Assembly: GCF_000230735.2 (NCBI RefSeq) | Contig: NC_019962.1 | Location: 1-64,000 of the forward strand | Direction of reading: 5' to 3' | Length of the DNA: 64,000 nt | DNA from: Natrinema pellirubrum DSM 15624 | Lineage (GTDB): Archaea; Halobacteriota; Halobacteria; Halobacteriales; Natrialbaceae | In this document: one piece after another, positions 1-64,000 of the stretch | How the letters are laid out: each line of letters opens with the position of its first letter | Position numbering within the stretch: position 1 is the first letter of the stretch | Notes under the pieces: generated by a model | Told to the model about the DNA's origin: nothing | Databases searched by the model: none | What the model saw: the letters and a program-made list of their open reading frames with translations, nothing else | Position numbers and translations under genes: made by a program

Positions 1-212
1 GTCGGTCGGACGGACAGTGGTTCACCTAGAACTGACGAGAAGTGACCGATAATCGAGGGAAAACGACAGTGGGACTCGAGAACGTGTTCCGCTTCGAGCC
101 GTTAGCGTAGAACCGTGTTTCGAAGGAGAGTATTGGTCTCTGGTAACGAGTGCCCCGATATGGTGTGTCGAGCTGTATGTGATAAAGGATCACCTAGTAG
201 GATCCCGGAGCG

Positions 213-243
213 GAGCCCCCCACCCCTTCGTTTCGAGTGGAGA
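213..243 (-). promoter_or_regulatory. Origin recognition box, left, with G-string
   Basis: Read on the minus strand the core is CTCCACTCGAAACG, followed by AAGGGGTGGGG. It matches the haloarchaeal ORB pattern YTCCAnnnGAAAC plus a G-run. It is the inverted partner of the box at 549-578, sharing the CGAAACGAAGGGGTGGGG stretch. Confidence 0.75.
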
Positions 244-354
244 CCGACGAACGGGGGAGTGGATCGAGAGACGGAATCGGTCCGGATTCCCCCTTGACTT
301 CCACTCGAGCCGCCGTTCGGGAGGGTCTCGAGGCCGAACGCGGCGAGAGAATCG

Positions 355-510
355 GTTCTAGTAACTCGAAGACTGATCTAGTAATTAGAGAAGCTATGAG
401 GTGTCGATCTAGTAGGCACTAGCAATACTGAATAACCCTCTAGCAAAATACTGTTGTCTGCTAGTTCTGCGGATACTGTTTCTAGGCTATATACATAAAA
501 CTTGCCTCCT
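355..510. other. AT-rich, CTAG-rich putative DNA unwinding element
   Basis: This is the lowest-GC part of the first 3 kb and lies between the two inverted ORBs. Seven CTAG tetramers occur within 128 bases (358, 378, 409, 419, 440, 461, 482), several as CTAGTA or CTAGCA. CTAG is generally rare in haloarchaeal DNA, so the cluster is distinctive. A role in duplex unwinding is inferred from position and composition. Confidence 0.6.
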
Positions 511-548
511 AAAATGACCCCCTCCCCCCACCCCACCCTTGGACTGCG

Positions 549-578
549 TTCCACCCGAAACGAAGGGGTGGGGGGAAG
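549..578 (+). promoter_or_regulatory. Origin recognition box, right, with G-string
   Basis: The sequence TTCCACCCGAAACG is followed by AAGGGGTGGGGGG. It mirrors the box at 213-243 across the AT-rich core, as in other haloarchaeal origins where Orc1 binds inverted ORBs. Confidence 0.75.
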
Positions 579-984
579 GTATCGACTATTGGTATCCTAC
601 ACCACACATTCTCTTCCGGCGTTGTCAGTCGATCCCACATCTACTTCCGATACAGAACTCGGCCGCACTCTTCAGTTACTATCCCAATATGTATCGTCGA
701 CATGTGCATTGACATGTTACCAACGCACACGCAGTACGTCCGTCCGTTCCAGTCGAAGCCAGCCCCCTGCCGGTCGACTCGAAATCCCGTTCCCAATGTT
801 CTCACCTGTTCCCGATACCGCGTTCGAACTCACCTTTCGGACGGCGGTGTCGCTCGTGACACAAGCGTGTGAGCAGCGGCGATCGGTTCCGTTCGGCCAC
901 CGAACGGCGGACGCGATGTCGTTGGCAGGGCCGAGTCACAGCCATCGATCGGCGGCTGTTTCTCGATCCGGACGGGGAAGGGAC

Positions 985-994
985 AAATTTATTA
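985..994 (+). promoter_or_regulatory. Probable TATA box of orc1
   Basis: AAATTTATTA in otherwise GC-rich DNA. An archaeal TATA box here would place transcription start near 1012-1020, giving orc1 a leader of about 125 nt that contains the ORB at 1108-1132. Inferred from composition and position. Confidence 0.4.
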
Positions 995-1107
995 GCGTGG
1001 TTTTCCTCTGTTTCGTTTGCATCAACTGGACCCGAATCGTGTAACCGGGATCGCGAATCCACTGAAGGAAGCCATCGTACGAGGCTCTTTCCGGTTGCCG
1101 ACTCGGT

Positions 1108-1132
1108 ACTCCACCCGAAACCAGGGGGTTCG
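1108..1132 (+). promoter_or_regulatory. Origin recognition box in the orc1 leader
   Basis: The core CTCCACCCGAAACC is followed by AGGGGGTT. It lies 11 bases before the orc1 ATG, downstream of the likely TATA box, so Orc1 bound here could block its own transcription. Autoregulation is an inference. Confidence 0.65.
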
Positions 1133-1142
1133 TGTACGACCG

Positions 1143-2903
1143 ATGTCAGACGACGATTCAGAGATCACGGGTTCGGACGAGGTCGAGGTCGACGGAGCGA
1201 ACGGGTTCTCGGGAAACTTCGAGAACGCGGATCTCGGCGACGAAGAGTCGAATCAGGGCCTGTTCGATGATCTGTTGAGCGGCGAACCGATCTTCGAGAA
1301 CAAGGAGGTCCTGCGACCGTCCTATACCCCACACGAACTCCCCCATCGGAGCGATCAGATCAACAAGATGGCGACGATTCTGGTCGCCGCGCTCCGCGGG
1401 GAGACCCCCTCGAACATTCTCATCTACGGGAAAACCGGGACCGGCAAGACCGCGAGCGCGAAGTTCGTCAGCAAGGAACTCGAGAGTACGTCTCAGAAGT
1501 ACTCGGTCCCCTGTGACGTTGAGTACATCAACTGCGAGGTCACCGACACCCAGTACCGAGTCCTCGCACAGCTCGCGAACAAGTTCATCGAGAAAAACGA
1601 GGCTCGAATCGACGAGCGGATCGACGAACTCCAGTCCCTGCTGGACGATCTCGAGGCGTACGACCGCGCTATCGACGTCGATGCCTCGAGCGACGACCCG
1701 GACGATCGGACGGCGTCGGACCCGTTCGATTTCGTCTCCGAGGACGAGGTTGACGGCGACGCCGAAACTTCGACTGGAACTGATACCGGACCGCAGTCCG
1801 GTGATTCTCCACTCGAAAAAGGGGGGTCCGGTGACCGAACAGATTCATCGTCCGAAACCGAACCGGCGGCACTCGAGAACGCTGCCGACGGGCCCGGTGT
1901 ATCCGGGGACGGGGCCGCCGATCCGACCCCCGATCACCCGCTCGCGTCGACGCCGTTCGACGACCGAGACGAGATCGAAGCCCGGATCACGGAGCTACGA
2001 GACGACAAGGACTCCTTCGAAGAGGTGCCGATGACCGGCTGGCCGACCGACCGGGTCTACAGCGTCTTCTTCGACGCCGTCGACTACGACGAACGGGTCG
2101 TCGTCATCATGTTAGACGAGATCGACAAACTCGTCGAGAAAAGCGGTGACGACACGCTGTATAATCTCTCGCGGATGAACTCCGAACTCGAGAACTCGCG
2201 GGTCTCGATCATCGGCATCTCGAACGACCTGAAGTTTACCGACTTCCTCGATCCCCGCGTGAAGTCCTCGCTGGGCGAAGAGGAGATCGTCTTCCCGCCC
2301 TACGACGCCAACCAGCTCCGTGACATCCTCGAGCATCGCTCCGAGGTCGCCTTCAAGGGGGGCGCGCTATCGGGCGACGTGATCCCGCTGTGTGCGGCCT
2401 TCGCCGCACAGGAACACGGGGACGCACGGCGTGCGCTGGACCTGCTGCGGACCGCCGGCGAACTCGCCGAGCGCTCCCAGTCGGAGACGATCGTCGAGGA
2501 ACACGTCCGACAGGCCCAGGACAAGATCGAACTCGATCGGGTCGTCGAGGTCGTCCGTACGCTCCCCACGCAGTCGAAACTCGTCCTTTTCGCTATCATC
2601 CTGCTCGAGAAAAACGGCGTCCACAGCATCAACACGGGTGAGGTGTTCAACATCTACAAACGGCTCTGTGAGGAGATCGACGCGGACGTCCTCACGCAGC
2701 GTCGCGTAACGGACCTCATCAGCGAACTCGATATGCTCGGGATCGTCAACGCCGTCGTCGTCTCCAAGGGCCGGTACGGCCGAACCAAGGAGATCAGCCT
2801 CTCGGTCCCGCTCGAGGAGACGGAGGCCGTCCTCCTTTCCGATTCGCGGCTTTCCGATATCGACGACGTCCAGCCGTTCGTACAGGCTCGGTTCGAGAAC
2901 TGA
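1143..2903 (+). CDS. orc1: Orc1/Cdc6 replication initiator
   Basis: Initiator ATPase of archaeal replication that binds ORBs and loads the MCM helicase. The 586-aa protein has Walker A GKTGTGKT near residue 97 and Walker B VIMLDEID near 325, then the AAA+ lid and a C-terminal winged-helix region (RRVTDLISELDMLG). ATG 1143 is chosen because upstream codons overlap an ORB and do not look coding. A low-complexity acidic insertion of roughly 100 residues (about 175-285, rich in Asp, Ser, Thr, Gly) separates the P-loop region from Walker B and itself contains an ORB-like DNA site. It lies alone beside the origin, as expected for the oriC1-linked copy. Confidence 0.95.
   Translation: MSDDDSEITGSDEVEVDGANGFSGNFENADLGDEESNQGLFDDLLSGEPIFENKEVLRPSYTPHELPHRSDQINKMATILVAALRGETPSNILIYGKTGTGKTASAKFVSKELESTSQKYSVPCDVEYINCEVTDTQYRVLAQLANKFIEKNEARIDERIDELQSLLDDLEAYDRAIDVDASSDDPDDRTASDPFDFVSEDEVDGDAETSTGTDTGPQSGDSPLEKGGSGDRTDSSSETEPAALENAADGPGVSGDGAADPTPDHPLASTPFDDRDEIEARITELRDDKDSFEEVPMTGWPTDRVYSVFFDAVDYDERVVVIMLDEIDKLVEKSGDDTLYNLSRMNSELENSRVSIIGISNDLKFTDFLDPRVKSSLGEEEIVFPPYDANQLRDILEHRSEVAFKGGALSGDVIPLCAAFAAQEHGDARRALDLLRTAGELAERSQSETIVEEHVRQAQDKIELDRVVEVVRTLPTQSKLVLFAIILLEKNGVHSINTGEVFNIYKRLCEEIDADVLTQRRVTDLISELDMLGIVNAVVVSKGRYGRTKEISLSVPLEETEAVLLSDSRLSDIDDVQPFVQARFEN
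1806..1831 (+). promoter_or_regulatory. ORB-like sequence inside the orc1 coding region
   Basis: TCTCCACTCGAAAAAGGGGG resembles the origin boxes (CTCCACTCGAAA followed by a G-run). It falls in codons of the acidic low-complexity insertion, where protein constraint is weak. Binding by Orc1 is untested. Confidence 0.45.
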
Positions 2904-2990
2904 GTTCCGCTGATCTCCGCTGGTCTTTGCCTCGCCGATTCGTTTCGCTGCCAGTACCGACGGGTAACGCTCCAAGAACGGGACTGCGAG

Positions 2991-3953
2991 TCAGGACCGG
3001 TAGCGACCGGCAGCGAGGACGGCACCGCCGGCGAGTCCGGCGATACCGGTCGCGCCGGCGACTGCCCCACCGAGTCCTGTCCCTGACGCTCCGGAGCCAG
3101 CAACCGACGCGGGCGTCACGGGAGCGGCCGAACCCGCGGGCGAGCCGGGGACGACCATGCCGCCCAAGAGACTGTCGACAGTCAGTCGAACGTGGCCGAG
3201 CCACGGGATCCGGTACATGGCCTTGCCGGTCACCCACTCGGGTTTGACGACGTTCGTTCTGGCACCCGATCCCGGCAGTTGATCGTAGCCGGGGTTGTTG
3301 TCGCCTTTTGTAATGAACCCGTCGTAGCGAGCGGGACAGGACGCGATCTCTTCACAGGTCGCGTTGCCGACGAACTCCTCGCTGGCTTTCGTTTCAACCC
3401 ACCTCTCGTTCTTCTCGACCCAGAAGTGGGCGCGATGGATGATCGGCGTCGTCGCTGTCTTGCCGTTCGGTCGGAAGACGATCACGTCGCCCGGGTTACC
3501 GAACTCCGAGTAGCCGGTTTCTTCGCCCCGCTGCATCGTGACGATGCCGGTGTCGCCGACGGCTCCGTCGCCGGTGAAGCGCCCGTCCTCGACGATGAAG
3601 ATCAGGTCGCCCCTGTGCATGTTCGGCTCCATGCTCGGGCTCTCGACGGCGACCAGCGGCGGCCAGAGTCCGCTGACCGCGAACAACAGGAGGCCGACGA
3701 CGGCGACGAGAGCGACGCTGCTTGCGATGTCCCGAACCAACATGACGTTCTCGTCGTCGGTCTCGAGGAACCAGCGGACGACGCCGTCGTCCTCGATCGT
3801 GACGCCGTCGTCACTGGCGTGTTCGCGGTCACCGCGCTGCTGCGAACTCTCGGCGTTGTCATCCGGCGAGTCGCGGCCGGGACTCGCCGCCGACCGCTCG
3901 CGATCGCCGTCGCCGGAATCGCCGGGGGGAGCCCCGGAATCAGAACCGCTCAT
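2991..3953 (-). CDS. Signal peptidase I, archaeal Sec11 type (copy 1)
   Basis: Membrane serine protease that removes signal peptides from secreted proteins. After an acidic 60-70 residue N-terminal tail comes one membrane segment (SSVALVAVVGLLLFAVSGLW), then the catalytic Ser block VESPSMEPNMHRGD, a conserved IIHRAHFWVE His block, and FITKGDNNPGYDQ with the acidic residue of the Ser-His-Asp centre used by archaeal/ER-type enzymes. The C-terminus is an Ala/Gly-rich hydrophobic stretch that may be a second membrane anchor. ATG 3953 is preferred over an in-frame ATG at 3980. It is followed upstream by a paralogue with the same layout on the same strand. Confidence 0.9.
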   Translation of the reverse strand: MSGSDSGAPPGDSGDGDRERSAASPGRDSPDDNAESSQQRGDREHASDDGVTIEDDGVVRWFLETDDENVMLVRDIASSVALVAVVGLLLFAVSGLWPPLVAVESPSMEPNMHRGDLIFIVEDGRFTGDGAVGDTGIVTMQRGEETGYSEFGNPGDVIVFRPNGKTATTPIIHRAHFWVEKNERWVETKASEEFVGNATCEEIASCPARYDGFITKGDNNPGYDQLPGSGARTNVVKPEWVTGKAMYRIPWLGHVRLTVDSLLGGMVVPGSPAGSAAPVTPASVAGSGASGTGLGGAVAGATGIAGLAGGAVLAAGRYRS

Positions 3954-4045
3954 CGTGCCCCGTTTTGCCGGGGCCGCCAATCAACTTTCCGTTCGTCGCG
4001 ACTGCCAATCGCCGCGAGGGATCGCAGTGCCCGGCACGAAACGTC

Positions 4046-4921
4046 CTACGGATCCCGGCCGTCGGCAGCCGCGGCAAACAGCGCGATCGCGACCAGTCCT
4101 GCGACGACTGCGACGCCCGCCGGACCCACGCCCAGCAGCGAACGGGCGGAATCCACCGCCAGCCGGATCTCGCCGAGCCACGGGAGCCGAACCATCGCTT
4201 TGCTCCGGACCCACTCGGGTTTGACGACGGTCGTGTCCGCCCCGGACCGCGGGATCTGATCGTATGCTGGGTTGGCGTCGCCTTTCGTGATGAACCCGTC
4301 GTAGCGAGCGGGACAGGACGCGATCTCTTCGCAGGTCGCGCCGTTGACGAACGCCGGGTCGGCCTTCGTTTCGACCCAGCGTTCGCCCTTCTCGACCCGA
4401 AACTGAACCCGGTGGATCGTCGGGGTCTGGTGCGGGTCGCCGTCCGGTCTGAACACGACGACGTCGCCCGCGTCGCCGAGCGTCTCGTGGCCCGTCTCCA
4501 GTCCGCGCTCGCGCGTGACGATACCAGTTCCGTCGACAGCACCGTCGCCGGCGAACCGTCCCTCGTCGACGACAAGCACGAGATCTCCCCGCTCGAGGTG
4601 GGGTTCCATGCTGCCGCTCTCGACGGCCACCAGCGGCGGCCAGGTACCGGCGACGGCAAACAGCAGGAGGCCGACGACGGCGACGATCGCGAGGCTCGCC
4701 GCGACGTCCCGACCCACGACCGCCGCTCGGTCGTCGGCCTCGAGGAACCAGCGGACGATCCCGTCGTCGATCGTGACGCCGTCGCCCGGGCGGGGTCGAG
4801 ACGCGAGTCGGTCGTCGGCCCTGTCCCGGTCGGCCGCCCCATCGGACACGTCGGCGGTCGGCGGATCGTCGGGTGGCCCCGATCGGCCGCGGTCGCTCTC
4901 GCCGGCGTCGGGCCCGTCCAT
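4046..4921 (-). CDS. Signal peptidase I, archaeal Sec11 type (copy 2)
   Basis: Paralogue of the adjacent downstream gene, 92 bases away in the same direction, so the pair may be one transcript and a tandem duplication. It has the same order of parts: acidic tail, membrane helix (SLAIVAVVGLLLFAVAG), catalytic block VESGSMEPHLERGD, IHRVQF His block, FITKGDANPAYDQ acidic block and a C-terminal hydrophobic segment. ATG 4921 is chosen because upstream codons lose coding character and would run into divergent polB. The two copies differ mainly in their tails. Confidence 0.88.
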   Translation of the reverse strand: MDGPDAGESDRGRSGPPDDPPTADVSDGAADRDRADDRLASRPRPGDGVTIDDGIVRWFLEADDRAAVVGRDVAASLAIVAVVGLLLFAVAGTWPPLVAVESGSMEPHLERGDLVLVVDEGRFAGDGAVDGTGIVTRERGLETGHETLGDAGDVVVFRPDGDPHQTPTIHRVQFRVEKGERWVETKADPAFVNGATCEEIASCPARYDGFITKGDANPAYDQIPRSGADTTVVKPEWVRSKAMVRLPWLGEIRLAVDSARSLLGVGPAGVAVVAGLVAIALFAAAADGRDP

Positions 4922-5093
4922 TGCCGAGCAGTTGCGTCGAGTCGCGCATGAACCTTCCGGCGGCGACCAGTCGGTCGACCGATCGCTCGTCCGACTTCGG
5001 ACGATCCCGTCCCGGCGACGGAGCAGCCCGGTCGGTCGCCGGTTGCCGGCGCACCCGGCATTCGCTACCCTTTTTGTTCCGCTCGCGAATGTG

Positions 5094-6665
5094 ATGGCTG
5101 TGCCACTCGAGGCCCCCGCGCGGATCGTCGGCGAACTCACGAGCCGCGGCTACAACGCCGAACGCGAGGCCGTGACGCGGCTCGCCGGGGCCTCGGATCC
5201 CGGTGCGGCCCTCGAACGCGTCCTCGAGGCGGTCCCCGAGGACGCCTTAGTCGTCCGGACCGAACACGTCGAGGCGGCGCTCTCGGCGGACGCCCCCGCC
5301 GCCGACGCGGCTCCCGCCGAAACGGCCGCCGTTCCCGACGGCGATTCGACCCCCTCCGTTTCAACTGGAACCAACCCGGACCCGGGCGACGAACCGGCCG
5401 GAGCCACTCCAGTTGAAACGGGGGGGTCCACGCCCGCCGATCGCTCCGTCGATCCCGCGAAACGCGCTCTCGAGATCGTCGGCGATATGACCGGCCAGAG
5501 TACCGGGACGGGCGAGTACGAGGACTTCGTCTCGGTCTTTCGCGACCGACTCGACCGGCTGGGCGGCAAGCTCAAGGGACGGGTCAACCACCGGCCGGCG
5601 ACCGCCATTCAGGACATGCCGGGCGGCAGCGAGGTCGCGATGGTCGGACTGGTCAACGACATCCGATCGACGGCCAGCGGCCACTGGCTGATCGAACTCG
5701 AGGACGCCACGGGAACTTTCCCCTGGCTGGTGATGAAAGACCGGGACTACGTCGACCTGGTCGACGAACTGCTCTGTGACGAGGTGCTGGCGATGGAGGG
5801 GACCTTGGCGGACGACTCGGGGATCGCCTTCGTCGACTCGCTGCATTTCCCCGACGTTCCCCGGACCCACGAGCCGTCGACGGCCGATCGCCACGTCCAG
5901 GCGGCACTGATCAGCGACGTCCACGTCGGCAGTCAGGAGTTCATGGCCGACGCCTGGAACGCCTTCGCGGACTGGCTTCACACCGCGGAAGCGGAACACG
6001 TCGAGTACCTGCTGCTGGCCGGCGACATGGTCGAAGGCGTCGGCGTCTATCCCGATCAGGACGAGGAACTCGACATCGTCGACATCTACGAACAGTACGA
6101 GGCCTTCAGCGAACATCTCAAGAAGATCCCCGGCGACATCGAGATCGTCATGATCCCGGGCAACCACGACGCGGTCCGACTGGCCGAACCCCAGCCCGGC
6201 TTCGACGAGGAACTGCGCGAGATCATGTCCGCCCACGATCCCCGGATCGTGAGCAACCCCTCGATGGTCACCCTCGAGGGCGTCTCAGTCCTGATGTACC
6301 ACGGCGTCAGTCTGGACGAGGTCATCGCGGAACTGCCCGAGGACAAAGCCAGCTACGACGACCCCCACAAGGCCATGTATCACCTCCTCAAGAAGCGCCA
6401 CGTCGCGCCGCAGTTCGGGGGTCACACGCGACTCGCGCCCGAAGAGGAGGACTACCTCGTCATCGACGAGGTGCCCGATATCTTCCACACCGGCCACGTC
6501 CACAAGCTCGGGTTCGGCAAGTACCACGACGTGCTGGCGATCAACTCCGGCTGCTGGCAGGCCCAGACGGACTTCCAGAAGAGCGTCAACATCGACCCCG
6601 ACGCCGGCTTCGCGCCGATCGTCGATCTAGACACGCTCGACGTGACCGTCCAAAAGTTCAGCTGA
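5094..6665 (+). CDS. polB: DNA polymerase II (PolD) small subunit DP1, 3'-5' exonuclease
   Basis: Proofreading subunit of archaeal replicative polymerase D. The 523-aa protein has an N-terminal helical region, a low-complexity Thr/Pro/Ala linker (about 65-125), an OB-fold region, then an Mre11/calcineurin-type phosphoesterase domain: ISDVHVGS near 272, LAGDMVEGVG, IPGNHDAVR near 356, YHGVSLD and HTGHVHKLG near 467, which supply the metal ligands. ATG 5094 sits just downstream of an in-frame GTG. It is divergent from the signal peptidase pair. The linker DNA holds an inverted pair of ORB-like sequences. Confidence 0.95.
   Translation: MAVPLEAPARIVGELTSRGYNAEREAVTRLAGASDPGAALERVLEAVPEDALVVRTEHVEAALSADAPAADAAPAETAAVPDGDSTPSVSTGTNPDPGDEPAGATPVETGGSTPADRSVDPAKRALEIVGDMTGQSTGTGEYEDFVSVFRDRLDRLGGKLKGRVNHRPATAIQDMPGGSEVAMVGLVNDIRSTASGHWLIELEDATGTFPWLVMKDRDYVDLVDELLCDEVLAMEGTLADDSGIAFVDSLHFPDVPRTHEPSTADRHVQAALISDVHVGSQEFMADAWNAFADWLHTAEAEHVEYLLLAGDMVEGVGVYPDQDEELDIVDIYEQYEAFSEHLKKIPGDIEIVMIPGNHDAVRLAEPQPGFDEELREIMSAHDPRIVSNPSMVTLEGVSVLMYHGVSLDEVIAELPEDKASYDDPHKAMYHLLKKRHVAPQFGGHTRLAPEEEDYLVIDEVPDIFHTGHVHKLGFGKYHDVLAINSGCWQAQTDFQKSVNIDPDAGFAPIVDLDTLDVTVQKFS
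5348..5429. promoter_or_regulatory. Inverted pair of ORB-like sites inside polB
   Basis: Minus strand 5348-5372 reads GGTTCCAGTTGAAACGG then AGGGGGTC. Plus strand 5406-5429 reads CTCCAGTTGAAACGGG then GGGGTCC. The two are near-identical inverted repeats 33 bases apart and share the ORB core TCCAnnnGAAAC plus G-tail with the boxes near orc1. They encode part of the non-conserved linker of DP1. Function is inferred only from resemblance. Confidence 0.55.
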
Positions 6666-6673
6666 ACCGAACT

Positions 6674-6890
6674 TTTGCGCTGCGTGCGGTCGCGGAGCGA
6701 CCGCACTCGGCAAAACTTCGATGAAAAGCCTCCTCCCTCCGTTCGCTCGTTGCTCGCGGCGAAGCCGCTTGCTTTCGCGGCACTACGTGCCGCGCTCTCG
6801 CTCACATCGGTCGTCGGCCCGCTCGTTCGCTTCACTCACTCGCGGTACGGACACTCGTTTGTCTTCTTCGGCTCGAGGCCAGACAACCGC
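6674..6890. repeat. GC-rich palindromic intergenic element
   Basis: The segment starts with a perfect hairpin (TGCGGTCGC / GCGACCGCA, 6687-6707) and continues with degenerate iterations of GCTCGttGCTCGCGGCGAAGCC-like and GCGGCACTACGTGCCGC palindromes. Composition differs from the flanking genes and no gene is visible. Elements of this look recur in haloarchaeal intergenic regions, but only one copy is in this window. It may also end polB transcription. Confidence 0.5.
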
Positions 6891-6898
6891 CTGTTTCG

Positions 6899-7342
6899 CT
6901 ACGGTTCGAGTCGAAACCGGACCGTCGGGGAGCCGTTGAACCGCGGGCCGCGGCCCCGGCGCTCGAAGCCGAGGTCCTCGGCGGCGGTCTCGATCGGATC
7001 GGCGTCGCGGGCGGCCAGCACTTCGACGGCCATCGACTCGCGTTCGGCGAACCGGACCGGTTCGGCCAGCAGCCGTTTGCAGGCCTCGTCCGTCCCGTCG
7101 AGCTGGGTGACGTGAACAGTGTCTTCGCGCGCGTCGAAGCTAATGAACCCGAGCAGGTCCTCCGGATCGGAGCCGTCGTATTGCGATCCCGAGACGTCGG
7201 CGTTGGGATCGTGATTCCCGTCTTCCGCGACGCGCACCGTCCGGTCGTGGACGAGATTGCGCATCACGTCGGTCGGGGAGTCGGCGATCGACGCGAGCGC
7301 GTCGGCGTCGGCCTCGAGAGCGTCCCGTACGTTCATCGGCAT
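6899..7342 (-). CDS. GNAT-like acetyltransferase-fold protein
   Basis: A 147-aa acidic protein beginning VRDALEADADALASIAD, typical of the first helix of GNAT N-acetyltransferases. It ends with an EVLAARDADPIETAAEDLGFERRGRGPRF segment resembling the last strand/helix of that fold (here the run GFERRGRG is diagnostic). The acetyl-CoA loop (Q/RxxGxG/A) is not clear: only LLGFISF and TDEACKRLLAEPVRF occupy that region. It may therefore be a divergent or non-catalytic member. Transcription converges on polB across the palindromic element. Confidence 0.6.
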   Translation of the reverse strand: MPMNVRDALEADADALASIADSPTDVMRNLVHDRTVRVAEDGNHDPNADVSGSQYDGSDPEDLLGFISFDAREDTVHVTQLDGTDEACKRLLAEPVRFAERESMAVEVLAARDADPIETAAEDLGFERRGRGPRFNGSPTVRFRLEP

Positions 7343-7542
7343 GTGGTAATGCTACGCACGACAATAAATCCCGGTCGCGAGTGTCTTCCCTGACTGGTAT
7401 CGTTACTGTCAGTTTCGGGGCCGTTACGGGTCGAATGACCGGGGCAAAAACCCGGACGATGGACACAGTTATCTGCACGCCTTGGTAACGGAACGAGTAT
7501 GAGTCACACCACCGTCACGCACACGGTCAGCGAGGTGTCAGC

Positions 7543-8721
7543 ATGCGCGTCGTAGCCAAGTTCGGCGGCACGAGTCTCGGCAGCGGCGACCGGATCAACC
7601 GCGCCGCGGACTCGATCGCCGCCGCCGTCGAGGACGGCCACGAGATCGCTGTCGTCGCCAGTGCGATGGGGTCGACCACCGACGAACTGCTCGAGGAGAT
7701 CACCTTCGAGACCGACGAGGAAGACCGCGCCCAGATCGTCAGCATGGGCGAGCGCACGTCGGTTCGGATGCTCAAGGCCGCACTCACTGCCCGGGGCATC
7801 GACGCCGTCTTCCTGGAACCCGGCAGCGATCGCTGGCCCGTCGTCACCGACGAGTACGGCGAGGTCAACGTCGAGGAAACCCAGAAACGCGCCCAGGAGA
7901 TCGCCGTCGATCTCGACGGCACGGTCCCGGTCATCACCGGCTTCCTCGCGGAAGGGCCGGACGGCTCGATCACGACGCTCGGCCGCGGCGGCAGCGACAC
8001 CACCGCCGTGATGATGGGCAAGTACATGGACGCCGACGAAGTCGTCATCGTGACCGACGTCGAGGGCGTCATGACCGGCGATCCCCACGTCGTCGAAGGG
8101 GCTCGCAACGTCGGCGAGATTTCGGTCGACGAACTCCGGAACCTCTCGTTTCGCGGGGCCGAGGTCGTCGCCCCCTCCGCGCTCTCCTACAAGGACGGCA
8201 AGCTAGACGTCCGGGTCGTCCACTACCAGCACGGCGACTTGCTGTCGGGCGGGACGAGCATCGAGGGCGAGTTCAAGAACCTCGTCGACCTGCGCGAGCG
8301 GCCGCTGGCCTGTCTCACCGTCGCCGGCCGGGCGATCCGGAACCAGCCCGGCATCTTCAACCACCTCTCGGAGGCACTTGCCGAAAGCGACGTCAACGTC
8401 GACGCCGTCGCCAGCGGGATGGACACCATCACCTTCTACATCGACGAGGAGGAGGCCGAACGCGCCGAGAACATCCTTCACCGCGAGGTCATCGCCCGCG
8501 ACGAACTCTCGAGTGTCACCGTCGACTCGCCGGTCGCGGTCGTCCGCGTCACCGGCGGCGAACTCCCCAACCAGCCCGGCATCATCAGCGAGATCGTCAA
8601 CCCGCTGTCCGAGGCTCGAATCCACCTTAACGACATCATCACCAGCGCGACCAGCGTCGCGCTGTTCGTCGACTGGGAGGACCGGGAGAAGACCCTCGAG
8701 TTGACCCAGGACCTGTTCTAG
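7543..8721 (+). CDS. lysC: Aspartate kinase
   Basis: First committed step of the aspartate pathway (threonine, methionine, lysine): phosphorylates L-aspartate. The 392-aa protein starts with the family signature VAKFGGTSLGSGDRI, continues with the kinase core (TTLGRGGSDTTAV, VTDVEGVMTGDP) and ends with two ACT domains (about 265-392; AIRNQPGIFNHLSEALAE and ELPNQPGIISEIVNPLSE) that bind amino-acid effectors. This length fits a monofunctional kinase without fused homoserine dehydrogenase. The start is the first ATG of the conserved N-terminus. Confidence 0.96.
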   Translation: MRVVAKFGGTSLGSGDRINRAADSIAAAVEDGHEIAVVASAMGSTTDELLEEITFETDEEDRAQIVSMGERTSVRMLKAALTARGIDAVFLEPGSDRWPVVTDEYGEVNVEETQKRAQEIAVDLDGTVPVITGFLAEGPDGSITTLGRGGSDTTAVMMGKYMDADEVVIVTDVEGVMTGDPHVVEGARNVGEISVDELRNLSFRGAEVVAPSALSYKDGKLDVRVVHYQHGDLLSGGTSIEGEFKNLVDLRERPLACLTVAGRAIRNQPGIFNHLSEALAESDVNVDAVASGMDTITFYIDEEEAERAENILHREVIARDELSSVTVDSPVAVVRVTGGELPNQPGIISEIVNPLSEARIHLNDIITSATSVALFVDWEDREKTLELTQDLF

Positions 8722-8877
8722 GCACCGGTTTCCGGCGTCGGACCCGCTCCGACGCCGCTCGATCGATTCCAGATCGTGACCGTCGTCCGATCGAGACGAA
8801 TTTTAGTACGTGACTATCACTGCCGAAACAACGGTAGCGACGCCGTAACGAAGGGGCGGTGCCGAATGGGGCGAGTC

Positions 8878-9492
8878 ATGAGCCCGGATTCGACCCCGAC
8901 TGAAGTGTTCCCCGACGTCGAGCCAGATCCAGACGCGGTCCTCGCCGAGTTCGGCGTCGACTCGCCGGCGGACCTCGAGGGTGACGGCGCTCACGACCCG
9001 ATCCCCGACGACGCCGCCGTCGACGACACGACGGCGACCGAACTCTTCGACGACCTCCAGACCGTCACGCCGGCGGACGCGGACACAGCGGCTGACCCGG
9101 ACCCGACCGATCGGAGCGACGCGGCCGGCGGGGTGGCCGGTCCCGCCGCTGCCCTCGCGTTCGAATTCGTCGGCGATCCGGATGTCGTCGTCCGTGACGA
9201 CGGCGACGTGATCGACGCGACGGCGACCGAACTCAGCGCCGTCACGGCGACCGGGTCGAGCGAGGACGCGTCGGCCGATACCGACAATGGCTCCGACGCC
9301 GCCTCGAGAGGCAGTGTCACGGCCTCGAGCGGGCGGGGCGAGGCGACCGATACCGGCGATGCGGACGGGGCCGGCAGCGACTCGACGTCCGCGCTCACCG
9401 TCCGGGCCGGAACCGATCTGGAACTCGTCGGTCCCGAACCGACGCCGACGCGGGTCGGGAACGACGCGTTTGGCGACACCGGTGCCCGTTGA
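8878..9492 (+). CDS. Acidic low-complexity hypothetical protein
   Basis: Unrecognised 204-aa protein dominated by Asp, Ala, Thr and Gly, with a conserved-looking N-terminal segment (FPDVEPDPDAVLAEFGVD) and two repeats of DATATELF/S-type sequence. No membrane segment, signal peptide or catalytic motif. An ATTTTAGTA sequence around 8800 could be its TATA box. ATG 8878 follows GTC ATG; an in-frame ATG at 8866 is possible. The composition is typical of real haloarchaeal proteins with disordered tails. Confidence 0.6.
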   Translation: MSPDSTPTEVFPDVEPDPDAVLAEFGVDSPADLEGDGAHDPIPDDAAVDDTTATELFDDLQTVTPADADTAADPDPTDRSDAAGGVAGPAAALAFEFVGDPDVVVRDDGDVIDATATELSAVTATGSSEDASADTDNGSDAASRGSVTASSGRGEATDTGDADGAGSDSTSALTVRAGTDLELVGPEPTPTRVGNDAFGDTGAR

Positions 9493-9645
9493 CTGCGGTC
9501 GACGAGGCGTTCGGCAGCCGCGTTCGACCACAGGCCGCCCGCTTCAGCCGTTGATGAGCCGATCCATCCTGCAACGGACGGTTCGCGCCATCGATGGACA
9601 CGGAGCCGCAACTAGACTGAACACGCGCGCCGTCCTCGTTGCCGT

Positions 9646-10992
9646 ATGGTCGCCTACAAGTCGAAAGTCGTCGAACGGATCCGGCTCCCCTCTCGAGACC
9701 GTCGCGAACGAGCGCTCGCCGAGGCCGGCTACAACGTCTTCGATCTCGATGCCGAGGACGTCTTCGTCGACCTCCTGACCGACAGCGGTACCGGCGCGAT
9801 GAGTGACGCCCAGTGGGCCGCACTGGTGCGTGGCGACGAGTCCTACGCGGGGTCGCGGAGCTTCGCCGACCTCGAGTCCGCCGTTCGGGACGTGATGGGC
9901 TTCGAGCGCGTCGTCCCGACCCATCAGGGTCGCGGCGCGGAGAACGTCCTCTACGGCGCCCTTCTCGAGGAGGGCGACGTCGCGCTCAACAACACGCACT
10001 TCGATACGACGCGGGCCCACGTCGCGAATCAGGGGGCTGACCCGGTCGACTGTCCCGTCGAAGGAGCCCACGACCTCACGTCTGACGAGCCGTTCAAGGG
10101 CAACTTCTCGCTCGAGCGGGCCCGCTCGGTCGTCGACGAGGTGGGCGCTGAGCGCGTGCCGCTGGTGATTCTGACGATCACGAACAACTCGACGGCGGGC
10201 CAGCCGGTCTCCGTCGAGAACACCCGTCAGGTGCGGGCGTTCGCCGACGAGATCGGCGCGACGTTCGTCATCGACGCCTGCCGGTTCGCCGAGAACGCCG
10301 GCTTCGTCCGCCGCCGCGAGGACGAGTTCGCCGGATGCGATATCGACGAAATCGCCCGCGAACAGCTCTCCCACGCCGACGCCATCGTCATGAGCGGCAA
10401 GAAAGACGGGCTCGCCAACGCGGGCGGCTTCGTCGCGACCGACCACGAGGCGCTGTTCGAGCGGTGCAAGCAGCGAGCGATCCTCTACGAGGGCTTTCCC
10501 ACGTACGGCGGGATGTCCGGACGGGATCTCGCCGCGATGGCTACCGGCCTTCGCGAGGCCGTCGAAGCGGCCTACGTCGCCGACCGCCTCGACGGTGTCC
10601 GCGCGTTCGCGGACCTGCTCGAGGACGCGGGCGTCCCGATCTACACGCCGCCCGGCGGTCACGCCGTCTACCTCGACGCCGGCGCGGCGCTTCCACACCT
10701 CTCCGCTGACGAGTTCCCGGGCCAGGCGCTGGTCTGTGAACTGTACCGAGAGGGCGGCGTCCGCGGGGTCGAACTCGGGAGCTTCGCGTTCCCCGACACT
10801 GACCGACCGGAACTGGTCCGCCTCGCTGTCCCGCGCCGTACGTACCACACGGAACACTTCGAACACGTCGCCGAAACCGCCGCGACCGTCCTCGAGAAGC
10901 GCGAAGCGGTCGACGGACTCGAGATCACGTCCGAGCCCGAAAACCGCGAGTTGCGTCACTTCACCGCCAGCCTCGAGCCGATCCCGTCGTGA
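9646..10992 (+). CDS. tnaA: Tryptophanase (tryptophan indole-lyase)
   Basis: PLP enzyme that splits tryptophan to indole, pyruvate and ammonia; the closely related tyrosine phenol-lyase cannot be excluded by eye. The 448-aa chain shows the beta-eliminating lyase features: PTHQGRGAENVLYGALL, NNTHFDTTRAHV, TNNSTAGQPVS, FVIDACRFAENAGF and the PLP-lysine block AIVMSGKKDGLANAGG, followed by YEGFPTYGGMSGRDL. The end VPRRTYHTEHFEHVAE is also family-typical. It stands alone with no adjacent tryptophan permease, so regulation is not visible. Confidence 0.92.
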   Translation: MVAYKSKVVERIRLPSRDRRERALAEAGYNVFDLDAEDVFVDLLTDSGTGAMSDAQWAALVRGDESYAGSRSFADLESAVRDVMGFERVVPTHQGRGAENVLYGALLEEGDVALNNTHFDTTRAHVANQGADPVDCPVEGAHDLTSDEPFKGNFSLERARSVVDEVGAERVPLVILTITNNSTAGQPVSVENTRQVRAFADEIGATFVIDACRFAENAGFVRRREDEFAGCDIDEIAREQLSHADAIVMSGKKDGLANAGGFVATDHEALFERCKQRAILYEGFPTYGGMSGRDLAAMATGLREAVEAAYVADRLDGVRAFADLLEDAGVPIYTPPGGHAVYLDAGAALPHLSADEFPGQALVCELYREGGVRGVELGSFAFPDTDRPELVRLAVPRRTYHTEHFEHVAETAATVLEKREAVDGLEITSEPENRELRHFTASLEPIPS

Positions 10993-11033
10993 GAACGCGC
11001 CCGATCGCTCGAGACGGTCGCTGTACTGTGTGA

Positions 11034-11402
11034 TCAGCGACTCGAGAGGACGCGCTGGGCCCGATCCTTCAGGCTCGGTTCCGCTTGTGGTTCCGACTCG
11101 CGCCCGAGCCGCTGTTTCGCGACGTTTCGCACGCCCTGTTTCGCCGGTTCGGAAGTCGCCAGCTTGATCGCCCAGTCGGGCACCTGTGACTCGAGTTCCC
11201 GGCGCTTCTGGGCCCGCATCTTGCCGAACCGGCGCAGCGCCAACCCGACGCCGAGGAACAGGCCCGCGTCGCGCAACTCGCGTCGGAACCGTTTCCGGTC
11301 GTTGCGAACCGCGATCGCCTTCGCCAGCGAGAGCGCACCGATCGCCAGATAAACCTTCGAACGCTTCGACGGATCACCGCTGAGCAGCCGTTGGAGCGCC
11401 AT
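11034..11402 (-). CDS. Small basic hypothetical protein
   Basis: Unrecognised 122-aa protein. Residues 15-60 carry a weakly hydrophobic helix (SKVYLAIGALSLAKAIAV) and a second (DAGLFLGVGLALRRFG), with many Arg/Lys, unusual for the acidic background. No catalytic motif. It lies convergent to tnaA and downstream of the GNAT-SAMP pair on the same strand (60 bases away), so it may be co-transcribed with them. Confidence 0.6.
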   Translation of the reverse strand: MALQRLLSGDPSKRSKVYLAIGALSLAKAIAVRNDRKRFRRELRDAGLFLGVGLALRRFGKMRAQKRRELESQVPDWAIKLATSEPAKQGVRNVAKQRLGRESEPQAEPSLKDRAQRVLSSR

Positions 11403-11462
11403 GCGGCGGTGGCTACCACGTTCCGTCGGGATAAAGCTGGGCCGGCAGGCGACGGGTCTCGG

Positions 11463-11885
11463 TCAATCGTCGTCTCCCCGCACCGCGACGCCGCGGTGTC
11501 GCCGGTCGTCGATCGCCTCGATCGCGAATCCCAGCCGCTCGTAGAACGGTCGGACGCCGTCGTCGAATCGGGCCGTGAGCCGGCGCTCGCGCTCTAGGGC
11601 GCGATCGATCAGCGCCGACCCGATCCCCCGATCGCGGTGGCGGCGGCGAACGCCGATCGACGCGACGTGGGCACCCCGCTCGTCCGGGATCGGCTCGAGG
11701 ACGACGGTGCCGAGGATCCGGTCGGTTCCGACCGCGCCGTCGGCGCTCCCCTCGCACCGGTCGCCCGCCACGAGGACGTCGCCGTCCTCGATCCGGGCCT
11801 CGACGTCGCCGGGCTCGAGCATGGCGGCGTCGAGGATCCGCCGCACGTCGAGGGACTCGTCGGGGGTCGCGGGACGGACGAACAT
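11463..11885 (-). CDS. GNAT family N-acetyltransferase
   Basis: A 140-aa acetyltransferase with the ordered motifs of the fold: FVRPATPDESLDVRRILD (beta1/alpha1), LGTVVLEPI (beta4), then the acetyl-CoA loop VRRRHRDRGIGSALIDRAL (R-x-x-G-I-G-S), and FYERLGFAIEAIDDRRHRG at the end. Substrate unknown. The ATG directly abuts the TAG of the SAMP-like gene (TAGATG), indicating translational coupling. Confidence 0.85.
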   Translation of the reverse strand: MFVRPATPDESLDVRRILDAAMLEPGDVEARIEDGDVLVAGDRCEGSADGAVGTDRILGTVVLEPIPDERGAHVASIGVRRRHRDRGIGSALIDRALERERRLTARFDDGVRPFYERLGFAIEAIDDRRHRGVAVRGDDD

Positions 11886-12137
11886 CTACCGGCTGCCGCC
11901 CTTGATGAGCCGCAGCACGGTCACCTGCTCGCTCTCGACCGGTCGATCCTCGGGCACCGGACGGCCGTCGACGAGGACGCTCACTTCGTGGGGGCTCAGG
12001 TCGACCTCGCGGAGGAGATCGGCGTAGGTCGGCGGCTCGGCGTCGCGGCCGTCGACCCCGCCGGCGTCGGCTCCCGCAACCGCCTCGAGATCGAACTCGT
12101 AGGTGTCCTCACCTTTGACGTCGACGGTGACCTGCAT
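11886..12137 (-). CDS. samp2: SAMP2-like ubiquitin-fold modifier with residues after the diglycine
   Basis: Beta-grasp small archaeal modifier protein. In the family such proteins are ligated to lysines through a C-terminal Gly-Gly by the E1-like UbaA and also carry sulfur for tRNA thiolation. The 83-aa chain ends LSPHEVSVLVDGRPVPED ... VTVLRLIKGGSR. This closely resembles SAMP2, except that two residues (Ser-Arg) follow GG and there is an insertion of about 15 residues (AVAGADAGGVDGRDAEP). It would need trimming to expose the diglycine, or acts differently. Translationally coupled to the downstream GNAT gene. Confidence 0.82.
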   Translation of the reverse strand: MQVTVDVKGEDTYEFDLEAVAGADAGGVDGRDAEPPTYADLLREVDLSPHEVSVLVDGRPVPEDRPVESEQVTVLRLIKGGSR

Positions 12138-12219
12138 ACCCTCACTTGCAACGGGGCGTTCTTGAGCGCGTCGCTCGCAGTCGACGGCGGCGGGGCCGAC
12201 CCCGTCTCGTCGGCCGCCG

Positions 12220-13317
12220 TCAGTCCACGGTCGGCTCGTCGGAGCTGGGAGCCGGCCGCTCGCGGTCGCGATCCCGCGCGGTCCGCCAGTGGCCGACGAG
12301 GCCGCGAACGAGCCCGCCGATCCCGAGCAGGAGGACGAGCAGTCCGATGACCTCGCCGACGATCGGCACCGGCAGCCGCGAGAGGAGGGCACCGGCGACC
12401 AGCCCGACGATGAGGGCGAGCCAGCGGTTCCCGAGCCCGACGAGCGACAGGACCCAGGCGGCGATGGCAAAGCGACCGTAGATGACTCCGACCCATATCA
12501 GCAGGGCGAACGCGAAGCCGCCGACCAGCGACAGCGGGAGGCCGACGACGCTGATCGCGAGCGCGATCAGGAGGACGGGAATCCCGATGAAGGCGGCCAG
12601 CCCGACCAGCCCCGACCGGATCGGACTGCTTGCGACGCGGTCGGCCACGCCGTCGGAGAACCGCGGGAACAGCCCCAGCAAGAGCGCGCCCAGCAACAGG
12701 TTCACGGCGAGGGCGTAGGCCGTGAACAACCACGACGCGAACGGTTGGACCGTCGGCGCGACGTCGACTCCCAGCGAGGCGTCCTGCTCGATCTCGCCAT
12801 CGACCGCGTCGGTGTTGCCCTCGAGGTCGCCGTCGTACCGCAGATCCCCGGCGATCGACGCCGTCTCGCCCAGCCGGATGGTATCGGCCCCGATCACGGC
12901 GTCACCCTCGACGGTCCCGTCGATCGTCGCGGTCCCGACGCCGGCCGTGAGGGTCCCACCGACAGTTCCGTCTTCGGTGATCGTCAGACTCCCCGCGCCG
13001 GCGTCGACGTCGCCGTCGACGGTACCCGCGATCGTCACGCTCCCGCCGGCCGTCTCGAGGTCGCCGCCGACCACGCCGGTGCGTTCGATCCGGACGTCAC
13101 CGCCCACGGCACTGACGTCGCCGGTGACGGTTCCCCGAACGACGACGCTTCCTCCGAACGCCTCGAGACTGTCGACCGTCTCGCCTTCCTCGACGACGAC
13201 GGTGCCGCCGGTCTGGCCGTTCGACTGGGCGGCGACCGTCAGCGGACCGATGCCGATGATCACGATTGCGACCAGCATCGCGACGACGAGCCGTGAACCG
13301 TAGCGCTCTCCCTGCAT
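12220..13317 (-). CDS. Bactofilin-like polymer-forming domain protein with membrane C-terminus
   Basis: A 365-aa exported or membrane protein. It has a signal/anchor helix (LVVAMLVAIVIIGIGPL), then about 120 residues of short right-handed beta-helix repeats with Gly every few positions (GGSVVVRGTVTGDVSAVGG, AGGSVTIAGTVDGDVDAG), typical of polymer-forming cytoskeletal (bactofilin) domains. Four to five hydrophobic helices follow, then a charged tail. Start 13317 (MQGERYGS) is preferred over upstream GTG. The role is likely envelope-associated scaffolding, inferred from the family. It is divergent from rfcS. Confidence 0.75.
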   Translation of the reverse strand: MQGERYGSRLVVAMLVAIVIIGIGPLTVAAQSNGQTGGTVVVEEGETVDSLEAFGGSVVVRGTVTGDVSAVGGDVRIERTGVVGGDLETAGGSVTIAGTVDGDVDAGAGSLTITEDGTVGGTLTAGVGTATIDGTVEGDAVIGADTIRLGETASIAGDLRYDGDLEGNTDAVDGEIEQDASLGVDVAPTVQPFASWLFTAYALAVNLLLGALLLGLFPRFSDGVADRVASSPIRSGLVGLAAFIGIPVLLIALAISVVGLPLSLVGGFAFALLIWVGVIYGRFAIAAWVLSLVGLGNRWLALIVGLVAGALLSRLPVPIVGEVIGLLVLLLGIGGLVRGLVGHWRTARDRDRERPAPSSDEPTVD

Positions 13318-13448
13318 ACGTCTCCTGACCACGAGCAAATAGAAAAACGTGTTATGCAGATATCAATACCCGTGCCGGTTCCGCTGTCGGCTCGAGATGC
13401 GAGAACTCCCTTCGGGCGATTTATCTTGCGTCCGCACCTTCGACCGGT

Positions 13449-14441
13449 ATGAGCGAGGCCGACGCCGAGGCGGCGGAGCCCACCCCCGGGAAGACGGAGG
13501 TCTGGATCGAGAAGTACCGGCCGGAACTGCTCGCCGACATCAAGGGCCACACGGACATCGTCCCGCGACTCGAGAACTACGTCGAGCAGGACGACCTCCC
13601 TCACCTTCTTTTCGCCGGTCCGGCGGGAACAGGAAAGACCACGGCCGCACAGGCCATCGCCCGCGAGGTTTACGACGACGACTGGCGCGAGAACTTCCTC
13701 GAGCTGAACGCCTCCGACCAGCGCGGGATCGACGTCGTCCGCGACCGCATCAAGGACTTCGCACGCTCCTCGTTCGGCGGTTACTCGCATCGAATCATCT
13801 TCCTCGACGAGGCCGACGCCTTGACCTCCGACGCCCAGTCCGCGCTCCGGCGGACGATGGAGCAGTTCTCGAACAACACGCGCTTTATCCTCTCGTGTAA
13901 CTACTCGAGCCAGATCATCGATCCCATTCAATCGCGGTGTGCCGTCTTCCGGTTCACCGAACTCACCGAGAACGCCATCGAGGCCCAGGTCCGCGAGATC
14001 GCCGCGAACGAGGAGATCGACGTCACCGACGACGGGGTCGACGCGCTGGTCTTCGCGGCCGACGGCGACATGCGGAAGGCGATCAACGGGCTGCAGGCCG
14101 CCGCCGTGATGGGCGAGACCGTCGACGAGGAGACTGTCTTCGCGATCACCGCCACCGCCCGCCCCGAGGAAGTCGAGGCGATGGTCGAACACGCCATCGA
14201 CGGCGACTTCACCGCCGCCCGCGCCGCCCTCGAGGACCTCTTGACCGAACGCGGACTCGCCGGCGGCGACGTGATCGACCAACTCCACCGCTCGGCATGG
14301 GAGTTCGATATCCCCGAGCGGGCGACCGTACGCCTGCTCGAGCGACTCGGCGAGGTCGATTACCGGATCACGGAGGGCGCGAACGAACGCCTGCAACTCG
14401 AGGCGATGCTGGCGTCGCTGGCCCTCGAGAACGAGCCCTAA
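13449..14441 (+). CDS. rfcS: Replication factor C small subunit
   Basis: AAA+ subunit of the clamp loader that places PCNA on primed DNA. The 330-aa protein has [18 protein letters not shown] at the N-terminus (the RFC box), Walker [15 protein letters not shown] near 55, Walker [11 protein letters not shown], sensor [12 protein letters not shown], the arginine-finger SRC motif ([11 protein letters not shown]) and the C-terminal collar domain. Length fits an intein-free RfcS. It is divergent from the bactofilin-like gene and converges with the sensor gene (9 bases between stops). Confidence 0.96.
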
Positions 14442-14450
14442 CGCGCTTTT

Positions 14451-16547
14451 CTATGCGGGTCCGTCGTCGACCGAGTCGACGCCGCGGAAGGCGAAGGCGA
14501 CGCGGCCGTCGTCCTCGGCGACGCCGACGTCCCAGCCGTGGGCGTCGGCGATCCGTTCGACGGTGCCGAGCCCGTACCCGGTGCCGTCGGCTGCGGCCAA
14601 CTGGCCGGGCACGGGTTCGGTCGTCGGACCTCCCGCGTCGGCGTCTTCGCTGGCCCGCCGGGCGACGTAAAACCCGTCGTCGGTCGCGCCGACGGTGACG
14701 ACCGGCGGCGTCTCACCGGTGTGGTCGTCACCCTCGGCGTTGCCCTCCTCGTCGATGACGGCTCCCAGCACGTGTTCGAACAGTTCCCGGAGCCGCGTCT
14801 TGTCCGCCTCGAGGACGCGGTCGTCGGGCGCCTGCGTCACGAGCCGCGCGTCGCCGGTGTCGACGGCGACCCAGGCCCGCCGGGCGACGTCGTGGACCGC
14901 GACGGGTTCGGTCTCGACGAGGACGTCGTCCTCGCGGGCGATCGCGGCCAGTTCGTCGATCCGTTCCCGCAGCAGTTCCTGTGCGTCGTCGACCTCCGCG
15001 AAGTGGTCGGGATCGCCGGTTTCGGCCGCGAGTTCGAGATAGCCCCGGGCGACGTTCAGCGGCGGTCGAACGTCGTCGTCGAGCAGGTCAGCGATCGTCT
15101 CGAGGCGCGCCCGCGCGGCGGCCAGTTCCCGCTCGGTCCGGTTGGCCGCGGTGACGTCGCTGTAGACGATCAGCCCTTCTGGGTTGTGATCGTCGCGCTC
15201 CGGGTCGGGCTCGACGGGGACCAGCGTCAGCAGGAACTCCCGGACTCCCTCGACCGATTCCCGGCGGCTGACGAGCTGGCGACGCTCGCCCGACCGGAGC
15301 GCGTCCGCCAGTGCGGTCTGTCGGTGTTCGAGTCCCGGCGGGACGGCGTCTTCGCCGACCGGCGTCCCCGTAATCGACTCGGGATCGACGTCGAACACCT
15401 CGCGGAACGCATCGTTGACGTCGCGGACGACCGGCTGGCCGTCGTCGGTCTCGTAGCGGATCGTCGGCTCCGGGACGTTCGCGAACAGCGCCCGGAAGCG
15501 ATCGCGTTCGTCTTCGAGTCGGTCGCGTTCCTCGGCGAGGCGATCCCGCTCGCTCCGGAGCCGGTCCCGTTGGTTCTCGAGGCGGTCCCGCTCGCGTCGG
15601 CGACCCGTTTCGTCGTCGATCCGCTCGCGGACCGCGCCGGCGGCTCGACACCACGCCGAGAGGACCTCGCAGTCGGCCTCGTCGAACGCGTCAGGCTCGG
15701 CGGCGGCGACACAGAGCAGGCCGACGTCGCCGACGGGGACACAACACAGCGACGCCGCGTCCGCAAGCGGGGTGGCCAGTCGATCGTCGGCGGCGAGATC
15801 GTCGATCAGCAGCGGGTCGCCGGACTGCAAGATGTCCTCGAGCGGTCCCTCGCGGGGAAGCGGCGATAGCTCGTCGGTCCCGATCGCCGACGTCGTCATC
15901 CGCGGCTCGAACGTCCCGAAATTGACCGTCGACAGCCAGCAGCGATCCCGCTCGAGGGCGTCTGCGACCGTCTCGACGACCAGCTCGAAGAGCCGGTCGC
16001 GATCGCGACAGGCGGCCAGCTCGGGGACCGCCTCGAGCAGTCGCTCGGCCGCCCGGTCGGTCGACGGCTCTCGGTCGCCGGCCAGCGCGATCGCATCGGG
16101 TTCGGACTCGGGCTCTCGTTCCGGCCCGTCGGCCACGGTCCCGGACCCCGCACAGACCCACTCGATCTCGTCGGCGAGGTGCGAAATGGCGTCGTCGGTG
16201 TCCCGGCGGACGTAGCCGTCGATCCCGTCGGTCGATCGGGCGGCCGTCGGCGCGTACGACGACTCGGTAAAGAGGACCAGCGGCGTTTCCCCGCAGGCGT
16301 CGACGACCTCGAGCAGCGTCGCTCCCGCCGCCGTCGTCGGCGTCTCGGCGAAGACGACGCAGTCGGCTTCGGCCGCCCAGTTGCGGACCCGATCGACCGT
16401 CGTCACGGCGTGGACCGACCGCGTCGGCCCCGACTCGACGGCCTCGAGCGCGGCGGCACCGTCGCTGGCGGCCCGTTCGGTGTCGGCCACGTAGAGAACC
16501 GTTCGGGGTCGCGAGGTCGCCGAAGGGGGTGTGCCGTCGCGGCTCAC
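14451..16547 (-). CDS. Multidomain sensor histidine kinase-like protein, phospho-acceptor missing
   Basis: A 698-aa cytosolic sensor. Order: an N-terminal receiver-like domain (RTVLYVADTERAASDGAAAL ... VVFAETPT), a GAF domain (about 175-300), a coiled coil of ERDRLENQRDRL-type heptads (about 310-345), a PAS domain (about 350-460, ITGTPVGEDAVPPG), and a kinase-like C-terminus. In the dimerisation helix the usual SHDLRNPL reads DDDVRPPLNVARG, so His is replaced by Asp. The N-box is weak (FEHVLGAVIDEEG) while the G-box is kept (GTGYGLGTVERIADAHGW). It may be a signalling pseudokinase. No response regulator lies next to it. Confidence 0.8.
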   Translation of the reverse strand: MSRDGTPPSATSRPRTVLYVADTERAASDGAAALEAVESGPTRSVHAVTTVDRVRNWAAEADCVVFAETPTTAAGATLLEVVDACGETPLVLFTESSYAPTAARSTDGIDGYVRRDTDDAISHLADEIEWVCAGSGTVADGPEREPESEPDAIALAGDREPSTDRAAERLLEAVPELAACRDRDRLFELVVETVADALERDRCWLSTVNFGTFEPRMTTSAIGTDELSPLPREGPLEDILQSGDPLLIDDLAADDRLATPLADAASLCCVPVGDVGLLCVAAAEPDAFDEADCEVLSAWCRAAGAVRERIDDETGRRRERDRLENQRDRLRSERDRLAEERDRLEDERDRFRALFANVPEPTIRYETDDGQPVVRDVNDAFREVFDVDPESITGTPVGEDAVPPGLEHRQTALADALRSGERRQLVSRRESVEGVREFLLTLVPVEPDPERDDHNPEGLIVYSDVTAANRTERELAAARARLETIADLLDDDVRPPLNVARGYLELAAETGDPDHFAEVDDAQELLRERIDELAAIAREDDVLVETEPVAVHDVARRAWVAVDTGDARLVTQAPDDRVLEADKTRLRELFEHVLGAVIDEEGNAEGDDHTGETPPVVTVGATDDGFYVARRASEDADAGGPTTEPVPGQLAAADGTGYGLGTVERIADAHGWDVGVAEDDGRVAFAFRGVDSVDDGPA

Positions 16548-16640
16548 GTCTGTCCGACGTGACTGGACCGGCGGGATAAAGTTCTGTCGTCGCTATCGAC
16601 CGGTGAGCCGCGGCCGCCGAACGGATCGGTTCGAGGCCGG

Positions 16641-17330
16641 TTAGTCGGCGGTGGTGTTCGTCCGTGGACGCCACACCGACCGGAGCCGGCGGAGCCAGTA
16701 GCTTCCGACGACCCCGGCGGGGACGAGCCAGAGGGTTCCGAAGGGCGCGTACCACTCGTAGACGTACGTGGGTGCGGCGGCGACGAATCGGGCCACGCCG
16801 AACGCGCCGACGAGCGACACCGCGGTGACGAACAGCAATCCGTCGTCGTCGATCGGAGCCTCCCAGAACCGCAGCGAGCCCGCTCGCCGGGCGTCCGTCG
16901 CGACGAGCGCGAGCGCGGCCGCGCTCGCACCGACGGTCAGCCCGGTCGCGAGATCGAGATCGAGGACGTAGCTCCCGACGACGAGGTCGCCGAGCGCGAC
17001 CGGGACCAGCGGGAGGAGCGCGGCCATCCCTGGGCCGCCGTTCCAGAGCGCATAGCAGACGGGAACGATCAGCAGCGTTAGCATGACGAACGCGATAAAG
17101 ACCATGCTGAGCGCGTCGAACCCCTTCGTCGAGACGGTGTCGAGGACGTCGCCGCCGACGCTCACTCGCGCCCCGAGGTAGCTCCCGGCGAACATCGCGA
17201 CCAGTCCGCCCAGATACGCAATCGTCAGCGCCGTCCGTCGCCGATAGCGGCCGACGAGGGGATGCTCGAGCGCGGCACCGATCGACGCGGCCGCGCCCGG
17301 CGAGTGCCGGTCGCCCGTGTCGGTACTCAT
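16641..17330 (-). CDS. Polytopic membrane protein of unknown function
   Basis: A 229-aa protein with about six to seven hydrophobic segments (TALTIAYLGGLVAMFAGSYL, MVFIAFVMLTLLIVPVCYAL, GMAALLPLVPVALGDLVVGS and others) and a short charged C-terminus. No transport signature recognised. Its ATG overlaps the stop of the upstream Tat-exported protein by 4 bases, so the two are translationally coupled and may act together at the membrane. Confidence 0.7.
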   Translation of the reverse strand: MSTDTGDRHSPGAAASIGAALEHPLVGRYRRRTALTIAYLGGLVAMFAGSYLGARVSVGGDVLDTVSTKGFDALSMVFIAFVMLTLLIVPVCYALWNGGPGMAALLPLVPVALGDLVVGSYVLDLDLATGLTVGASAAALALVATDARRAGSLRFWEAPIDDDGLLFVTAVSLVGAFGVARFVAAAPTYVYEWYAPFGTLWLVPAGVVGSYWLRRLRSVWRPRTNTTAD

Positions 17331-17983
17331 GGTTCCTCCGCGATGACGGTCGCGAGCCCGTCGTGGTCGGGCCCCTTCTCGTTTCGGAGATCGATCGCAC
17401 GCGGGGAGACGTGCCACCCCTCGTCCGCGAAGATCCGTTCCATCGTCTCCCGGCCGCGCAGGTAGGACGTGACCCCGTGTTTCGGCCGGGCGGGTGTGTC
17501 CTCGTGAGCCTGCATCGAGACGATCCCCTCGAACGACCAGCAGCGGACGTGTCGCCGGCCGTTGGTCCCGTAGTAGGTCTGGGCGGCCGTCGCCTCCTGG
17601 CGGACGTACTCCTCGGCCGTCCGGTCCCAGGCGTACCGGGTGTACTCCTCGGGGTTGCGGACCCAGCCCTCGTCGACGAGGACCGACATGATCCGCTCGA
17701 GGCCACTCTCGCCCCCTGTAGCCGGAAGAACGACGACGTTGAACGGGGCGGTCGCCCGGTAGCCGTCGGGCGTCGGCTTGTAGTGGTAGCGCCCGATCGG
17801 TGTCTCGGCCTCGTCGGTGATCGGCTCGTCGACCCAGTCGCCGACCGCCGCGGGCGGTTCGGCGGCTTCGACCGTTCCGCTCGAGTCGGTTGCGTCCGGT
17901 GGGGACGGAAGCAGTGCCGCACCCGAGACGGTCCCGACGCCGGCCAACCCGGCTTTTCGGAGGAGGCTCCGTCGCGTCGACAC
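17327..17983 (-). CDS. Tat-exported protein of unknown function
   Basis: A 218-aa protein with a twin-arginine signal (STRRSLLRKAGLAGVG, then a hydrophobic run and an Ala/Pro-rich cleavage region). The mature part is not a recognised enzyme: it has YHYKPTPDGYRATAPFNVVV, an R-Y-A-W-D-R-T block and CWSFEGIVSMQAHEDTPARP. Its last codons overlap the start of the membrane protein gene, indicating an operon. Confidence 0.7.
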   Translation of the reverse strand: MSTRRSLLRKAGLAGVGTVSGAALLPSPPDATDSSGTVEAAEPPAAVGDWVDEPITDEAETPIGRYHYKPTPDGYRATAPFNVVVLPATGGESGLERIMSVLVDEGWVRNPEEYTRYAWDRTAEEYVRQEATAAQTYYGTNGRRHVRCWSFEGIVSMQAHEDTPARPKHGVTSYLRGRETMERIFADEGWHVSPRAIDLRNEKGPDHDGLATVIAEEP

Positions 17984-18317
17984 GGTTACCTCCGCCGTCG
18001 CTGGCGTCGAACTACAGCAGTCAGGGCCGACGGCTGTTGCCCCTCACCGTCTCCGCCGATCGTTCGCCGTACCCCCGGATCCACAGCGTTTCCCTCATCG
18101 GTCATTTTGACTCCGGGAACGTACTTATTAGCTTCCACTTCGATTGGCCGGACAATAATCCGCGGCAGACGCCCGCTATCGGACCGTTCACGATCGCCCG
18201 TCGTCGGGCAACAGCTGCATCCGACTCTTCTGTTCCCGATCTCGTTCGCCTCGTCGTTCCGTTCGGGCGGCGGGGTTGCGGAACTGTTTTACGCGCTGCA
18301 GGGCCAATAGACGCGTA
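17984..18317. other. Intergenic region between the Tat-protein gene and alaS
   Basis: 334 bases between divergent genes. ACTTATTAGC around 18122 is AT-rich and could serve the leftward operon; GTTTTACGC around 18287 lies about 28 bases before the alaS ATG and fits a TATA position for a near-leaderless alaS transcript. No gene or RNA is seen. Confidence 0.4.
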
Positions 18318-21095
18318 ATGAGCGAACTGGCGGCGGAATACCGCCTCGAGTACTTCGAGGAGGAAGGGTTCGAGCGCAAGGAGTGCCCGGAGTGTGGCGC
18401 GCACTTCTGGACGCGCGATCACGGCAGGGAGACCTGCGGTGAACCGCCCTGCGAGGAGTACGGCTTCATCGACAACTCCGGCTTCGAGGAGTCGTACGAC
18501 CTCTCGGGGATGCGCGAGGCCTTTCTCTCTTACTTCGAGGATCACGATCACGAGCGAATCGATCCCTACCCGGTCGCGGCGAACCGCTGGCGCGACGACG
18601 TCTTGCTGACACAGGCGTCGATCTACGACTTCCAGCCGCTGGTGACCAGCGGCGAGACGCCCCCGCCCGCGAACCCGCTGACGGTGTCCCAGCCCTGCAT
18701 CCGGATGCAGGACATCGACAACGTCGGCAAGACCGGGCGACACACGATGGCCTTCGAGATGATGGCCCACCACGCGTTCAACACGCGCGAGGACGTCGAC
18801 GAAGACGAGTACGCCTACCACGGCGAGGTCTACTGGAAGGACCGGACCGTCGAACTCTGTGACGGCTTCTTCGACTCGATGGGCGTCGACCTCGAGGAGG
18901 TCATCTACATCGAGGATCCGTGGGTCGGCGGCGGCAACGCCGGCCCCGCCATCGAGGTCATCTACCGCGGCGTCGAACTCGCCACGCTGGTCTTCATGTC
19001 GATGGAGCAAGACCCGGACGGCGAGTACGAGATGAAAGACGGGAACCGCTACAGCCCGATGGACACCTACATCGTCGACACGGGCTACGGGCTCGAGCGC
19101 TGGACCTGGGTCTCACAGGGGACCCCGACCGTCTACGAGGCGGTCTATCCCGACATGATCGCCTTCCTGAAGGACAACGCCGGGCTCGACCACACCGACG
19201 AGCAGGAGGCACTGATCCATCGGGCCGCCAAGCTCGCGGGCCACATGGACATCGACGAGGCCGAGGACATGGAGACCGCCCGCGGCGAGATCGCGGCCGA
19301 ACTCGACGTCGACGTCGACACCCTCGAGGAACTGATGGAACCGCTCGAGGACATCTACGCGATCGCGGACCACTGCCGGACGCTGGCGTACATGCTCGGC
19401 GACGGCATCGTCCCCTCGAACGTCGGTACTGGCTACCTCGCGCGGATGGTGCTTCGTCGCACCAAACGGCTCTGTGACACCGTCGGCGTCGACGCGCCGC
19501 TTGACGAACTCGTCGACATGCAGGCCGAACGCCTCGAGTACGAGAACCGCGACACGATCCGGGACATCGTCCGTACCGAGGTCGAGAAGTACCGCGAGAC
19601 GCTCGAACGGGGCGGCCGACGAGTCGAGACACTGGCCGAGGAGTACGCGAAGAAAGGCGAGCCGATCCCGACCGACGAACTGATCGAACTCTACGACTCC
19701 CACGGTATCCAGCCGGACATGGTCGCGGAGATCGCCGAGGAATCGGGGGCTGACGTCGAGATCCCCGACGACTTCTACAGCCTCGTCGCGAAACGCCACG
19801 ATACGCCCGAGGTCGTTGCGGAGGCCGAAGACGAGGAAGACGAACGTTTCGCCGACCTCCCCGAGACGGACAAGCTCTACTACGACGATCAGGGGCGCAC
19901 CCAGTTCGAGGCGGTCGTGCTGGATGTCTTCGAGCGCGAGGAGGGTTCCGACGTCGTCCTCGATCAGACGATGTTCTACCCCGAGGGCGGTGGCCAGCCC
20001 GCGGACACGGGGACGCTCTCGACCGACGATACCACCGTCGAGGTCGAGGACGTCCAGATCGAGGACGGCGTGATCCTCCACCGGACCGACGAGAGCCCCG
20101 GCAAGGGCGAGTTCGTCAACGGGCAGGTCGACGGCGGTCGTCGCCGTCAGCTCATGCGCCACCACACGGCGACCCACATCGTCATCCACGCCGCCCGGCA
20201 GGTGCTGGGCGAACACATCCGCCAGGCCGGCGCACAGAAGGGCGTCGACTCCTCGCGGATCGACGTCCGCCACTACGACCGGATCTCCCGCGCGGACGTC
20301 AAGGAGATCGAGTCCCTGGCAAACGAGATCGTCATGGACAACACGCAGGTCACTCAGGAGTGGCCCGACCGCCACGATGCCGAGGCCGAACACGGCTTCG
20401 ACCTCTATCAGGGCGGGATCCCGCCGGGCGAGCAGATCCGGCTGATCACCGTCGACGAGGACGTCCAGGCCTGCGGCGGGACCCACGTCGCCCGCACCGG
20501 CGACATCGGCACGATCAAGGTCCTCTCGACCGAGCGCGTCCAAGACGGCGTCGAGCGGATCACCTTCGCGGCCGGCGAGGCCGCCATCGAGGCCACGCAA
20601 GCGAAGGAAGACGCCCTCTACGAGGCCGCCGAAATCCTCGACGTCTCGCCCGAAGACGTCCCCGAGACCGCCGAGCGGTTCTTCGAGGAGTGGAAGGCTC
20701 GAGGCAAGGAGATCGAAGACCTGACCGAACAGCTCGCCGCAGCCCGCGCCGGCGGCGGTGGCGGCGGCGAGGAGGTCGAGGTCGGTGAGACGACCGCCGT
20801 GGTCCAGCGGATCGACGCCGACATGGACGAACTGCGGGCGACCGCCAACGCCCTCGTCGAGGACGGCAAGATCGCCGTGCTGGGCAGCGGCGAGAGCGGC
20901 GCCCAGTTCGTCGTCGCCGTCCCCGACGACGTCGGCGTCAACGCCGGCGAGGTCGTCGGCGAACTCGCCGCCAAGGTCGGCGGCGGCGGCGGCGGCCCAC
21001 CGGACTTCGCACAGGGCGGCGGTCCCAACGTCGACGATCTGGACGCGGCGCTCGAGGACGCCCCCGACGTGTTGCGCCAGATCCTGAACGCCTGA
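18318..21095 (+). CDS. alaS: Alanine-tRNA ligase
   Basis: Charges tRNA-Ala with alanine. The 925-aa archaeal-type enzyme begins with an extension containing a zinc ribbon ([10 protein letters not shown] ... [10 protein letters not shown]). The class II catalytic core includes [12 protein letters not shown] and [15 protein letters not shown]. The editing domain holds the metal-binding HHTATHIV and [13 protein letters not shown] blocks. The C-terminal oligomerisation/C-Ala region ends with Gly-rich [21 protein letters not shown] 18318 starts [13 protein letters not shown], the usual archaeal N-terminus. Confidence 0.97.
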
Positions 21096-21176
21096 TCGGC
21101 ACTGCGTTCCGTTCGGGCTGCCCTCGAACATCGTTCCCTATCCTCCGAGCGCCGCTTCGAATACGGGAAAACGCTT

Positions 21177-21200
21177 GTATACGATGCAAATATAGTATAC
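21177..21200. promoter_or_regulatory. GTATAC repeat operator/TATA region of a toxin-antitoxin pair
   Basis: Two copies of the palindrome GTATAC (21177-21182 and 21195-21200) flank an AT-rich ATGCAAATATA spacer just before the antitoxin ATG at 21204. Position over the expected TATA box suggests an autoregulatory operator for the antitoxin. This is an inference. Confidence 0.45.
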
Positions 21201-21203
21201 GCC

Positions 21204-21494
21204 ATGGGGACGATTTCGGCGCGGGTACCGGACGATCTCGAGGCGGAACTCGAGGACTTTCTCGAGGAAGAGCGCCTCGACCGAAGTACGGCCGTTCGAA
21301 AGCTGCTCGCTGAAGGACTGGCGGAGTGGCGTCGCGAACAAGCCCTCGACCGTCTCGCAGAGGGAGACGTCACGTTCACGAAAGCCGCCGAAATCGCGGG
21401 GATGTCCGACTGGGAGTTCGCGGCCCTCGTTGAAAAACGGGATATCTCTTGGGTATCGAGCGACCATCTCGAAGCGGATCTCGACGAGCTATAG
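21204..21494 (+). CDS. UPF0175-type antitoxin
   Basis: A 96-aa DNA-binding antitoxin candidate. An N-terminal ribbon-helix-helix-like part (TISARVPDDLEAELEDFLEE ... RSTAVRKLLAEGL, here split) is followed by the UPF0175 segment TFTKAAEIAGMSDWEFAALVEK. Members of this family are paired with DUF3368/PIN proteins, as here: the TAG stop is immediately followed by the ATG of the toxin gene. It is preceded by a GTATAC-repeat region. Confidence 0.82.
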   Translation: MGTISARVPDDLEAELEDFLEEERLDRSTAVRKLLAEGLAEWRREQALDRLAEGDVTFTKAAEIAGMSDWEFAALVEKRDISWVSSDHLEADLDEL

Positions 21495-22007
21495 ATGTGG
21501 GTTTTCGACGCGACACCGCTTATCTACCTCGCGAAGGTCGAGCAGCTACGGCTGGCTTCGAAGTTGGACCGTCGCTGTCGTATTCCCGAACCCGTTCACG
21601 ACGAAGTCGTGACCGCCGGCCTCGAAGACGGCTATCCCGACGCGCGGCGCATCGAGCAGTGCATCGAAGACGGAATCTTCGATATCGTCTCGGTCGATGA
21701 GACGCCGCTTACGACCCGTCTCCAACGCAACCCGAACGTGAGCGACGCTGACGTCGCAGTACTCGCCTGTGCTGCGGCCCGTGATGCGACCGCCGTGATG
21801 GACGAGGCGGCCGGACGCCGGGTCGCGGACATCGAAGGAATCGAGACGCGCGGGACGGCGTATCTCGTACTCCTGTGTGTGAAACGAGGCGCTATTTCCG
21901 TCTCCGAGGCGCGCGAGACGATCGACGCGATGATCGACGCCGGCTGGTACTGTTCGCCTGCTCTCTACTCGAAACTCGTCCGGAAACTCGAGACGTTCGA
22001 GGAGTAA
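21495..22007 (+). CDS. DUF3368/PIN-domain toxin
   Basis: A 170-aa PIN-fold ribonuclease candidate. Acidic metal-binding positions are visible: VFDATPLIYLAK at the N-terminus, VHDEVV in the middle, VSDADVAVLACAAARDATAVMDEAAGR (second and third Asp), then a C-terminal helix (VSEARETIDAMIDAGW). The VFDATPLI start and ALYSKLVRKLETF end match the DUF3368 type. It abuts the antitoxin gene with no gap. Confidence 0.82.
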   Translation: MWVFDATPLIYLAKVEQLRLASKLDRRCRIPEPVHDEVVTAGLEDGYPDARRIEQCIEDGIFDIVSVDETPLTTRLQRNPNVSDADVAVLACAAARDATAVMDEAAGRRVADIEGIETRGTAYLVLLCVKRGAISVSEARETIDAMIDAGWYCSPALYSKLVRKLETFEE

Positions 22008-22079
22008 GCGACTATCGAGAAACCGGGAACTCGAGTCGAAACCGTCCCCTTCTTTCACCGCCGCCCCGTCGATTCTCTC

Positions 22080-22865
22080 ATGCCGACCGCATCGAACGGA
22101 GCCGTCTCGCTGTACTACGACCGTGCGGGCGAGGGCGCGCCCGTCGTCTTCGTCCCCGAGGCCGGCCTCGGCGGCTGGCTGTGGGGCTGGCAACACGCCG
22201 CCGTCGCCGGCCCCCACGAGGCCGTCGTCTGGGATCTCCGTGGGACGGGTCGCTCGGATGCACCGCCCGGTCCCTACGACCTCGAGACGCTCGCCGCCGA
22301 CCTCGAGGCGGTGCTGGCCGACTGCGGGATTACGAACGCACATCTCGTCGGCTGCGGGCTCGGCGGTGCGATCGCACTTTGTGCCGCTCGAGACTCGAGT
22401 CGCGTCGCGACGCTGACGCTGTTCGGAACGGCCGCCGAGGGCGAGGCGTTCGACCTCGAACCGCTCTTTGCCCCGCCGGACGACCGAGACGCGCTTCGGG
22501 AGTCGCTCACGGCCGGCCTCTCGACGGACTTCCGCGAGGCCCAACCCGACGCACTCGAGGGGATCGTCGACTGGCGGGCCGACGGCGACGCCGAACGGGA
22601 CGGCTGGGCGGCACAGGTCGCGGCCCTCGAGGGGTTCGACGCGACCGACTGGCTGGTCGAGGTGACCCAGCCGACGCGGGTGATCTACGGCGGTGCGGAC
22701 GAACTCGTGTCGCCGGCGGCCGGGAAGGCGTTGGCGCGGGGACTGCCCCGCGGGGAGTTCCGCGACCTCGAGGGCGCGGGGCATCTCTGTTTCATCGAGC
22801 GCTCGCGGACGGTCAACGATCTCCTGCTGGGCTTTCTCGAGGCACAGACCGACGACTCCGGGTGA
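22080..22865 (+). CDS. Alpha/beta hydrolase-fold protein lacking the nucleophile serine
   Basis: A 261-aa alpha/beta hydrolase. The oxyanion region PVVFVPEAGLGGWLWGW and the strand VVWDLRGTGRSDAP are well kept. The acid (VIYGGADELV) and the histidine (LEGAGHLCFIE) are present. The nucleophile elbow, normally G-x-S-x-G, reads LVGCGLGGAIAL (codons GGC TGC GGG CTC GGC), so the Ser position is Gly, with Cys just before. It is probably not a standard esterase. The next gene, an adenylate-forming homologue, follows in the same direction 18 bases after and may be co-transcribed. Confidence 0.8.
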   Translation: MPTASNGAVSLYYDRAGEGAPVVFVPEAGLGGWLWGWQHAAVAGPHEAVVWDLRGTGRSDAPPGPYDLETLAADLEAVLADCGITNAHLVGCGLGGAIALCAARDSSRVATLTLFGTAAEGEAFDLEPLFAPPDDRDALRESLTAGLSTDFREAQPDALEGIVDWRADGDAERDGWAAQVAALEGFDATDWLVEVTQPTRVIYGGADELVSPAAGKALARGLPRGEFRDLEGAGHLCFIERSRTVNDLLLGFLEAQTDDSG

Positions 22866-22883
22866 CTCGGTCGGGCGGCGGGA

Positions 22884-24176
22884 GTGCTTGCGACTGACCC
22901 CCGCCATACTACGTATGCGAGCGTGGAAGCGACCCTTGTGACCCTCTCGCTGGCCAGACGGGCCGACCACTTCCCGGACCGGACCGCGGTCGTCGACATC
23001 TCGGAGGACCGGCTGTACGCGCCCGCGGAGACGGTTCACGAGGACCGGGTCTCCTACGGCGAGCTATCGGCGATCGCGGACCGAACCGCCGAACGGCTCG
23101 CCGCGCTCGAGATCGGGGCCGGCGACACGGTCTGTCTCGTCACCCGAAACCGAGTCGTGTCGCTGGCGCTGTTTTTCGCCTGCCGACGGCTCGGGGCGAC
23201 GCTCGCGCCGGTTTCCCATCTGCTGACGCCCGCCTCCGTCGAGCGTCCCTTCGATGTCCTCGAGCCCGAGATCGTCGTCGCGGAGGCGGCCCAGCGCGAT
23301 CTAGTGCGGTCGATCCCGTTCGACCGGTCGGTGACACTTGCGGAACTGTCCGAGGCGGATCGCGCCGGTGTCGAAGTCGACGATCGCCGGCCGGGCGACG
23401 CTCCGCTGCTCGCCCTCCATGGCCAGTCGGGTCGACCGGTTGCGGGCTATGCGAGCGAGACCCTCGAACGCAACTGCCGGACGGCCGTCGCCGCGTGGGG
23501 ACTGGCCGCGAACGACGTCGTCCCCCTCACGACGCCGCTGGCCGCGCCGGACGGGCTCGTCCGCGTCGCGCTGTCGGTGTTGTACGTCGGCGGAACGCTC
23601 CTGCTCGATCGGGCATTCGACCCCGGCGACGCCGCGACCGCGATCGCCGAGGAGGGGGCCACGCTGTTGCCCGGCCGGCAGGCCGTCCTCCGGGACATCG
23701 CGGCCGAACCCGGCTTCGACGCGGCCGCCGCCTCGCTCGAGCGTGCGGTCTGCGAAGCGCCGGACGACGGGGATGTGATCCGGGCCTACCGAGATCGGGA
23801 CGTGCCGGTCGCACGGGTCTACGGCCGCCTCGAGTGTCCGACTGCCCTGAGCGAGGGGTTCGTCGGCGACACCCGTGCCGACGAGTCCGAGGGGTCACCG
23901 GTCGGCCGTCCGGTTCCGGACTGTCGTGCCCGGCTGGTCGACGACGAGGGGACGGTCCTCGAGGGAGCGGCCGACGGCCACCTCCAACTCTCGGGGCCGG
24001 TGGTTGCCGACGGTTACGTAAACGCTGCCGGAACCGCCGACGAACAGCGGGACGACCCGACCGCACTCGAGCGCACCGGGGACGACGCCGGCAATCGCGG
24101 TTGGATCGCCGACGGCTGGTTCGATACAGGCGACCGATTCTGGCGGGACGAAGCGGGGACCTACTACCTGCGATGA
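22884..24176 (+). CDS. Shortened adenylate-forming (acyl-CoA synthetase-like) protein
   Basis: Up to 430 aa of the ANL superfamily N-domain: ADHFPDRTAVVD, RVSYGELSAIADRTAERLA, then GRPVPDCRARLVDDEG and GWFDTGDRFWRDEAGTYYLR, where the chain stops. Normal members continue for another 100 or so residues carrying the catalytic lysine. The ATP-binding loop (usually TSGTTGxPKG) is replaced by LHGQSGRPVAGY. Both facts suggest it cannot adenylate substrates normally. The start is uncertain: GTG 22884, or GTG codons near 22923/22938. Confidence 0.7.
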   Translation: MLATDPRHTTYASVEATLVTLSLARRADHFPDRTAVVDISEDRLYAPAETVHEDRVSYGELSAIADRTAERLAALEIGAGDTVCLVTRNRVVSLALFFACRRLGATLAPVSHLLTPASVERPFDVLEPEIVVAEAAQRDLVRSIPFDRSVTLAELSEADRAGVEVDDRRPGDAPLLALHGQSGRPVAGYASETLERNCRTAVAAWGLAANDVVPLTTPLAAPDGLVRVALSVLYVGGTLLLDRAFDPGDAATAIAEEGATLLPGRQAVLRDIAAEPGFDAAAASLERAVCEAPDDGDVIRAYRDRDVPVARVYGRLECPTALSEGFVGDTRADESEGSPVGRPVPDCRARLVDDEGTVLEGAADGHLQLSGPVVADGYVNAAGTADEQRDDPTALERTGDDAGNRGWIADGWFDTGDRFWRDEAGTYYLR

Positions 24177-24304
24177 GTCGCAGTCGCGAGCGTAACCGAT
24201 TTCGATGCCGTCGGCGCTCGAGGCGCGGTGCTGGCTGTCGGCAGTTGCGGCAACCACGGCATCGGGCGGAACACCTATTCTTGTCCAGTGGGCAGTATGG
24301 CGTA

Positions 24305-25021
24305 ATGAGTAAACCCCGAATCGCCGTCCTGAACGCGGCTCACCGGGACGAGAACACGACGCGGAACTTCCGACGTGAACTCGACGCCTCGCTGGCGGAG
24401 TTCGACGCCACTGACGGTACAGTCCCCGACGACTTCGACTACGACGGTGCCGTCGTCACCGGCTCCCGCTCGTCGGTCTACTGGGACGACGACTGGATGC
24501 GGCCCGTCAAGGAGTGGGTCGGCGAGGCGATCGATCGCGGGATCCCCTTCCTCGGGGTCTGTTGGGGCCACCAGCTGCTCGCCGACGTCCTCGGGGGCAC
24601 CGTCGAGGACATGGGTGTCTACGAGGTCGGCTACAGCGAGATCGAACACACCGGCGACTCGCGGCTGTTCGACGGCATCGACGAGACCTTCCTGTCCTTT
24701 ACCAGCCACTCCGACGCGGTTACTACCCTCCCGCCCGGTGCCGACCCCCTCGCCGAAAACGACTACTCGAACCACGGCTTCCGCACGGGCCGCGTCTTCG
24801 GCGTCCAGTTCCACCCCGAGTACGACACGAAGACCGCCCGCGAACTCGTCCACCGCAAGGACCTCTCCGACGACCGCCGCGAGTCGATCCTCGCCGAGAT
24901 CACCGAGGAGAACTATCGCCGCTCCTGCGAGGCGAAACTCGTCTTCGACAACTTCCTCGAGTTCGTCCGCGAGCTCAAGCACGCGAACGCGGTCGCGGAC
25001 AGTTCCGACGTTTCGGCGTAA
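24305..25021 (+). CDS. Class I glutamine amidotransferase-like protein (GMP synthase GATase family)
   Basis: A 238-aa protein with all three triad positions of the class I GATase fold: the nucleophile elbow FLGVCWGHQLLADVLGG (Cys), and VFGVQFHPEYD (His and Glu). It ends with an extra helical tail (ENYRRSCEAKLVFDNFLEFV). It stands alone without a synthetase domain, so it may transfer ammonia in trans or act on gamma-glutamyl substrates. ATG 24305 is chosen; the frame is open far upstream only because of GC-rich reading of the previous gene. Confidence 0.85.
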   Translation: MSKPRIAVLNAAHRDENTTRNFRRELDASLAEFDATDGTVPDDFDYDGAVVTGSRSSVYWDDDWMRPVKEWVGEAIDRGIPFLGVCWGHQLLADVLGGTVEDMGVYEVGYSEIEHTGDSRLFDGIDETFLSFTSHSDAVTTLPPGADPLAENDYSNHGFRTGRVFGVQFHPEYDTKTARELVHRKDLSDDRRESILAEITEENYRRSCEAKLVFDNFLEFVRELKHANAVADSSDVSA

Positions 25022-25053
25022 GCCTGTTCCGGTAGCGGCGGAACTGTTTTCTC

Positions 25054-25069
25054 AGTAGAACGCTCTACT
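25054..25069. promoter_or_regulatory. Inverted-repeat operator of a VapBC pair
   Basis: AGTAGA-acgc... TCTACT forms a perfect 6-bp inverted repeat with a 4-base spacer, ending 8 bases before the antitoxin ATG. The position fits autorepression by the antitoxin-toxin complex, known in VapBC systems. No operator has been tested here. Confidence 0.5.
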
Positions 25070-25076
25070 AGTTCGC

Positions 25077-25355
25077 ATGAGTACGTCGGTCAAAGTCACG
25101 GACCGAACGAAGTCGCGTCTCGAGGAGCTGCAGGCCGAAATCCGGCTCGAGACGGGGAAGAAGGTGACGCAGGAGGCGTTGCTCGAGCGACTCGTCACGG
25201 AGCCGTACGAGTCGAAAGCCGACGTGATCGACTCGTTCCGGGACGATTTCGAACCGCTCTCCGACGACGAAATCGAGCAGTGGTTGTCCGGCAGTTCGGA
25301 CTGGGGTGTCGAAACGAACGAAGACGAGATCGATGCGGTACTGTACGGCGAATGA
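25077..25355 (+). CDS. VapB-type antitoxin
   Basis: A 92-aa protein. The N-terminus is a ribbon-helix-helix-like unit (SVKVTDRTKSRLEELQAEI, GKKVTQEALLERLV). The C-terminal half is acidic and probably disordered until it binds toxin (SDDEIEQWLSGSSDWGVE). Its stop overlaps the ATG of the PIN toxin gene (ATGA), the usual arrangement of vapBC operons. Confidence 0.82.
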   Translation: MSTSVKVTDRTKSRLEELQAEIRLETGKKVTQEALLERLVTEPYESKADVIDSFRDDFEPLSDDEIEQWLSGSSDWGVETNEDEIDAVLYGE

Positions 25356-25792
25356 GCCTCCTCGTCGATACTGGTGTTTTCGTTGCCGTTCAAAACGAGC
25401 GGGACGAACACCACGAAGCAGCGACGAACGCGTTGAAAGCTGCGTTGACCGGTGAGTTTGGTACACTATATACGAACGATTACGTGTACGACGAAGCGGT
25501 GACGCTCACCCGAATGCGGACGGGCAGTCACCGCGAAGCACGGACTGTCGGCGATCGGATCGCCGGGCGCGGTCCGTTTCCCGATCGGATCAAGATGCTG
25601 TTCGTCTCCGACGACCGATTCGAGCAAACGGTCCGCGTTTTCGACCGTTACGACGACCATGACCTCAGCTTCACGGACGCGAGCCTCGTCGTGTTCGTCG
25701 AAAACAGTGATATCGATGTTGTTCTCAGTTTTGACGACGATTTCGACGGCCTCGTCGATCGAATCGATCCGACGATGATCAGCGACGGGTAA
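25352..25792 (+). CDS. VapC-type PIN-domain toxin ribonuclease
   Basis: A 146-aa PIN protein. It starts SLLVDTGVFVAVQNERDEHH (first Asp), has NDYVYDEAVTLTRMR (Glu), then LSFTDASLVVFVENSDIDVVLSFDDDFDG, carrying the TDA and DxDF Asp residues of the metal site. Overlap of 4 bases with the antitoxin gene. Targets are not predictable. Confidence 0.85.
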   Translation: MSLLVDTGVFVAVQNERDEHHEAATNALKAALTGEFGTLYTNDYVYDEAVTLTRMRTGSHREARTVGDRIAGRGPFPDRIKMLFVSDDRFEQTVRVFDRYDDHDLSFTDASLVVFVENSDIDVVLSFDDDFDGLVDRIDPTMISDG

Positions 25793-25871
25793 CGGGACCG
25801 CTGTTCGAACTTCCTCGTTCGATTCAAAAGGCGGATCCGATTCGTCGGCTGCCGAACCGACTGGAGACCGA

Positions 25872-28058
25872 TTAGTCGGCGGCGACTTCGACCTGCGCTT
25901 CGTCTGCCTTGCCGATGGCCTCGACGATGAGTTCGGCCACGTCGACGATCTCGATCTCGTCCTCGAAGTCGCCGGTCTTGCGGCCGTCCTCGTACATCGT
26001 CATACACATCGGACAGGCGACGACGAACTTCTCGATCCCGCTGCCGGCGTCGGTGTCCTCGAGCGCCTCTCGAATGCGTTCTTCGCTCGGCTTTGGCTCT
26101 TCCTCGAAGTCCATCCAGAGGCCACCGCCACCGCCGCCACAGCAGAAGGAGTTGCTGCGGTTCCGGGGCATCTCATCGAGCGTACAGCCGGTCGCCTTGA
26201 TGAGTTCGCGCGGGGCCTCGTACTCGTCGTTGTACCGGCCCAGATGGCAGGGGTCGTGGTAGGTGACCGTGTAGTCGAGTTCGGTCCCGCTCAGGTCGAG
26301 TTTGCCCTCCTCGACGAGTTCCTCGACGGCCTGGGTCCAGTGGTAGACGTCGATCTCGCCGTCGTCGTTCCACTGCTCGTCGTACTCGAAGGGCATCATC
26401 GGATCGTCCGAGAACTCGTCGAAGTTGAGTTCCGGGTACTCGTTCTTGAACGTGTTGTAGGAGTGGGGGTCCGTACAGACGATCTTGTCGAACTCACAGT
26501 CCTCCCACGTCTCGACGTGGTGGCCGGCCAGTTCGACGTAGAGTAGTTCCTCGCCGACCCGTCGGATGTCGTTGCCGTCGAACTTCTCGTCGTCGAAGAG
26601 GATGCCGAAGCTGACGTCGGCCTCCTTCAGAATCGTCGCCAGCGAGCGGGCGACCTGCTTGTTGCGCTCGTCGTAGCTTGGGAAGTCGCCGACGTACCAG
26701 AGGTAGTCGACTTCCTCCTCGCGGGCGTCCGTGACGTCGAACTCGAGGTCCTCGGTCCAGTCGCCGCGATTGCGCGGTGAGTCGCCGAAGGTGTTGCCGT
26801 TCTGCATGACGTTCTGGAAGACGTCCTGCATGCTCGAGGAGACGTCGCCCTGATCGGTCTGTTGGCGGTTGAGTCGGGTAAAGCTCTTGAGGTGTTCGAT
26901 CTCGACGGGGCAGGCGTCCATACAGGCCATACAGGCCATACAGGAGTCCATCGTCTCGGAGTTGATTACCGAGGTACCGCCGTCGGCGATGATCGGTTTC
27001 TCCTCCCCGCCGGCCTCGAGATCCTCCCGGTAGGACTTCAGGTCGAGGATGACGTTCCGCGGATCGAGCGGCCGGTCGGAGGACTTGGCCGGACAGACCG
27101 AGGAACAGCGACCGCATTTGGTACAGGCGTCCTGGTCGAGGATCTCCTTCCAGGTGAAGTCGTCGATGGACTCGGCGTTGGTCGCGTCCAGATCCGAGGG
27201 GACGTTGGGCAGGCGCTTGCCTGCTTTCTCGTCGCGCGTGACGACGTTCGCAAAGGAAGAGATCATGTGGAACGGCTTGGCGTAGGGGATCCACGCGATG
27301 AAGAAGAAGGCGATCAGCGAGTGGGACCACCACGCGAGCCAGTGGAGGTTCTCGACGTTGAAGCCGGCCCCGTTCAGTCCGGCCTGTTCGGCACCCATCG
27401 TCGGCAGCCCGACGGCGTCGAAGCTAAGCGCCATCCCGTAGGCGACGAAGCTGACGATCTCGTGGTCGGGAATGCCGGCACTGTAGATGCGCAGTCCCTC
27501 GAGCAGGAAGCCGCCGATGCCCAGCGCGAACAGCGTCCAGATGAAGATATCGTCCTCGTTGGAGGTGTGTCGGCCCCAGAGACGGTGGTTGCGCACCCAG
27601 TAGCGCCGATACATCGCCATCCCGATGCCAACGACGAACAGCAGCCCAAGCGCGTCGACCATGAACTGGTAGGCGAGATAGAAGTCACCGTCCCAGAACG
27701 ACATGTGAAGGATCTTCTGGGCGGCGTACTCCTCGGCCATCAGGATCAGCGTCGCGATAAACAGCGTCAGGAACCCCCAGAGGATAAAGGAGTGCATCAG
27801 GCCGCCGTAGAGGTCCCGATTGAACTGTTTCTCGTTCGAGAGCACGATCTTGGCCGAGCTCACGATGCGGTTCGGCAGGTCGTTCAGACGCGCGAAGGAG
27901 TCGTCGTCGCCCTGCGAGTAGCGGGCGAACCGCCGATAGACGCCGTAGGTGAAGACGGCGATGGCGGTGAACGCGAGGAAGTAAAACGTCGCGTACTCGA
28001 CACTGGTGATGCCCCAGTACGTCTCCCTCGCCACGTCTGACTGTGCTAGTGCATGCAT
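25872..28058 (-). CDS. Membrane Fe-S oxidoreductase with cytochrome-b-like N-terminus and two CCG domains (HdrD-like)
   Basis: A 728-aa fusion. The first 280 residues hold about six membrane helices resembling the NarI/HdrE-type heme b subunit (VEYATFYFLAFTAIAVFTYG). Two 4Fe-4S clusters follow (CTKCGRCSSVCPAKS and CMACMACMDACPVE). Two CCG-type cysteine domains then follow; the second is clear (DPCHLGRYND ... FCCGGGGGGLWMD ... VACPMCMTMYEDG). Such proteins pass electrons from ETF or acyl-CoA dehydrogenases to quinone. ATG 28058 is preferred over GTG 28097. There are no ETF genes next to it. Confidence 0.88.
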   Translation of the reverse strand: MHALAQSDVARETYWGITSVEYATFYFLAFTAIAVFTYGVYRRFARYSQGDDDSFARLNDLPNRIVSSAKIVLSNEKQFNRDLYGGLMHSFILWGFLTLFIATLILMAEEYAAQKILHMSFWDGDFYLAYQFMVDALGLLFVVGIGMAMYRRYWVRNHRLWGRHTSNEDDIFIWTLFALGIGGFLLEGLRIYSAGIPDHEIVSFVAYGMALSFDAVGLPTMGAEQAGLNGAGFNVENLHWLAWWSHSLIAFFFIAWIPYAKPFHMISSFANVVTRDEKAGKRLPNVPSDLDATNAESIDDFTWKEILDQDACTKCGRCSSVCPAKSSDRPLDPRNVILDLKSYREDLEAGGEEKPIIADGGTSVINSETMDSCMACMACMDACPVEIEHLKSFTRLNRQQTDQGDVSSSMQDVFQNVMQNGNTFGDSPRNRGDWTEDLEFDVTDAREEEVDYLWYVGDFPSYDERNKQVARSLATILKEADVSFGILFDDEKFDGNDIRRVGEELLYVELAGHHVETWEDCEFDKIVCTDPHSYNTFKNEYPELNFDEFSDDPMMPFEYDEQWNDDGEIDVYHWTQAVEELVEEGKLDLSGTELDYTVTYHDPCHLGRYNDEYEAPRELIKATGCTLDEMPRNRSNSFCCGGGGGGLWMDFEEEPKPSEERIREALEDTDAGSGIEKFVVACPMCMTMYEDGRKTGDFEDEIEIVDVAELIVEAIGKADEAQVEVAAD

Positions 28059-28206
28059 ATCCAATGACGGGGAGGGCGGTAACTTAATTCTTGCCACACT
28101 CGGTCGAAGTCAACCCCGACGCCGTCTTGCGAAAATTTTCCTACTATTTCGAGTTTATAATAGTCGTCCATGTTCGTTTCGCCCGCCCAACCTATCTGGC
28201 AACAGG

Positions 28207-28214
28207 CTTAAATA
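28207..28214 (+). promoter_or_regulatory. TATA box for the cmi4-like gene
   Basis: CTTAAATA lies about 28 bases before the ATG at 28239, the spacing expected for a leaderless haloarchaeal transcript. Confidence 0.55.
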
Positions 28215-28238
28215 GCCGCCCGTCGGGAGTGTCCACCC

Positions 28239-28829
28239 ATGAACGACAAAACCGAGGAACTCCGGGACATCTTCACCGACGTCACCGACGGCGAGGAGAC
28301 CGTCACCGAATCACAAGAGGACACCCGCGGCTCCTTAGAGCGGGACGAACGGACCGATCAGGAACGCCTCGAGAGCGTCGTCCAGCAGATGCGCGAGCGC
28401 TACGAGTTCGAGACGCCGCTCTCGGACGACGAACTACTCACCGTCGCCAGAGGCTTTTACGACGACCGGAGCGACGAGGCGGTCGCCGACGACCTCGGTG
28501 TCGACGCCGAGGTCGTCTTCGAGGCCCGCATGTCGCTGCATCTCGTCGGCGAGGACGACGCCGACGAGGTCGACCTCGCGGCGATCCGCGACCGCGACGC
28601 CGACGACGCGACGCTCGCCGACGACTACGGCGTCAGCGAGGCCGCGATCCGCCGCTACCGCCGCGTCGCCGAGGCCGAGGACCAGTCCCGGACCGCCAAC
28701 GACCGCTACCGCGACGAGTTCGACAGCGTCCTCGCCGACGCCGACCTCTCCGAACGCATGACCTCCGACCTCCGCGAGGACGGCCTCGAGGACGCCACTG
28801 AGGGGATGGAGACGGACGTGGAGTTCTGA
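28239..28829 (+). CDS. cmi4: Conditioned-medium-induced protein 4 (Cmi4)-like
   Basis: A 196-aa acidic protein resembling the haloarchaeal proteins annotated as conditioned medium-induced protein 4, named for induction by culture-conditioned medium. That name rests on recall of the start MNDKTEELRDIFTDVT and of general size. Two tandem helix-turn-helix-like units are visible: DELLTVARGFYDDRSDEAVADDLGVDAEVVF (here DEAVADDLGVD) and DATLADDYGVSEAAIRRYRR. They suggest a DNA-binding regulator. No partner gene is adjacent. Confidence 0.7.
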   Translation: MNDKTEELRDIFTDVTDGEETVTESQEDTRGSLERDERTDQERLESVVQQMRERYEFETPLSDDELLTVARGFYDDRSDEAVADDLGVDAEVVFEARMSLHLVGEDDADEVDLAAIRDRDADDATLADDYGVSEAAIRRYRRVAEAEDQSRTANDRYRDEFDSVLADADLSERMTSDLREDGLEDATEGMETDVEF

Positions 28830-28948
28830 TACGTCAGAAATTGGAAATTACGTGACCGATCCGTAACCGGCCTCTTCTCGAGACGTTTCGGAGAGAGCTA
28901 CTGCGAAGACAGTCCCTTTTTCGAGCACTCGTGTGAGCATGTGGGCCC

Positions 28949-29203
28949 TCATTCCGTTACTAGAGCATAGCCAATCCAGAGGACAATCGGACCAATAATC
29001 GGTATCAGAATAGATGTTACCAACATTACCCCAGTCAAAAGAAATACTCTGTCCGTGTCGTCTTCTGTTGCACGGAAGTACATTCCTGCCGTCGGAATTC
29101 CGACCATCACTACGATCGCTGCACTAATTAGTATCAACTCTTCTGTCTGAATGAATAACAACGCGTCTATTCCTATTTTAATTATTCCACTTGATAATAC
29201 CAT
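28949..29203 (-). CDS. Small membrane protein of an AT-rich patch
   Basis: An 84-aa protein with two or three hydrophobic helices (LILISAAIVVMVGIPTAGMYF and VFLLTGVMLVTSILIPIIG) joined by RATEDDTDR. No recognised family. Its DNA is far lower in GC than its left neighbour, as are the two genes to the right, indicating acquired DNA. Confidence 0.6.
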   Translation of the reverse strand: MVLSSGIIKIGIDALLFIQTEELILISAAIVVMVGIPTAGMYFRATEDDTDRVFLLTGVMLVTSILIPIIGPIVLWIGYALVTE

Positions 29204-29347
29204 TATAGTCCCTATTTGACTGCGTAGTTATTATACTTACTATATTCAATTCTCTATATTAAGGCGGGAAATAATATCGAGGTGTCTTACTCAGCAACCT
29301 TCTAAAATAACAAACAGTATATGGTGGGTGATTTATAGAATATGGCT

Positions 29348-29983
29348 CTAATGACCCTTGTCAATAGTTATTTTATTTATCTGCACGTATTCACCGCTGT
29401 CTCCATCTTCATTTCCGAAATCAGCAAAAGACATACTTACTCCCTGTACGTGAGCCTCAACTCTTAGTTTTACCCAGACATTATAAGTATCATTGACATC
29501 AAGTTCAAAATTATTTATTTTCCCTTTATATTGGCTCAAACCATTAGTAGAATTAGCTCCCGCCCTTGCGGCCGAAAAATTCAGCAGGGAGACACTTCTC
29601 GTGGTTCCAGAATCTACATCTTCAATGATTCCCTCGATCTCAGCTTCAGCAGATCCAGAACCTCCTGCGAAAACATATCCAGAAGCGGATATGTCGAAAT
29701 AAATATCAACAAGGTCTTCTGGATCATCTCCATCTGAGTCATAGACTTCTATTTGACGACCGAGCCACACCTCTCCTTTGTAGCCGCCCCATCCTTGACC
29801 GACAACAGCAGTGCCAGTAATATATTCGTCAGCACCGGAGGGAGCACTCTCCCAATGCCAGTTAACCCCATTCCCAGTAACCCCGAGTGGTTTCCACGTT
29901 TTATCTGCTTTTTTCGCTCGATTGAAGTCATGGATATCCACTGCCTCTTCGCCGTCAGTATCTATACGCACAGGATGAGTCAT
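29348..29983 (-). CDS. AT-rich hypothetical protein, second gene of a two-gene cassette
   Basis: Unrecognised 211-aa protein, probably beta-rich. It opens THPVRIDTDGEEAVDIHDFN and contains WHWESAPSGADEYITGTAVVGQG and VWLGRQIEVYDSDGDDPEDL, ending in short strands (YVQINKITIDKGH). No signal peptide or membrane helix is visible. Its ATG follows the stop of the upstream Tat-signal gene by two bases, so they form an operon. Lys and Asn content is higher than in core haloarchaeal proteins. Confidence 0.65.
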   Translation of the reverse strand: MTHPVRIDTDGEEAVDIHDFNRAKKADKTWKPLGVTGNGVNWHWESAPSGADEYITGTAVVGQGWGGYKGEVWLGRQIEVYDSDGDDPEDLVDIYFDISASGYVFAGGSGSAEAEIEGIIEDVDSGTTRSVSLLNFSAARAGANSTNGLSQYKGKINNFELDVNDTYNVWVKLRVEAHVQGVSMSFADFGNEDGDSGEYVQINKITIDKGH

Positions 29984-29985
29984 TA

Positions 29986-30390
29986 TTATTTATCTTCCTC
30001 TCTAATACTGATAGTATACTCATCTTCTTTTATCTCACTCTTCTTTCTACGATTTATTTCTCTCTTATCTCTTTCATCAATCTGTGGGAGTTTTTTCAAG
30101 TTAATCTTTATACGGGTGTTTCTCCTTCCAGAGTTTAACTTTAGGGTTACTCTAGGGACGGTCGGATAATTGCGCAAATCATTTATAAGATCTTTATCAG
30201 TGATACGCTTGTATAATATATTTTTGTTTTTTTGGACCCATCCCTCTTTCACTAGTTCATCCCGTAGATTTTCATCTGTTTCTTTAGGTATTTCATTCCC
30301 ATTACCCTTGCCAGATGCAAGACTTGTTCCACCCACTAGGAGTGATACCATGCTAATATTCCGAAGTACCGATCTTCTATTACTTCTCAT
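29986..30390 (-). CDS. AT-rich, lysine-rich exported hypothetical protein, first gene of a two-gene cassette
   Basis: A 134-aa protein starting SNRRSVLRNISMVSLLVGG, a twin-arginine-like signal followed by a Gly/Ser cleavage region (SLASGKGNGNE). The mature part is charged and strikingly Lys/Arg/Asn-rich (LNSGRRNTRIKINLKKLPQI, RREINRRKKS-type runs), unlike the acidic proteome. ATG 30390 is chosen over TTG 30414. Operon with 29348-29983. Foreign origin is inferred from composition. Confidence 0.6.
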   Translation of the reverse strand: MRSNRRSVLRNISMVSLLVGGTSLASGKGNGNEIPKETDENLRDELVKEGWVQKNKNILYKRITDKDLINDLRNYPTVPRVTLKLNSGRRNTRIKINLKKLPQIDERDKREINRRKKSEIKEDEYTISIREEDK

Positions 30391-30680
30391 AACTCCATAT
30401 AAGGATTTCACCAATAGTATATGTATTCAACTATTATAGACTGATCATATGGTTGCGTTCGGGAGCCGACCTCGGATACTATCGCTCTAGGTGATGTGTG
30501 TGTGTGTGTGTTTATTCCACGCGTACAGACGTTCGTTCGGGATTACGGGCAAGAAACTAACGTACACACGATGTTCGCTGACCCCTGCGACTCGCCGAGC
30601 GGTACATCACCTCGGCGCACACGCGCCGGTTCACGTTGTCCGGGCGGGACTTCTTATAGGAAACCGCGTCCAAACGGACT
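30391..30680. other. Intergenic junction with a (TG)8 tract
   Basis: 290 bases between the AT-rich cassette and the Cas4-like gene. It contains a (TG)8 microsatellite (30495-30510) and a change from AT-rich to GC-rich DNA. No gene is recognised. CTTCTTATAGG around 30650 may be the TATA element for the Cas4-like gene (start 30681). Confidence 0.4.
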
Positions 30681-31364
30681 GTGACCTGCACGTACATCTC
30701 GTTCAGTGACCTCCGCACCGCCGCCTACTGCCCCCGGAAGTGCTACTATCAGCAGCGACTCCCGGCAGAGGAGCGCGAGCCGCCGCCCGAAGTCGACGCG
30801 ATCCGGGCGCTCGAGCCCCGCTACGAATCGCTGCTCGAGGCTCCACCGGGGGACCTCGAGGACGAACCGATCGCCGTCCCGGCGGTTCGGTACCGGGATC
30901 GACTGGCGGCGACCCGTGACCGGCTCGCGGAGAGCGGGCAGTGGGACCGGCTTCGAGACCCGCTCGACCGCGACGTGTTCGCGACCGGCCGCCACTGTCG
31001 CGGGATCGTTCACAAGGTCCTTGCCGACCCGCTCGAGCCGGTGCTGGTGTCTTCGGGGGAGCCGCCCGAGAACGGCGTCTGGGAGTCCCAGTCGGTCCAG
31101 GCGGTCGCGGCCGCGAAGGCAATCGCATGGGAACATCAGACGTCGGTCGAACGGGCCTGGCTCGAGTATCCGGCCCACGGCGTGATCCGCTCGGTCGACA
31201 TGACGACCCGCCGGAAAGCGACCTACAGGAGCGCGTTGCGGGCGATCCGTGAGCTTGACGGTCCGCCCCCGCGGACGACCAACCGCTCGAAATGCGAGTC
31301 CTGTGAGTTCGCTGCGGAGTGTGGTGTCACGACGCGGACGTTGCGATCGCTGCTGGGATTGTAG
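30681..31364 (+). CDS. Solitary Cas4/RecB-like Fe-S protein, nuclease motif degenerate
   Basis: A 227-aa protein with the N-terminal TAAYCPRKCYYQ and C-terminal KCESCEFAAECG cysteines expected to ligate a 4Fe-4S cluster in Cas4/DUF83 proteins. Between them, the usual metal-binding Asp of the G-x-x-D block appears as RGIVHKVLADP, and the ExK block reads EPVLVSSGEPP, so nuclease residues seem absent. No other cas gene or CRISPR repeat is seen nearby. Starts with GTG. Confidence 0.68.
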   Translation: MTCTYISFSDLRTAAYCPRKCYYQQRLPAEEREPPPEVDAIRALEPRYESLLEAPPGDLEDEPIAVPAVRYRDRLAATRDRLAESGQWDRLRDPLDRDVFATGRHCRGIVHKVLADPLEPVLVSSGEPPENGVWESQSVQAVAAAKAIAWEHQTSVERAWLEYPAHGVIRSVDMTTRRKATYRSALRAIRELDGPPPRTTNRSKCESCEFAAECGVTTRTLRSLLGL

Positions 31365-31378
31365 GCCGGTCGCTCGAG

Positions 31379-31588
31379 CTACCGTCCCAGCGCCGCTTTC
31401 AGGACCGCGGTCGCGACGGCGAAGACGAGCCCGAAGACGATGCCGATCGGCACCGCGCTCTCGAGCGACTGCCCGCCGATGACGACCTTGCTGCCAGCGT
31501 ACACACCGCCGGGGACCGTAACGGTGAGAAGGAACCACAGCACTGGTCGCGTCCGGAACCACGAGTCGCTGCTGGGCTGACTGCTCAT
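31379..31588 (-). CDS. Small membrane protein
   Basis: A 69-aa protein with two predicted membrane helices (VLWFLLTVTVPGGVYAGSKV and SAVPIGIVFGLVFAVATAVL). Family not known. ATG 31588 (MSSQPSSDSWF) is chosen over upstream in-frame codons because of its polar N-terminus. It is convergent with the Cas4-like gene. Confidence 0.6.
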   Translation of the reverse strand: MSSQPSSDSWFRTRPVLWFLLTVTVPGGVYAGSKVVIGGQSLESAVPIGIVFGLVFAVATAVLKAALGR

Positions 31589-31694
31589 GGGCGACGTACG
31601 GAAACATGTCGGATCGTTATCGTATGTAGTTTTCGTTGTCAAAGGGGGCAGCAGCGACGTGTTCGGAGCGGGTGGTGGTTACGGCTGCCGCGAG

Positions 31695-32282
31695 TCAGTG
31701 TTGCTCGAGCCAGGCCTCGATCTCGTCGGCCATCGCACCGCGGCGGTGGATCGTCCCGCTCGAGACGTCGACGACGGTACTCTCGGTCCCGCCATCGGTC
31801 TCGCCGCTGTCGAGGACGACGGCCGCGTCCTCGCGGATTTCCGGATCGAGGTCGTCGACCTGGCATGCGCTCTCGCGGCCGCTGACGTTCGCGCTGGTCG
31901 ACGTAATCGGCGTCCCGGCCCGCTCACAGAGTCGCAACGCGACCGCGTGGTCCGGGACTCGGACCCCGACGCGGTCCCGTCCCGCGGTCAGTTCGTCCGG
32001 TACGGTCTCGCGTCGCCGACAGAGGACCGTCACCGGGCCGGGGAGAAACGTGCCCATGAACTGCCGTTCCCGCTCGGTCGCGCGGACGTGCTGTAGTGCC
32101 GATGGGACCGACGGCACCGCCATGGAGACCGGCTTCGACCGGTCCCGGCCTTTCACCTCGAAGACCCGCTCGACGGCGGCGGGCGAGAGGGCGTCCGCGG
32201 CGAGGCCGTAGACCGTCTCCGTCGGGTAGACGACGAGTTTCCCCTCCTCGATCGCCTCGGCTGCGCGGTCGTACTCGCTCAT
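31695..32282 (-). CDS. L-threonylcarbamoyladenylate synthase (Sua5/YrdC family)
   Basis: Makes threonylcarbamoyl-AMP from threonine, bicarbonate and ATP, the first step of t6A modification of tRNA. The 195-aa chain shows the YrdC core only: GKLVVYPTETVYGLAADAL, VFEVKGRDRSKPVSM, GTFLPGPVTVL, GVRVPDHAVALRL, TPITSTSANVSG. The extra Sua5 C-terminal domain is missing, so this is the short YrdC type. ATG 32282. Confidence 0.92.
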   Translation of the reverse strand: MSEYDRAAEAIEEGKLVVYPTETVYGLAADALSPAAVERVFEVKGRDRSKPVSMAVPSVPSALQHVRATERERQFMGTFLPGPVTVLCRRRETVPDELTAGRDRVGVRVPDHAVALRLCERAGTPITSTSANVSGRESACQVDDLDPEIREDAAVVLDSGETDGGTESTVVDVSSGTIHRRGAMADEIEAWLEQH

Positions 32283-32332
32283 TCGGGTCGAACTCGGCGG
32301 ATCCCGGGCAAAAACCTGTCGCTCAGCGCCGG

Positions 32333-32848
32333 TCACTCGAGGCCGAGTTCGGCCTCGAGGGCGTCGTAGTCGGGGAAGTCGGGCCACTCGGTGGCGACCC
32401 ACGCGCCTTCGATCGTGCGGTCATCCGCGAGCGCGAAGAAGGCGACGCGGGGTTCGCCGAGGCCGGTCATGCCGTCGAGGTCGTGTGCGATGCCGTACGA
32501 GTCGGCGACCTCGTTGCTCGGGTCGCTAAAGAACGTGAAGGGGTAGTCATTGTCCCCGAGGAATCGCTTGACGCCGTAGGGTGTCGAGGCCGTGAGGCCG
32601 ACGACGCGGCCGGCGCGGTCGTCCCAGTTTCGCTCCGTCAGTTCGTCCCAGACGTACTTGGCGAGGAACGAGCCGGTCATCGGCGTGAACACGAGGATCG
32701 TCGGGCCGTCGGTCTCGGCGACGATCTCCGATAGCGTCCGGTCCTCCCAGAACTCGTTGGTGACCAGCGGTCGGGTGAAGTCGGGTGCGTCCGCGCCGGG
32801 TTCGGGGTGATCCGCCGGCCCCAACTCGACGACGTCGAACTCCGGCAT
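32333..32848 (-). CDS. Peroxiredoxin-fold (redoxin domain) protein without cysteine
   Basis: A 171-aa protein with the AhpC/TSA layout (APDFTRPLVTNEFWEDRTLS, TILVFTPMTGSFLAKYVW, then YPFTFFSDPSNEVADSYGI). The peroxidatic block, normally F-T-P-x-C, has no Cys, and there is none anywhere in the chain. It may bind or scaffold rather than reduce peroxides. Its ATG overlaps the stop of the glutaredoxin-like gene by 4 bases, so they form an operon. Confidence 0.78.
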   Translation of the reverse strand: MPEFDVVELGPADHPEPGADAPDFTRPLVTNEFWEDRTLSEIVAETDGPTILVFTPMTGSFLAKYVWDELTERNWDDRAGRVVGLTASTPYGVKRFLGDNDYPFTFFSDPSNEVADSYGIAHDLDGMTGLGEPRVAFFALADDRTIEGAWVATEWPDFPDYDALEAELGLE

Positions 32849-33138
32849 CAGTCGTCACCTCCGGCCGTCGCCGCGGCTCCCTCGCCGTAGGTCGACTCGA
32901 GGTAGTCGACGATGTTGGCGCTTTCGGCCATCGTGACGCCGGTGTTCTCGTCGACGACGACGGGGACGGTCCGGACGCCGGCGACGCGTTTGACGACGTC
33001 TCGCTCGGAGTGCATCGGTTCGACGAACCGCGAGCGATAGCCCAGCTCGTACTCCTCGAGGAGTCGGGCGACTCGCTCGCAGAACGGACAGCCCTGGAGC
33101 CGGTAGAACGTGATCGGTCGGTCGTCGGTGTCGTTCAT
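32848..33138 (-). CDS. Glutaredoxin-like protein
   Basis: A 96-aa thioredoxin-fold protein with the redox motif QGCPFCERVARLLEEYEL (C-P-F-C) and the cis-Pro loop VRTVPVVVDENTGVTMAESANIVDYL (here TVPVVVD), as in glutaredoxins and GST N-domains. ATG 33138 is chosen. It precedes, and overlaps by 4 bases, the cysteine-less redoxin gene; the two are likely co-translated. Confidence 0.85.
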   Translation of the reverse strand: MNDTDDRPITFYRLQGCPFCERVARLLEEYELGYRSRFVEPMHSERDVVKRVAGVRTVPVVVDENTGVTMAESANIVDYLESTYGEGAAATAGGDD

Positions 33139-33246
33139 GGCCGTGTCTAGGGGAATCGGTCGGGTAAACGTGTCGTCGCCGGCGGTGATGACCGTCATTG
33201 TAAAATGGGAAACGGTTAACCGATCCGGCTATTAGGCTGTACATCA

Positions 33247-34647
33247 ATGGCGTTGTCTCCGTCGCTCGCGGTCCCGTTGGCCACCTACGAGCTGCCGGTC
33301 GTGGGTGTCGAGCTCGATCAGTCGATAGTGACGATCCTCGGCGCGTTCGCGATCGCCGTCCTCATCGCGCTCTCCGGCTTTTTCTCCTCCTCCGAGATCG
33401 CGATGTTCAACCTCCCGAAACACCGTCTCGAGGGAATGATCGAGGACGACGTCTCGGGCGCGGGGCTGGTGAAAGCGCTGAAGGACGACCCCCACCGGCT
33501 GCTCGTGACGATCCTCGTCGGAAACAACATCGTCAACATCGCGATGTCCTCGATCGCGACGGCGATCCTGTCGCTGTACTTCGGCGGGCTGGTCGGGGTC
33601 TTGCTGGCGACGTTCGGAATCACCGCCCTGGTCTTGCTGTTCGGCGAGAGCGTCCCCAAGTCCTATGCCGTCGAGAACACCGAGTCGTGGGCGGTCCGGA
33701 TCTCGAAACCGCTGAAGCTCACCGAGTACCTGCTCTTTCCCCTGATCGTCCTCTTCGACTACCTCACCCGGCAGATCAACCGCCTCATCGGCTCGACGGG
33801 CGCGATCGAGTCACCCTACGTCACCCGCGACGAGATCCAGGAGATGATCGAGTCCGGCGAGCGCGAGGGTGTCTTGGAAGAGGAGGAACACGAGATGCTC
33901 ACGCGGATCTTCCGCTTTAATAACACCATCGTCAAGGAGGTGATGACCCCGCGACTCGACATGACGGCGGTGCCGAAAGATGCCCCGATCGACGAGGCCA
34001 TCGAGACCTGTATCCAGAGCGGCCACGCCCGCATCCCGGTCTACGAGGGGAGTCTCGACAACGTTCAGGGCGTCGTCCACATCCGTGATCTCGTCCGGGA
34101 CCTGAACTACGGCGAGGCGGCGGACGACGAACTCGAGCTAGCGGACCTCATCCAGCCGACGCTACACGTTCCCGAGTCGAAAAACGTCGACGAACTGTTG
34201 ACCGAGATGCGGGAAAACCGGATGCACATGGCCATCGTCATCGACGAGTTCGGCACCACCGAGGGGCTGGTGACGATGGAGGATATGATCGAGGAGATCA
34301 TCGGCGAGATCTTGGAGGGCGGCGAGGAACAGCCCATCGAGGAGATCGCCGACGACACCGTCCTCGTCCGCGGCGAGGTCAACATCGAGGACGTCAACGA
34401 ATCGCTGGACATCGAACTTCCCGAGGGACAGGAGTTCGAGACCATCGCCGGCTTCATCTTCAACCGCGCCGGCCGGCTCGTCGAGGAGGGTGAGGAGATC
34501 ACCTACGACGGCGTCCGTATCACCGTCGAGACCGTCGAGAACACCCGCATCCTGAAAGCCCGACTCACGAAACTCGAGCAGCCGGACGACGACGAGCCGG
34601 AACCCGACGACGCAGCACCGCTCGAGGCCGACAACGACCACGAGTAG
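33247..34647 (+). CDS. CNNM/CorC-type membrane protein with CBS and transporter-associated domains
   Basis: A 466-aa protein. The N-terminal DUF21 region has about four helices (AFAIAVLIALSGFFSSSEIAMF, typical signature SSSEIA; VTILVGNNIVNIAMSS). A CBS pair follows (MTPRLDMTAVPKDAPIDEAI, VYEGSLDNVQGVVHIRDLV and MRENRMHMAIVIDEFG), then a CorC_HlyC domain and acidic tail. Known relatives act in Mg2+/Co2+ efflux or regulation. It stands alone downstream of a short AT-rich leader. Confidence 0.9.
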   Translation: MALSPSLAVPLATYELPVVGVELDQSIVTILGAFAIAVLIALSGFFSSSEIAMFNLPKHRLEGMIEDDVSGAGLVKALKDDPHRLLVTILVGNNIVNIAMSSIATAILSLYFGGLVGVLLATFGITALVLLFGESVPKSYAVENTESWAVRISKPLKLTEYLLFPLIVLFDYLTRQINRLIGSTGAIESPYVTRDEIQEMIESGEREGVLEEEEHEMLTRIFRFNNTIVKEVMTPRLDMTAVPKDAPIDEAIETCIQSGHARIPVYEGSLDNVQGVVHIRDLVRDLNYGEAADDELELADLIQPTLHVPESKNVDELLTEMRENRMHMAIVIDEFGTTEGLVTMEDMIEEIIGEILEGGEEQPIEEIADDTVLVRGEVNIEDVNESLDIELPEGQEFETIAGFIFNRAGRLVEEGEEITYDGVRITVETVENTRILKARLTKLEQPDDDEPEPDDAAPLEADNDHE

Positions 34648-34695
34648 CCCGCCGGGTCACTGCTTCCTGTCGATCGAGCGCGACCGCGGGCCGGA

Positions 34696-35424
34696 TCAGT
34701 TCTCCGAACCGACGAGTGCGGCGACATCGCGTGCGACCGCCGGCGGGACGACGATTCGACGGGGTCCCTGCACGTACTGCCCGTCCGGCTGGGCGTACGT
34801 CAGCGAGAGGACGGCCGCGTCGCCGAGTCGACGGATCGAAACCGCTTCGATGACTGCGAGATCGATCACCTGTTCGGGTTCGTAGAGATAGATCGTTCGC
34901 TCCTCGGGATCGAGCCTGCCGACCGACTGGAGAAACGACGCGAGAACGAGCGCGACGAGCGCGAGCGGAACCGATACCGCCGCGACGAAGGTAAAGGGAC
35001 TGGCACCGACGGCCAACAGTTCGTTTTGCGAGACGTACCGCCCGACTCCCATCAACAGGCCGATGACGCCCCCCATCACGACGGTCCCGACGGCCGCGTC
35101 GATCGCGCGGTCCAGTCGCTTCTCGCCGGGGACGTCGACCGGGAGTCGCTCGAGGTGGCGTTCGGTGTCGCTCGAGGCGGCGACCGCGAGGACGGTCACA
35201 GCGATGGCTGCGATGAGCGCGACGACGACGGTGTGGCCGGTCCCGCCGGCTGCCTCGCCGGCGAGCCTGTAGAGCCGCCAGCAGACGACCGTCAGGATCG
35301 CGGCGAAAAAGGTGCCGACGCCGAACGTCCACAGCAGTCGGACGGTACGTGAGGTACTGGCGTCGCGACGCCACTGGATCGTCTCGTCGGCGGCATCGGT
35401 GACGTCGACGGCGTCCTCGTCCAT
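34696..35424 (-). CDS. Membrane protein with C-terminal soluble domain
   Basis: A 242-aa protein with four hydrophobic helices in the first 150 residues (LLWTFGVGTFFAAILTVVCW, VVVALIAAIAVTVLAVAAS, GVIGLLMGVGRYV, FTFVAAVSVPLALVALVLAS). A beta-rich tail follows (IYLYEPEQVIDLAVIEAVS ... LSLTYAQPDGQYVQGPRRI), reminiscent of PH-like membrane proteins. Unknown function. It lies head-to-tail with the PiT gene upstream but 49 bases apart. Confidence 0.65.
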   Translation of the reverse strand: MDEDAVDVTDAADETIQWRRDASTSRTVRLLWTFGVGTFFAAILTVVCWRLYRLAGEAAGGTGHTVVVALIAAIAVTVLAVAASSDTERHLERLPVDVPGEKRLDRAIDAAVGTVVMGGVIGLLMGVGRYVSQNELLAVGASPFTFVAAVSVPLALVALVLASFLQSVGRLDPEERTIYLYEPEQVIDLAVIEAVSIRRLGDAAVLSLTYAQPDGQYVQGPRRIVVPPAVARDVAALVGSEN

Positions 35425-35473
35425 ACGTCGGACTCACGACCCGTCGGGTAAAGACCGTTCGATGTCGGCCGGC

Positions 35474-36667
35474 TCACAGCAGGACCGCGGCGACGGCGGT
35501 GTAGCCGACAAAGGAGACGGTGATCGCGCCGGCCAGCGACCCGATCCACGCGAGGACGGTCACGCCCATCTTGCGGGCGCTGACGCCGCCGCCAGCGCCG
35601 GCTGCGGCGTAGCCGCTCCCGATGATCGCGCTGACGATGATCTCGTTGAACGAGACCGGAATGCCGTAGAAGACGGCGGTCTGGGCGATGATAAACGAGG
35701 GAATGAGCGCGGCGATCGACCGCCGCGGACCCAGCGAGGAGTAGTCCTGTGAGATCGCCTTGATCATCCGGGGCGCGCCGGTCCACGAGCCCAACAGGAG
35801 ACCGAACCCGCCACCGACCAACATTGCGAGCAGCGGCAGATCGAGTTCGCCCGACAGCGGGATCAGCGGGCCGATCGCCAGCCCGACCTGACTGCCGCCG
35901 GCCGAAAAGGCCACCAGTCCGCCGAGGACGAGCAGGAAGTGCCGCTCGCCCCGTTCGGTGCCGTTGCGCAGGTCCAATCCGATCGCGACCGCCCACAACG
36001 CCGCGATCACGGCCGTCGCGAGGGCGGTCCCGGCGATCGCCGGCCCGGGAAGCGAGACGCTCGAGGCCTGTGCGATCGATTGCCCGCCCGCATCCGCCGG
36101 ACCGAGGATCGCGAACTCGATGTTGGCGACGATCGCGCCGACCACGGCGGCCAGCACGACGATGAGATACTCCTCGGGGACCACCTCGGCGCGCAGCGCT
36201 CGAGCGACCGCGTAGGCGATCGAGCCGCCGACGAACGGCGTGAGAACCCACAGGGTGGCGATCTCGGTATATTTGGCCCACGCCGGATCGCCGCCCATCG
36301 CGAGGCCGACACCGATGACCGCGCCCGTGACGGTAAACGCCGTCGCGATCGGGTACCCCGTGAAGATCCCGATCGCCACCAGGGCGGCCGCGATCAGCAG
36401 CGCCAGCGTCGCGGCCAGCGAGGAGAGAGTTACGCCGCCGATCAGTTCCGTCCCCACCGCCTCGGAGACGTTGGCACCCTGTAGGACCGCGCCACTGAAG
36501 CCGAGCAGTCCGACGAGAAAGCCCGCTCGCATCACCGAGATCGCGTTCGCACCGACCGCCGGGGCAAAAGGCGTCGAGCCGCTCGAGCCGGCACCGATCG
36601 CCCACGCCATAAAGAGGCTCGCGATCGCGGCGACGCCGAAGGTCCCGAGCGTGGCGATATCGACCAT
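35474..36667 (-). CDS. PiT-family inorganic phosphate permease-like protein
   Basis: A 397-aa membrane carrier with 10-12 helices in two related halves. Half one has PFAPAVGANAISVMRAGFLV, where the family signature is GANDVANA-like. Half two has FSAGGSQVGLAIGPLIPL, a more degenerate copy. The central loop includes GNGTERGERHF-type charged sequence. Probable phosphate uptake, with weaker signature than the two copies at 53475 and 55472. ATG 36667. Confidence 0.8.
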   Translation of the reverse strand: MVDIATLGTFGVAAIASLFMAWAIGAGSSGSTPFAPAVGANAISVMRAGFLVGLLGFSGAVLQGANVSEAVGTELIGGVTLSSLAATLALLIAAALVAIGIFTGYPIATAFTVTGAVIGVGLAMGGDPAWAKYTEIATLWVLTPFVGGSIAYAVARALRAEVVPEEYLIVVLAAVVGAIVANIEFAILGPADAGGQSIAQASSVSLPGPAIAGTALATAVIAALWAVAIGLDLRNGTERGERHFLLVLGGLVAFSAGGSQVGLAIGPLIPLSGELDLPLLAMLVGGGFGLLLGSWTGAPRMIKAISQDYSSLGPRRSIAALIPSFIIAQTAVFYGIPVSFNEIIVSAIIGSGYAAAGAGGGVSARKMGVTVLAWIGSLAGAITVSFVGYTAVAAVLL

Positions 36668-36841
36668 CTACCCGCTTCATATTAGCGGCCCCTACAAGTG
36701 TGTGCCGACCTGCAGCTGCCAGTGGCGGACGGTCGGTAACGTAACGGCGATCGGGCCCGCTCGAGTTACTGCAGTGGGGACGCCGTGAGAACCCGCCCGG
36801 TCTCCACGTTCATCTGTCGCCGCGTCGGAACCTCGCCTACG

Positions 36842-37267
36842 TTACTCGACTGGTTCGCAATCGGTCGCGACGTGTTCGAGAAAGAACCCCCTGTGTCTGT
36901 ACAGGATCCATAGTCCGGTCAGCCAGAGCGTCGCGGCGGCCACGATACCCAGTAGTAGGTCGACATCGTCTTCGACGGTCCCTGCGTTGAGAACGCCGAA
37001 AAATCCCAATGTAATGTGCAAACTCCAACCGAGGAATCCCCCGGCGAGACCGATCGGTCGGCCAGTGAGAATCGTCCAGCCGATACCGATTGTACACACA
37101 CCGACGACGATTGCTGGCCCGTTCTCCAGAGGGCTCACAATGCCTTGACTACCGATCCTCATTCCGTTGATGAGGACTAGCCATCCCAGTATTCCGACGC
37201 TGAGCGGTGCCCCATCGGCGGTCGGCTCGAGGAGCCATTTCGCGGTCGCGCGTCCGTCGCGCTCCAT
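36842..37267 (-). CDS. Four-helix membrane protein of unknown function
   Basis: A 141-aa protein with four hydrophobic helices (LSVGILGWLVLINGMRIGS, AIVVGVCTIGIGWTILTG, LHITLGFFGVLNAG, LLLGIVAAATLWLTGLWILY) and a short charged N-terminus. Not recognised. Slightly lower GC than its neighbours. Confidence 0.6.
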   Translation of the reverse strand: MERDGRATAKWLLEPTADGAPLSVGILGWLVLINGMRIGSQGIVSPLENGPAIVVGVCTIGIGWTILTGRPIGLAGGFLGWSLHITLGFFGVLNAGTVEDDVDLLLGIVAAATLWLTGLWILYRHRGFFLEHVATDCEPVE

Positions 37268-37355
37268 ACGATATTTCTGTCAGTCCAACATATAATAACC
37301 TTATTTCGAGCGGATCGCTCCGGGACCGAGCGAGGCGGCGATCCGACGGGGCGTC

Positions 37356-38078
37356 TCAGTTCGTCGTCGACCGCGAGTTGTCGTCGGGTTCCGGCGGCGG
37401 CTCCGCGCCCTCGATGGCCTCGGCCGCGTCGGTGTCTTTCTCGACCTCGACGTGCCAGCGGTCGATCTCGTCCTCGTACTCGGCGAGCCGTTCGGAGACC
37501 GCCTCCTTGAGGTCGTCGTCGTTGACGTTGACCTCGAAGACGAACTGTTCGCCGTTGCCGCCGTTGCGCGTCGACTGCTGGACGTTGGCGCTGACGAGTT
37601 CGTTGTCGAAGTAGTACGGCGCGAGCTGGGTCATCACGTTCTGATAGACCGTGTCTTCGACCCGACGCAGGGCCTTGCGGCTCGCTGAGTCGGCCGCGCG
37701 CGCGACGTAATCGATCGACTCCTTCCAGTTGTCGACCGCGGCCCCGGCGTCGTCGTCCTCGAGGCTCTCGTAGGACTCCGAGAGCTTCTCGCCGGCGGTC
37801 TTGATGTCCTCGTCGGGTTCCTTGCCGGCCTTTTCGCCTTTGCCTTCCTCGACGCTGGCTTGGTCGGCGGTCTTTTCACTGACGTCGGAATCGAGGGTTT
37901 CGTGGGCTTTGGGTCGCCACTCGTCCCATTCCTCGAAGGCGCGCGCGAAGCGCGCGCCCCACTCCTGGTCGGGATCGTGGACGTCGACGTCACGGAGTGC
38001 GCGCGTGATTCGCTCCCCGTGTTCGACGATATCGCCCCAGTCACCGCGGACTTTGAACCCCGAGATGCTCTCTTCCAT
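37356..38078 (-). CDS. DUF5828-like haloarchaeal protein
   Basis: A 240-aa acidic protein resembling the haloarchaea-specific DUF5828 family by recall. It has FKVRGDWGDIVEHGERITRALRD-type N-terminus (the run GDWGDIVEHGERI is clear), a variable Lys/Glu linker, then a conserved helical part (YESLEDDDAGAAVDNWKESI, YQNVMTQLAPYYFDNELVSA) and FVFEVNVNDDDLKEAVSERL. Function unknown. No membrane segment. Confidence 0.7.
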   Translation of the reverse strand: MEESISGFKVRGDWGDIVEHGERITRALRDVDVHDPDQEWGARFARAFEEWDEWRPKAHETLDSDVSEKTADQASVEEGKGEKAGKEPDEDIKTAGEKLSESYESLEDDDAGAAVDNWKESIDYVARAADSASRKALRRVEDTVYQNVMTQLAPYYFDNELVSANVQQSTRNGGNGEQFVFEVNVNDDDLKEAVSERLAEYEDEIDRWHVEVEKDTDAAEAIEGAEPPPEPDDNSRSTTN

Positions 38079-38162
38079 TCGGCTGGCCGAGTGGTAGCGT
38101 GCGGACAGGTATAAACTTCTCTGCCGTCGTCCGCTTGCGTCGGCCGTCGATGCGGACCGACG

Positions 38163-38855
38163 TTACCGCTGGCCGCCGGTCTGCTGGCCGCCGATCGGCT
38201 GCTGTCCCATCGGTCGGCCGCCCGTGTCCATCCGGCCGCCGGACTGGTTGGTACCCCGTGTCCCCATCGACTGGTGACCGCCCATCTCCTGGCCGCCGCT
38301 GACCAGCTCGAGCAGCGTCATACAGGAATCAATCGTCCGATCGATCGCTGAGATCGTCTCAGCGACGTGGGGATGTTGCTGGTACTGCTGGAGTTCCGGC
38401 AGGCCCTCCCGGGCGATCCGGATGAACGTGTCCGCGATCTCGGGGCCGAACATCGAGTCGCGGGCGATCAGCTTCTCGTTGAACGCGGCCAGTTCCGCGA
38501 TGTCGCGACAGATCGCCGCACACGTCGCCAGCTGTGGCCCCTCCGAGGCACACATCTTCGCACACCAGTCGGCGACGTGAGACAGTTCGGTGAAGTCCTC
38601 GAGCGCGATCCGCAGTTCGTTGGTGAGGTGATCCTCGAACGATCGCTGGCCCTGCGTCCCCTGGCTTCCCATCCGCTGGCCGCCGCCCATCGACTGCTGA
38701 CCACCCGTTTGTTGGCCGCCGCTGGTCGGCTGCTGGCCGCTCATTCGTTGCCTGCCCATCGGTTGTTGCCCGCCCGTCCCTTGCATTCCGCCTCGGCTCG
38801 TCGGTTGCTGTCCCGTCGGTCCCTGTCGCGGCTGCTGGTGGTGCTGGTTGCTCAT
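38163..38855 (-). CDS. Gln/Gly/Met-rich protein with a four-helix, cysteine-bearing core
   Basis: A 230-aa protein. The first 70 and last 45 residues are repetitive, built from GQQPMGG/QQTGG-like units. The centre (about 72-180) is helical with Cys spaced along helices (VADWCAKMCASEGPQLATC, AAICRDIAEL, and IDSCMTLLEL), reminiscent of DUF326/copper-storage (Csp) four-helix bundles but with only five Cys. Repeats rich in Met and Gln could also bind metal. ATG 38855 follows a Gly/Pro-rich upstream stretch that is not convincing as protein. Confidence 0.68.
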   Translation of the reverse strand: MSNQHHQQPRQGPTGQQPTSRGGMQGTGGQQPMGRQRMSGQQPTSGGQQTGGQQSMGGGQRMGSQGTQGQRSFEDHLTNELRIALEDFTELSHVADWCAKMCASEGPQLATCAAICRDIAELAAFNEKLIARDSMFGPEIADTFIRIAREGLPELQQYQQHPHVAETISAIDRTIDSCMTLLELVSGGQEMGGHQSMGTRGTNQSGGRMDTGGRPMGQQPIGGQQTGGQR

Positions 38856-39133
38856 TGGAGTTCCTCGCCCGTGATCGGGCACCGGAGGATACGCCGATCG
38901 ACCGATTAAACCGGAGCCACCGTTACGACCGTTTCGGCCGGGCGAAGGCGGGGTTCGGCGGGCGTCGCGACCGCCTGAATTCCGGACGGTGTGTGGCTCA
39001 CGACTCGGTAAAATCCTGTTAGCGGTCACAATTCGAGCTTTCCCGCGGCGCGATCGTCTCGACACGGTGTCGCGTCGCACGGTCGTCGCCGCTGATCGAC
39101 ACTGTGAACTACCCGGCGGGTGGCCATACGGGT

Positions 39134-39811
39134 ATGCCGATCGAAGACCGGGACAACGCCTATCTCATCACTCACGCACTGGCCAAGGACACGCTGAGTC
39201 GGCTCCGCGACGTCGAAACCGAGCAGGTCAGCTTCCGGAAGGGACTGGTCAAACTCGGTCGGATCTGCGGCTACGAGATCATTGACGGCCGCATGGAGAC
39301 CGAGTACGTCGAGATCGAGACGCCCTTAGAGCAGACGATGGGCGAGCGCGTTCGCGGCCTCGACGACGTCGTGATCATCAACGTCTTGCGCGCGGCGACG
39401 CCGTTCGTCGAGGGCCTGCTGAAGGCCTTCCCGCGGGCGCGACAGGGCGTCATCAGCGCGAGCCGAGACGAGGAAGCCGGCCGCTCCGAGGACGGCTCGT
39501 TCCCCATCACGGTCGACTACGTGAAACTCCCCGAGATCACCGAGGATGACACGGTCATCATCGCCGACCCGATGCTCGCGACCGGGAGTACGATGTGTAC
39601 CGTTCTCGATCACGTCATCGAGAACGCGGTGGAACCCGAGAACTTGATCGTCCTCTCGGCGGTGTCGGCACCGGAAGGGCTGCTCCGGGTCGGCGAGGAG
39701 TTCGACGAAGCTGACCTGTTGACGGTGTCGATCGACGACCGACTCGACGACAACGGCTTCATCGTCCCCGGACTGGGCGACGCCGGTGACCGCGCGTTCC
39801 GCACGACCTGA
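39134..39811 (+). CDS. upp: Uracil phosphoribosyltransferase
   Basis: Pyrimidine salvage: uracil plus PRPP to UMP. The 225-aa protein shows the PRPP loop [20 protein letters not shown], the flexible hood region [15 protein letters not shown] and the C-terminal uracil-binding part [20 protein letters not shown]. Begins [20 protein letters not shown] after an in-frame upstream stretch that does not look coded. Confidence 0.95.
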
Positions 39812-39877
39812 GCGGCCGATCCGACATCTCGTACGGGTGGCGACGGACTTTTGCTGATCGCCTCGAATCGACTTCCT

Positions 39878-40255
39878 ATGCGTTACAGCGTCGTCGACCC
39901 GGGCGACCTCGAGCGAGTCGATGAGCGACCCTGCGACCTCCGCCGGCTGAGCGACGCGGCCGGGATGGAAAACGTCGCGATCAACCGGTTCGACGCAGAG
40001 CCGGGCGAGCAGTTGCCGCTGGCCTACCACTCCCACGAGACCCAAGAGGAGGTGTTCGTCGTCCTCTCGGGAACGCTCCACGTCGAGACACCTGACGAGG
40101 AGTTTACGGTCCCGCAGGGGTCGCTGTTCGCGGTCGAACCCGGCGCGCCCCAGCGAGCGTACAATCCCGACGATGCCGACGATTCGGTCTCGGTGATCGC
40201 GGTCGGCGCTCCCGCGGTCGACGGCGACGCCGTCCCGTACGAGCCTGAGGAGTGA
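39878..40255 (+). CDS. Cupin-domain protein
   Basis: A 125-aa single cupin. Metal-binding motif one is present (YHSHETQEEVFVVLSGTLHVE: H-x-H-x4-E ... G), and motif two is weak (VPQGSLFAVEPGAPQRAYNP lacks the usual His). It probably binds a divalent metal through the first motif. Substrate unknown; it follows upp by 66 bases and may be read with it. Confidence 0.85.
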   Translation: MRYSVVDPGDLERVDERPCDLRRLSDAAGMENVAINRFDAEPGEQLPLAYHSHETQEEVFVVLSGTLHVETPDEEFTVPQGSLFAVEPGAPQRAYNPDDADDSVSVIAVGAPAVDGDAVPYEPEE

Positions 40256-40347
40256 TCGTCGCGCGAGTCTCCAACGGTTTCAAGCGGTTCTCGAGAATCC
40301 TTCTTCCCCGACTCGAGGGCCCCGTGACCTCGGCCCGTCCCGTATCC

Positions 40348-40542
40348 TTACCCTCCGGTCCCGCAGGTGTCGATTCCAAGCACTGCGTTCACCGGACACC
40401 GCTGGATGACCGCGGTTGCGAGGATGTCGCTCCCGGCGATGAACGCCAGCGTCCCGAGCGTTCGGTTCCGGTTTCGGTATCCGAGGACGAGGAGTGTCGC
40501 CGCGAGGACGAGCCGGTCGAATCCGCCGACGTTTCGTCTATG
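40348..40542 (-). CDS. DUF2892 (YgaP-like) inner-membrane domain, start codon not found
   Basis: Reading the minus strand gives NVGGFDRLVLAATLLVLGYR, then NRTLGTLAFIAGSDILATAV, then IQRCPVNAVLGIDTCGTGG and TAA (40348-40350). This is the full two-helix DUF2892 domain with its CP-x5-LGI-x-TC end. In frame the region is open to a TAG at 40582-40584, but no ATG, GTG or TTG occurs before the domain. It is either a decayed gene or uses a non-canonical start. The domain is often found on or near rhodanese-like proteins; none lies here. Confidence 0.5.
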   Translation of the reverse strand, partial: HRRNVGGFDRLVLAATLLVLGYRNRNRTLGTLAFIAGSDILATAVIQRCPVNAVLGIDTCGTGG

Positions 40543-40659
40543 TCCGAATATAAGACCAACGAGTACGTAATAGTGGAGTCCCTAACAGGGCTCGGTCCCG
40601 TCTGTCTCGCCGACTTCGCCGTGCAGATCGTCCTCGTGGGACGCGACGCCGCCTCAAAT

Positions 40660-41012
40660 TCAAGGACGTAAATATGACTTTTGGCAGCCGTCGAAGTATT
40701 CCATCACAGCACAGTAGTGCCTTCTGGTCGACGATGTACGGGATGAAATCTTCTGGTTCGTAATCGGTATCGACGTCATAATCGGGTTTCGCTCGTATTC
40801 GTCAACCTCTACCTGTGGGTGAAGAGGGGCCGCGGGTCGTCTGGACTCCATTCGAGGTCGGCTATCCCCCGGTGCCGCCTGTTATACGGCGAGCCTTGAC
40901 GCCAGTTGTCAAGAGATTCCACAGCTGCTGTCGGTTGATCTTTCTCGAGTTTGGCAATCTCTAACAGGTGTTGGAATAAAAAATTATTTATCCTCCTATG
41001 ACTTTGCGGCAA
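40660..41012 (-). pseudogene. Gene remnant in shifted frames
   Basis: Two or three minus-strand pieces in different frames. One runs through HLLEIAKLEKDQPTAAVESL and DLEWSPDDPRPLFTH. Another is acidic (KPDYDVDTDYEPEDFIPYIV, then DQKALLCCDGILRRLPK) and looks haloarchaeal, but its frame has an upstream stop. No family is recognised. They probably derive from one lost gene at the edge of the mobile zone. Confidence 0.3.
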
Positions 41013-41016
41013 ATTG

Positions 41017-41334
41017 ATGCTTGGAAGACGAGATCTGTTAAAACGAGGAACTGGTGTAGTGACTGGAGCGGGCCTTCTAGGAGGTGGCCTTGTTGGTCAA
41101 GTCTCAGCACGCGGGTCTTGGCAACTCGTTCTAAAAGAAACTAGAGGTGTTGAACTGGAATATAAAGTTGATACGATGGGTGGACAAGGTAGCGCACTGA
41201 AGGAACCTGTTGACGTAGATGAGAGTGCTCATCAGATTAATCATACCGGAGAAATAATGGGTACCTTGAACGATAGTACACATGTCTGGGAACATGATGA
41301 CGAAGCAGGTGTGATAGATTATATCGAACGCTCT
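41017..41334 (+). pseudogene. N-terminal part of a Tat-exported protein split by an IS1595 element
   Basis: A twin-arginine signal (LGRRDLLKRGTGVVTGAG) followed by an Ala/Gly cleavage region (GLVGQVSA), then ELEYKVDTMGGQG-type sequence and HVWEHDDEAGVIDYIERS. The frame stops soon after, where the IS1595 region begins. AT-rich. The reading of the right flank, 43440-43786, could continue it (SIRQRQLSGVNNLLQ), giving about 220 residues. Confidence 0.45.
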
Positions 41335-41354
41335 TGTGTAGCACTTTGTTGATC

Positions 41355-42136
41355 TCACAGCGTAGCTTTGATAGCGTGTTTGAGCGCTTCTCTTCCCGGT
41401 TTCCGCAGTAGTTTTCGTCGAAGCTGGAACGCTCGGAGATACTGTGTGAGCTTATCTTTTGAGACGCCTCGATGAGGCGAGAGCCACGGTCGCAGCAGCG
41501 ATCCGTGGCTCTCGCAGGTATTGACGTGGACATCTTCATCCGCGTATTCGCCGTCGCCGTGGACGACGTATTCGCGCTCGAATGCGTCGTCCTCGTTGAG
41601 TGGGTCGTAGACACGAAATCCGTCGGTGTAGACGGTCAGTGGCTCCTTCTCGCGGTTTGCGAGAAGGAGCCGAACCGTTGATTCGTCGGCGGATTTCGCG
41701 GGGATCACGTACCGATTGTCGGTGCCGCGATCGACGATCGTGAACACCGGCGGTTTGTCCTGATCGTACGATCCTCGTCCACGCGTGGACAGGCCACGCG
41801 AGCGCGACCGAGCGTCGCGCTCGCGGCCTTTCAGCCCTGCAGAAACGTAGACTTCGTCGATTTCAACGGGACCGACGAGGTCGATCGAAGGCGCGTCGAG
41901 CGCCTTCGTGAAGCGCTCGACGCGCTGGTAAATCGTTTTGTACTGAACGTCGATTTCTAGCTGAAGTTGGCGAAGACTCGTGTTAAACCGGAGAAACGCG
42001 TAAATCGAGAACAGCCACTTTCTGAGTGCAACCTTCGAATGGGCGAAAATCGTGCCGGTCTTGTCGTTGAATGTGCGGTCGCAATTCTTACAGAGATAGC
42101 GCTGAAAGTTCCCATAGCTGCCGTTCTTGACCGTTA
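41355..42136 (-). pseudogene. IS1595 transposase, C-terminal part
   Basis: Carries TVKNGSYGNFQRYLCKNCDR (second half of the zinc ribbon), FNDKTGTIFAHSKVALRKWL, VEIDEVYVSAGLKGR (first catalytic Asp-containing block, D-E-V), LTVYTDGFRVYDPL (second Asp) and CESHGSLLRPWLSPHRGVSKD, typical of the ISXO2/IS1595 DDE-type domain. The missing N-terminus lies beyond the IS630 copy, at 43299-43403, encoding the CPRC half of the zinc ribbon. The 5' boundary is the TA at 42135. Confidence 0.85.
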
Positions 42137-43296
42137 GTGATTCGGGAAAGTTATTGAGTAGAAGTATCTCTTTAGTGTAGTGACTGGTCGAGAGAAGAAA
42201 ATCGTGCGACACCTGAGTGAAGAAGATCTGGATCGTCTTCTCGGCGAGGCAGACGATCAGAAGGAATTCGAACGCCTCGTGTTCATCAAACGGCTGTACA
42301 AGGGTGCCACGCTGAAGGAAGCCGCCGACGACGTCGGGAAATCTGAGGGCACCGCCACGAACTGGGTTAACCGCTGGAACGAAGGAGGTCTCGGCAAACT
42401 CACTCCGAACTTCGGGGGCGGTCGGCCCCCGAAGCTCGACGAAGACCAACAAGACGAACTCATCGATCGACTACGTGAGGGACAACCGTGGAAAAAACAG
42501 GAGATTCAGCACCTTCTCGACGAGGAGTTCGACGTCGAATATCATCCACACTACCTCCCAACGTTCCTACACAATCTCGGCCTTTCCTACGCCATTCCTC
42601 GGACAAAACGGCCTGATCGACCCGACAACGCCGAAGAGATCCTCGACGAACGCGTTGAGTACGCGTTCGACGAGGATGCTCACGACCAGCCACATAATAA
42701 GCGCGAGAGTGACGACGATGACGACGAAGAGAAGTGGCGTACCGATGAGGATATCTGCACTGATGGCGGGACTGTGGTGGGATTTTTCGATGTCTCGCAT
42801 CCACAACCATGGGACAACTCTCAGCGACTGTATACGGTCGATGAACCACATATCACTCGGCCGCTGGTGAAAATCGATACACCAGCGGCCGGGTTCTATG
42901 CGCTCAACGGAGAGAGCGTGCTGTCGTTCCCACCGAACCAGGAGAAAGAACAAATCTGTGGGTGTTTCGAGGAGATCCGCGAGCAGAATCCCGGCAAGCG
43001 GATTCTGCTCGTGTTGGATAACTTTTCGTCACACGTCTGCAAGCACACGCGCAAGCGTGCTCATGAACTCGGGATTGATCTGGTGTTCCTTCCGGTTGGT
43101 TCCCCGGACCTCAACCCAATCGAACCTGTCTGGAAGAGTCTCAAGTGGGAGTCTTCGCCGTTGATTGTTAACGGCGAAGACGAGTACCGGAGACTCCTTG
43201 ACGAACTGTTCGACCAACTGACCGAGAAACTGAGTTTCGCTGCATCGTGGATTGACAATCACCTCAGTGGATTTCTCAATAAGATTTGCTAATCAC
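42137..43296 (+). mobile_element. IS630-family element, complete, flanked by TA
   Basis: 1,160 bases. The ends are imperfect inverted repeats: left GTGATTCGGGAAAGTTATTG (42137 on), right, reverse complement, GTGATTAGCAAATCTTATTG (from 43296); 17 of the first 22 bases agree. Each end is flanked by TA (42135-42136 and 43297-43298), the target duplication of IS630/Tc1-type elements. It carries one intact transposase and is inserted in an IS1595 transposase gene. Confidence 0.85.
42180..43292 (+). CDS. IS630-family transposase
   Basis: An intact 370-aa single-frame transposase. N-terminal helix-turn-helix part (YKGATLKEAADDVGKSEGTA, NWVNRWNEGGLGKL), then the DDE domain: VVGFFDVSHPQPW (first Asp), ILLVLDNFSSHVCKH (second Asp) and SPDLNPIEPVWKSLKW (Glu). 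GTG 42180 start, 43 bases inside the left end; its stop (43290-43292) lies within the right inverted repeat. Confidence 0.93.
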   Translation: MTGREKKIVRHLSEEDLDRLLGEADDQKEFERLVFIKRLYKGATLKEAADDVGKSEGTATNWVNRWNEGGLGKLTPNFGGGRPPKLDEDQQDELIDRLREGQPWKKQEIQHLLDEEFDVEYHPHYLPTFLHNLGLSYAIPRTKRPDRPDNAEEILDERVEYAFDEDAHDQPHNKRESDDDDDEEKWRTDEDICTDGGTVVGFFDVSHPQPWDNSQRLYTVDEPHITRPLVKIDTPAAGFYALNGESVLSFPPNQEKEQICGCFEEIREQNPGKRILLVLDNFSSHVCKHTRKRAHELGIDLVFLPVGSPDLNPIEPVWKSLKWESSPLIVNGEDEYRRLLDELFDQLTEKLSFAASWIDNHLSGFLNKIC

Positions 43297-43298
43297 TA

Positions 43299-43403
43299 TC
43301 GGTCAGAACGGCAGCGAGGGCAAGTAACACCGTTACGCCAGCGAACCTGCTCCAACAGGTCCGCTGCGACCGATTCCGACCCAAACACATCTAGCGGAAT
43401 CAT
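43299..43403 (-). pseudogene. IS1595 transposase, N-terminal fragment
   Basis: On the minus strand from ATG 43403: IPLDVFGSESVAADLLEQVR, then WRNGVTCPRCRSDR and a stop created by the insertion. This supplies the first CPxC pair of the zinc ribbon missing from the fragment at 41355-42136. If a single TA is kept, the two halves join with a one-base frame difference, so the gene may have been damaged before or at insertion. Confidence 0.75.
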
Positions 43404-43410
43404 GCCTAAC

Positions 43411-43432
43411 GGACACCGCTGACGCGGTGTCC
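43411..43432. other. Perfect hairpin upstream of the IS1595 transposase start
   Basis: GGACACCGC-tgac-GCGGTGTCC is a 9-bp perfect stem 8 bases before the transposase ATG. It may lie in the transposase leader, or mark the element end; both are inferences. Confidence 0.5.
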
Positions 43433-43439
43433 TTGCTCT

Positions 43440-43786
43440 CTTCGATTCGACAGCGACAGCTAAGCGGCGTCAACAATCTCCTACAGAAGAGCGATATCGA
43501 AATAGTCAGTGATGGATCTCCTCGATTCGTATTTGAACGTGAAGGAGGTACGTCCGGGAATTATCAGGACTACCATATTGAACATTATCAAAACTATATG
43601 GGAGGAAGTTCAAGCGGAGATGCAAGAATTTACGTAGTACCAACGGATAATATAAATGAAGCGAGCTATGGAGCAGGAGAACACTCTGCTGTACACTTTG
43701 ATGGTCGAGCAGTAACCTACTTCCCGAATGATAGTTCATACGTCGGGGGTCCATTTAACGTAGAAGGTGTTATTTTGCTCTGTTGA
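43440..43786 (+). pseudogene. C-terminal part of the split AT-rich protein
   Basis: Open frame SIRQRQLSGVNNLLQKSDIE through SPRFVFEREGGTSGNYQDYH and GGSSSGDARIYVVPTDN to HFDGRAVTYFPNDSSYVGGP and a stop at 43786. Composition (Tyr, Asn, Ser-rich) matches the 41017-41334 fragment rather than the insertion sequences. It has no good start of its own. Joined to that fragment it would form one exported protein interrupted by the IS1595/IS630 composite. Confidence 0.4.
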
Positions 43787-43998
43787 ACGCAAGACGGCGG
43801 CAGTATTGAAATTTTGATATCCAGGTAGATGGCGTTAGAACTCCTGTACTGATTGTTTTGAGATCTGGATGATGTGGGAGGAGTACAGTTCGTTGATTCT
43901 GCAACCATCAGAATTAGGTCACTTTGTGAGAACCCGTACGTGGATGACGGCGATGTCTCTGGCGGATACGTCCAGAGAAAGAGAGCAGGCGGCGAGCC
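43787..43998. other. AT-rich flank of the IS5-type element
   Basis: No gene is supported. The 12-base word CGCAAGACGGCG at 43788-43799 recurs at 44817-44828 on the other side of the transposase. GGTCACTTTGTGAGAA at 43917-43932 is a weak inverted match to 44834-44852 (about 11 of 16), a possible but unproven terminal repeat pair. Confidence 0.3.
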
Positions 43999-44013
43999 CT
44001 AACTCGCCGCCTG
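43986..44013. other. Perfect 11-bp hairpin over the IS5-type transposase stop codon
   Basis: CAGGCGGCGAG-ccctaa... CTCGCCGCCTG: an 11-bp perfect stem with a 6-base loop that includes the transposase stop codon (43999-44001). It could stop transcription or limit read-through into flanking DNA. The structure is seen in the sequence; the role is inferred. Confidence 0.55.
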
Positions 44014-44814
44014 CGATAGGTTATGCACGATACACTTGCGCGTGAGCTCTCGGAACTGGCCGTGCCAGCTCCGAGAGCGTAACTTCTCACCGTCATCCTT
44101 CAGCAGTGAGAACGCAGTCTCACTCAGTGTCCGCTGATGGTACAGATCTTCGTCCATCCGAGCGTTATGCGCTTTCTTCAGCGCATTGTGCTCCCTGTGT
44201 TTGATTAGCGGTCGTGTCGCGCCAGCGCGACACTCCTCTCTGAGATCTGACCACGAATAGTTCGCATCTGCAAGGAACTCTTGCAGGTCTTCGGCGTTGC
44301 GCCGATAGACCTGCAAGCCGATGTGTCCGTCCCACTTGCGCTTCGTCGTGAAATGAACGTCTTTGATCGCCAGTGACTCTGTATCGACCAAAATCGTTGT
44401 CTTCAGCTTGTGAAACGAGAAGCCAGCACGATTCCGGTAATGATAGCTGGTTTGATCTCGCTGGAAGCCACTGGCGTCGATTGCTGCTGTTCCCGACCAG
44501 CCAGCCTGCTCCGCACTGCGGCGGAGCAGGCTGCGGAGTTCACGCATGTCGACCTGTTGCTCCCATCGACAGAGCGTGGTGTGATCCGGCGATTTGTCGA
44601 TGTTAAGCTCTTCACGGATGGCTCTGGAGTCATTGAACCATGCTTCAGTCTCTCGGAAATCTTTGTCGAGTTCCGCATGCAAGAGGATAAACGCGATCTG
44701 AGTCCACTCGGCGAACCCGCTGGCGCCGTCCGGCGCAGCGGGTTCGTCAGGGTTATCCACGTGCTGTTTGGCAAGATTCTTACACTGCCGTATGATCGGC
44801 CGTTTCGACCTCAT
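43999..44814 (-). CDS. IS5-family transposase
   Basis: A 271-aa transposase with the IS4/IS5 DDE domain: TLCRWEQQVDMRELRSLLRR, AIDASGFQRDQTS (first Asp), TTILVDTESLAIKDVHFT (second Asp), DANYSWSDLREECRAG and RRNAEDLQEFLADANY, with the late LIKHREHNALKKAHNARM and ETAFSLLKDDGEKLRSRSW (Glu) blocks. It appears intact. ATG 44814 (RSKRPIIRQCKNLA) is preferred over an upstream in-frame ATG at 44850. Confidence 0.88.
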   Translation of the reverse strand: MRSKRPIIRQCKNLAKQHVDNPDEPAAPDGASGFAEWTQIAFILLHAELDKDFRETEAWFNDSRAIREELNIDKSPDHTTLCRWEQQVDMRELRSLLRRSAEQAGWSGTAAIDASGFQRDQTSYHYRNRAGFSFHKLKTTILVDTESLAIKDVHFTTKRKWDGHIGLQVYRRNAEDLQEFLADANYSWSDLREECRAGATRPLIKHREHNALKKAHNARMDEDLYHQRTLSETAFSLLKDDGEKLRSRSWHGQFRELTRKCIVHNLSQAAS

Positions 44815-45090
44815 ATCGCAAGACGGCGTCCAATTCCCCACAAGCCTCACGGAAATCAGCCGAGAACAAGGCTGAAACTGGTGCTATTCGACGCTGCAAC
44901 AGAGCATGTTATTTCCAAAGCAACTATGTATCCCAAAGGAGACAGACTACGTATTGAACAAGCAACAGGTCATGCATAACCGTAGCTGATTGCTGGATTC
45001 ATCAATCATAATATTCATACCATTCGAATCTTTAGTTTATGTGCCACGCTGGATCCGCGCCATCGCTCTAATGTTACGATCAGCACGCCC
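44815..45090. other. Junction region between the IS5-type element and the truncated TRAP permease
   Basis: Holds an open frame tail in the plus direction (KLVLFDAATEHVISKATMYP, then a stop at 44977-44979) without a start, so it is a remnant. From about 44990 to 45050 the DNA is AT-rich. The right edge passes into TRAP permease codons near 45080. Confidence 0.35.
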
Positions 45091-47013
45091 TTAATTCAGA
45101 CCGACACCTACGACAACATCGTCTATGACCGCTGGTACACGGTCGAAGCGGGCGTCTTCAGCGTCCCCGTGACCGTCAGCGTTCGGTACATCTACATCTT
45201 CATTCTCTTCGGTGCCTTCCTCGAGATGAGCGGTGCCGGCAAGTGGTTCATCGACCTCGCGTACTCGCTGACCGGCACCAGAAAGGGCGGGCCGGCGAAA
45301 GCGAGCGTCGTCTCGAGCGGCTTCATGGGGATGCTCAGTGGCTCGTCGATCGCCAACACGGTGACGACGGGCGCGTTCACGATCCCGCTGATGAAGCGGT
45401 CGGGCTACTCGCCCTCGTTCTCCGGCGCGGTGGAAGCCTCGGCGTCGTCGGGCGGGCAGGTCCTCCCGCCGGTGATGGGCGCGGCCGCGTTCCTCATCGT
45501 CGAGTTCACCGGGACGGCGTATTCGGACGTGATCGTGGCGGCGACCCTGCCCGCGATCGCTTTCTTCTTCGGGATGTGGGTCATGGTTCACTTCGAAGCG
45601 GTTCGTAGCGGGATCGGCGGCATCACACGTGCTGAGCTTCCGAACGGCCTCGAGAACTTCCGTACCGGGTGGTTCTACCTGGTCCCGCTCGTCCTCCTGA
45701 TTCACTTTCTGGTCATCGCTCGCCTGTCGATCAATCGAGCCGGTTGGTACACGATCATCGCTATCGTCGCGTTGATCGCCGTCGTGGCCGCCTACGACGA
45801 ACGTAGTCGCGGCCCACTGCTCGGATCGATCGCCGCGATTACGCTCGCCCACGCCGCGGCGTTCGCGACCTACGGCGTCGGGCTCGGGACCGCGATTCAG
45901 GTCCTGCTCGGCCTCGAGTCGGCGGCCGATCCGTACGCGCTCGGTGCTGCGGCGACCGCTGCCGCGTCGGATCTCGGGACGATCGCGATCCTCGTCAGCG
46001 TCGGTTTCCTGCTCGTTCGGCCGCGGTCGGACGCACCGCTGCTCGAACTCGATAGTGCGGTCGACGACGCCGCCCGCCGGAGCGCGGAATCCATCGGCCG
46101 TCCGTCGATCGCCGGGAACGCCGGCTACCGCTTCGGCACGTTCGTCGTGAAATCGATGGATTCGGGCGCGCGGACCGCAACGACGGTCGTCATCGCCGTC
46201 GCAGCGGCGGGCGTCGTCCCCGGCGTGATCAGCGTCTCCGGGCTCGGCCCGAACCTCGCCGCGCTCATCGAGGCCGTCAGCGGTGGGTCGATCCTGATCC
46301 TGCTCGCCCTGACGGGCGTCGCGGCGATCATCTTCGGAATGGGGATGCCGACGACCGCGATGTACATCATCCTGGTCGCGATGCTCGGCGGACCGATGGA
46401 GGACCTCGGCGTTTGGGTCGTTGCCGCCCACCTCTTTATCCTCTACTTCGGGCTGATGGCGGACGTCACGCCACCCGTCGCAGTCGCCGCGTTCGCCGGT
46501 GCAGGCGTCGCGAAAGCCGACGAACTCAAAACCGCGGTCACTGCGTTCCTCCTCTCGCTGAACAAAATCCTCGTCCCGTTCGCGTTCGTCTTCTCGCCGG
46601 GTATCCTGCTCGTCAGAGAGACCGGTGGTGAATGGGGGCTCGTCGGCTGGGCCGATATCTCGGACCTCGGCTTCTTCCTCCCCGAGGTCGTCGTTCCCGT
46701 CCTCGGAATGTTCCTCGGCGTGTACGCGCTCGGCGTCACGATCATCGGCTGTCAGTACTCCCCGGTCGACTCCGGTCGCCGGACGTTGTACGCGGCCGCG
46801 TCGATCTTCCTGATGGTCCCCGAGGTGCCGCTCCTCGTCCTCGAGGCCGTCCTCTCGCTGGCCGGACTGTCCGTCGGCCTCACCGGCCTCCTCGTCACGC
46901 TTCCGCTCCGGGCGCTCGGACTGGCGATTCTCGTCTCCCTTTCCTACCGCAACTCCGCCCGTGCGTCCGGTGCCGAGTTGGGGGCCGCCACACCGACGCC
47001 GAACGACGCGTAA
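45091..47013 (+). pseudogene. TRAP transporter fused permease (DctQM-like), N-terminally truncated
   Basis: Reads in frame from about 45091 (YDNIVYDRWYTVEAGVF), then RYIYIFILFGAFLEMSGAGK, GFMGMLSGSSIANTVTTGAF, GGQVLPPVMGAAAFLIVEFT, IIFGMGMPTTAMYIILVAML and ADVTPPVAVAAFAGAGVAKA. These are core signatures of the large DctM-type domain of TAXI-type fused TRAP permeases. Intact members are roughly 200 or more residues longer; the part before 45091 (small-subunit helices) is gone and AT-rich DNA with insertion-sequence debris precedes it. GTG 45169 could serve as a start, but the product would lack the first helices. No TAXI binding protein is adjacent. Confidence 0.8.
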
Positions 47014-47106
47014 TCTGACCGGCGACCCATTACAATTTTAACACAACCGGTCCAAGGGTCGTTCGTGACTGCTCGAGAGTCGGATCGCTCGCTCGTTCCC
47101 ACCGAC

Positions 47107-47934
47107 ATGGCCCCACCGGACCGCGTGTTTCGACTCGCGTTCGGCGGCTACGTTGGCGTTCTCGTCGCGGGGCTTGTGACGGTACTGGTCGTGTTGGTCC
47201 GTCCGGAGACGACTTCGAACGGCGTGGCGGGAACGTACGCCGCTGGACTGGGCGGCGGCTGTCTCGTCGGTGTCGTCCTCGCGAGTCGAATCCGTGGGCT
47301 GGCCGTCCGGCTCGGCCGAACGTGGGGTCGACGGGCCGCGCTCGTTCTGTTGCCTGTCCCATTCGGTATCGCGGCTGGCGCGTCGCTGTTGACACCCCTC
47401 GAGTCACGCGTCCTGCTGGTCGCGCTCGCGTCGTCGATCGCCGTCGCCATCGTGGGCATGATCCTGCGGTGGCTGGTTGCGACTCGCTACACGGACGCGA
47501 TCACGACCGGTGACCCCATCGGTACGTGGGAGTGGACCCCGCCGGGCGCCCCGAAGCTGGACGCCCTCGTCCTCGCGCTCTGGAGCGTGCTCGCCGTGAG
47601 CAACGCAGTTACCGAGGACTGGGCGGGGTCGCTCGTCTGGATTGGACTCGCGGCGCTGTGGCTCTGCAGCGGGCTTGCCGAGGGCCGCTGGCAGGTCGGT
47701 TCGTTCGGCGCTACGCCCGAAATACGGGTCTACGAGAACGGCCTCGTCAAACGGCGACCGTACACCCGATCGTTCGTCCCGTGGGACGAGGTGTCTCACG
47801 TCCGGCTCCGCGAGGACGAACTCGTCCTCGACCGGGGCCTCTTCGACGTGCGCTTCGACCGCGACGAACTCCCGGAACTCGAGGCAGTCCGAGCCGAGAT
47901 CGAGGGACGGCTCCCGAACGGCGCGACGGGGTGA
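47107..47934 (+). CDS. Membrane protein with C-terminal PH-like domain
   Basis: A 275-aa protein. About five to six hydrophobic helices occur in the first 185 residues (FGGYVGVLVAGLVTVLVVLV, ALVLLPVPFGIAAGASLL, VLLVALASSIAVAIVGMILR). A soluble tail follows (IRVYENGLVKRRPYTRSFVP, WDEVSHVRLREDELVLDRGL) resembling a bacterial PH-like domain. ATG 47107 is chosen; GTG 47065 is possible. Function unknown. Confidence 0.6.
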   Translation: MAPPDRVFRLAFGGYVGVLVAGLVTVLVVLVRPETTSNGVAGTYAAGLGGGCLVGVVLASRIRGLAVRLGRTWGRRAALVLLPVPFGIAAGASLLTPLESRVLLVALASSIAVAIVGMILRWLVATRYTDAITTGDPIGTWEWTPPGAPKLDALVLALWSVLAVSNAVTEDWAGSLVWIGLAALWLCSGLAEGRWQVGSFGATPEIRVYENGLVKRRPYTRSFVPWDEVSHVRLREDELVLDRGLFDVRFDRDELPELEAVRAEIEGRLPNGATG

Positions 47935-47936
47935 TT

Positions 47937-48545
47937 TCAGTCGAGGTCGGCCCGGCCGCTCGTCGCGCTCCGGATTCGGTCCCGGACGGCGTCGCCTTCG
48001 GGGAGGGGGACGCGAACGGCAAAACGGACCTCGGCCTCGTATTCGGCGTCGAACTCGTGGCCCTCGCTCTCCAGGATCGAGCGGACGGTCCCCGAGTCGT
48101 CGTAATCGACGGTGATCTCGAGGCGTTCGTGGGGGCGTTCCTCGACGACGCCGGCCCGGTCGAGGGCGTCTTTCACCGCCCGCGAGTAGGCCCGGACGAG
48201 GCCGCCGACGCCGAGGTTGGTGCCGCCGTAATACCGCGTCACGACGACCGCACAGTTCTCGATCTCCCGCTGGGTGAGGACGTTCAGCGCCGGCTTGCCG
48301 GCCGAACCGGAGGGTTCGCCGTCGTCGCTCGAGTACTCCCGGAGGAACTCGCCGTCGTCGCCGGCCCGGACCCGGTAGGCGGGCACGTTGTGGGTCGCGT
48401 CGGCGTACTCCTCGCGGACGGTCTCGACGAACGCCTCGGCCGCTGAGACGGAGTCGACGGGACGGACGTGGCCGAGAAACTCCGATCCCTGGACAACGAA
48501 CTCGGCGGTGGCCGACGCCGCGACGGTCCGGTAGGTGTCGCTCAC
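47937..48545 (-). CDS. IMPACT/YigZ family protein
   Basis: A 202-aa protein of the YigZ/IMPACT family, whose members bind nucleic acids or translation factors. N-terminal: FVVQGSEFLGHVRPVDSVS, then HNVPAYRVRAGDDGEFLREY, the conserved SDDGEPSGSAGKP and NCAVVVTRYYGGTNLGVGGL, followed by the C-terminal alpha/beta domain. GTG 48545 (SDTYRTVAASATAEF) is preferred over ATG 48578. It converges with the neighbouring membrane-protein gene by 2 bases. Confidence 0.9.
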   Translation of the reverse strand: MSDTYRTVAASATAEFVVQGSEFLGHVRPVDSVSAAEAFVETVREEYADATHNVPAYRVRAGDDGEFLREYSSDDGEPSGSAGKPALNVLTQREIENCAVVVTRYYGGTNLGVGGLVRAYSRAVKDALDRAGVVEERPHERLEITVDYDDSGTVRSILESEGHEFDAEYEAEVRFAVRVPLPEGDAVRDRIRSATSGRADLD

Positions 48546-48755
48546 GGGCGTTCCCTCCGCGATCGAGGCCGGACGCATGTCATATTTGCCGCTACAACGG
48601 TCGGCGAAAAGAGCCCGTCGGTTGGCGCTCGTGGGGACCGCCTCGACCGGCTCGCAAGCGTTTGCCCGGTGTCACGCGCCGGCGGTTCGTCGCTTCTCAC
48701 GGGGTATGTCGCTGGCTCCCATACGCTATTATTCCCTCATGCCCAATGTGGACAC

Positions 48756-49178
48756 ATGGACGGCGATGCAATCCATTCCGACCTCGCAGATGAGATCCAC
48801 AGCGTCTGCCGAACGACGGTCGGCGACGAACTCCGCAGTATCACCTACTTCACCGAGGACGACGTCGAACAGTTGTATCTCCGGTCGGACTTGGAGCAGA
48901 CGGCCGACCTGATCGGCTTCGCCGAACACGAACGGCTCGGGTTCCACTCGCAGTCGGCCTACCGGAACACCCAACTCGGCGAGTACGAGGCGACGATTCG
49001 AATGTTCGAGAACGGGTTCCTCTCGCGAGTCATCCGGGGGCCCCACGGCGTCTGGGTGACGACCGACGACATGTCGATCGAGCGCTTCGAGGAACTAACG
49101 AGCGCGCTCGCGTCGGTGTTAGACGAGTACGCCGACAGCGTCGACGCGCCGACCCCCGACGGGACCGACGCCGCCTGA
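48756..49178 (+). CDS. Haloarchaeal conserved hypothetical protein
   Basis: A 140-aa acidic protein, start MDGDAIHSDLADEIHSVCRT. It has a mixed alpha/beta pattern: RSITYFTEDDVEQLYLRSDL, EYEATIRMFENGFLSRVIRG and GVWVTTDDMSIERFEELTSA. No catalytic motif. It resembles proteins of unknown function widespread in Halobacteria. CTATTATTCCC about 30 bases upstream may supply the TATA box. Confidence 0.65.
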   Translation: MDGDAIHSDLADEIHSVCRTTVGDELRSITYFTEDDVEQLYLRSDLEQTADLIGFAEHERLGFHSQSAYRNTQLGEYEATIRMFENGFLSRVIRGPHGVWVTTDDMSIERFEELTSALASVLDEYADSVDAPTPDGTDAA

Positions 49179-49182
49179 CCCG

Positions 49183-49686
49183 TTACTGGAGTTCGATCTT
49201 CCGGACGAACTCGAGATCGCGGATCTCGGTGATCACCTCGCCCGGCAGGTCGCCGTCGGCGATCAGGTAGAGCTTCGGCTCGTCGGTGAACTCGGGGTCC
49301 TCGCTGATCGTCTGTCGGATCGAGATGCCGTTGTCCGCGAGCGTTCCCGTGACCTCGGCGACGATCCCCTCCTGTTCGGCGTTCTGGACCGCGACCGACA
49401 GGACGGTCAGATCCAACACCGGGGCGAGATCCATCAGGCTCGGTACCTGCGAGATGTTCTGGAAGATACGCCGCAGTTCGGGATCCTCGAGGATGACGTC
49501 GGTCGTCGAGTCGACGACCCGCCGATCGACGCCGATCTCGCGGGCGATGCCGGTGTTCGGGATCTCGATCCCGCCGGAGACGACCCGGCCGTCGTCGTTG
49601 ACCGAAAAGCCCCGCTCGAGCAACAACCTGATGACCGCCTGCTGGCTCGGTGATCCCTCGAACTTCTCCATGATCTCGTCGAACAT
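49183..49686 (-). CDS. ACT-domain amino-acid-responsive regulator
   Basis: A 167-aa protein. The N-terminal half is helix-turn-helix-like (SPSQQAVIRLLLERGFSVND, PNTGIAREIGVDRRVVDSTT). The C-terminal half is an ACT domain (LTVLSVAVQNAEQEGIVAEV, TGTLADNGISIRQTI, KLYLIADGDLPGEVITEI). This layout is seen in archaeal amino-acid-binding regulators. Nearby histidine genes (hisB, hisA) make a role in amino-acid metabolism plausible but unproven. Confidence 0.82.
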   Translation of the reverse strand: MFDEIMEKFEGSPSQQAVIRLLLERGFSVNDDGRVVSGGIEIPNTGIAREIGVDRRVVDSTTDVILEDPELRRIFQNISQVPSLMDLAPVLDLTVLSVAVQNAEQEGIVAEVTGTLADNGISIRQTISEDPEFTDEPKLYLIADGDLPGEVITEIRDLEFVRKIELQ

Positions 49687-49804
49687 TCGTTGTCGTCCCT
49701 ACGGCCGGGGTGGTATAATGTCCGGTGATTGACCTCGTTCGACGACGGCGTCCCCGATACCCGTCTGACGTGTGCTTTTGTACGCCCCGTCCGATACCGT
49801 CCGT

Positions 49805-50506
49805 ATGCGCCAACTCCGGACCTGCGACTTCTGTGAGGGCGACGCCACCGGGACCTTCGAGATCGTCCCGCCCGAACTCGAGCCGACCGAAGCCGAACAG
49901 CGACGGGTCGTTCTCTGTCCCGACTGTCGGGAGCGACTCGAGGGGCTGCTCGAACCGTTGCTCGCCCGGGCCCGCGACGGCGCGGCTGCCGATGGGACGG
50001 ACACCGATGCGGCCGGCGACGATCGATCCGACGGGGGCAGTTCGGCCGCGACGGTTCCGACGGCTGCCGACGCGGCAAAAGCCGATTCAGGCCCCGATAG
50101 TGGCTCCAACGACGCCGCCACCGCGACGGTCGACGCCGATGCCGCCGACGCGTCGCTCGAGGACGGGATCACGTTCGAACGCGACGAACGCGGTGTCGCC
50201 ACCGAGTCGGCCGACGAGACGGCGACCGATTCCGCCAGCGACGACGGCTCCGGCGCGGCCGACGCCGCCGATAGCGAGCCCGACCGAGACGACGATCGGG
50301 ACGGGACCGCGACCGGCCGACCGGCGGCCTACGCCAAGGTCGTTCGGCTCCTGCGCAACCGCGAGTTTCCCATGGACCGACGCGCCGTCGAGGAACTGGC
50401 CGCCGGGGCCTACGACCTCGAGCCCTGCGAGGCCGAGGCGATCGTCGATTACGCGATCGAAGACGGGGAGTTCGTCGAGAAAGGGGAGACGCTTCGGCGA
50501 CCGTGA
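49805..50506 (+). CDS. Zinc-finger protein with acidic linker and winged-helix-like tail
   Basis: A 233-aa protein. The N-terminus has two Cys pairs (RTCDFCEGDATGTFEI and VVLCPDCRERLEGL) spaced as a C2C2 zinc ribbon. A 110-residue Asp/Ala/Gly linker follows, then a C-terminal helical domain (YAKVVRLLRNREFPMDRRAV, EELAAGAYDLEPCEAEAIVD). It looks like a regulatory DNA- or RNA-binding protein. ATG 49805. Confidence 0.65.
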   Translation: MRQLRTCDFCEGDATGTFEIVPPELEPTEAEQRRVVLCPDCRERLEGLLEPLLARARDGAAADGTDTDAAGDDRSDGGSSAATVPTAADAAKADSGPDSGSNDAATATVDADAADASLEDGITFERDERGVATESADETATDSASDDGSGAADAADSEPDRDDDRDGTATGRPAAYAKVVRLLRNREFPMDRRAVEELAAGAYDLEPCEAEAIVDYAIEDGEFVEKGETLRRP

Positions 50507-51094
50507 CTAGAGCGTCCCTTTCGTACTGGGTGTCCCCTCCCGGCGCTCGTCGATTCGGGTCGCGTCGTCGAGCGTCCGCGCCAGCGCCTTGAACAGCGCC
50601 TCGACCTCGTGGTGGGCGTTCTCGCCGTCGACCTCGAGATGGAGTGTCAGGCCGCCGTTCATCGCCAGCGACTCCCCGAAGTGACGGGCCATGTCGCTCG
50701 TGAACCCGCCGATCGACGCCTGGGAGAACGTCCCCTCGAAGTAAAACCGCGGGCGACCGCTGACGTCGACGACGGCCCCCGCGACCGCTTCGTCCAGCGG
50801 GACGCGTCGGTCGGCGTATCGAACGATGCCCGATCGATCGCCAAGCGCCGCGTCGAATGCCTCGCCGAGGACGATCGCGACGTCCTCGACCGTGTGGTGG
50901 TCGTCGATCTCGAGGTCGCCGTCGCAGTCGACCTCGAGGTCGAACAGGCCGTGTTTCGCGAACGACGTCAGCATGTGATCGAAGAAGCCGATGCCGGTGT
51001 CGACCGCGGCCGTCCCGCTCCCGTCGATCTCGAGAGTACACTCGATCGACGTCTCGGCCGTCTCGCGCGTGACCGTTGCCGTTCGCTCGCTCAT
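50507..51094 (-). CDS. hisB: Imidazoleglycerol-phosphate dehydratase
   Basis: Sixth step of histidine synthesis. The 195-aa protein has the paired His/Glu motifs that bind Mn: [16 protein letters not shown] with [19 protein letters not shown], and the second copy [18 protein letters not shown], plus [17 protein letters not shown]. It is the monofunctional dehydratase (no phosphatase domain). ATG 51094. hisA lies 646 bases upstream on the same strand, separated by an oppositely oriented small gene. Confidence 0.95.
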
Positions 51095-51370
51095 GTCGAA
51101 CCCATGCCGCCCCCGATACAAGGCGGTTCCGCTCGTCGGTACTCACATCGTACCGCCTCCCGAATCGGCCGCCGAATTCGGCAACTCAGTTCTGTCCCCC
51201 CGATAGCGGAGGAGATGCTATAATAAAACGTCTAACGGAATTTCAGCCGCCATAAAAAAGTCATTCACTCGCCACGTACGGGCTGAAACGGACCGAAACG
51301 ACGCCAACTGTCGACCCGTTATATGACGTTTGCAGTGAATCTCACAGTCGAGACGAGGTGCCCCGATCCG

Positions 51371-51628
51371 ATGTCAAACCCCTCCCCACTGTCGAACGAA
51401 TCGATCGCTCCGTCGAACCCCGAGACGGAGCGTGACCGCGGCCGACTCCGCCGGTCGGTCAAACGCCCCGCACAGTTCCTGTCGTTCTGGGGCGCTATCG
51501 CGTTGCCTTTCGTCCATCTGCCGCTTCTCATGCAGGGACTGGGCGATCCCCACGTGACGCTGGCCTTCCTCGCCCTGCTCGCGATCAACGTCCTCGCACT
51601 CTACCTCGGTCACGGCTACAACCAGTAA
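51371..51628 (+). CDS. Small membrane protein between hisB and hisA
   Basis: An 85-aa protein: a polar 40-residue N-terminus, then two hydrophobic helices (FLSFWGAIALPFVHLPLLMQ and TLAFLALLAINVLALYLGHG). Upstream (51210-51265) is AT-rich with ATGCTATAATAAAACG, a possible promoter. ATG 51371 (SNPSPLSNESIAPS). Unknown function. Confidence 0.6.
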   Translation: MSNPSPLSNESIAPSNPETERDRGRLRRSVKRPAQFLSFWGAIALPFVHLPLLMQGLGDPHVTLAFLALLAINVLALYLGHGYNQ

Positions 51629-51739
51629 CGCTGCATCGCCGACGCGGTTTCGCTCCCGGTTCGACCGGTCGGTCGCCGCCCGCCGTCCGAACCGGTCCGT
51701 CGTTCTCCCGCGACTGGCCGCCACTACCGATCCGCGACG

Positions 51740-52492
51740 CTACTCGGTGGCGTCGACCGCCGCCTGTGCTTCCTCGAGCGTGAACTGTCCCTCGTAGAGC
51801 GCGCTCCCGACGACGACGGCCGCTGCGCCGGCGTCCGCGAGGTCGCGGACGTCCTCGAGGGTCGCGACGCCGCCGCTGGCGATCACGGGGATGTCCGTCG
51901 CCGCGACCAGTTCGCGGACCGGTTCGGTCGCGGCCCCCTCGAGTCGTCCCTCGACGTCGACGTTGGTAAACAGGATCCCGGCGGCCCCGAGGTCCTCGTA
52001 CCGCTTGGCCGCCTCAACGGGGCTGATCCCCGCGCCCTCGGTCCAGCCCTCGACGACGACCTCGCCGTCCTTCGCGTCGAGGCTGACGACGACGCTCTCT
52101 GGGTGGCGCTCGCTGATCTCGCCGACGATCTCGGGGGTCTCGACCGCCGCGGTCCCGAGGATCACCCGGTCGACGCCCCGCTCGAGCAGGTCGACGGCGT
52201 CGTCGACGGTCCGAATTCCCCCGCCCAGTTGCGTGGGGACGTCGACGGCGTCGATCACCGCGTCGATGGCGTCGGCGTTCCCCCGTTCGCCCTCGAACGC
52301 CCCGTCGAGATCGACCAGGTGAAGCGACTCCGCGCCGGCGTCGAGCCACCGCTGAGCGGCCTCGACCGGCTCGCCGTAGCTCTTTTCCGTGCCGCGTTCT
52401 CCCTGGACGAGTTGGACGACTTCGCCGTCCTGTACGTCGACCGCCGGGATCACCTCGAACGTCCCGCGTACGTCGTTGCCATCAGTACCCAT
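51740..52492 (-). CDS. hisA: Phosphoribosyl-formimino-AICAR ribonucleotide isomerase
   Basis: Fourth step of histidine synthesis. The 250-aa TIM barrel has the two HisA half-repeat signatures: VIPAVDVQDGEVVQLVQGE (first catalytic Asp), LHLVDLDGAFEG, TQLGGGIRTVDDAVDLLE; second half VSLDAKDGEVVVEGWTEG (Asp), ILFTNVDVEG and DIPVIASGGVATLEDVRDLA. The C-terminal QFTLEEAQAAVDATE is normal. Confidence 0.96.
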   Translation of the reverse strand: MGTDGNDVRGTFEVIPAVDVQDGEVVQLVQGERGTEKSYGEPVEAAQRWLDAGAESLHLVDLDGAFEGERGNADAIDAVIDAVDVPTQLGGGIRTVDDAVDLLERGVDRVILGTAAVETPEIVGEISERHPESVVVSLDAKDGEVVVEGWTEGAGISPVEAAKRYEDLGAAGILFTNVDVEGRLEGAATEPVRELVAATDIPVIASGGVATLEDVRDLADAGAAAVVVGSALYEGQFTLEEAQAAVDATE

Positions 52493-52974
52493 ACTCGAGT
52501 GCGCGAGGCCGGCGCGAGTAAAGGCGACGGTTTCGTCGACTGCCGTCGCCGCGTCGTGGGCGTCGTCGCGGTGGTCACAATCGACGTCTTAGCGCCCATG
52601 ACCCTCGATGAGAGCGTCGAGTGGGAGATCAGCTTCCGGCTGGCCGATGCGATCCCGCGTGGGATCGGACTCGAGGAGGCCGGTAGCGGGGCATTGGCTG
52701 GTCGTCCAGCCGACGGGGTTTCTATCGACTCGGCGTCGTCTACCTGATTCCGACCCCGGCAGCTACCGGTTCGGTACCGTCGGCCGGATCGGTGTACCTT
52801 CCAGCTGCTTCCGTCCGTCGAGACGGTGTTTGCGATCGCGTCATTCCGGGACGTTCGATGCAGATTCCCCAAAGTGCTTTCACACGTTGTCCTGAAATGA
52901 CGGTATGTGATGCGATCCCGTATGGCTCGAGTTCGAAACCGACCCGCGACTGCGCTGAAGGGGCTGACCGAGCG
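52493..52974. other. Intergenic region between hisA and the phosphate-transport cluster
   Basis: 482 bases. One short reading from ATG 52598 to 52747 (49 residues: TLDESVEWEISFRLADAIPR and on) has haloarchaeal-like acidic composition and could be a small protein, but nothing else supports it. The remainder shows no gene or RNA. Confidence 0.4.
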
Positions 52975-53358
52975 ATGAAGCCACGCTATATCGACGCGAT
53001 CATCGATCTCGCCTACGGCGGTCTGATTTTCGTGTCGGTCGTTTTGATCGTCGTCGAGGGAACACGAGTCGGGTTAGCGCTCGGGTTAGGCGTCCTCGTC
53101 TCGTACGCACTCCACGTCATCTGGAAGATGGCACGCTTCGATCCGGAGTGGATGACGACGGAGATGGAAGAGACGGTCGAAGAGGCCGTCGAACAGACGA
53201 TCGGCGAGCAAGTCGATACGGTCCAGCAACGGATCGAAACCGTCGACGAACGCATCGACCGTCGGCCACGCGAGGACGAAATCGAGAACCTCCTCGAGGA
53301 GACGGTCGCCGACGAACCGGCGAGCGGAGAGGACGAGACCGGGGACGCCGCTCGGTAG
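52975..53358 (+). CDS. Small membrane/coiled-coil protein next to phosphate permeases
   Basis: A 127-aa protein. Two hydrophobic helices (IDLAYGGLIFVSVVLIVVEG and GLALGLGVLVSYALHVIWKM) precede an acidic coiled coil (EMEETVEEAVEQTIGEQVDT, VQQRIETVDERIDR). It lies 116 bases before the first PiT gene, in the same direction, so a role with that transporter (for example a regulatory partner) is possible. Confidence 0.65.
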   Translation: MKPRYIDAIIDLAYGGLIFVSVVLIVVEGTRVGLALGLGVLVSYALHVIWKMARFDPEWMTTEMEETVEEAVEQTIGEQVDTVQQRIETVDERIDRRPREDEIENLLEETVADEPASGEDETGDAAR

Positions 53359-53474
53359 CCCCTCGCCGCCGATGCGTTTCGCCGATCGAAACCCGCGTCC
53401 GACGGCCGTCGATCCTCTCTGCGTACGAGACGGCACAACGAATATCCGAATCGACGTGATAGCTTTCCCTCAGC

Positions 53475-54653
53475 ATGGTGTCCGCGTTGCTCCTCGTCGG
53501 GATCCTCGTGGCCGTTTTCGTGGGATACAACGTCGGCGGTGCGACGACCGGACCGGCGTTCGGCCCGGCCGTCGGTGCCGATGCGATCTCGAAGACCGCG
53601 GCCGGCGTGTTGATGACGGTGTTTTTCTTCATCGGTGCGTGGACGATCGGTCGCCGCGTCGTCGATACCCTCGGCCGTGAACTCGTCCAGGATCCCGGCG
53701 TCTTCACGCTCGAGGCGAGTATCGGCGTCCTCTTCTTTATCGGCGCTGCGTTGTTCGTCGGGAACTTCTTCGGCGTCCCCGCTTCGACGTCGATGACGGC
53801 CGTCGGCTCGATCGCGGGACTCGGGCTCGCCGCCGGCGAACTCAACGTCGCGGTCATGGGCGAGATCGCTATCTGGTGGGTCGTCTCGCCGTTTATCGGG
53901 TTCTGGGTCTCGCTAATCATCGGCCGCTACTTCTACTCGTCGCTCAACCGACGGCTTGCGATGGTGCGCAGTGAGGGCCCCCTCTACCGGATCGATCGCT
54001 CCCGTCGGGTTCCGGTTCCGGTCCCGACCGAGACCACGAATCGGCGCGAACTGGGCGGCATCGCGATGGTGATCGTCATCGGCTGTCTGATGGCTTTCTC
54101 CTCCGGGACCTCGAACATCGCGAACGCGGTCGCCCCGCTCGTCGGCAGCGGCGAACTCGCGATGAACCCCGCGATCGTCATCGGCTGTGCCGCGGTCGGG
54201 ATCGGCACGGTCACGATCGCGCGGCGCACCCTCGAGACGATGGGGAACGATCTCACGGAACTGCCGCTGACGGCGGCGATCGTCACCGCGACGGTAAGTG
54301 CCTCGCTCGTCATCTTTCTCTCCGCGATCGGCATTCCCGCGAGTTTCGTCATCATCGCGACGATGTGTATCATCGGGCTCGGCTGGGGACGGGCGACGCG
54401 CCCGATAACCGTGGCCGATGCCGTCCGGGGCGAGGAGTCGGTCCCGATCTCCGTCGACGCCTTGACCGCCGATGAGGAGGGTGAAACGCTGCCGCCGATC
54501 GGCGACGAGGACCCGGAACGGATCCCACGTGCGTCCGATCTCTTCGATCCGGCGACGACGGCCCGCGTGGTCCTCATGCAGAACATCGTCCCGGTCATCG
54601 CGACGGCCGGCGCGTATGCCACGTTTCGGTTCGTTCCGATCTTCGGGCTCTGA
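53475..54653 (+). CDS. PiT-family phosphate permease, copy A
   Basis: A 392-aa carrier with about ten helices in two homologous halves: GPAFGPAVGADAISKTAAGV in half one and MAFSSGTSNIANAVAPLVGS in half two, versions of the PiT GANDVAN motif. A cytoplasmic central loop (RRLAMVRSEGPLYRIDRSRR) separates them. It is a close paralogue of the gene at 55472; both end RFVPIFGL/F. It probably moves phosphate with a cation. The gene order PiT-UspA-PiT suggests a local duplication. Confidence 0.85.
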   Translation: MVSALLLVGILVAVFVGYNVGGATTGPAFGPAVGADAISKTAAGVLMTVFFFIGAWTIGRRVVDTLGRELVQDPGVFTLEASIGVLFFIGAALFVGNFFGVPASTSMTAVGSIAGLGLAAGELNVAVMGEIAIWWVVSPFIGFWVSLIIGRYFYSSLNRRLAMVRSEGPLYRIDRSRRVPVPVPTETTNRRELGGIAMVIVIGCLMAFSSGTSNIANAVAPLVGSGELAMNPAIVIGCAAVGIGTVTIARRTLETMGNDLTELPLTAAIVTATVSASLVIFLSAIGIPASFVIIATMCIIGLGWGRATRPITVADAVRGEESVPISVDALTADEEGETLPPIGDEDPERIPRASDLFDPATTARVVLMQNIVPVIATAGAYATFRFVPIFGL

Positions 54654-54812
54654 CTCCGTTCTCACAGTTCGAGACGTTGGATCCGTGGGGGACCGCTGCC
54701 CCCGTATCGCGCTCGGCAGCACCCCAGCCCCTTCGCTGGCCCCGTTCGATCTCCGCTCCGATCCGCGGTGTCGTCCCTGCGTGTTTATTCCTCCGGGTGT
54801 GGAACGGGACGT

Positions 54813-55238
54813 ATGGTCTCACGCGTCTTGGTCCCGATGGAGGACTCGGAAATGAGCGACCACGCCCTCGAGTACGCCCTCGAGGTCTTCCCGGACGCCG
54901 AGATAACCGTCGTACACGTCGTTGGCGAACCGTCACAGATGTGGGGGCACGCGACGGGGCTCGCGCTCGCCGACGATCTCGAGGAAGCCGCGGAGGAACA
55001 CGCGAGTGAGGTGTTCGATCGCGCACGCGACATCGTCGCGAACGCCGACGGCGACGCGGAACTCGAGACCGCGATCGAATTCGGCCATCCAGCGCGTGCG
55101 ATCATCAACCGGGCTGGCGACTACGAGACGGTCGTCATCGGGACGCACAGCGGATCCGTCGCGGATCGTATCTTCGTTGGTAACGTCGCCGAGAAGGTCT
55201 TCCGGAGTTCCCCGGTTCCGGTCGTCGTCGTCCGGTAA
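54813..55238 (+). CDS. Universal stress protein (UspA family)
   Basis: A 141-aa UspA-fold protein. N-terminal VSRVLVPMEDSEMSDHALEY, middle VVHVVGEPSQMWG, the ATP-binding C-terminal part VIGTHSGSVADRIFVGNVAE (G-2x-G-9x-G/S pattern) and SSPVPVVVVR. Set between the two PiT genes. Haloarchaeal transporter clusters often include UspA proteins as regulators; this is a family-level association only. Confidence 0.88.
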   Translation: MVSRVLVPMEDSEMSDHALEYALEVFPDAEITVVHVVGEPSQMWGHATGLALADDLEEAAEEHASEVFDRARDIVANADGDAELETAIEFGHPARAIINRAGDYETVVIGTHSGSVADRIFVGNVAEKVFRSSPVPVVVVR

Positions 55239-55440
55239 GCCGCGGGCCGACGGGTCGGCGACCCGCCGGTCGGCACGGCGATCGATCACGACCCGCTCGC
55301 CGCCTTCCGCGACTCGCTCGAGCGCGCGGTTCCGTGGCGTGGTCCACCGTCGTGACTGCGGCAAACGCGCGTCGATACCATCGGCTGCGAACTTCTCCCC
55401 GGACGACACGAGCGGATGACCGGCGCTACGAATAGGCGTA

Positions 55441-55450
55441 TTTTTAATAT
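55441..55450 (+). promoter_or_regulatory. TATA box of PiT copy B
   Basis: TTTTTAATAT centred about 27 bases before the GTG start at 55472, the spacing for a leaderless transcript. The surrounding DNA is GC-rich, so the element stands out. Confidence 0.6.
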
Positions 55451-55471
55451 CCGATCCCTTGAATTCCGAGC

Positions 55472-56656
55472 GTGAACGCGGAACCGCTGCTTATCGTCGG
55501 GCTTCTCACTGCGATCTTCGTCGGCTACAACATCGGCGGCTCGACGACCGGCCCCGCGTTCGGGCCGGCCGTCGGTGCCAACGTAATCACGAAGGTGATG
55601 GCCGCCGGCCTGATGTCGATTTTTTTCTTCGTCGGGGCCTACACCATCGGTCCGCAGGTCGTTACGACGCTCGGTGAAGAACTCGTTACCGACACCTCAA
55701 TCTTCACGCTGCGCTCGAACGTCGCCGTCCTCTTCTTTATCGGCGGCGCGCTGTTCGTCGGCAACTACGCCGGCGTCCCCGCCTCGACGTCGATGACCGC
55801 GGTCGGTGCTATCGCCGCGCTGGGGATGGCGACCGGTGAACTCAACTGGAACGAACTCGGCGAAATCGCCGTTTGGTGGATCGTCGCGCCGATCATCGGG
55901 TTCTGGGTGGCCGGCGTGGTCGGACGATACTTCTATCCGCAGATCAACGCCTGGATCGCCATCGAATCCAAAGACGAGGGCCGACCGATGGTCTCGATCG
56001 ACCGGTCGGGGCTCGTCCCGCGGCTCCAGTTCGGCGTCGATGCCGACCGCCGGGAAATCACCGGCGCACTGACTGTCGTCGCCATCGGGTGTCTGATGGG
56101 CTTTGCATCCGGGACGAGCAACATCGCCAACGCGATCGCGCCGATCTACGGCACCGGCGACGTCGACATGGTGCCGCTGATCCTGATCGGCTGTGCGGCG
56201 GTCGCGGTCGGCTGTTTCACGATCGCTCGCCGGACCCTCGACACGCTCGGGAGCGACATCACGAACCTCCCGCTGACCGCGGCGATCGTCGTCGCGGTCA
56301 TCAGTTCGGGGATCGTCGTCAGCCTCTCGTGGATCGGGATCCCCGCGAGCTTCGTCGTCATCGCGACGATGAGTATCGTCGGGCTGGGCTGGGGGCGAGC
56401 CACCCGGACGACGACGCTGTCCGATGCCGCCCGCGGCGAGGAAACCCGCGTCTCCGTCGGCGCGCTGACCGCGGAAGCGGAGGGCGAACGCTCCCCCGAA
56501 ATCGGCGAGGAAGACGTCGAGGACATCCCGAAGGCGTCGGATCTATTCGATCCCTCGACGACCGCCCGCGTGATCCTGATGCAAAACGTCGTCCCGGCCA
56601 TCTCGACGATCGGGGCCTACTTCACCTTCCGGTTCGTCCCGATCTTCGGGTTTTGA
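55472..56656 (+). CDS. PiT-family phosphate permease, copy B
   Basis: A 394-aa paralogue of the gene at 53475. It has the same two-half plan: GPAFGPAVGANVITKVMAAG and MGFASGTSNIANAIAPIYGT, the loop INAWIAIESKDEGRPMVSID, and an identical-type end (TTARVILMQNVVPAISTIGA then RFVPIFGF). GTG start downstream of a clear TATA box, so it can be expressed independently of copy A. Different loops suggest different affinity or regulation. Confidence 0.86.
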   Translation: MNAEPLLIVGLLTAIFVGYNIGGSTTGPAFGPAVGANVITKVMAAGLMSIFFFVGAYTIGPQVVTTLGEELVTDTSIFTLRSNVAVLFFIGGALFVGNYAGVPASTSMTAVGAIAALGMATGELNWNELGEIAVWWIVAPIIGFWVAGVVGRYFYPQINAWIAIESKDEGRPMVSIDRSGLVPRLQFGVDADRREITGALTVVAIGCLMGFASGTSNIANAIAPIYGTGDVDMVPLILIGCAAVAVGCFTIARRTLDTLGSDITNLPLTAAIVVAVISSGIVVSLSWIGIPASFVVIATMSIVGLGWGRATRTTTLSDAARGEETRVSVGALTAEAEGERSPEIGEEDVEDIPKASDLFDPSTTARVILMQNVVPAISTIGAYFTFRFVPIFGF

Positions 56657-57012
56657 CCGCCCGCGGGTCCCGGACGATTCGTCGCGTCCCGTCTCATTGG
56701 CCTCTCCGTCTTGACCGGATTGTTCGACACGTTCGTTCCGTTGTCCCGCTGTGGTCGGACCGTATGCGATCCGGAGCCGTCGCTGACGGCGACCAACAAC
56801 GATTCACGTCCGTACAGCGGCGGATTTCGGATTCGGCAAATACCACCACCATTTGACGGGTTCTTTCCGACATTTCTTTTTCTTCTCGTCCCTATCCACC
56901 GATTCTATAACGAACACGGGGATTCTTTCCTTCGAATTAGTCGATTCTGACTCATAGACAATTTAGGACTGAACAGCAAGCTATACCAGTGCGGGACCCG
57001 AACCGAAGACTG
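56657..57012. other. Intergenic region upstream of the ferredoxin gene
   Basis: 356 bases after the PiT gene. From 56860 the DNA is AT-rich (CATTTCTTTTTCTTC, TTCTATAACG, ACAATTTAGG), suiting a promoter for the ferredoxin gene. No gene or structured RNA is recognised. Confidence 0.4.
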
Positions 57013-57402
57013 ATGCCCACGGTAGAATACCTCAACTACGAAGTACTGGACGACCACGGCTGGGACATGGACGACGAGGACCTCTTCGACGAGGCCGCAG
57101 ACGCCGGCCTCGACGACGAGGACTACGGCTCGCTCGACGTCGCCGAGGGCGAATACATCCTCGAGGCGGCCGAGGCCCAGGGCTACGACTGGCCGTTCTC
57201 GTGTCGCGCAGGTGCCTGTGCGAACTGTGCGGCGATCGTCAAGGAGGGCGAGATCGACATGGACATGCAGCAGATCCTCTCCGACGAGGAAGTCGAAGAG
57301 AAGAACGTCCGCCTGACCTGCATCGGCTCGCCCGAGACCGACGAGGTCAAGATCGTCTACAACGCCAAGCACCTTGACTACCTGCAGAACCGCGTCATTT
57401 AA
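57013..57402 (+). CDS. fdx: Halophilic 2Fe-2S ferredoxin, plant type
   Basis: A 129-aa electron carrier. An acidic haloarchaeal N-terminal extension ([20 protein letters not shown]) precedes the ferredoxin core. Cluster cysteines: [15 protein letters not shown] (C-x4-C-x2-C) and RLTCIGSP. It ends [13 protein letters not shown]. Likely acceptor for pyruvate- or 2-oxoglutarate-ferredoxin oxidoreductases, as known in halobacteria. ATG 57013; a terminator-like hairpin follows. Confidence 0.95.
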
Positions 57403-57412
57403 AATTTGAGCG

Positions 57413-57442
57413 GGCCACATCGTGGCCACAACAACGTTTTTT
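57413..57442 (+). terminator. Terminator after fdx
   Basis: Stem GGCCAC-atc-GTGGCC (57413-57427) followed by CAACAACG and six T's (57437-57442), 11 bases after the fdx stop codon. Confidence 0.65.
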
Positions 57443-57714
57443 CGAACCGACAAGTGCCGCCCAACCCGCGGGTAGTCTCGACTCTTTCCGTCTCTACCGT
57501 GTCTCCGGCGACGACAGGAACTGCCGGCAGCCGTTCTCAGTCAGGTACGGCCGAGATTCCCCCCGAGAGTATCCCCAGCTTCGGCGAATTCCACGATTCC
57601 ATCACCGAGTTACCGCTTCGACGGCGACCGCTACGGTATCGGTAGTCTCTCCCACTGTTTCCCACGTCGAACGTAACGGGGTGACTTCGATACGTGCCTA
57701 CGCGAACGTCGCGT
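57443..57714. other. Intergenic remainder between fdx and the RidA gene
   Basis: Only part of a 312-base gap. A short plus-strand reading (57406-57645) has no protein character. Nothing else is recognised. Confidence 0.35.
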
Positions 57715-58134
57715 TCATTCGATGGCGATAACACCGTCAACGGTCACTGCTGCCCCTCCGAGGAGTTCACAGACGCCCACCGTCGTACGTGCGGGGCATG
57801 TCGTCCCGAAGAACTGCTCGTACGTGTCGTTGATCTCCTCGTACGCATCCATGTCTGTGAGATACACCGTTAATTGAAGAACGTCTGCCGGATCTTTGCC
57901 ATACCGATCCAGTTCCGCTTCGAGCGTTTGGAGACAGATTTCTAGCTGCCGTGACGGCGGTTCCCTCCGAGCGACCTCACCGTCCCGTTCTGGGAGCAAC
58001 CCCTCGAGAAAGACGAGATCGGAACTCCCGGTTTTCTTCCCGAACGCACCGACGAATTCTGCTCCGTCCCGTTGCTTCCGACTACTTTCACTGACTCGAT
58101 CGAGACGAGACTCGCCTCTCTGCTGATTCTCCAT
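57715..58134 (-). CDS. RidA/YjgF-family protein
   Basis: A 139-aa protein. RidA enzymes hydrolyse reactive enamines/imines made by PLP enzymes. Seen: SRQLEICLQTLEAELDRYGK, VLQLTVYLTDMDAYEEIND, YEQFFGTTCPARTTVGVCEL and GGAAVTVDGVIAIE, the usual RidA end. The conserved Arg (PARTTV) is present. The N-terminus (MENQQRGESRLDRV) is longer and more polar than usual, and the substrate loop GLLPERDGEVA is variable. It is divergent from the arsenic operon. Confidence 0.85.
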   Translation of the reverse strand: MENQQRGESRLDRVSESSRKQRDGAEFVGAFGKKTGSSDLVFLEGLLPERDGEVARREPPSRQLEICLQTLEAELDRYGKDPADVLQLTVYLTDMDAYEEINDTYEQFFGTTCPARTTVGVCELLGGAAVTVDGVIAIE

Positions 58135-58247
58135 ACGCCAGTTTAGAAAACGCTCAACTAAAAGCATTCGGCTGATTCCAACACACTGGCCCTGTCTCCG
58201 CTATATCGGTCTCTTGCCACTAGTATGGGTTTCTACCGGAAGCATTA

Positions 58248-58265
58248 ATTGAGCTACTGCTCAAT
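58248..58265. promoter_or_regulatory. Inverted-repeat operator of the ars operon
   Basis: ATTGAGC-tact-GCTCAAT is a perfect 7-bp inverted repeat, 9 bases upstream of the arsR ATG, overlapping AT-rich ATTAATTGAG that can serve as TATA region. Position and symmetry fit a binding site for the ArsR-type repressor of the operon. Not tested. Confidence 0.6.
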
Positions 58266-58274
58266 CAGCTAGCG

Positions 58275-58670
58275 ATGGCACGAGCGACGGAGCGACTCCA
58301 ACGATATCTCGAGGACGAACTCGGGGAGTGTCGCAACGAAGATGTCGAAGAACGGCTCGACGAACTCAGCACGCTCGAGGCAGCGATCGGGCCGGAACAG
58401 GTCAACACCGAACTTGACGTTCTTTCCGCACTGGCCAACGAGACGCGCTATACGCTCGTTCGCGTTCTCGTCGCCGCAGAGGCAGAACTCTGTGTCTGTG
58501 AACTCCACGCGGTCGTCGACGTTACCGAGAGCGGGCTCAGCCACGCGCTCTCGGGGCTGGTCGAGGCCGGCCTCGTCGAGGGCCGCAAGGACGGCCGCTG
58601 GAAGAAGTACCGGGCGACCAACCGCGCCGTAGCGCTCGTGACCGTCCTCGAGGGGAGCGTTGATGAGTAG
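58275..58670 (+). CDS. arsR: ArsR-family metal-responsive repressor
   Basis: A 131-aa winged-helix repressor. N-terminal extension (ATERLQRYLEDELGECRNED), then LDVLSALANETRYTLVRVLV, the metal-sensing helix ELCVCELHAVVDV (C-x-C), recognition helix TESGLSHALSGLVEAGLV and wing EGRKDGRWKKYRATN. It sits first in the operon with acr3 overlapping its end by 8 bases. It likely binds the inverted repeat at 58248 and releases it on arsenite. Confidence 0.9.
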   Translation: MARATERLQRYLEDELGECRNEDVEERLDELSTLEAAIGPEQVNTELDVLSALANETRYTLVRVLVAAEAELCVCELHAVVDVTESGLSHALSGLVEAGLVEGRKDGRWKKYRATNRAVALVTVLEGSVDE

Positions 58671-59823
58671 CGCGTCACACGACCACGGACCGAACTGCGA
58701 CTGTGAGGGCTGTGGGGATCCGCGGTCGATGGATTTCCTCGACAAGTATCTCACCGTGTGGATCTTCGCGGCGATGATCGTCGGCGTCGGCCTGGGGCAG
58801 GTCGCGCCGTCGGTGACCGAGCCGATTCGAGACCTGCACCTCGTGGAGATCGGCCTCATCGCGATGATGTACCCGCCCCTGGCGAAGGCCGACTACTCGC
58901 GGCTCCCGACGGTCTTCAGCAACTGGCGGGTGCTGGGCCTGAGCCTCGTCCAGAACTGGCTCATCGGGCCGACGCTGATGTTCGGACTGGCGGTCTTCTT
59001 CTTCAGCGGGCTCGTGCCCGGCCTGCCCGCCCGCCCGGAGTACTTCCTCGGGCTCGTCTTCATCGGGATGGCCCGGTGTATCGCGATGGTGCTGGTCTGG
59101 AACGAACTCGCAGAGGGCTCGACCGAGTACGTGACCGGCCTCGTGGCCTTTAACAGCCTCTTCCAGATCGTCACCTACGGGGTGTACGTCTGGTTCTTCG
59201 CGCTCGTCCTCCCGCCGCTGCTCGGCATGGAGGCGCTCGCGGCCGAGATCACGACGTTCAACGTCTCGCCCGAACAGGTGTTCTGGGCGATCGCCGTTTT
59301 CCTCGGGATCCCCTTCGCCGGGGGCATCCTCACCCGATACGTCGGGACCCGAACCAAAGGTGAGGAGTGGTACGACGACGAGTTCGTCCCCAAGATCGAC
59401 CCGCTCACGCTGGTCGCCCTGCTCTTTACCATCGTCGTGATGTTCGCCACGCAGGGCGAGAACATCGTCGCCGCGCCCGCGGACGTGTTGCTGATCGCCG
59501 TCCCGCTGACGATCTACTTCGTCGTCATGTTCCTCGTCAGCTTCGGGATGGGCCGGGGGATCGGCGCGGACTACTCGACGACGACCGCGATCGGCTTTAC
59601 CGCGGCCTCGAACAACTTCGAACTCGCCATCGCCGTCGCCGTCGCCGTCTTCGGCGTCGGCTCCGGCGTCGCTTTCGCCACCGTTGTCGGCCCGCTCATC
59701 GAGGTCCCCGTCCTGCTCGCGCTGGTCAACGTCGCGCTGTACTTCCAGCGCCGGTTCGACTGGGGCGAGCGCGATACCGGGAGCCTCGAGCCGACGACGC
59801 GAGAGACACCGACCGACGACTGA
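58663..59823 (+). CDS. acr3: ACR3-type arsenite efflux permease
   Basis: A 386-aa arsenite exporter (BASS superfamily, 10 helices). Seen: MDFLDKYLTVWIFAAMIVGV, VEIGLIAMMYPPLAKADYSR, ARCIAMVLVWNELAEGS with the substrate Cys, TGLVAFNSLFQIVTYGVYVW, and FTAASNNFELAIAVAVAVFG with the NFE helix break and conserved Glu. The N-terminus starts SSASHDHGPNCDCEGCG, a short Cys/His-rich tag. ATG 58663 overlaps arsR. Confidence 0.95.
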   Translation: MSSASHDHGPNCDCEGCGDPRSMDFLDKYLTVWIFAAMIVGVGLGQVAPSVTEPIRDLHLVEIGLIAMMYPPLAKADYSRLPTVFSNWRVLGLSLVQNWLIGPTLMFGLAVFFFSGLVPGLPARPEYFLGLVFIGMARCIAMVLVWNELAEGSTEYVTGLVAFNSLFQIVTYGVYVWFFALVLPPLLGMEALAAEITTFNVSPEQVFWAIAVFLGIPFAGGILTRYVGTRTKGEEWYDDEFVPKIDPLTLVALLFTIVVMFATQGENIVAAPADVLLIAVPLTIYFVVMFLVSFGMGRGIGADYSTTTAIGFTAASNNFELAIAVAVAVFGVGSGVAFATVVGPLIEVPVLLALVNVALYFQRRFDWGERDTGSLEPTTRETPTDD

Positions 59824-59838
59824 TCACGAGAACACACC

Positions 59839-60282
59839 ATGTCAACCGATACCGACTCCGACGACCCGACTCGAATCGCTTTCGTCTGCGTGCAAAACGC
59901 CGGCCGCTCCCAGATGTCGACCGCCTTCGCCGAGCGCGAACGCGAGCGTCGTGGCCTCGAGGACTCCCTCGAGATCCTGACCGGCGGCACGGACCCGGCC
60001 GACGAAGTCCACGCGGGCGTGATCGACGCCATGGCCGAACTCGAGTTCGACCTGTCCGACCGAACGCCGCGGGAGGTCACCACCGAGGAACTCCGCTCGT
60101 GTGACTACGTCGCGACGATGGGGTGTTCGACGCTCGAGTTGGGCGACGTTGACGGCGTCGACGTCCGCGACTGGGCGCTGCCCGATCCGGACGGCGGTGA
60201 TCCCGAGGAGGTACGGGAGATCCGCGACGAGATCGAGCGCCGAGTGGCCGCGCTGTTCGACGAGTTCAGCGACGCGCCCTGA
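59839..60282 (+). CDS. arsC: Low-molecular-weight phosphatase-type arsenate reductase
   Basis: A 147-aa protein with the P-loop CVQNAGRSQMSTAFA (C-x5-R-S), EILTGGTDPADEVH and the family end (DRTPREVTTEELRS, YVATMGCS, VRDWALPDPDGGDPEEVREI). It reduces arsenate to arsenite for export by the neighbouring Acr3. It begins 15 bases after acr3, completing an arsR-acr3-arsC operon. Confidence 0.92.
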   Translation: MSTDTDSDDPTRIAFVCVQNAGRSQMSTAFAERERERRGLEDSLEILTGGTDPADEVHAGVIDAMAELEFDLSDRTPREVTTEELRSCDYVATMGCSTLELGDVDGVDVRDWALPDPDGGDPEEVREIRDEIERRVAALFDEFSDAP

Positions 60283-60289
60283 GGCGCCC

Positions 60290-60796
60290 TTAGCGCCCGA
60301 TCGGGAGGTCTTCGCGGAACGGACGGTCGTGGGTGACCAGTTCGTGGACGCCGACGAGGACGACGACGGCCAGCGCGATGAGCGCGCCCTCGAGCGGCGA
60401 CGCCAGCAGCCCCAGCGAGACGATCAGCGTCGTCGCGCAGGCCGGCGGATGGACCGTCTCGGTCGCGAGCATTCCGCCCGAGGTCAACGCGACGGCGACG
60501 ACGCCGCTCGTGACCAGCCGAAGCTGGCTGACCGCGAACGTCGGTGCGGCCGTCGTAACCGTGAGGCCGGGCGCGATGGTGTGGTAGGCGACGAGCCCGG
60601 CGACGATCCCGACGACGTGGCCGCCGATGACCCGCCGCGGCGCGGTCACCTCTCCTTCTTGGACCGTCGCCAGCAGGAACGCCGTGGGTCCCAGGCTCGG
60701 AAAGAGCAGCGCCTGCCCGGTCACCCACGCCAGCAGGCCCGGTACCGCGAGTAAGACGCCGGTGTACAGGGTCGAGAAGGCCGCGCCGTCCCTCAT
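60290..60796 (-). CDS. HPP-family membrane protein
   Basis: A 168-aa four-helix HPP family protein: LYTGVLLAVPGLLAWVTGQA, ALLFPSLGPTAFLLATVQEG, with the signature ATETVHPPACATTLIVSLG (H-P-P-A). A homologue is a plant/cyanobacterial nitrite transporter; function here is unknown. It converges with arsC (8 bases between stops). ATG 60796. Confidence 0.85.
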   Translation of the reverse strand: MRDGAAFSTLYTGVLLAVPGLLAWVTGQALLFPSLGPTAFLLATVQEGEVTAPRRVIGGHVVGIVAGLVAYHTIAPGLTVTTAAPTFAVSQLRLVTSGVVAVALTSGGMLATETVHPPACATTLIVSLGLLASPLEGALIALAVVVLVGVHELVTHDRPFREDLPIGR

Positions 60797-61031
60797 GCTC
60801 GAGGCGTTCGCAGCACGAACGGATATGCCGTTTGCTGTGACGATCACCGGCCGAACGCGCGAGCCGGTGTCGGAATTCGACCGTGAGCGACCACCGTTGC
60901 TCTGGCGTTCAGTTTCCGGTCGGTTCGCTGTCCGATACCGGCACACCCGGGGAAACCGGTACGGTCGCGGTCGCCCCCGATGCCGTCCGGAGGCCGAAAA
61001 CGTAACGGCACCGCGCTTCGCAGGGACGCCC

Positions 61032-62060
61032 GTGACGCTTGCTGGTACCGTTGCGACCGGGCCGGACCTCCTTCGACTCGTCGCCGTCCCCGTCTTCGCC
61101 TGGACCGCCTACCGCGACATCGAGACCAGACGCGTCTCGAGTACCGTCTGGATCCCCCTCGCGCTCCTCGGGGCTGTCCTGCTGCTCTGGGACGCCCGAC
61201 TGGCGTGGGCTGCCGGCGGGACCGTCTGGAGCTACGACTTCCTCGTCCCGACGGCGATCAGCCTGGGACTGGTCGTCCCCATCGCCTACCTGTTCTGGTG
61301 GATCGGCGGCTTCGGCGGGGCCGACGCGAAGGCCTTACTCGTCCTCGCGGTCCTGTTCCCGACCTTCCCCGAGTACGCGCTGGGGACGGTGACACTGCCG
61401 CTCGAGCCGACCCGGATCGGTGCCTTCTCGTTTACGATCCTGACCAACGCCGTCCTCGTCGCGGTCGCGCTCCCGGTCGTGCTGGCGATCCGCAACGCCG
61501 CCGCGGGCCGGATCGCCCCCGTGATGTTCGTCGGCTGGCCGGTCTCGTGGGAGCAGGTGCCGGAGACCCACGGCCGCCTGCTCGAGACGCCGACGGGGCT
61601 CTCGCGGGGCGGCCTCGACCTCGACGCCCTGCGGATGTACCTGCGCTGGCGGGGGCTCTCGCTGGCGCAGTTGCGCGATGCTCCCGAGCGGTACCGCGAC
61701 CCCGCAACTCTCCCCGACGAGCCGAACCCGCCGACCGACGGCGCGGTGACTGCCGACGTCGATCTCCGGGGCGACGGCGGCGCGCTCGAGGGGGCCGAAA
61801 CCGAGACGGCCGCGACCGCGGCGGCCGACTCGCAGGGAGCGCCCGCGGTCGACGATCCGTGGGGTGCCGAGGCGTTCCTCGACGACATCGAGGGGTCGGC
61901 CTACGGCACGACGCCCGAGGCGCTCCGGGACGGACTCGAGGTGCTACACGAAAATGAGACGGTCTGGATCTCGCCGGGGACGCCGTTCCTGGTGCCGATC
62001 TTCGCCGGGTTGGTGATCGCGCTGATCTACGGGGACCTGCTGCTTGGGACTCTACTCTAG
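61032..62060 (+). CDS. pibD: Type IV prepilin/preflagellin (A24) peptidase
   Basis: A 342-aa aspartic membrane protease that processes type IV pilin-like signal peptides (PibD in Haloferax). Both catalytic Asp blocks are visible: AWTAYRDIETRRVSSTVWIP and GGFGGADAKALLVLAVLFP. Five to six helices follow, then a haloarchaeal acidic cytosolic stretch (about 215-300) and a last helix (PFLVPIFAGLVIALIYGDLL). GTG start 61032. Its last 9 bases overlap the opposing small membrane gene. Confidence 0.9.
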   Translation: MTLAGTVATGPDLLRLVAVPVFAWTAYRDIETRRVSSTVWIPLALLGAVLLLWDARLAWAAGGTVWSYDFLVPTAISLGLVVPIAYLFWWIGGFGGADAKALLVLAVLFPTFPEYALGTVTLPLEPTRIGAFSFTILTNAVLVAVALPVVLAIRNAAAGRIAPVMFVGWPVSWEQVPETHGRLLETPTGLSRGGLDLDALRMYLRWRGLSLAQLRDAPERYRDPATLPDEPNPPTDGAVTADVDLRGDGGALEGAETETAATAAADSQGAPAVDDPWGAEAFLDDIEGSAYGTTPEALRDGLEVLHENETVWISPGTPFLVPIFAGLVIALIYGDLLLGTLL

Positions 62061-62282
62061 GGTCCGCTCGTAGAGCGGCACCAGCGCCGTCCAGAAGAGG
62101 ACGAAGGCGACGCCGATCCCGATCAGAACGAGCCACGGGTCGCCCCGCCCGGTCGGCACGCCAGTCGAGAGCAGGACGAAGGTACCGGCAAACAGCAGAC
62201 AGCAGACGAGGACGCTGCCGAGTTCGAGGACGGTGGCGACGGGGTGGGCGCGAAACTGGGCAACGATGCCGGCGAGGGCCAT
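62052..62282 (-). CDS. Small two-helix membrane protein
   Basis: A 76-aa protein with two hydrophobic helices (VATVLELGSVLVCCLLFAGTF and WLVLIGIGVAFVLFWTALVP) joined by STGVPTGRGDP. It converges with and overlaps the peptidase gene by 9 bases. The start is ATG 62282. Unknown function. Confidence 0.6.
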   Translation of the reverse strand: MALAGIVAQFRAHPVATVLELGSVLVCCLLFAGTFVLLSTGVPTGRGDPWLVLIGIGVAFVLFWTALVPLYERTLE

Positions 62283-62366
62283 ACGCCAGCGTCGCGTGCG
62301 GACGGCAAAAACGTCACGGCAGCCATACCGTGGCAGCCGACGGGTCGTCCACCGACGGCACCGCCG

Positions 62367-62672
62367 TCAGTCCACGACGTAGGACTGGTGGTCGCCCCGT
62401 GTTTCGGTATCGACGAACTGGTGACGCGTTCCGTCTTCTAAATCGCCCGCGAACGAGGGGTCATCCGCGTCGGTGTCGTACTCCGCGTTCGCCCCACGAA
62501 GGTCGTGGGCCGCAAGCAGCTCGCGGATCTCCGTCGGCATCGACTTCCCGTCCTCGAGGTCGACCATTAGGTGGTGGTCGGTGAAGCTCTTCGCGACGAA
62601 CGCGTCGGCGACGGCCTCCTTCTCGCAGAGCCGCGCCGCCAGCTCCCGCAGGGTCTCTTCCCGATCGCTCAT
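62367..62672 (-). CDS. Haloarchaeal hypothetical protein (about 100 aa)
   Basis: A 101-aa acidic protein beginning SDREETLRELAARLCEKEAV, then KSFTDHHLMVDLEDGKSMPT, and ending TRHQFVDTETRGDHQSYVVD. It looks like a conserved haloarchaeal cytosolic protein with one Cys. No function assigned. ATG 62672. Confidence 0.65.
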   Translation of the reverse strand: MSDREETLRELAARLCEKEAVADAFVAKSFTDHHLMVDLEDGKSMPTEIRELLAAHDLRGANAEYDTDADDPSFAGDLEDGTRHQFVDTETRGDHQSYVVD

Positions 62673-62828
62673 TCGTTCCCGACCTCGGGGCGACGGTGCA
62701 AAGCCCTCGGGACGAATATATTCGCCGGCGGCGGACGACCGAGGGACGAGCGCTTCGCTCACGGAACGTGGCCGGCACGCTCGAGCGGGTGGGCCGCTCG
62801 AGCGACGGCGAGAACTGAGCCGCCGATC

Positions 62829-63248
62829 TCAGGCGCTGGACTCGATGTCGGCAGCGATGTCGTCGAGTTCGTCGTCGTCGAGATCCGGGCGGTCGCCCGC
62901 GACGGCGTGGATCGGGCCGCCGCCGTCGCCCTCGAACCGGGGGACGATGTGACAGTGGACGTGGGGTACTTCCTGGCCGGCCTCCTCGCCGTTGTTGAAC
63001 GCGACGGTGGTCGCGTCGGCGTCGACCGCGTCCTCGACGACGGGGACCATGTGGTGGACGGTCTCGTAGAGGTCCGCGGCGACGTCGTCGGGGACGTCGT
63101 TCAGCCGCTCGTACTCGTCTTTCGGGATGACGAGCGTGTGGCCCGGCGCGAGCGGATTGGCGTCCAGGAAGGCGATCGTCGTCTCGTCCTCGTACACGAT
63201 CCGTGCGGGGATCTCCCCCTCCACGATCTGGCTGAAGATCGTACTCAT
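62829..63248 (-). CDS. HIT-family hydrolase
   Basis: A 139-aa histidine triad protein: STIFSQIVEGEIPARIVYED, IAFLDANPLAPGHTLVIPKD, and the catalytic triad VPHVHCHIVPRFEGDG. It hydrolyses or transfers AMP from nucleotide conjugates; the exact substrate is unknown. ATG 63248. Acidic tail. Confidence 0.93.
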   Translation of the reverse strand: MSTIFSQIVEGEIPARIVYEDETTIAFLDANPLAPGHTLVIPKDEYERLNDVPDDVAADLYETVHHMVPVVEDAVDADATTVAFNNGEEAGQEVPHVHCHIVPRFEGDGGGPIHAVAGDRPDLDDDELDDIAADIESSA

Positions 63249-63280
63249 ACGCGGGTATGTGTCGTCTCGTCGTAAGAAGC

Positions 63281-63988
63281 TTACTCGCCGCCACCGCTGT
63301 CCCGGCCACGACACAGGTCGTCGAGCGTCTCGGCGATCGCCGCGAGATACTCGTCGGGCTCGTATCCCAGCCGGCCGATCCAGACGTCCTGATACGAGGG
63401 ATGGAGGATCGGTACGAGCCACACGCCGAGGCGGCCACACCATACCGGCTCGAGAACGCTGTCGAGAAACCCCTCGAGGTCACGGCTCTCGGCCGTCAGT
63501 ACCGTCTCCGTCGCGTGTTTGCCGGTCGCGAGGACGACCGTCGGATCGACCTCCTCGAGTTCGGTCAGCAGGTGGGGCCGGCAGTTCGCCCGTTCCTCGG
63601 GCGTCGGCTCGCGGTTGGTGGTGGGGTCGTCCGGATCGGCTGGAAAACACTTCACCGCGTTCGTGTAGTAGGCGTCGTCGCCGTAGCCGACTCGCTCGAG
63701 CATGCGCCGGATCCGGCGGCCGGAGTGACGCGAGGTGTAGGCCTTCCCGGTCCAGTTGCCGCCCCGCCAGCGGTCCGCCTCGGGGGTCCCGTAGCCGGGA
63801 GCCTCGCCGACGACCACGACGTCGGCCTCGAGCGGGCCGGTCCCCCACGAGATACACTCGCGGCTCTCGGCCAGTTTCGGACAGCGCGCACAGTCTGGCT
63901 CGAGGACGTTGCGCTCGGTCGGAACGGCGGGATCGTCGCCGGTCGCCGAACCGTCGTCGGCGTCGGTCTCGGAATCGGACGCGGGCAC
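63281..63988 (-). CDS. Uracil-DNA glycosylase superfamily protein, Fe-S type
   Basis: About 235 aa visible. UDG-fold markers: VVVVGEAPGYGTPEADRW (motif 1, GEAPG), YYTNAVKCFPADPD, VVLATGKHATETV, VPILHPSYQDV (motif 2, HPS). Cys at CARCPKLAESREC, KCF and NCRP fit the four-cysteine 4Fe-4S site of family 4/5 enzymes, which excise uracil. The frame stays open to the window edge (codons before GTG 63988), so the true start may lie outside. Confidence 0.85.
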   Translation of the reverse strand: MPASDSETDADDGSATGDDPAVPTERNVLEPDCARCPKLAESRECISWGTGPLEADVVVVGEAPGYGTPEADRWRGGNWTGKAYTSRHSGRRIRRMLERVGYGDDAYYTNAVKCFPADPDDPTTNREPTPEERANCRPHLLTELEEVDPTVVLATGKHATETVLTAESRDLEGFLDSVLEPVWCGRLGVWLVPILHPSYQDVWIGRLGYEPDEYLAAIAETLDDLCRGRDSGGGE

Positions 63989-64000
63989 GGTCCGGACTAC

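Follow-up and report, generated by a model that had tools for sequence, protein, structure and literature searches.

The halocins HalH4, HalC8 and HalS8 and the precursor HmHapP (HFX_0892) are exported as precursors that are matured by proteolysis (PMC12893001), and the sulfolobicins are described as heterodimers composed of subunits of approximately 22 kDa (PMC5733018). Two further systems are related by sequence to the locus described here. Plasmid pHS3 of Halobacterium salinarum encodes the pair WP_012289614 and WP_010904044, both annotated as 'hypothetical protein', which comprises a Tat-exported protein with the beta domain of our P2 (see below) and a small single-helix membrane protein 36 bp downstream. 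Methanomethylovorans hollandica plasmid pMETHO01 (WP_015313811) and other methanogens encode exported proteins that share this beta domain; in several of these genomes, the gene for a small membrane protein follows 34-45 bp downstream.

In the window, i.e. the entire 64,000-nucleotide stretch of Natrinema pellirubrum DSM 15624 that was analyzed, three genes with intact frames lie on the reverse strand between 28949 and 30390. P1 (29986-30390) encodes a Lys/Arg-rich protein of 134 aa with a Tat signal, P2 (29348-29983) an acidic beta-domain protein of 211 aa without a signal, and P3 (28949-29203) a protein of 84 aa whose hydrophobic segments are predicted to form two membrane helices. Only 2 bases (29984-29985), read directly from the sequence, separate the stop codon of P1 from the ATG of P2, as an earlier sequence-only reading of this DNA had placed them, and translational coupling would be expected across the gap. 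P3 follows P2 on the same strand after 144 bp.

A Tat-type exported precursor, which P1 would be as judged from its sequence, fits the halocins as haloarchaeal precursors that are exported against neighbors. However, halocins derive from one precursor rather than two separate subunits. None of P1-P3 matched a halocin-named model in Pfam or NCBIfam, libraries that may contain none. The sulfolobicins, likened here by description, provide a functional parallel as a two-subunit archaeal antagonist, although they are crenarchaeal and membrane-associated. By analogy, the cassette could work like either of them. The plasmid proteins differ in architecture: in H. salinarum pHS3 the equivalents of P1 and P2 form one chain of 299 aa, and the methanogen members, also one chain, carry a Sec signal and a helical N-terminal region.

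The composition of the cassette departs clearly from its surroundings. Its genes have a GC content of 0.36-0.44 (0.356, 0.442 and 0.412 for P1, P2 and P3), a GC3 of 0.31-0.40 compared with 0.84-0.91 in the adjacent genes, and rare codons, and the 1-kb GC profile falls from about 0.65 in the flanks to 0.41 at the cassette, in agreement with its earlier description as AT-rich DNA. The accompanying label of a lysine-rich cassette is valid for P1 only (24% Lys plus Arg, pI 10.0), because P2 (pI 4.4) and P3 (pI 4.2) are both acidic. The promoter and terminator scan of the locus was of bacterial type and is uninformative for archaea.

Comparison with related genomes supports horizontal acquisition of the cassette. 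The segment 28830-30641, with an AT-rich core at approximately 28949-30440, sits between two forward-strand genes outside the cassette that are adjacent in congeners: a gene for a 196-aa protein on the left (28239-28829), which is next to the Cas4-like gene in 26/26 congeners, and the Cas4-like nuclease gene itself on the right (30681-31364), present in 29/29 genomes of the genus. Since the intergenic distance between these flanking genes is 1851 bp here and 115-848 bp in all 26 congeners compared, we conclude that the segment was acquired. Comparison of the junctions places the left end of the insert directly past the stop codon of the left gene and the right end before a motif that is conserved ahead of the Cas4-like gene, where the shared sequence resumes at 30642. 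Neither a repeat search nor the junction comparison found terminal repeats or a target-site duplication. Searches with the single sequences of P1 and P2 found no match in 99 related genomes (28 congeners and 71 other haloarchaea), so that the foreign origin proposed in the sequence-only reading is upheld, the segment being absent from the syntenic slot of every congener compared. A profile search did detect a distant P2 relative with its own Tat-signal neighbor in another genome of the same genus (G004), at a different locus. A virus origin was also considered and dropped, as four further scans of viral contigs and a tblastn search of phages found nothing. The Cas4-like gene appears to be stand-alone; it scores just over the cut-off for PF01930 and below that for TIGR00372, and no CRISPR gene was noticed nearby.

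The relatives of P2 are not readily seen. P1, P2 and P3 matched no model in Pfam, NCBIfam, PHROGs or PADLOC, with no defence family found in PADLOC-DB at E values up to 1, and single-sequence searches of plasmids and viral contigs returned nothing for P1 or for P2, the latter also searched against phages and GTDB genome contigs. The family was reached only by stepping through one relative and then by profile. When 391 class members were scanned with P2, one credible match emerged (genome G164, E 5.7e-7), and this family member sits in a low-GC island. BLASTP with P2 gave E values of 2e-9 for this protein and 2e-7 for the proteins of both H. salinarum pHS3 and Methanomethylovorans pMETHO01, and the G164 protein as query retrieved 'hypothetical proteins' on H. 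salinarum plasmids (E 1e-32) and the M. hollandica pMETHO01 protein (E 1e-17). A four-sequence profile run over 393 Halobacteriota genomes recovered members in several methanogen families and in two haloarchaea, G145 and G110, and a haloarchaeal profile added G227, G180, G297, G221 and G004 (E 1e-9 or better) together with weaker candidates. Weak matches to residues 7-58 of P2 in many haloarchaea were dropped as chance; one of them (L013) is, in frame, Nif3-type-like.

As judged by a leave-one-out profile, built from the other family members, P2 is part of this family: it scored 54.0 bits (E 9e-19), whereas none of 200 shuffles exceeded 4.4 bits. On these sequence grounds, we assign P2 to an archaeal family of exported beta-sandwich proteins that lacks annotation. 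The family extends over haloarchaea and methanogens and has no database name; in the methanogens its genes do not stand out because the hosts themselves are AT-rich. None of the relatives has a known role, and the locus is not a core one, so that neither of the two outcomes that the sequence-only reading had named as refuting it, homologues of known unrelated role or a conserved core locus, was encountered.

P1 owes its few database matches to its signal. Its N-terminus, MRSNRRSVLRNISMVSLLVGGTSLAS, corresponds to the Tat signals of haloarchaeal chitinase-like proteins, e.g. MKPTRRTLLRNASNVSILLGGLGVAS, aligning as MKPTRRTLLRNASNVSILLGG... with MRSNRRSVLRNISMVSLLVGG..., which agrees with the twin-arginine signal assigned earlier. 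The weak matches of P1 to chitinase-like proteins were rejected as homologues, the similarity being confined to this signal.

Within the family, the parts represented by P1 and P2 occur in two arrangements. The methanogen members combine a Sec-type signal, a charged and helical N-terminal region and the beta domain in one chain, and a fused form is also found in H. salinarum (L102), G180, G221, G227 and G297, with a Tat-type signal where the start is readable, and in G164, whose Tat signal is frameshifted. The split form, i.e. a Tat-signal gene followed by a signal-less beta-domain gene, occurs in the window and in G110, G145 and G004. The two genes of G110 are 1 base apart (ATG at L132:8725), with the membrane gene 53 bp further on; those of G145 are separated by a transposase gene, and its membrane gene follows after 22 bp; the second gene of G004 begins 16 or 73 bases past the first, according to which start codon is used. 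The net charge of the split P2 proteins is -20 to -22 in 4/4 pairs, and that of the P1 proteins is +9 to +14 in three of the four, the G110 P1 being neutral overall. The unit of an exported basic protein, a partner and a membrane protein that the sequence-only reading had proposed is supported by its recurrence in G145 and G110 and, with the first two parts fused, in many archaea.

The N-terminal regions of the split (G110, G145, G004) and fused (G180, G221, G272) forms align with an hhalign E value of 1e-4 and share the pattern 'HG...F(E/D)DGY'. The window P1 gives E values of only 0.4-0.6 against the other N-terminal regions, so that hhalign detects no similarity of its mature part to them. 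The equivalence draws on position, signal and charge, and P1 is probably the positional counterpart of the signal and N-terminal region of the fused members. The export signal that the fused members have on the same chain is here a Tat signal on P1, the gene 2 bases upstream of P2. Judging from the beta-domain tree, the split may have arisen once or several times. In G004 (L154, 5909-5966), the beta-domain frame carries a Lys/Arg-rich extension upstream of its likely start, reminiscent of the basic tail seen in other P1 proteins, and there may be a frameshift there, either past or programmed. In several methanogens, a neighboring gene (downstream in L124 and L128, upstream in L122 and L129) encodes an exported protein with a signal peptide nearly identical to that of the family gene, suggesting further co-exported partners.

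The gene downstream of the beta domain seems to be a regular part of the arrangement. A small membrane protein was scored wherever an ORF of 38-160 aa containing a hydrophobic segment lay on the same strand and no more than 160 bp downstream. By this measure, one was found at 12/17 family loci and after 9/129 control genes (Fisher p 1e-8), the controls being picked mechanically from the same loci and possibly including false ORFs. The G004 neighbor is an RDD-family protein and may be coincidental, leaving 11/17 without it. P3, directly downstream of P2 on the same strand, conforms to this layout. The methanogen membrane partners resemble one another, and no convincing alignment was obtained between the partners of different groups, P3 included. 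Sequence relatives of P3 occur in G006, G003 and G404 (L093, L094, L095) at loci without a beta-domain gene; therefore, P3 is a partner by layout only. P3 falls into a family of small two-helix membrane proteins that is found alone in these other haloarchaeal genomes.

On balance, though by no means firmly, we favor the explanation that the locus is an acquired three-gene secretion cassette in which an exported archaeal protein of two parts is split into P1 and P2, with P3 as its membrane partner. P1 would supply the Tat signal and the basic N-terminal part, and P2 the acidic beta-sandwich domain. The two proteins, made in step owing to the 2-base gap, would associate in the cytoplasm by virtue of their folds and opposite charges, and P2 would leave the cell as a hitchhiker on the Tat signal of P1. 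Outside, P2 would bind a surface ligand, whereas P3 would sit in the membrane as a small partner kept directly downstream. That P1 and P2 act together outside the cytoplasm is suggested by the fused one-chain relatives, following a Rosetta-stone argument. Our literature search found no paper joining hitchhiker export, the twin-arginine pathway and haloarchaea.

What such a cassette does is a separate matter. The sequence-only reading had proposed a bacteriocin-like or defence function, which gains nothing from Pfam, NCBIfam, PHROGs or PADLOC, where no match was obtained, or from the folds nearest to P2, which are generic binding sandwiches. The most likely use, though at less than even odds, would be an archaeocin-type weapon, with P1 and P2 directed against competitors and P3 serving as the immunity protein of the producing cell. 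An exported protein with a dedicated membrane protein, the patchy spread of the family and its plasmid location are in favor of this, whereas methanogen beta domains from different families still share 59-71% identity, more than weapons, which tend to evolve fast, would normally retain. Many copies are damaged. The copy on pNRC200 of H. salinarum NRC-1 (L158, 1262-3575) is interrupted by ISH8E, and the G145 locus has a transposase inside; full-length copies are present on pHS3 and on seven other Halobacterium plasmid records. In G164 a frameshift lies in the Tat signal (L022, 9409-9540), where the ATG-led frame runs to ...NRTRRKSD and a stop and the rest of the signal continues in another frame, reflecting either a decayed gene or a sequencing error.

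The predicted structures bear on another function. The AlphaFold model of P1 (pLDDT 39) is unusable, and the single-sequence model of P2 is a beta sandwich of low confidence (pLDDT 54), a prediction that is backed by the relatives of P2 and accords with its earlier description as beta-rich. Among solved structures, the P2 model comes closest, at Z 8-9, to carbohydrate-binding modules, MAM domains, Bd1399 and further sandwiches. Carbohydrate-binding modules, MAM and galactose-binding-like sandwiches thus share their overall fold with this low-confidence model, but at a sequence identity of 5-14% and with no sequence-level match. Based on such folds, P1 and P2 might form a surface-binding or matrix complex that binds to glycans or surface polymers on its own cell or on neighboring cells, with P3 as an anchor, and serve adhesion, biofilm formation or nutrient capture. 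The conservation of the beta domain in methanogens would suit this role, and a direct membrane partner would fit an anchor. However, even the best Z of 9.3 (8okh) comes from a model of pLDDT 54, many unrelated sandwiches score Z 7-9, and about 8 is the usual level between unrelated sandwiches. Moreover, the patchy spread and the many broken copies suggest a dispensable trait, and no catalytic or glycan-degrading neighbors were seen. We regard the surface role as the main rival of antagonism, which we slightly favor because of the patchy spread, the plasmid location and the many damaged copies.

A broader version of the antagonistic reading would make the whole family an interference system of Halobacteriota, carried on plasmids and AT-rich inserts, in which the effector, as one chain in methanogens and some haloarchaea or as two co-exported chains in others, is accompanied by a dedicated small membrane immunity protein and the split acidic subunit is a Tat hitchhiker; in this generality we consider it rather unlikely. 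Still less probable is that P1 is the sole exported effector, with P2 as a cytoplasmic antitoxin, chaperone or immunity protein and P3 unrelated. P2 is indeed signal-less and acidic, P1 is basic, and a 2-base gap is typical of toxin-antitoxin pairs. The fused relatives, however, place the beta domain behind a Tat or Sec signal on the same chain, so that it is exported, and the small gene after it encodes a membrane protein in most loci. Least probable of all is that the segment is unselected AT-rich foreign DNA left by a plasmid or other element, in which P1 is basic as a result of its AT-rich codons, as the low GC, low GC3, rare codons and the IS and frameshift damage in relatives might suggest, since its three frames are intact, P2 is constrained to its family and strongly acidic in spite of such codons, and the split pair with its membrane gene recurs in distant haloarchaea.

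The secretion cassette that we favor draws attention to a family that is not covered by Pfam, NCBIfam or PHROG models, yet occurs in both methanogens and haloarchaea, where an exported beta-domain protein and a small membrane protein are repeatedly encoded side by side. Its split pairs make Tat hitchhiker export of signal-less subunits in haloarchaea directly testable, as well as a possible overlooked system of antagonism; if the interference reading were true, methanogens would gain an exported protein antagonist. The search itself shows that 'orphan' AT-rich inserts of haloarchaea can be traced by profile where single-sequence searches fail.

Two other places in the window may be mentioned. 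At 25077-25792, on the forward strand, a small ORF overlaps a PIN-domain-like ORF, and the two, judged by eye only, are toxin-antitoxin-like. A second low-GC stretch (GC 0.49-0.56) extends over 40500-45000, where transposase-like genes at 42180-43292 and 43999-44850 lie around an AT-rich ORF of 119 aa (43427-43786).
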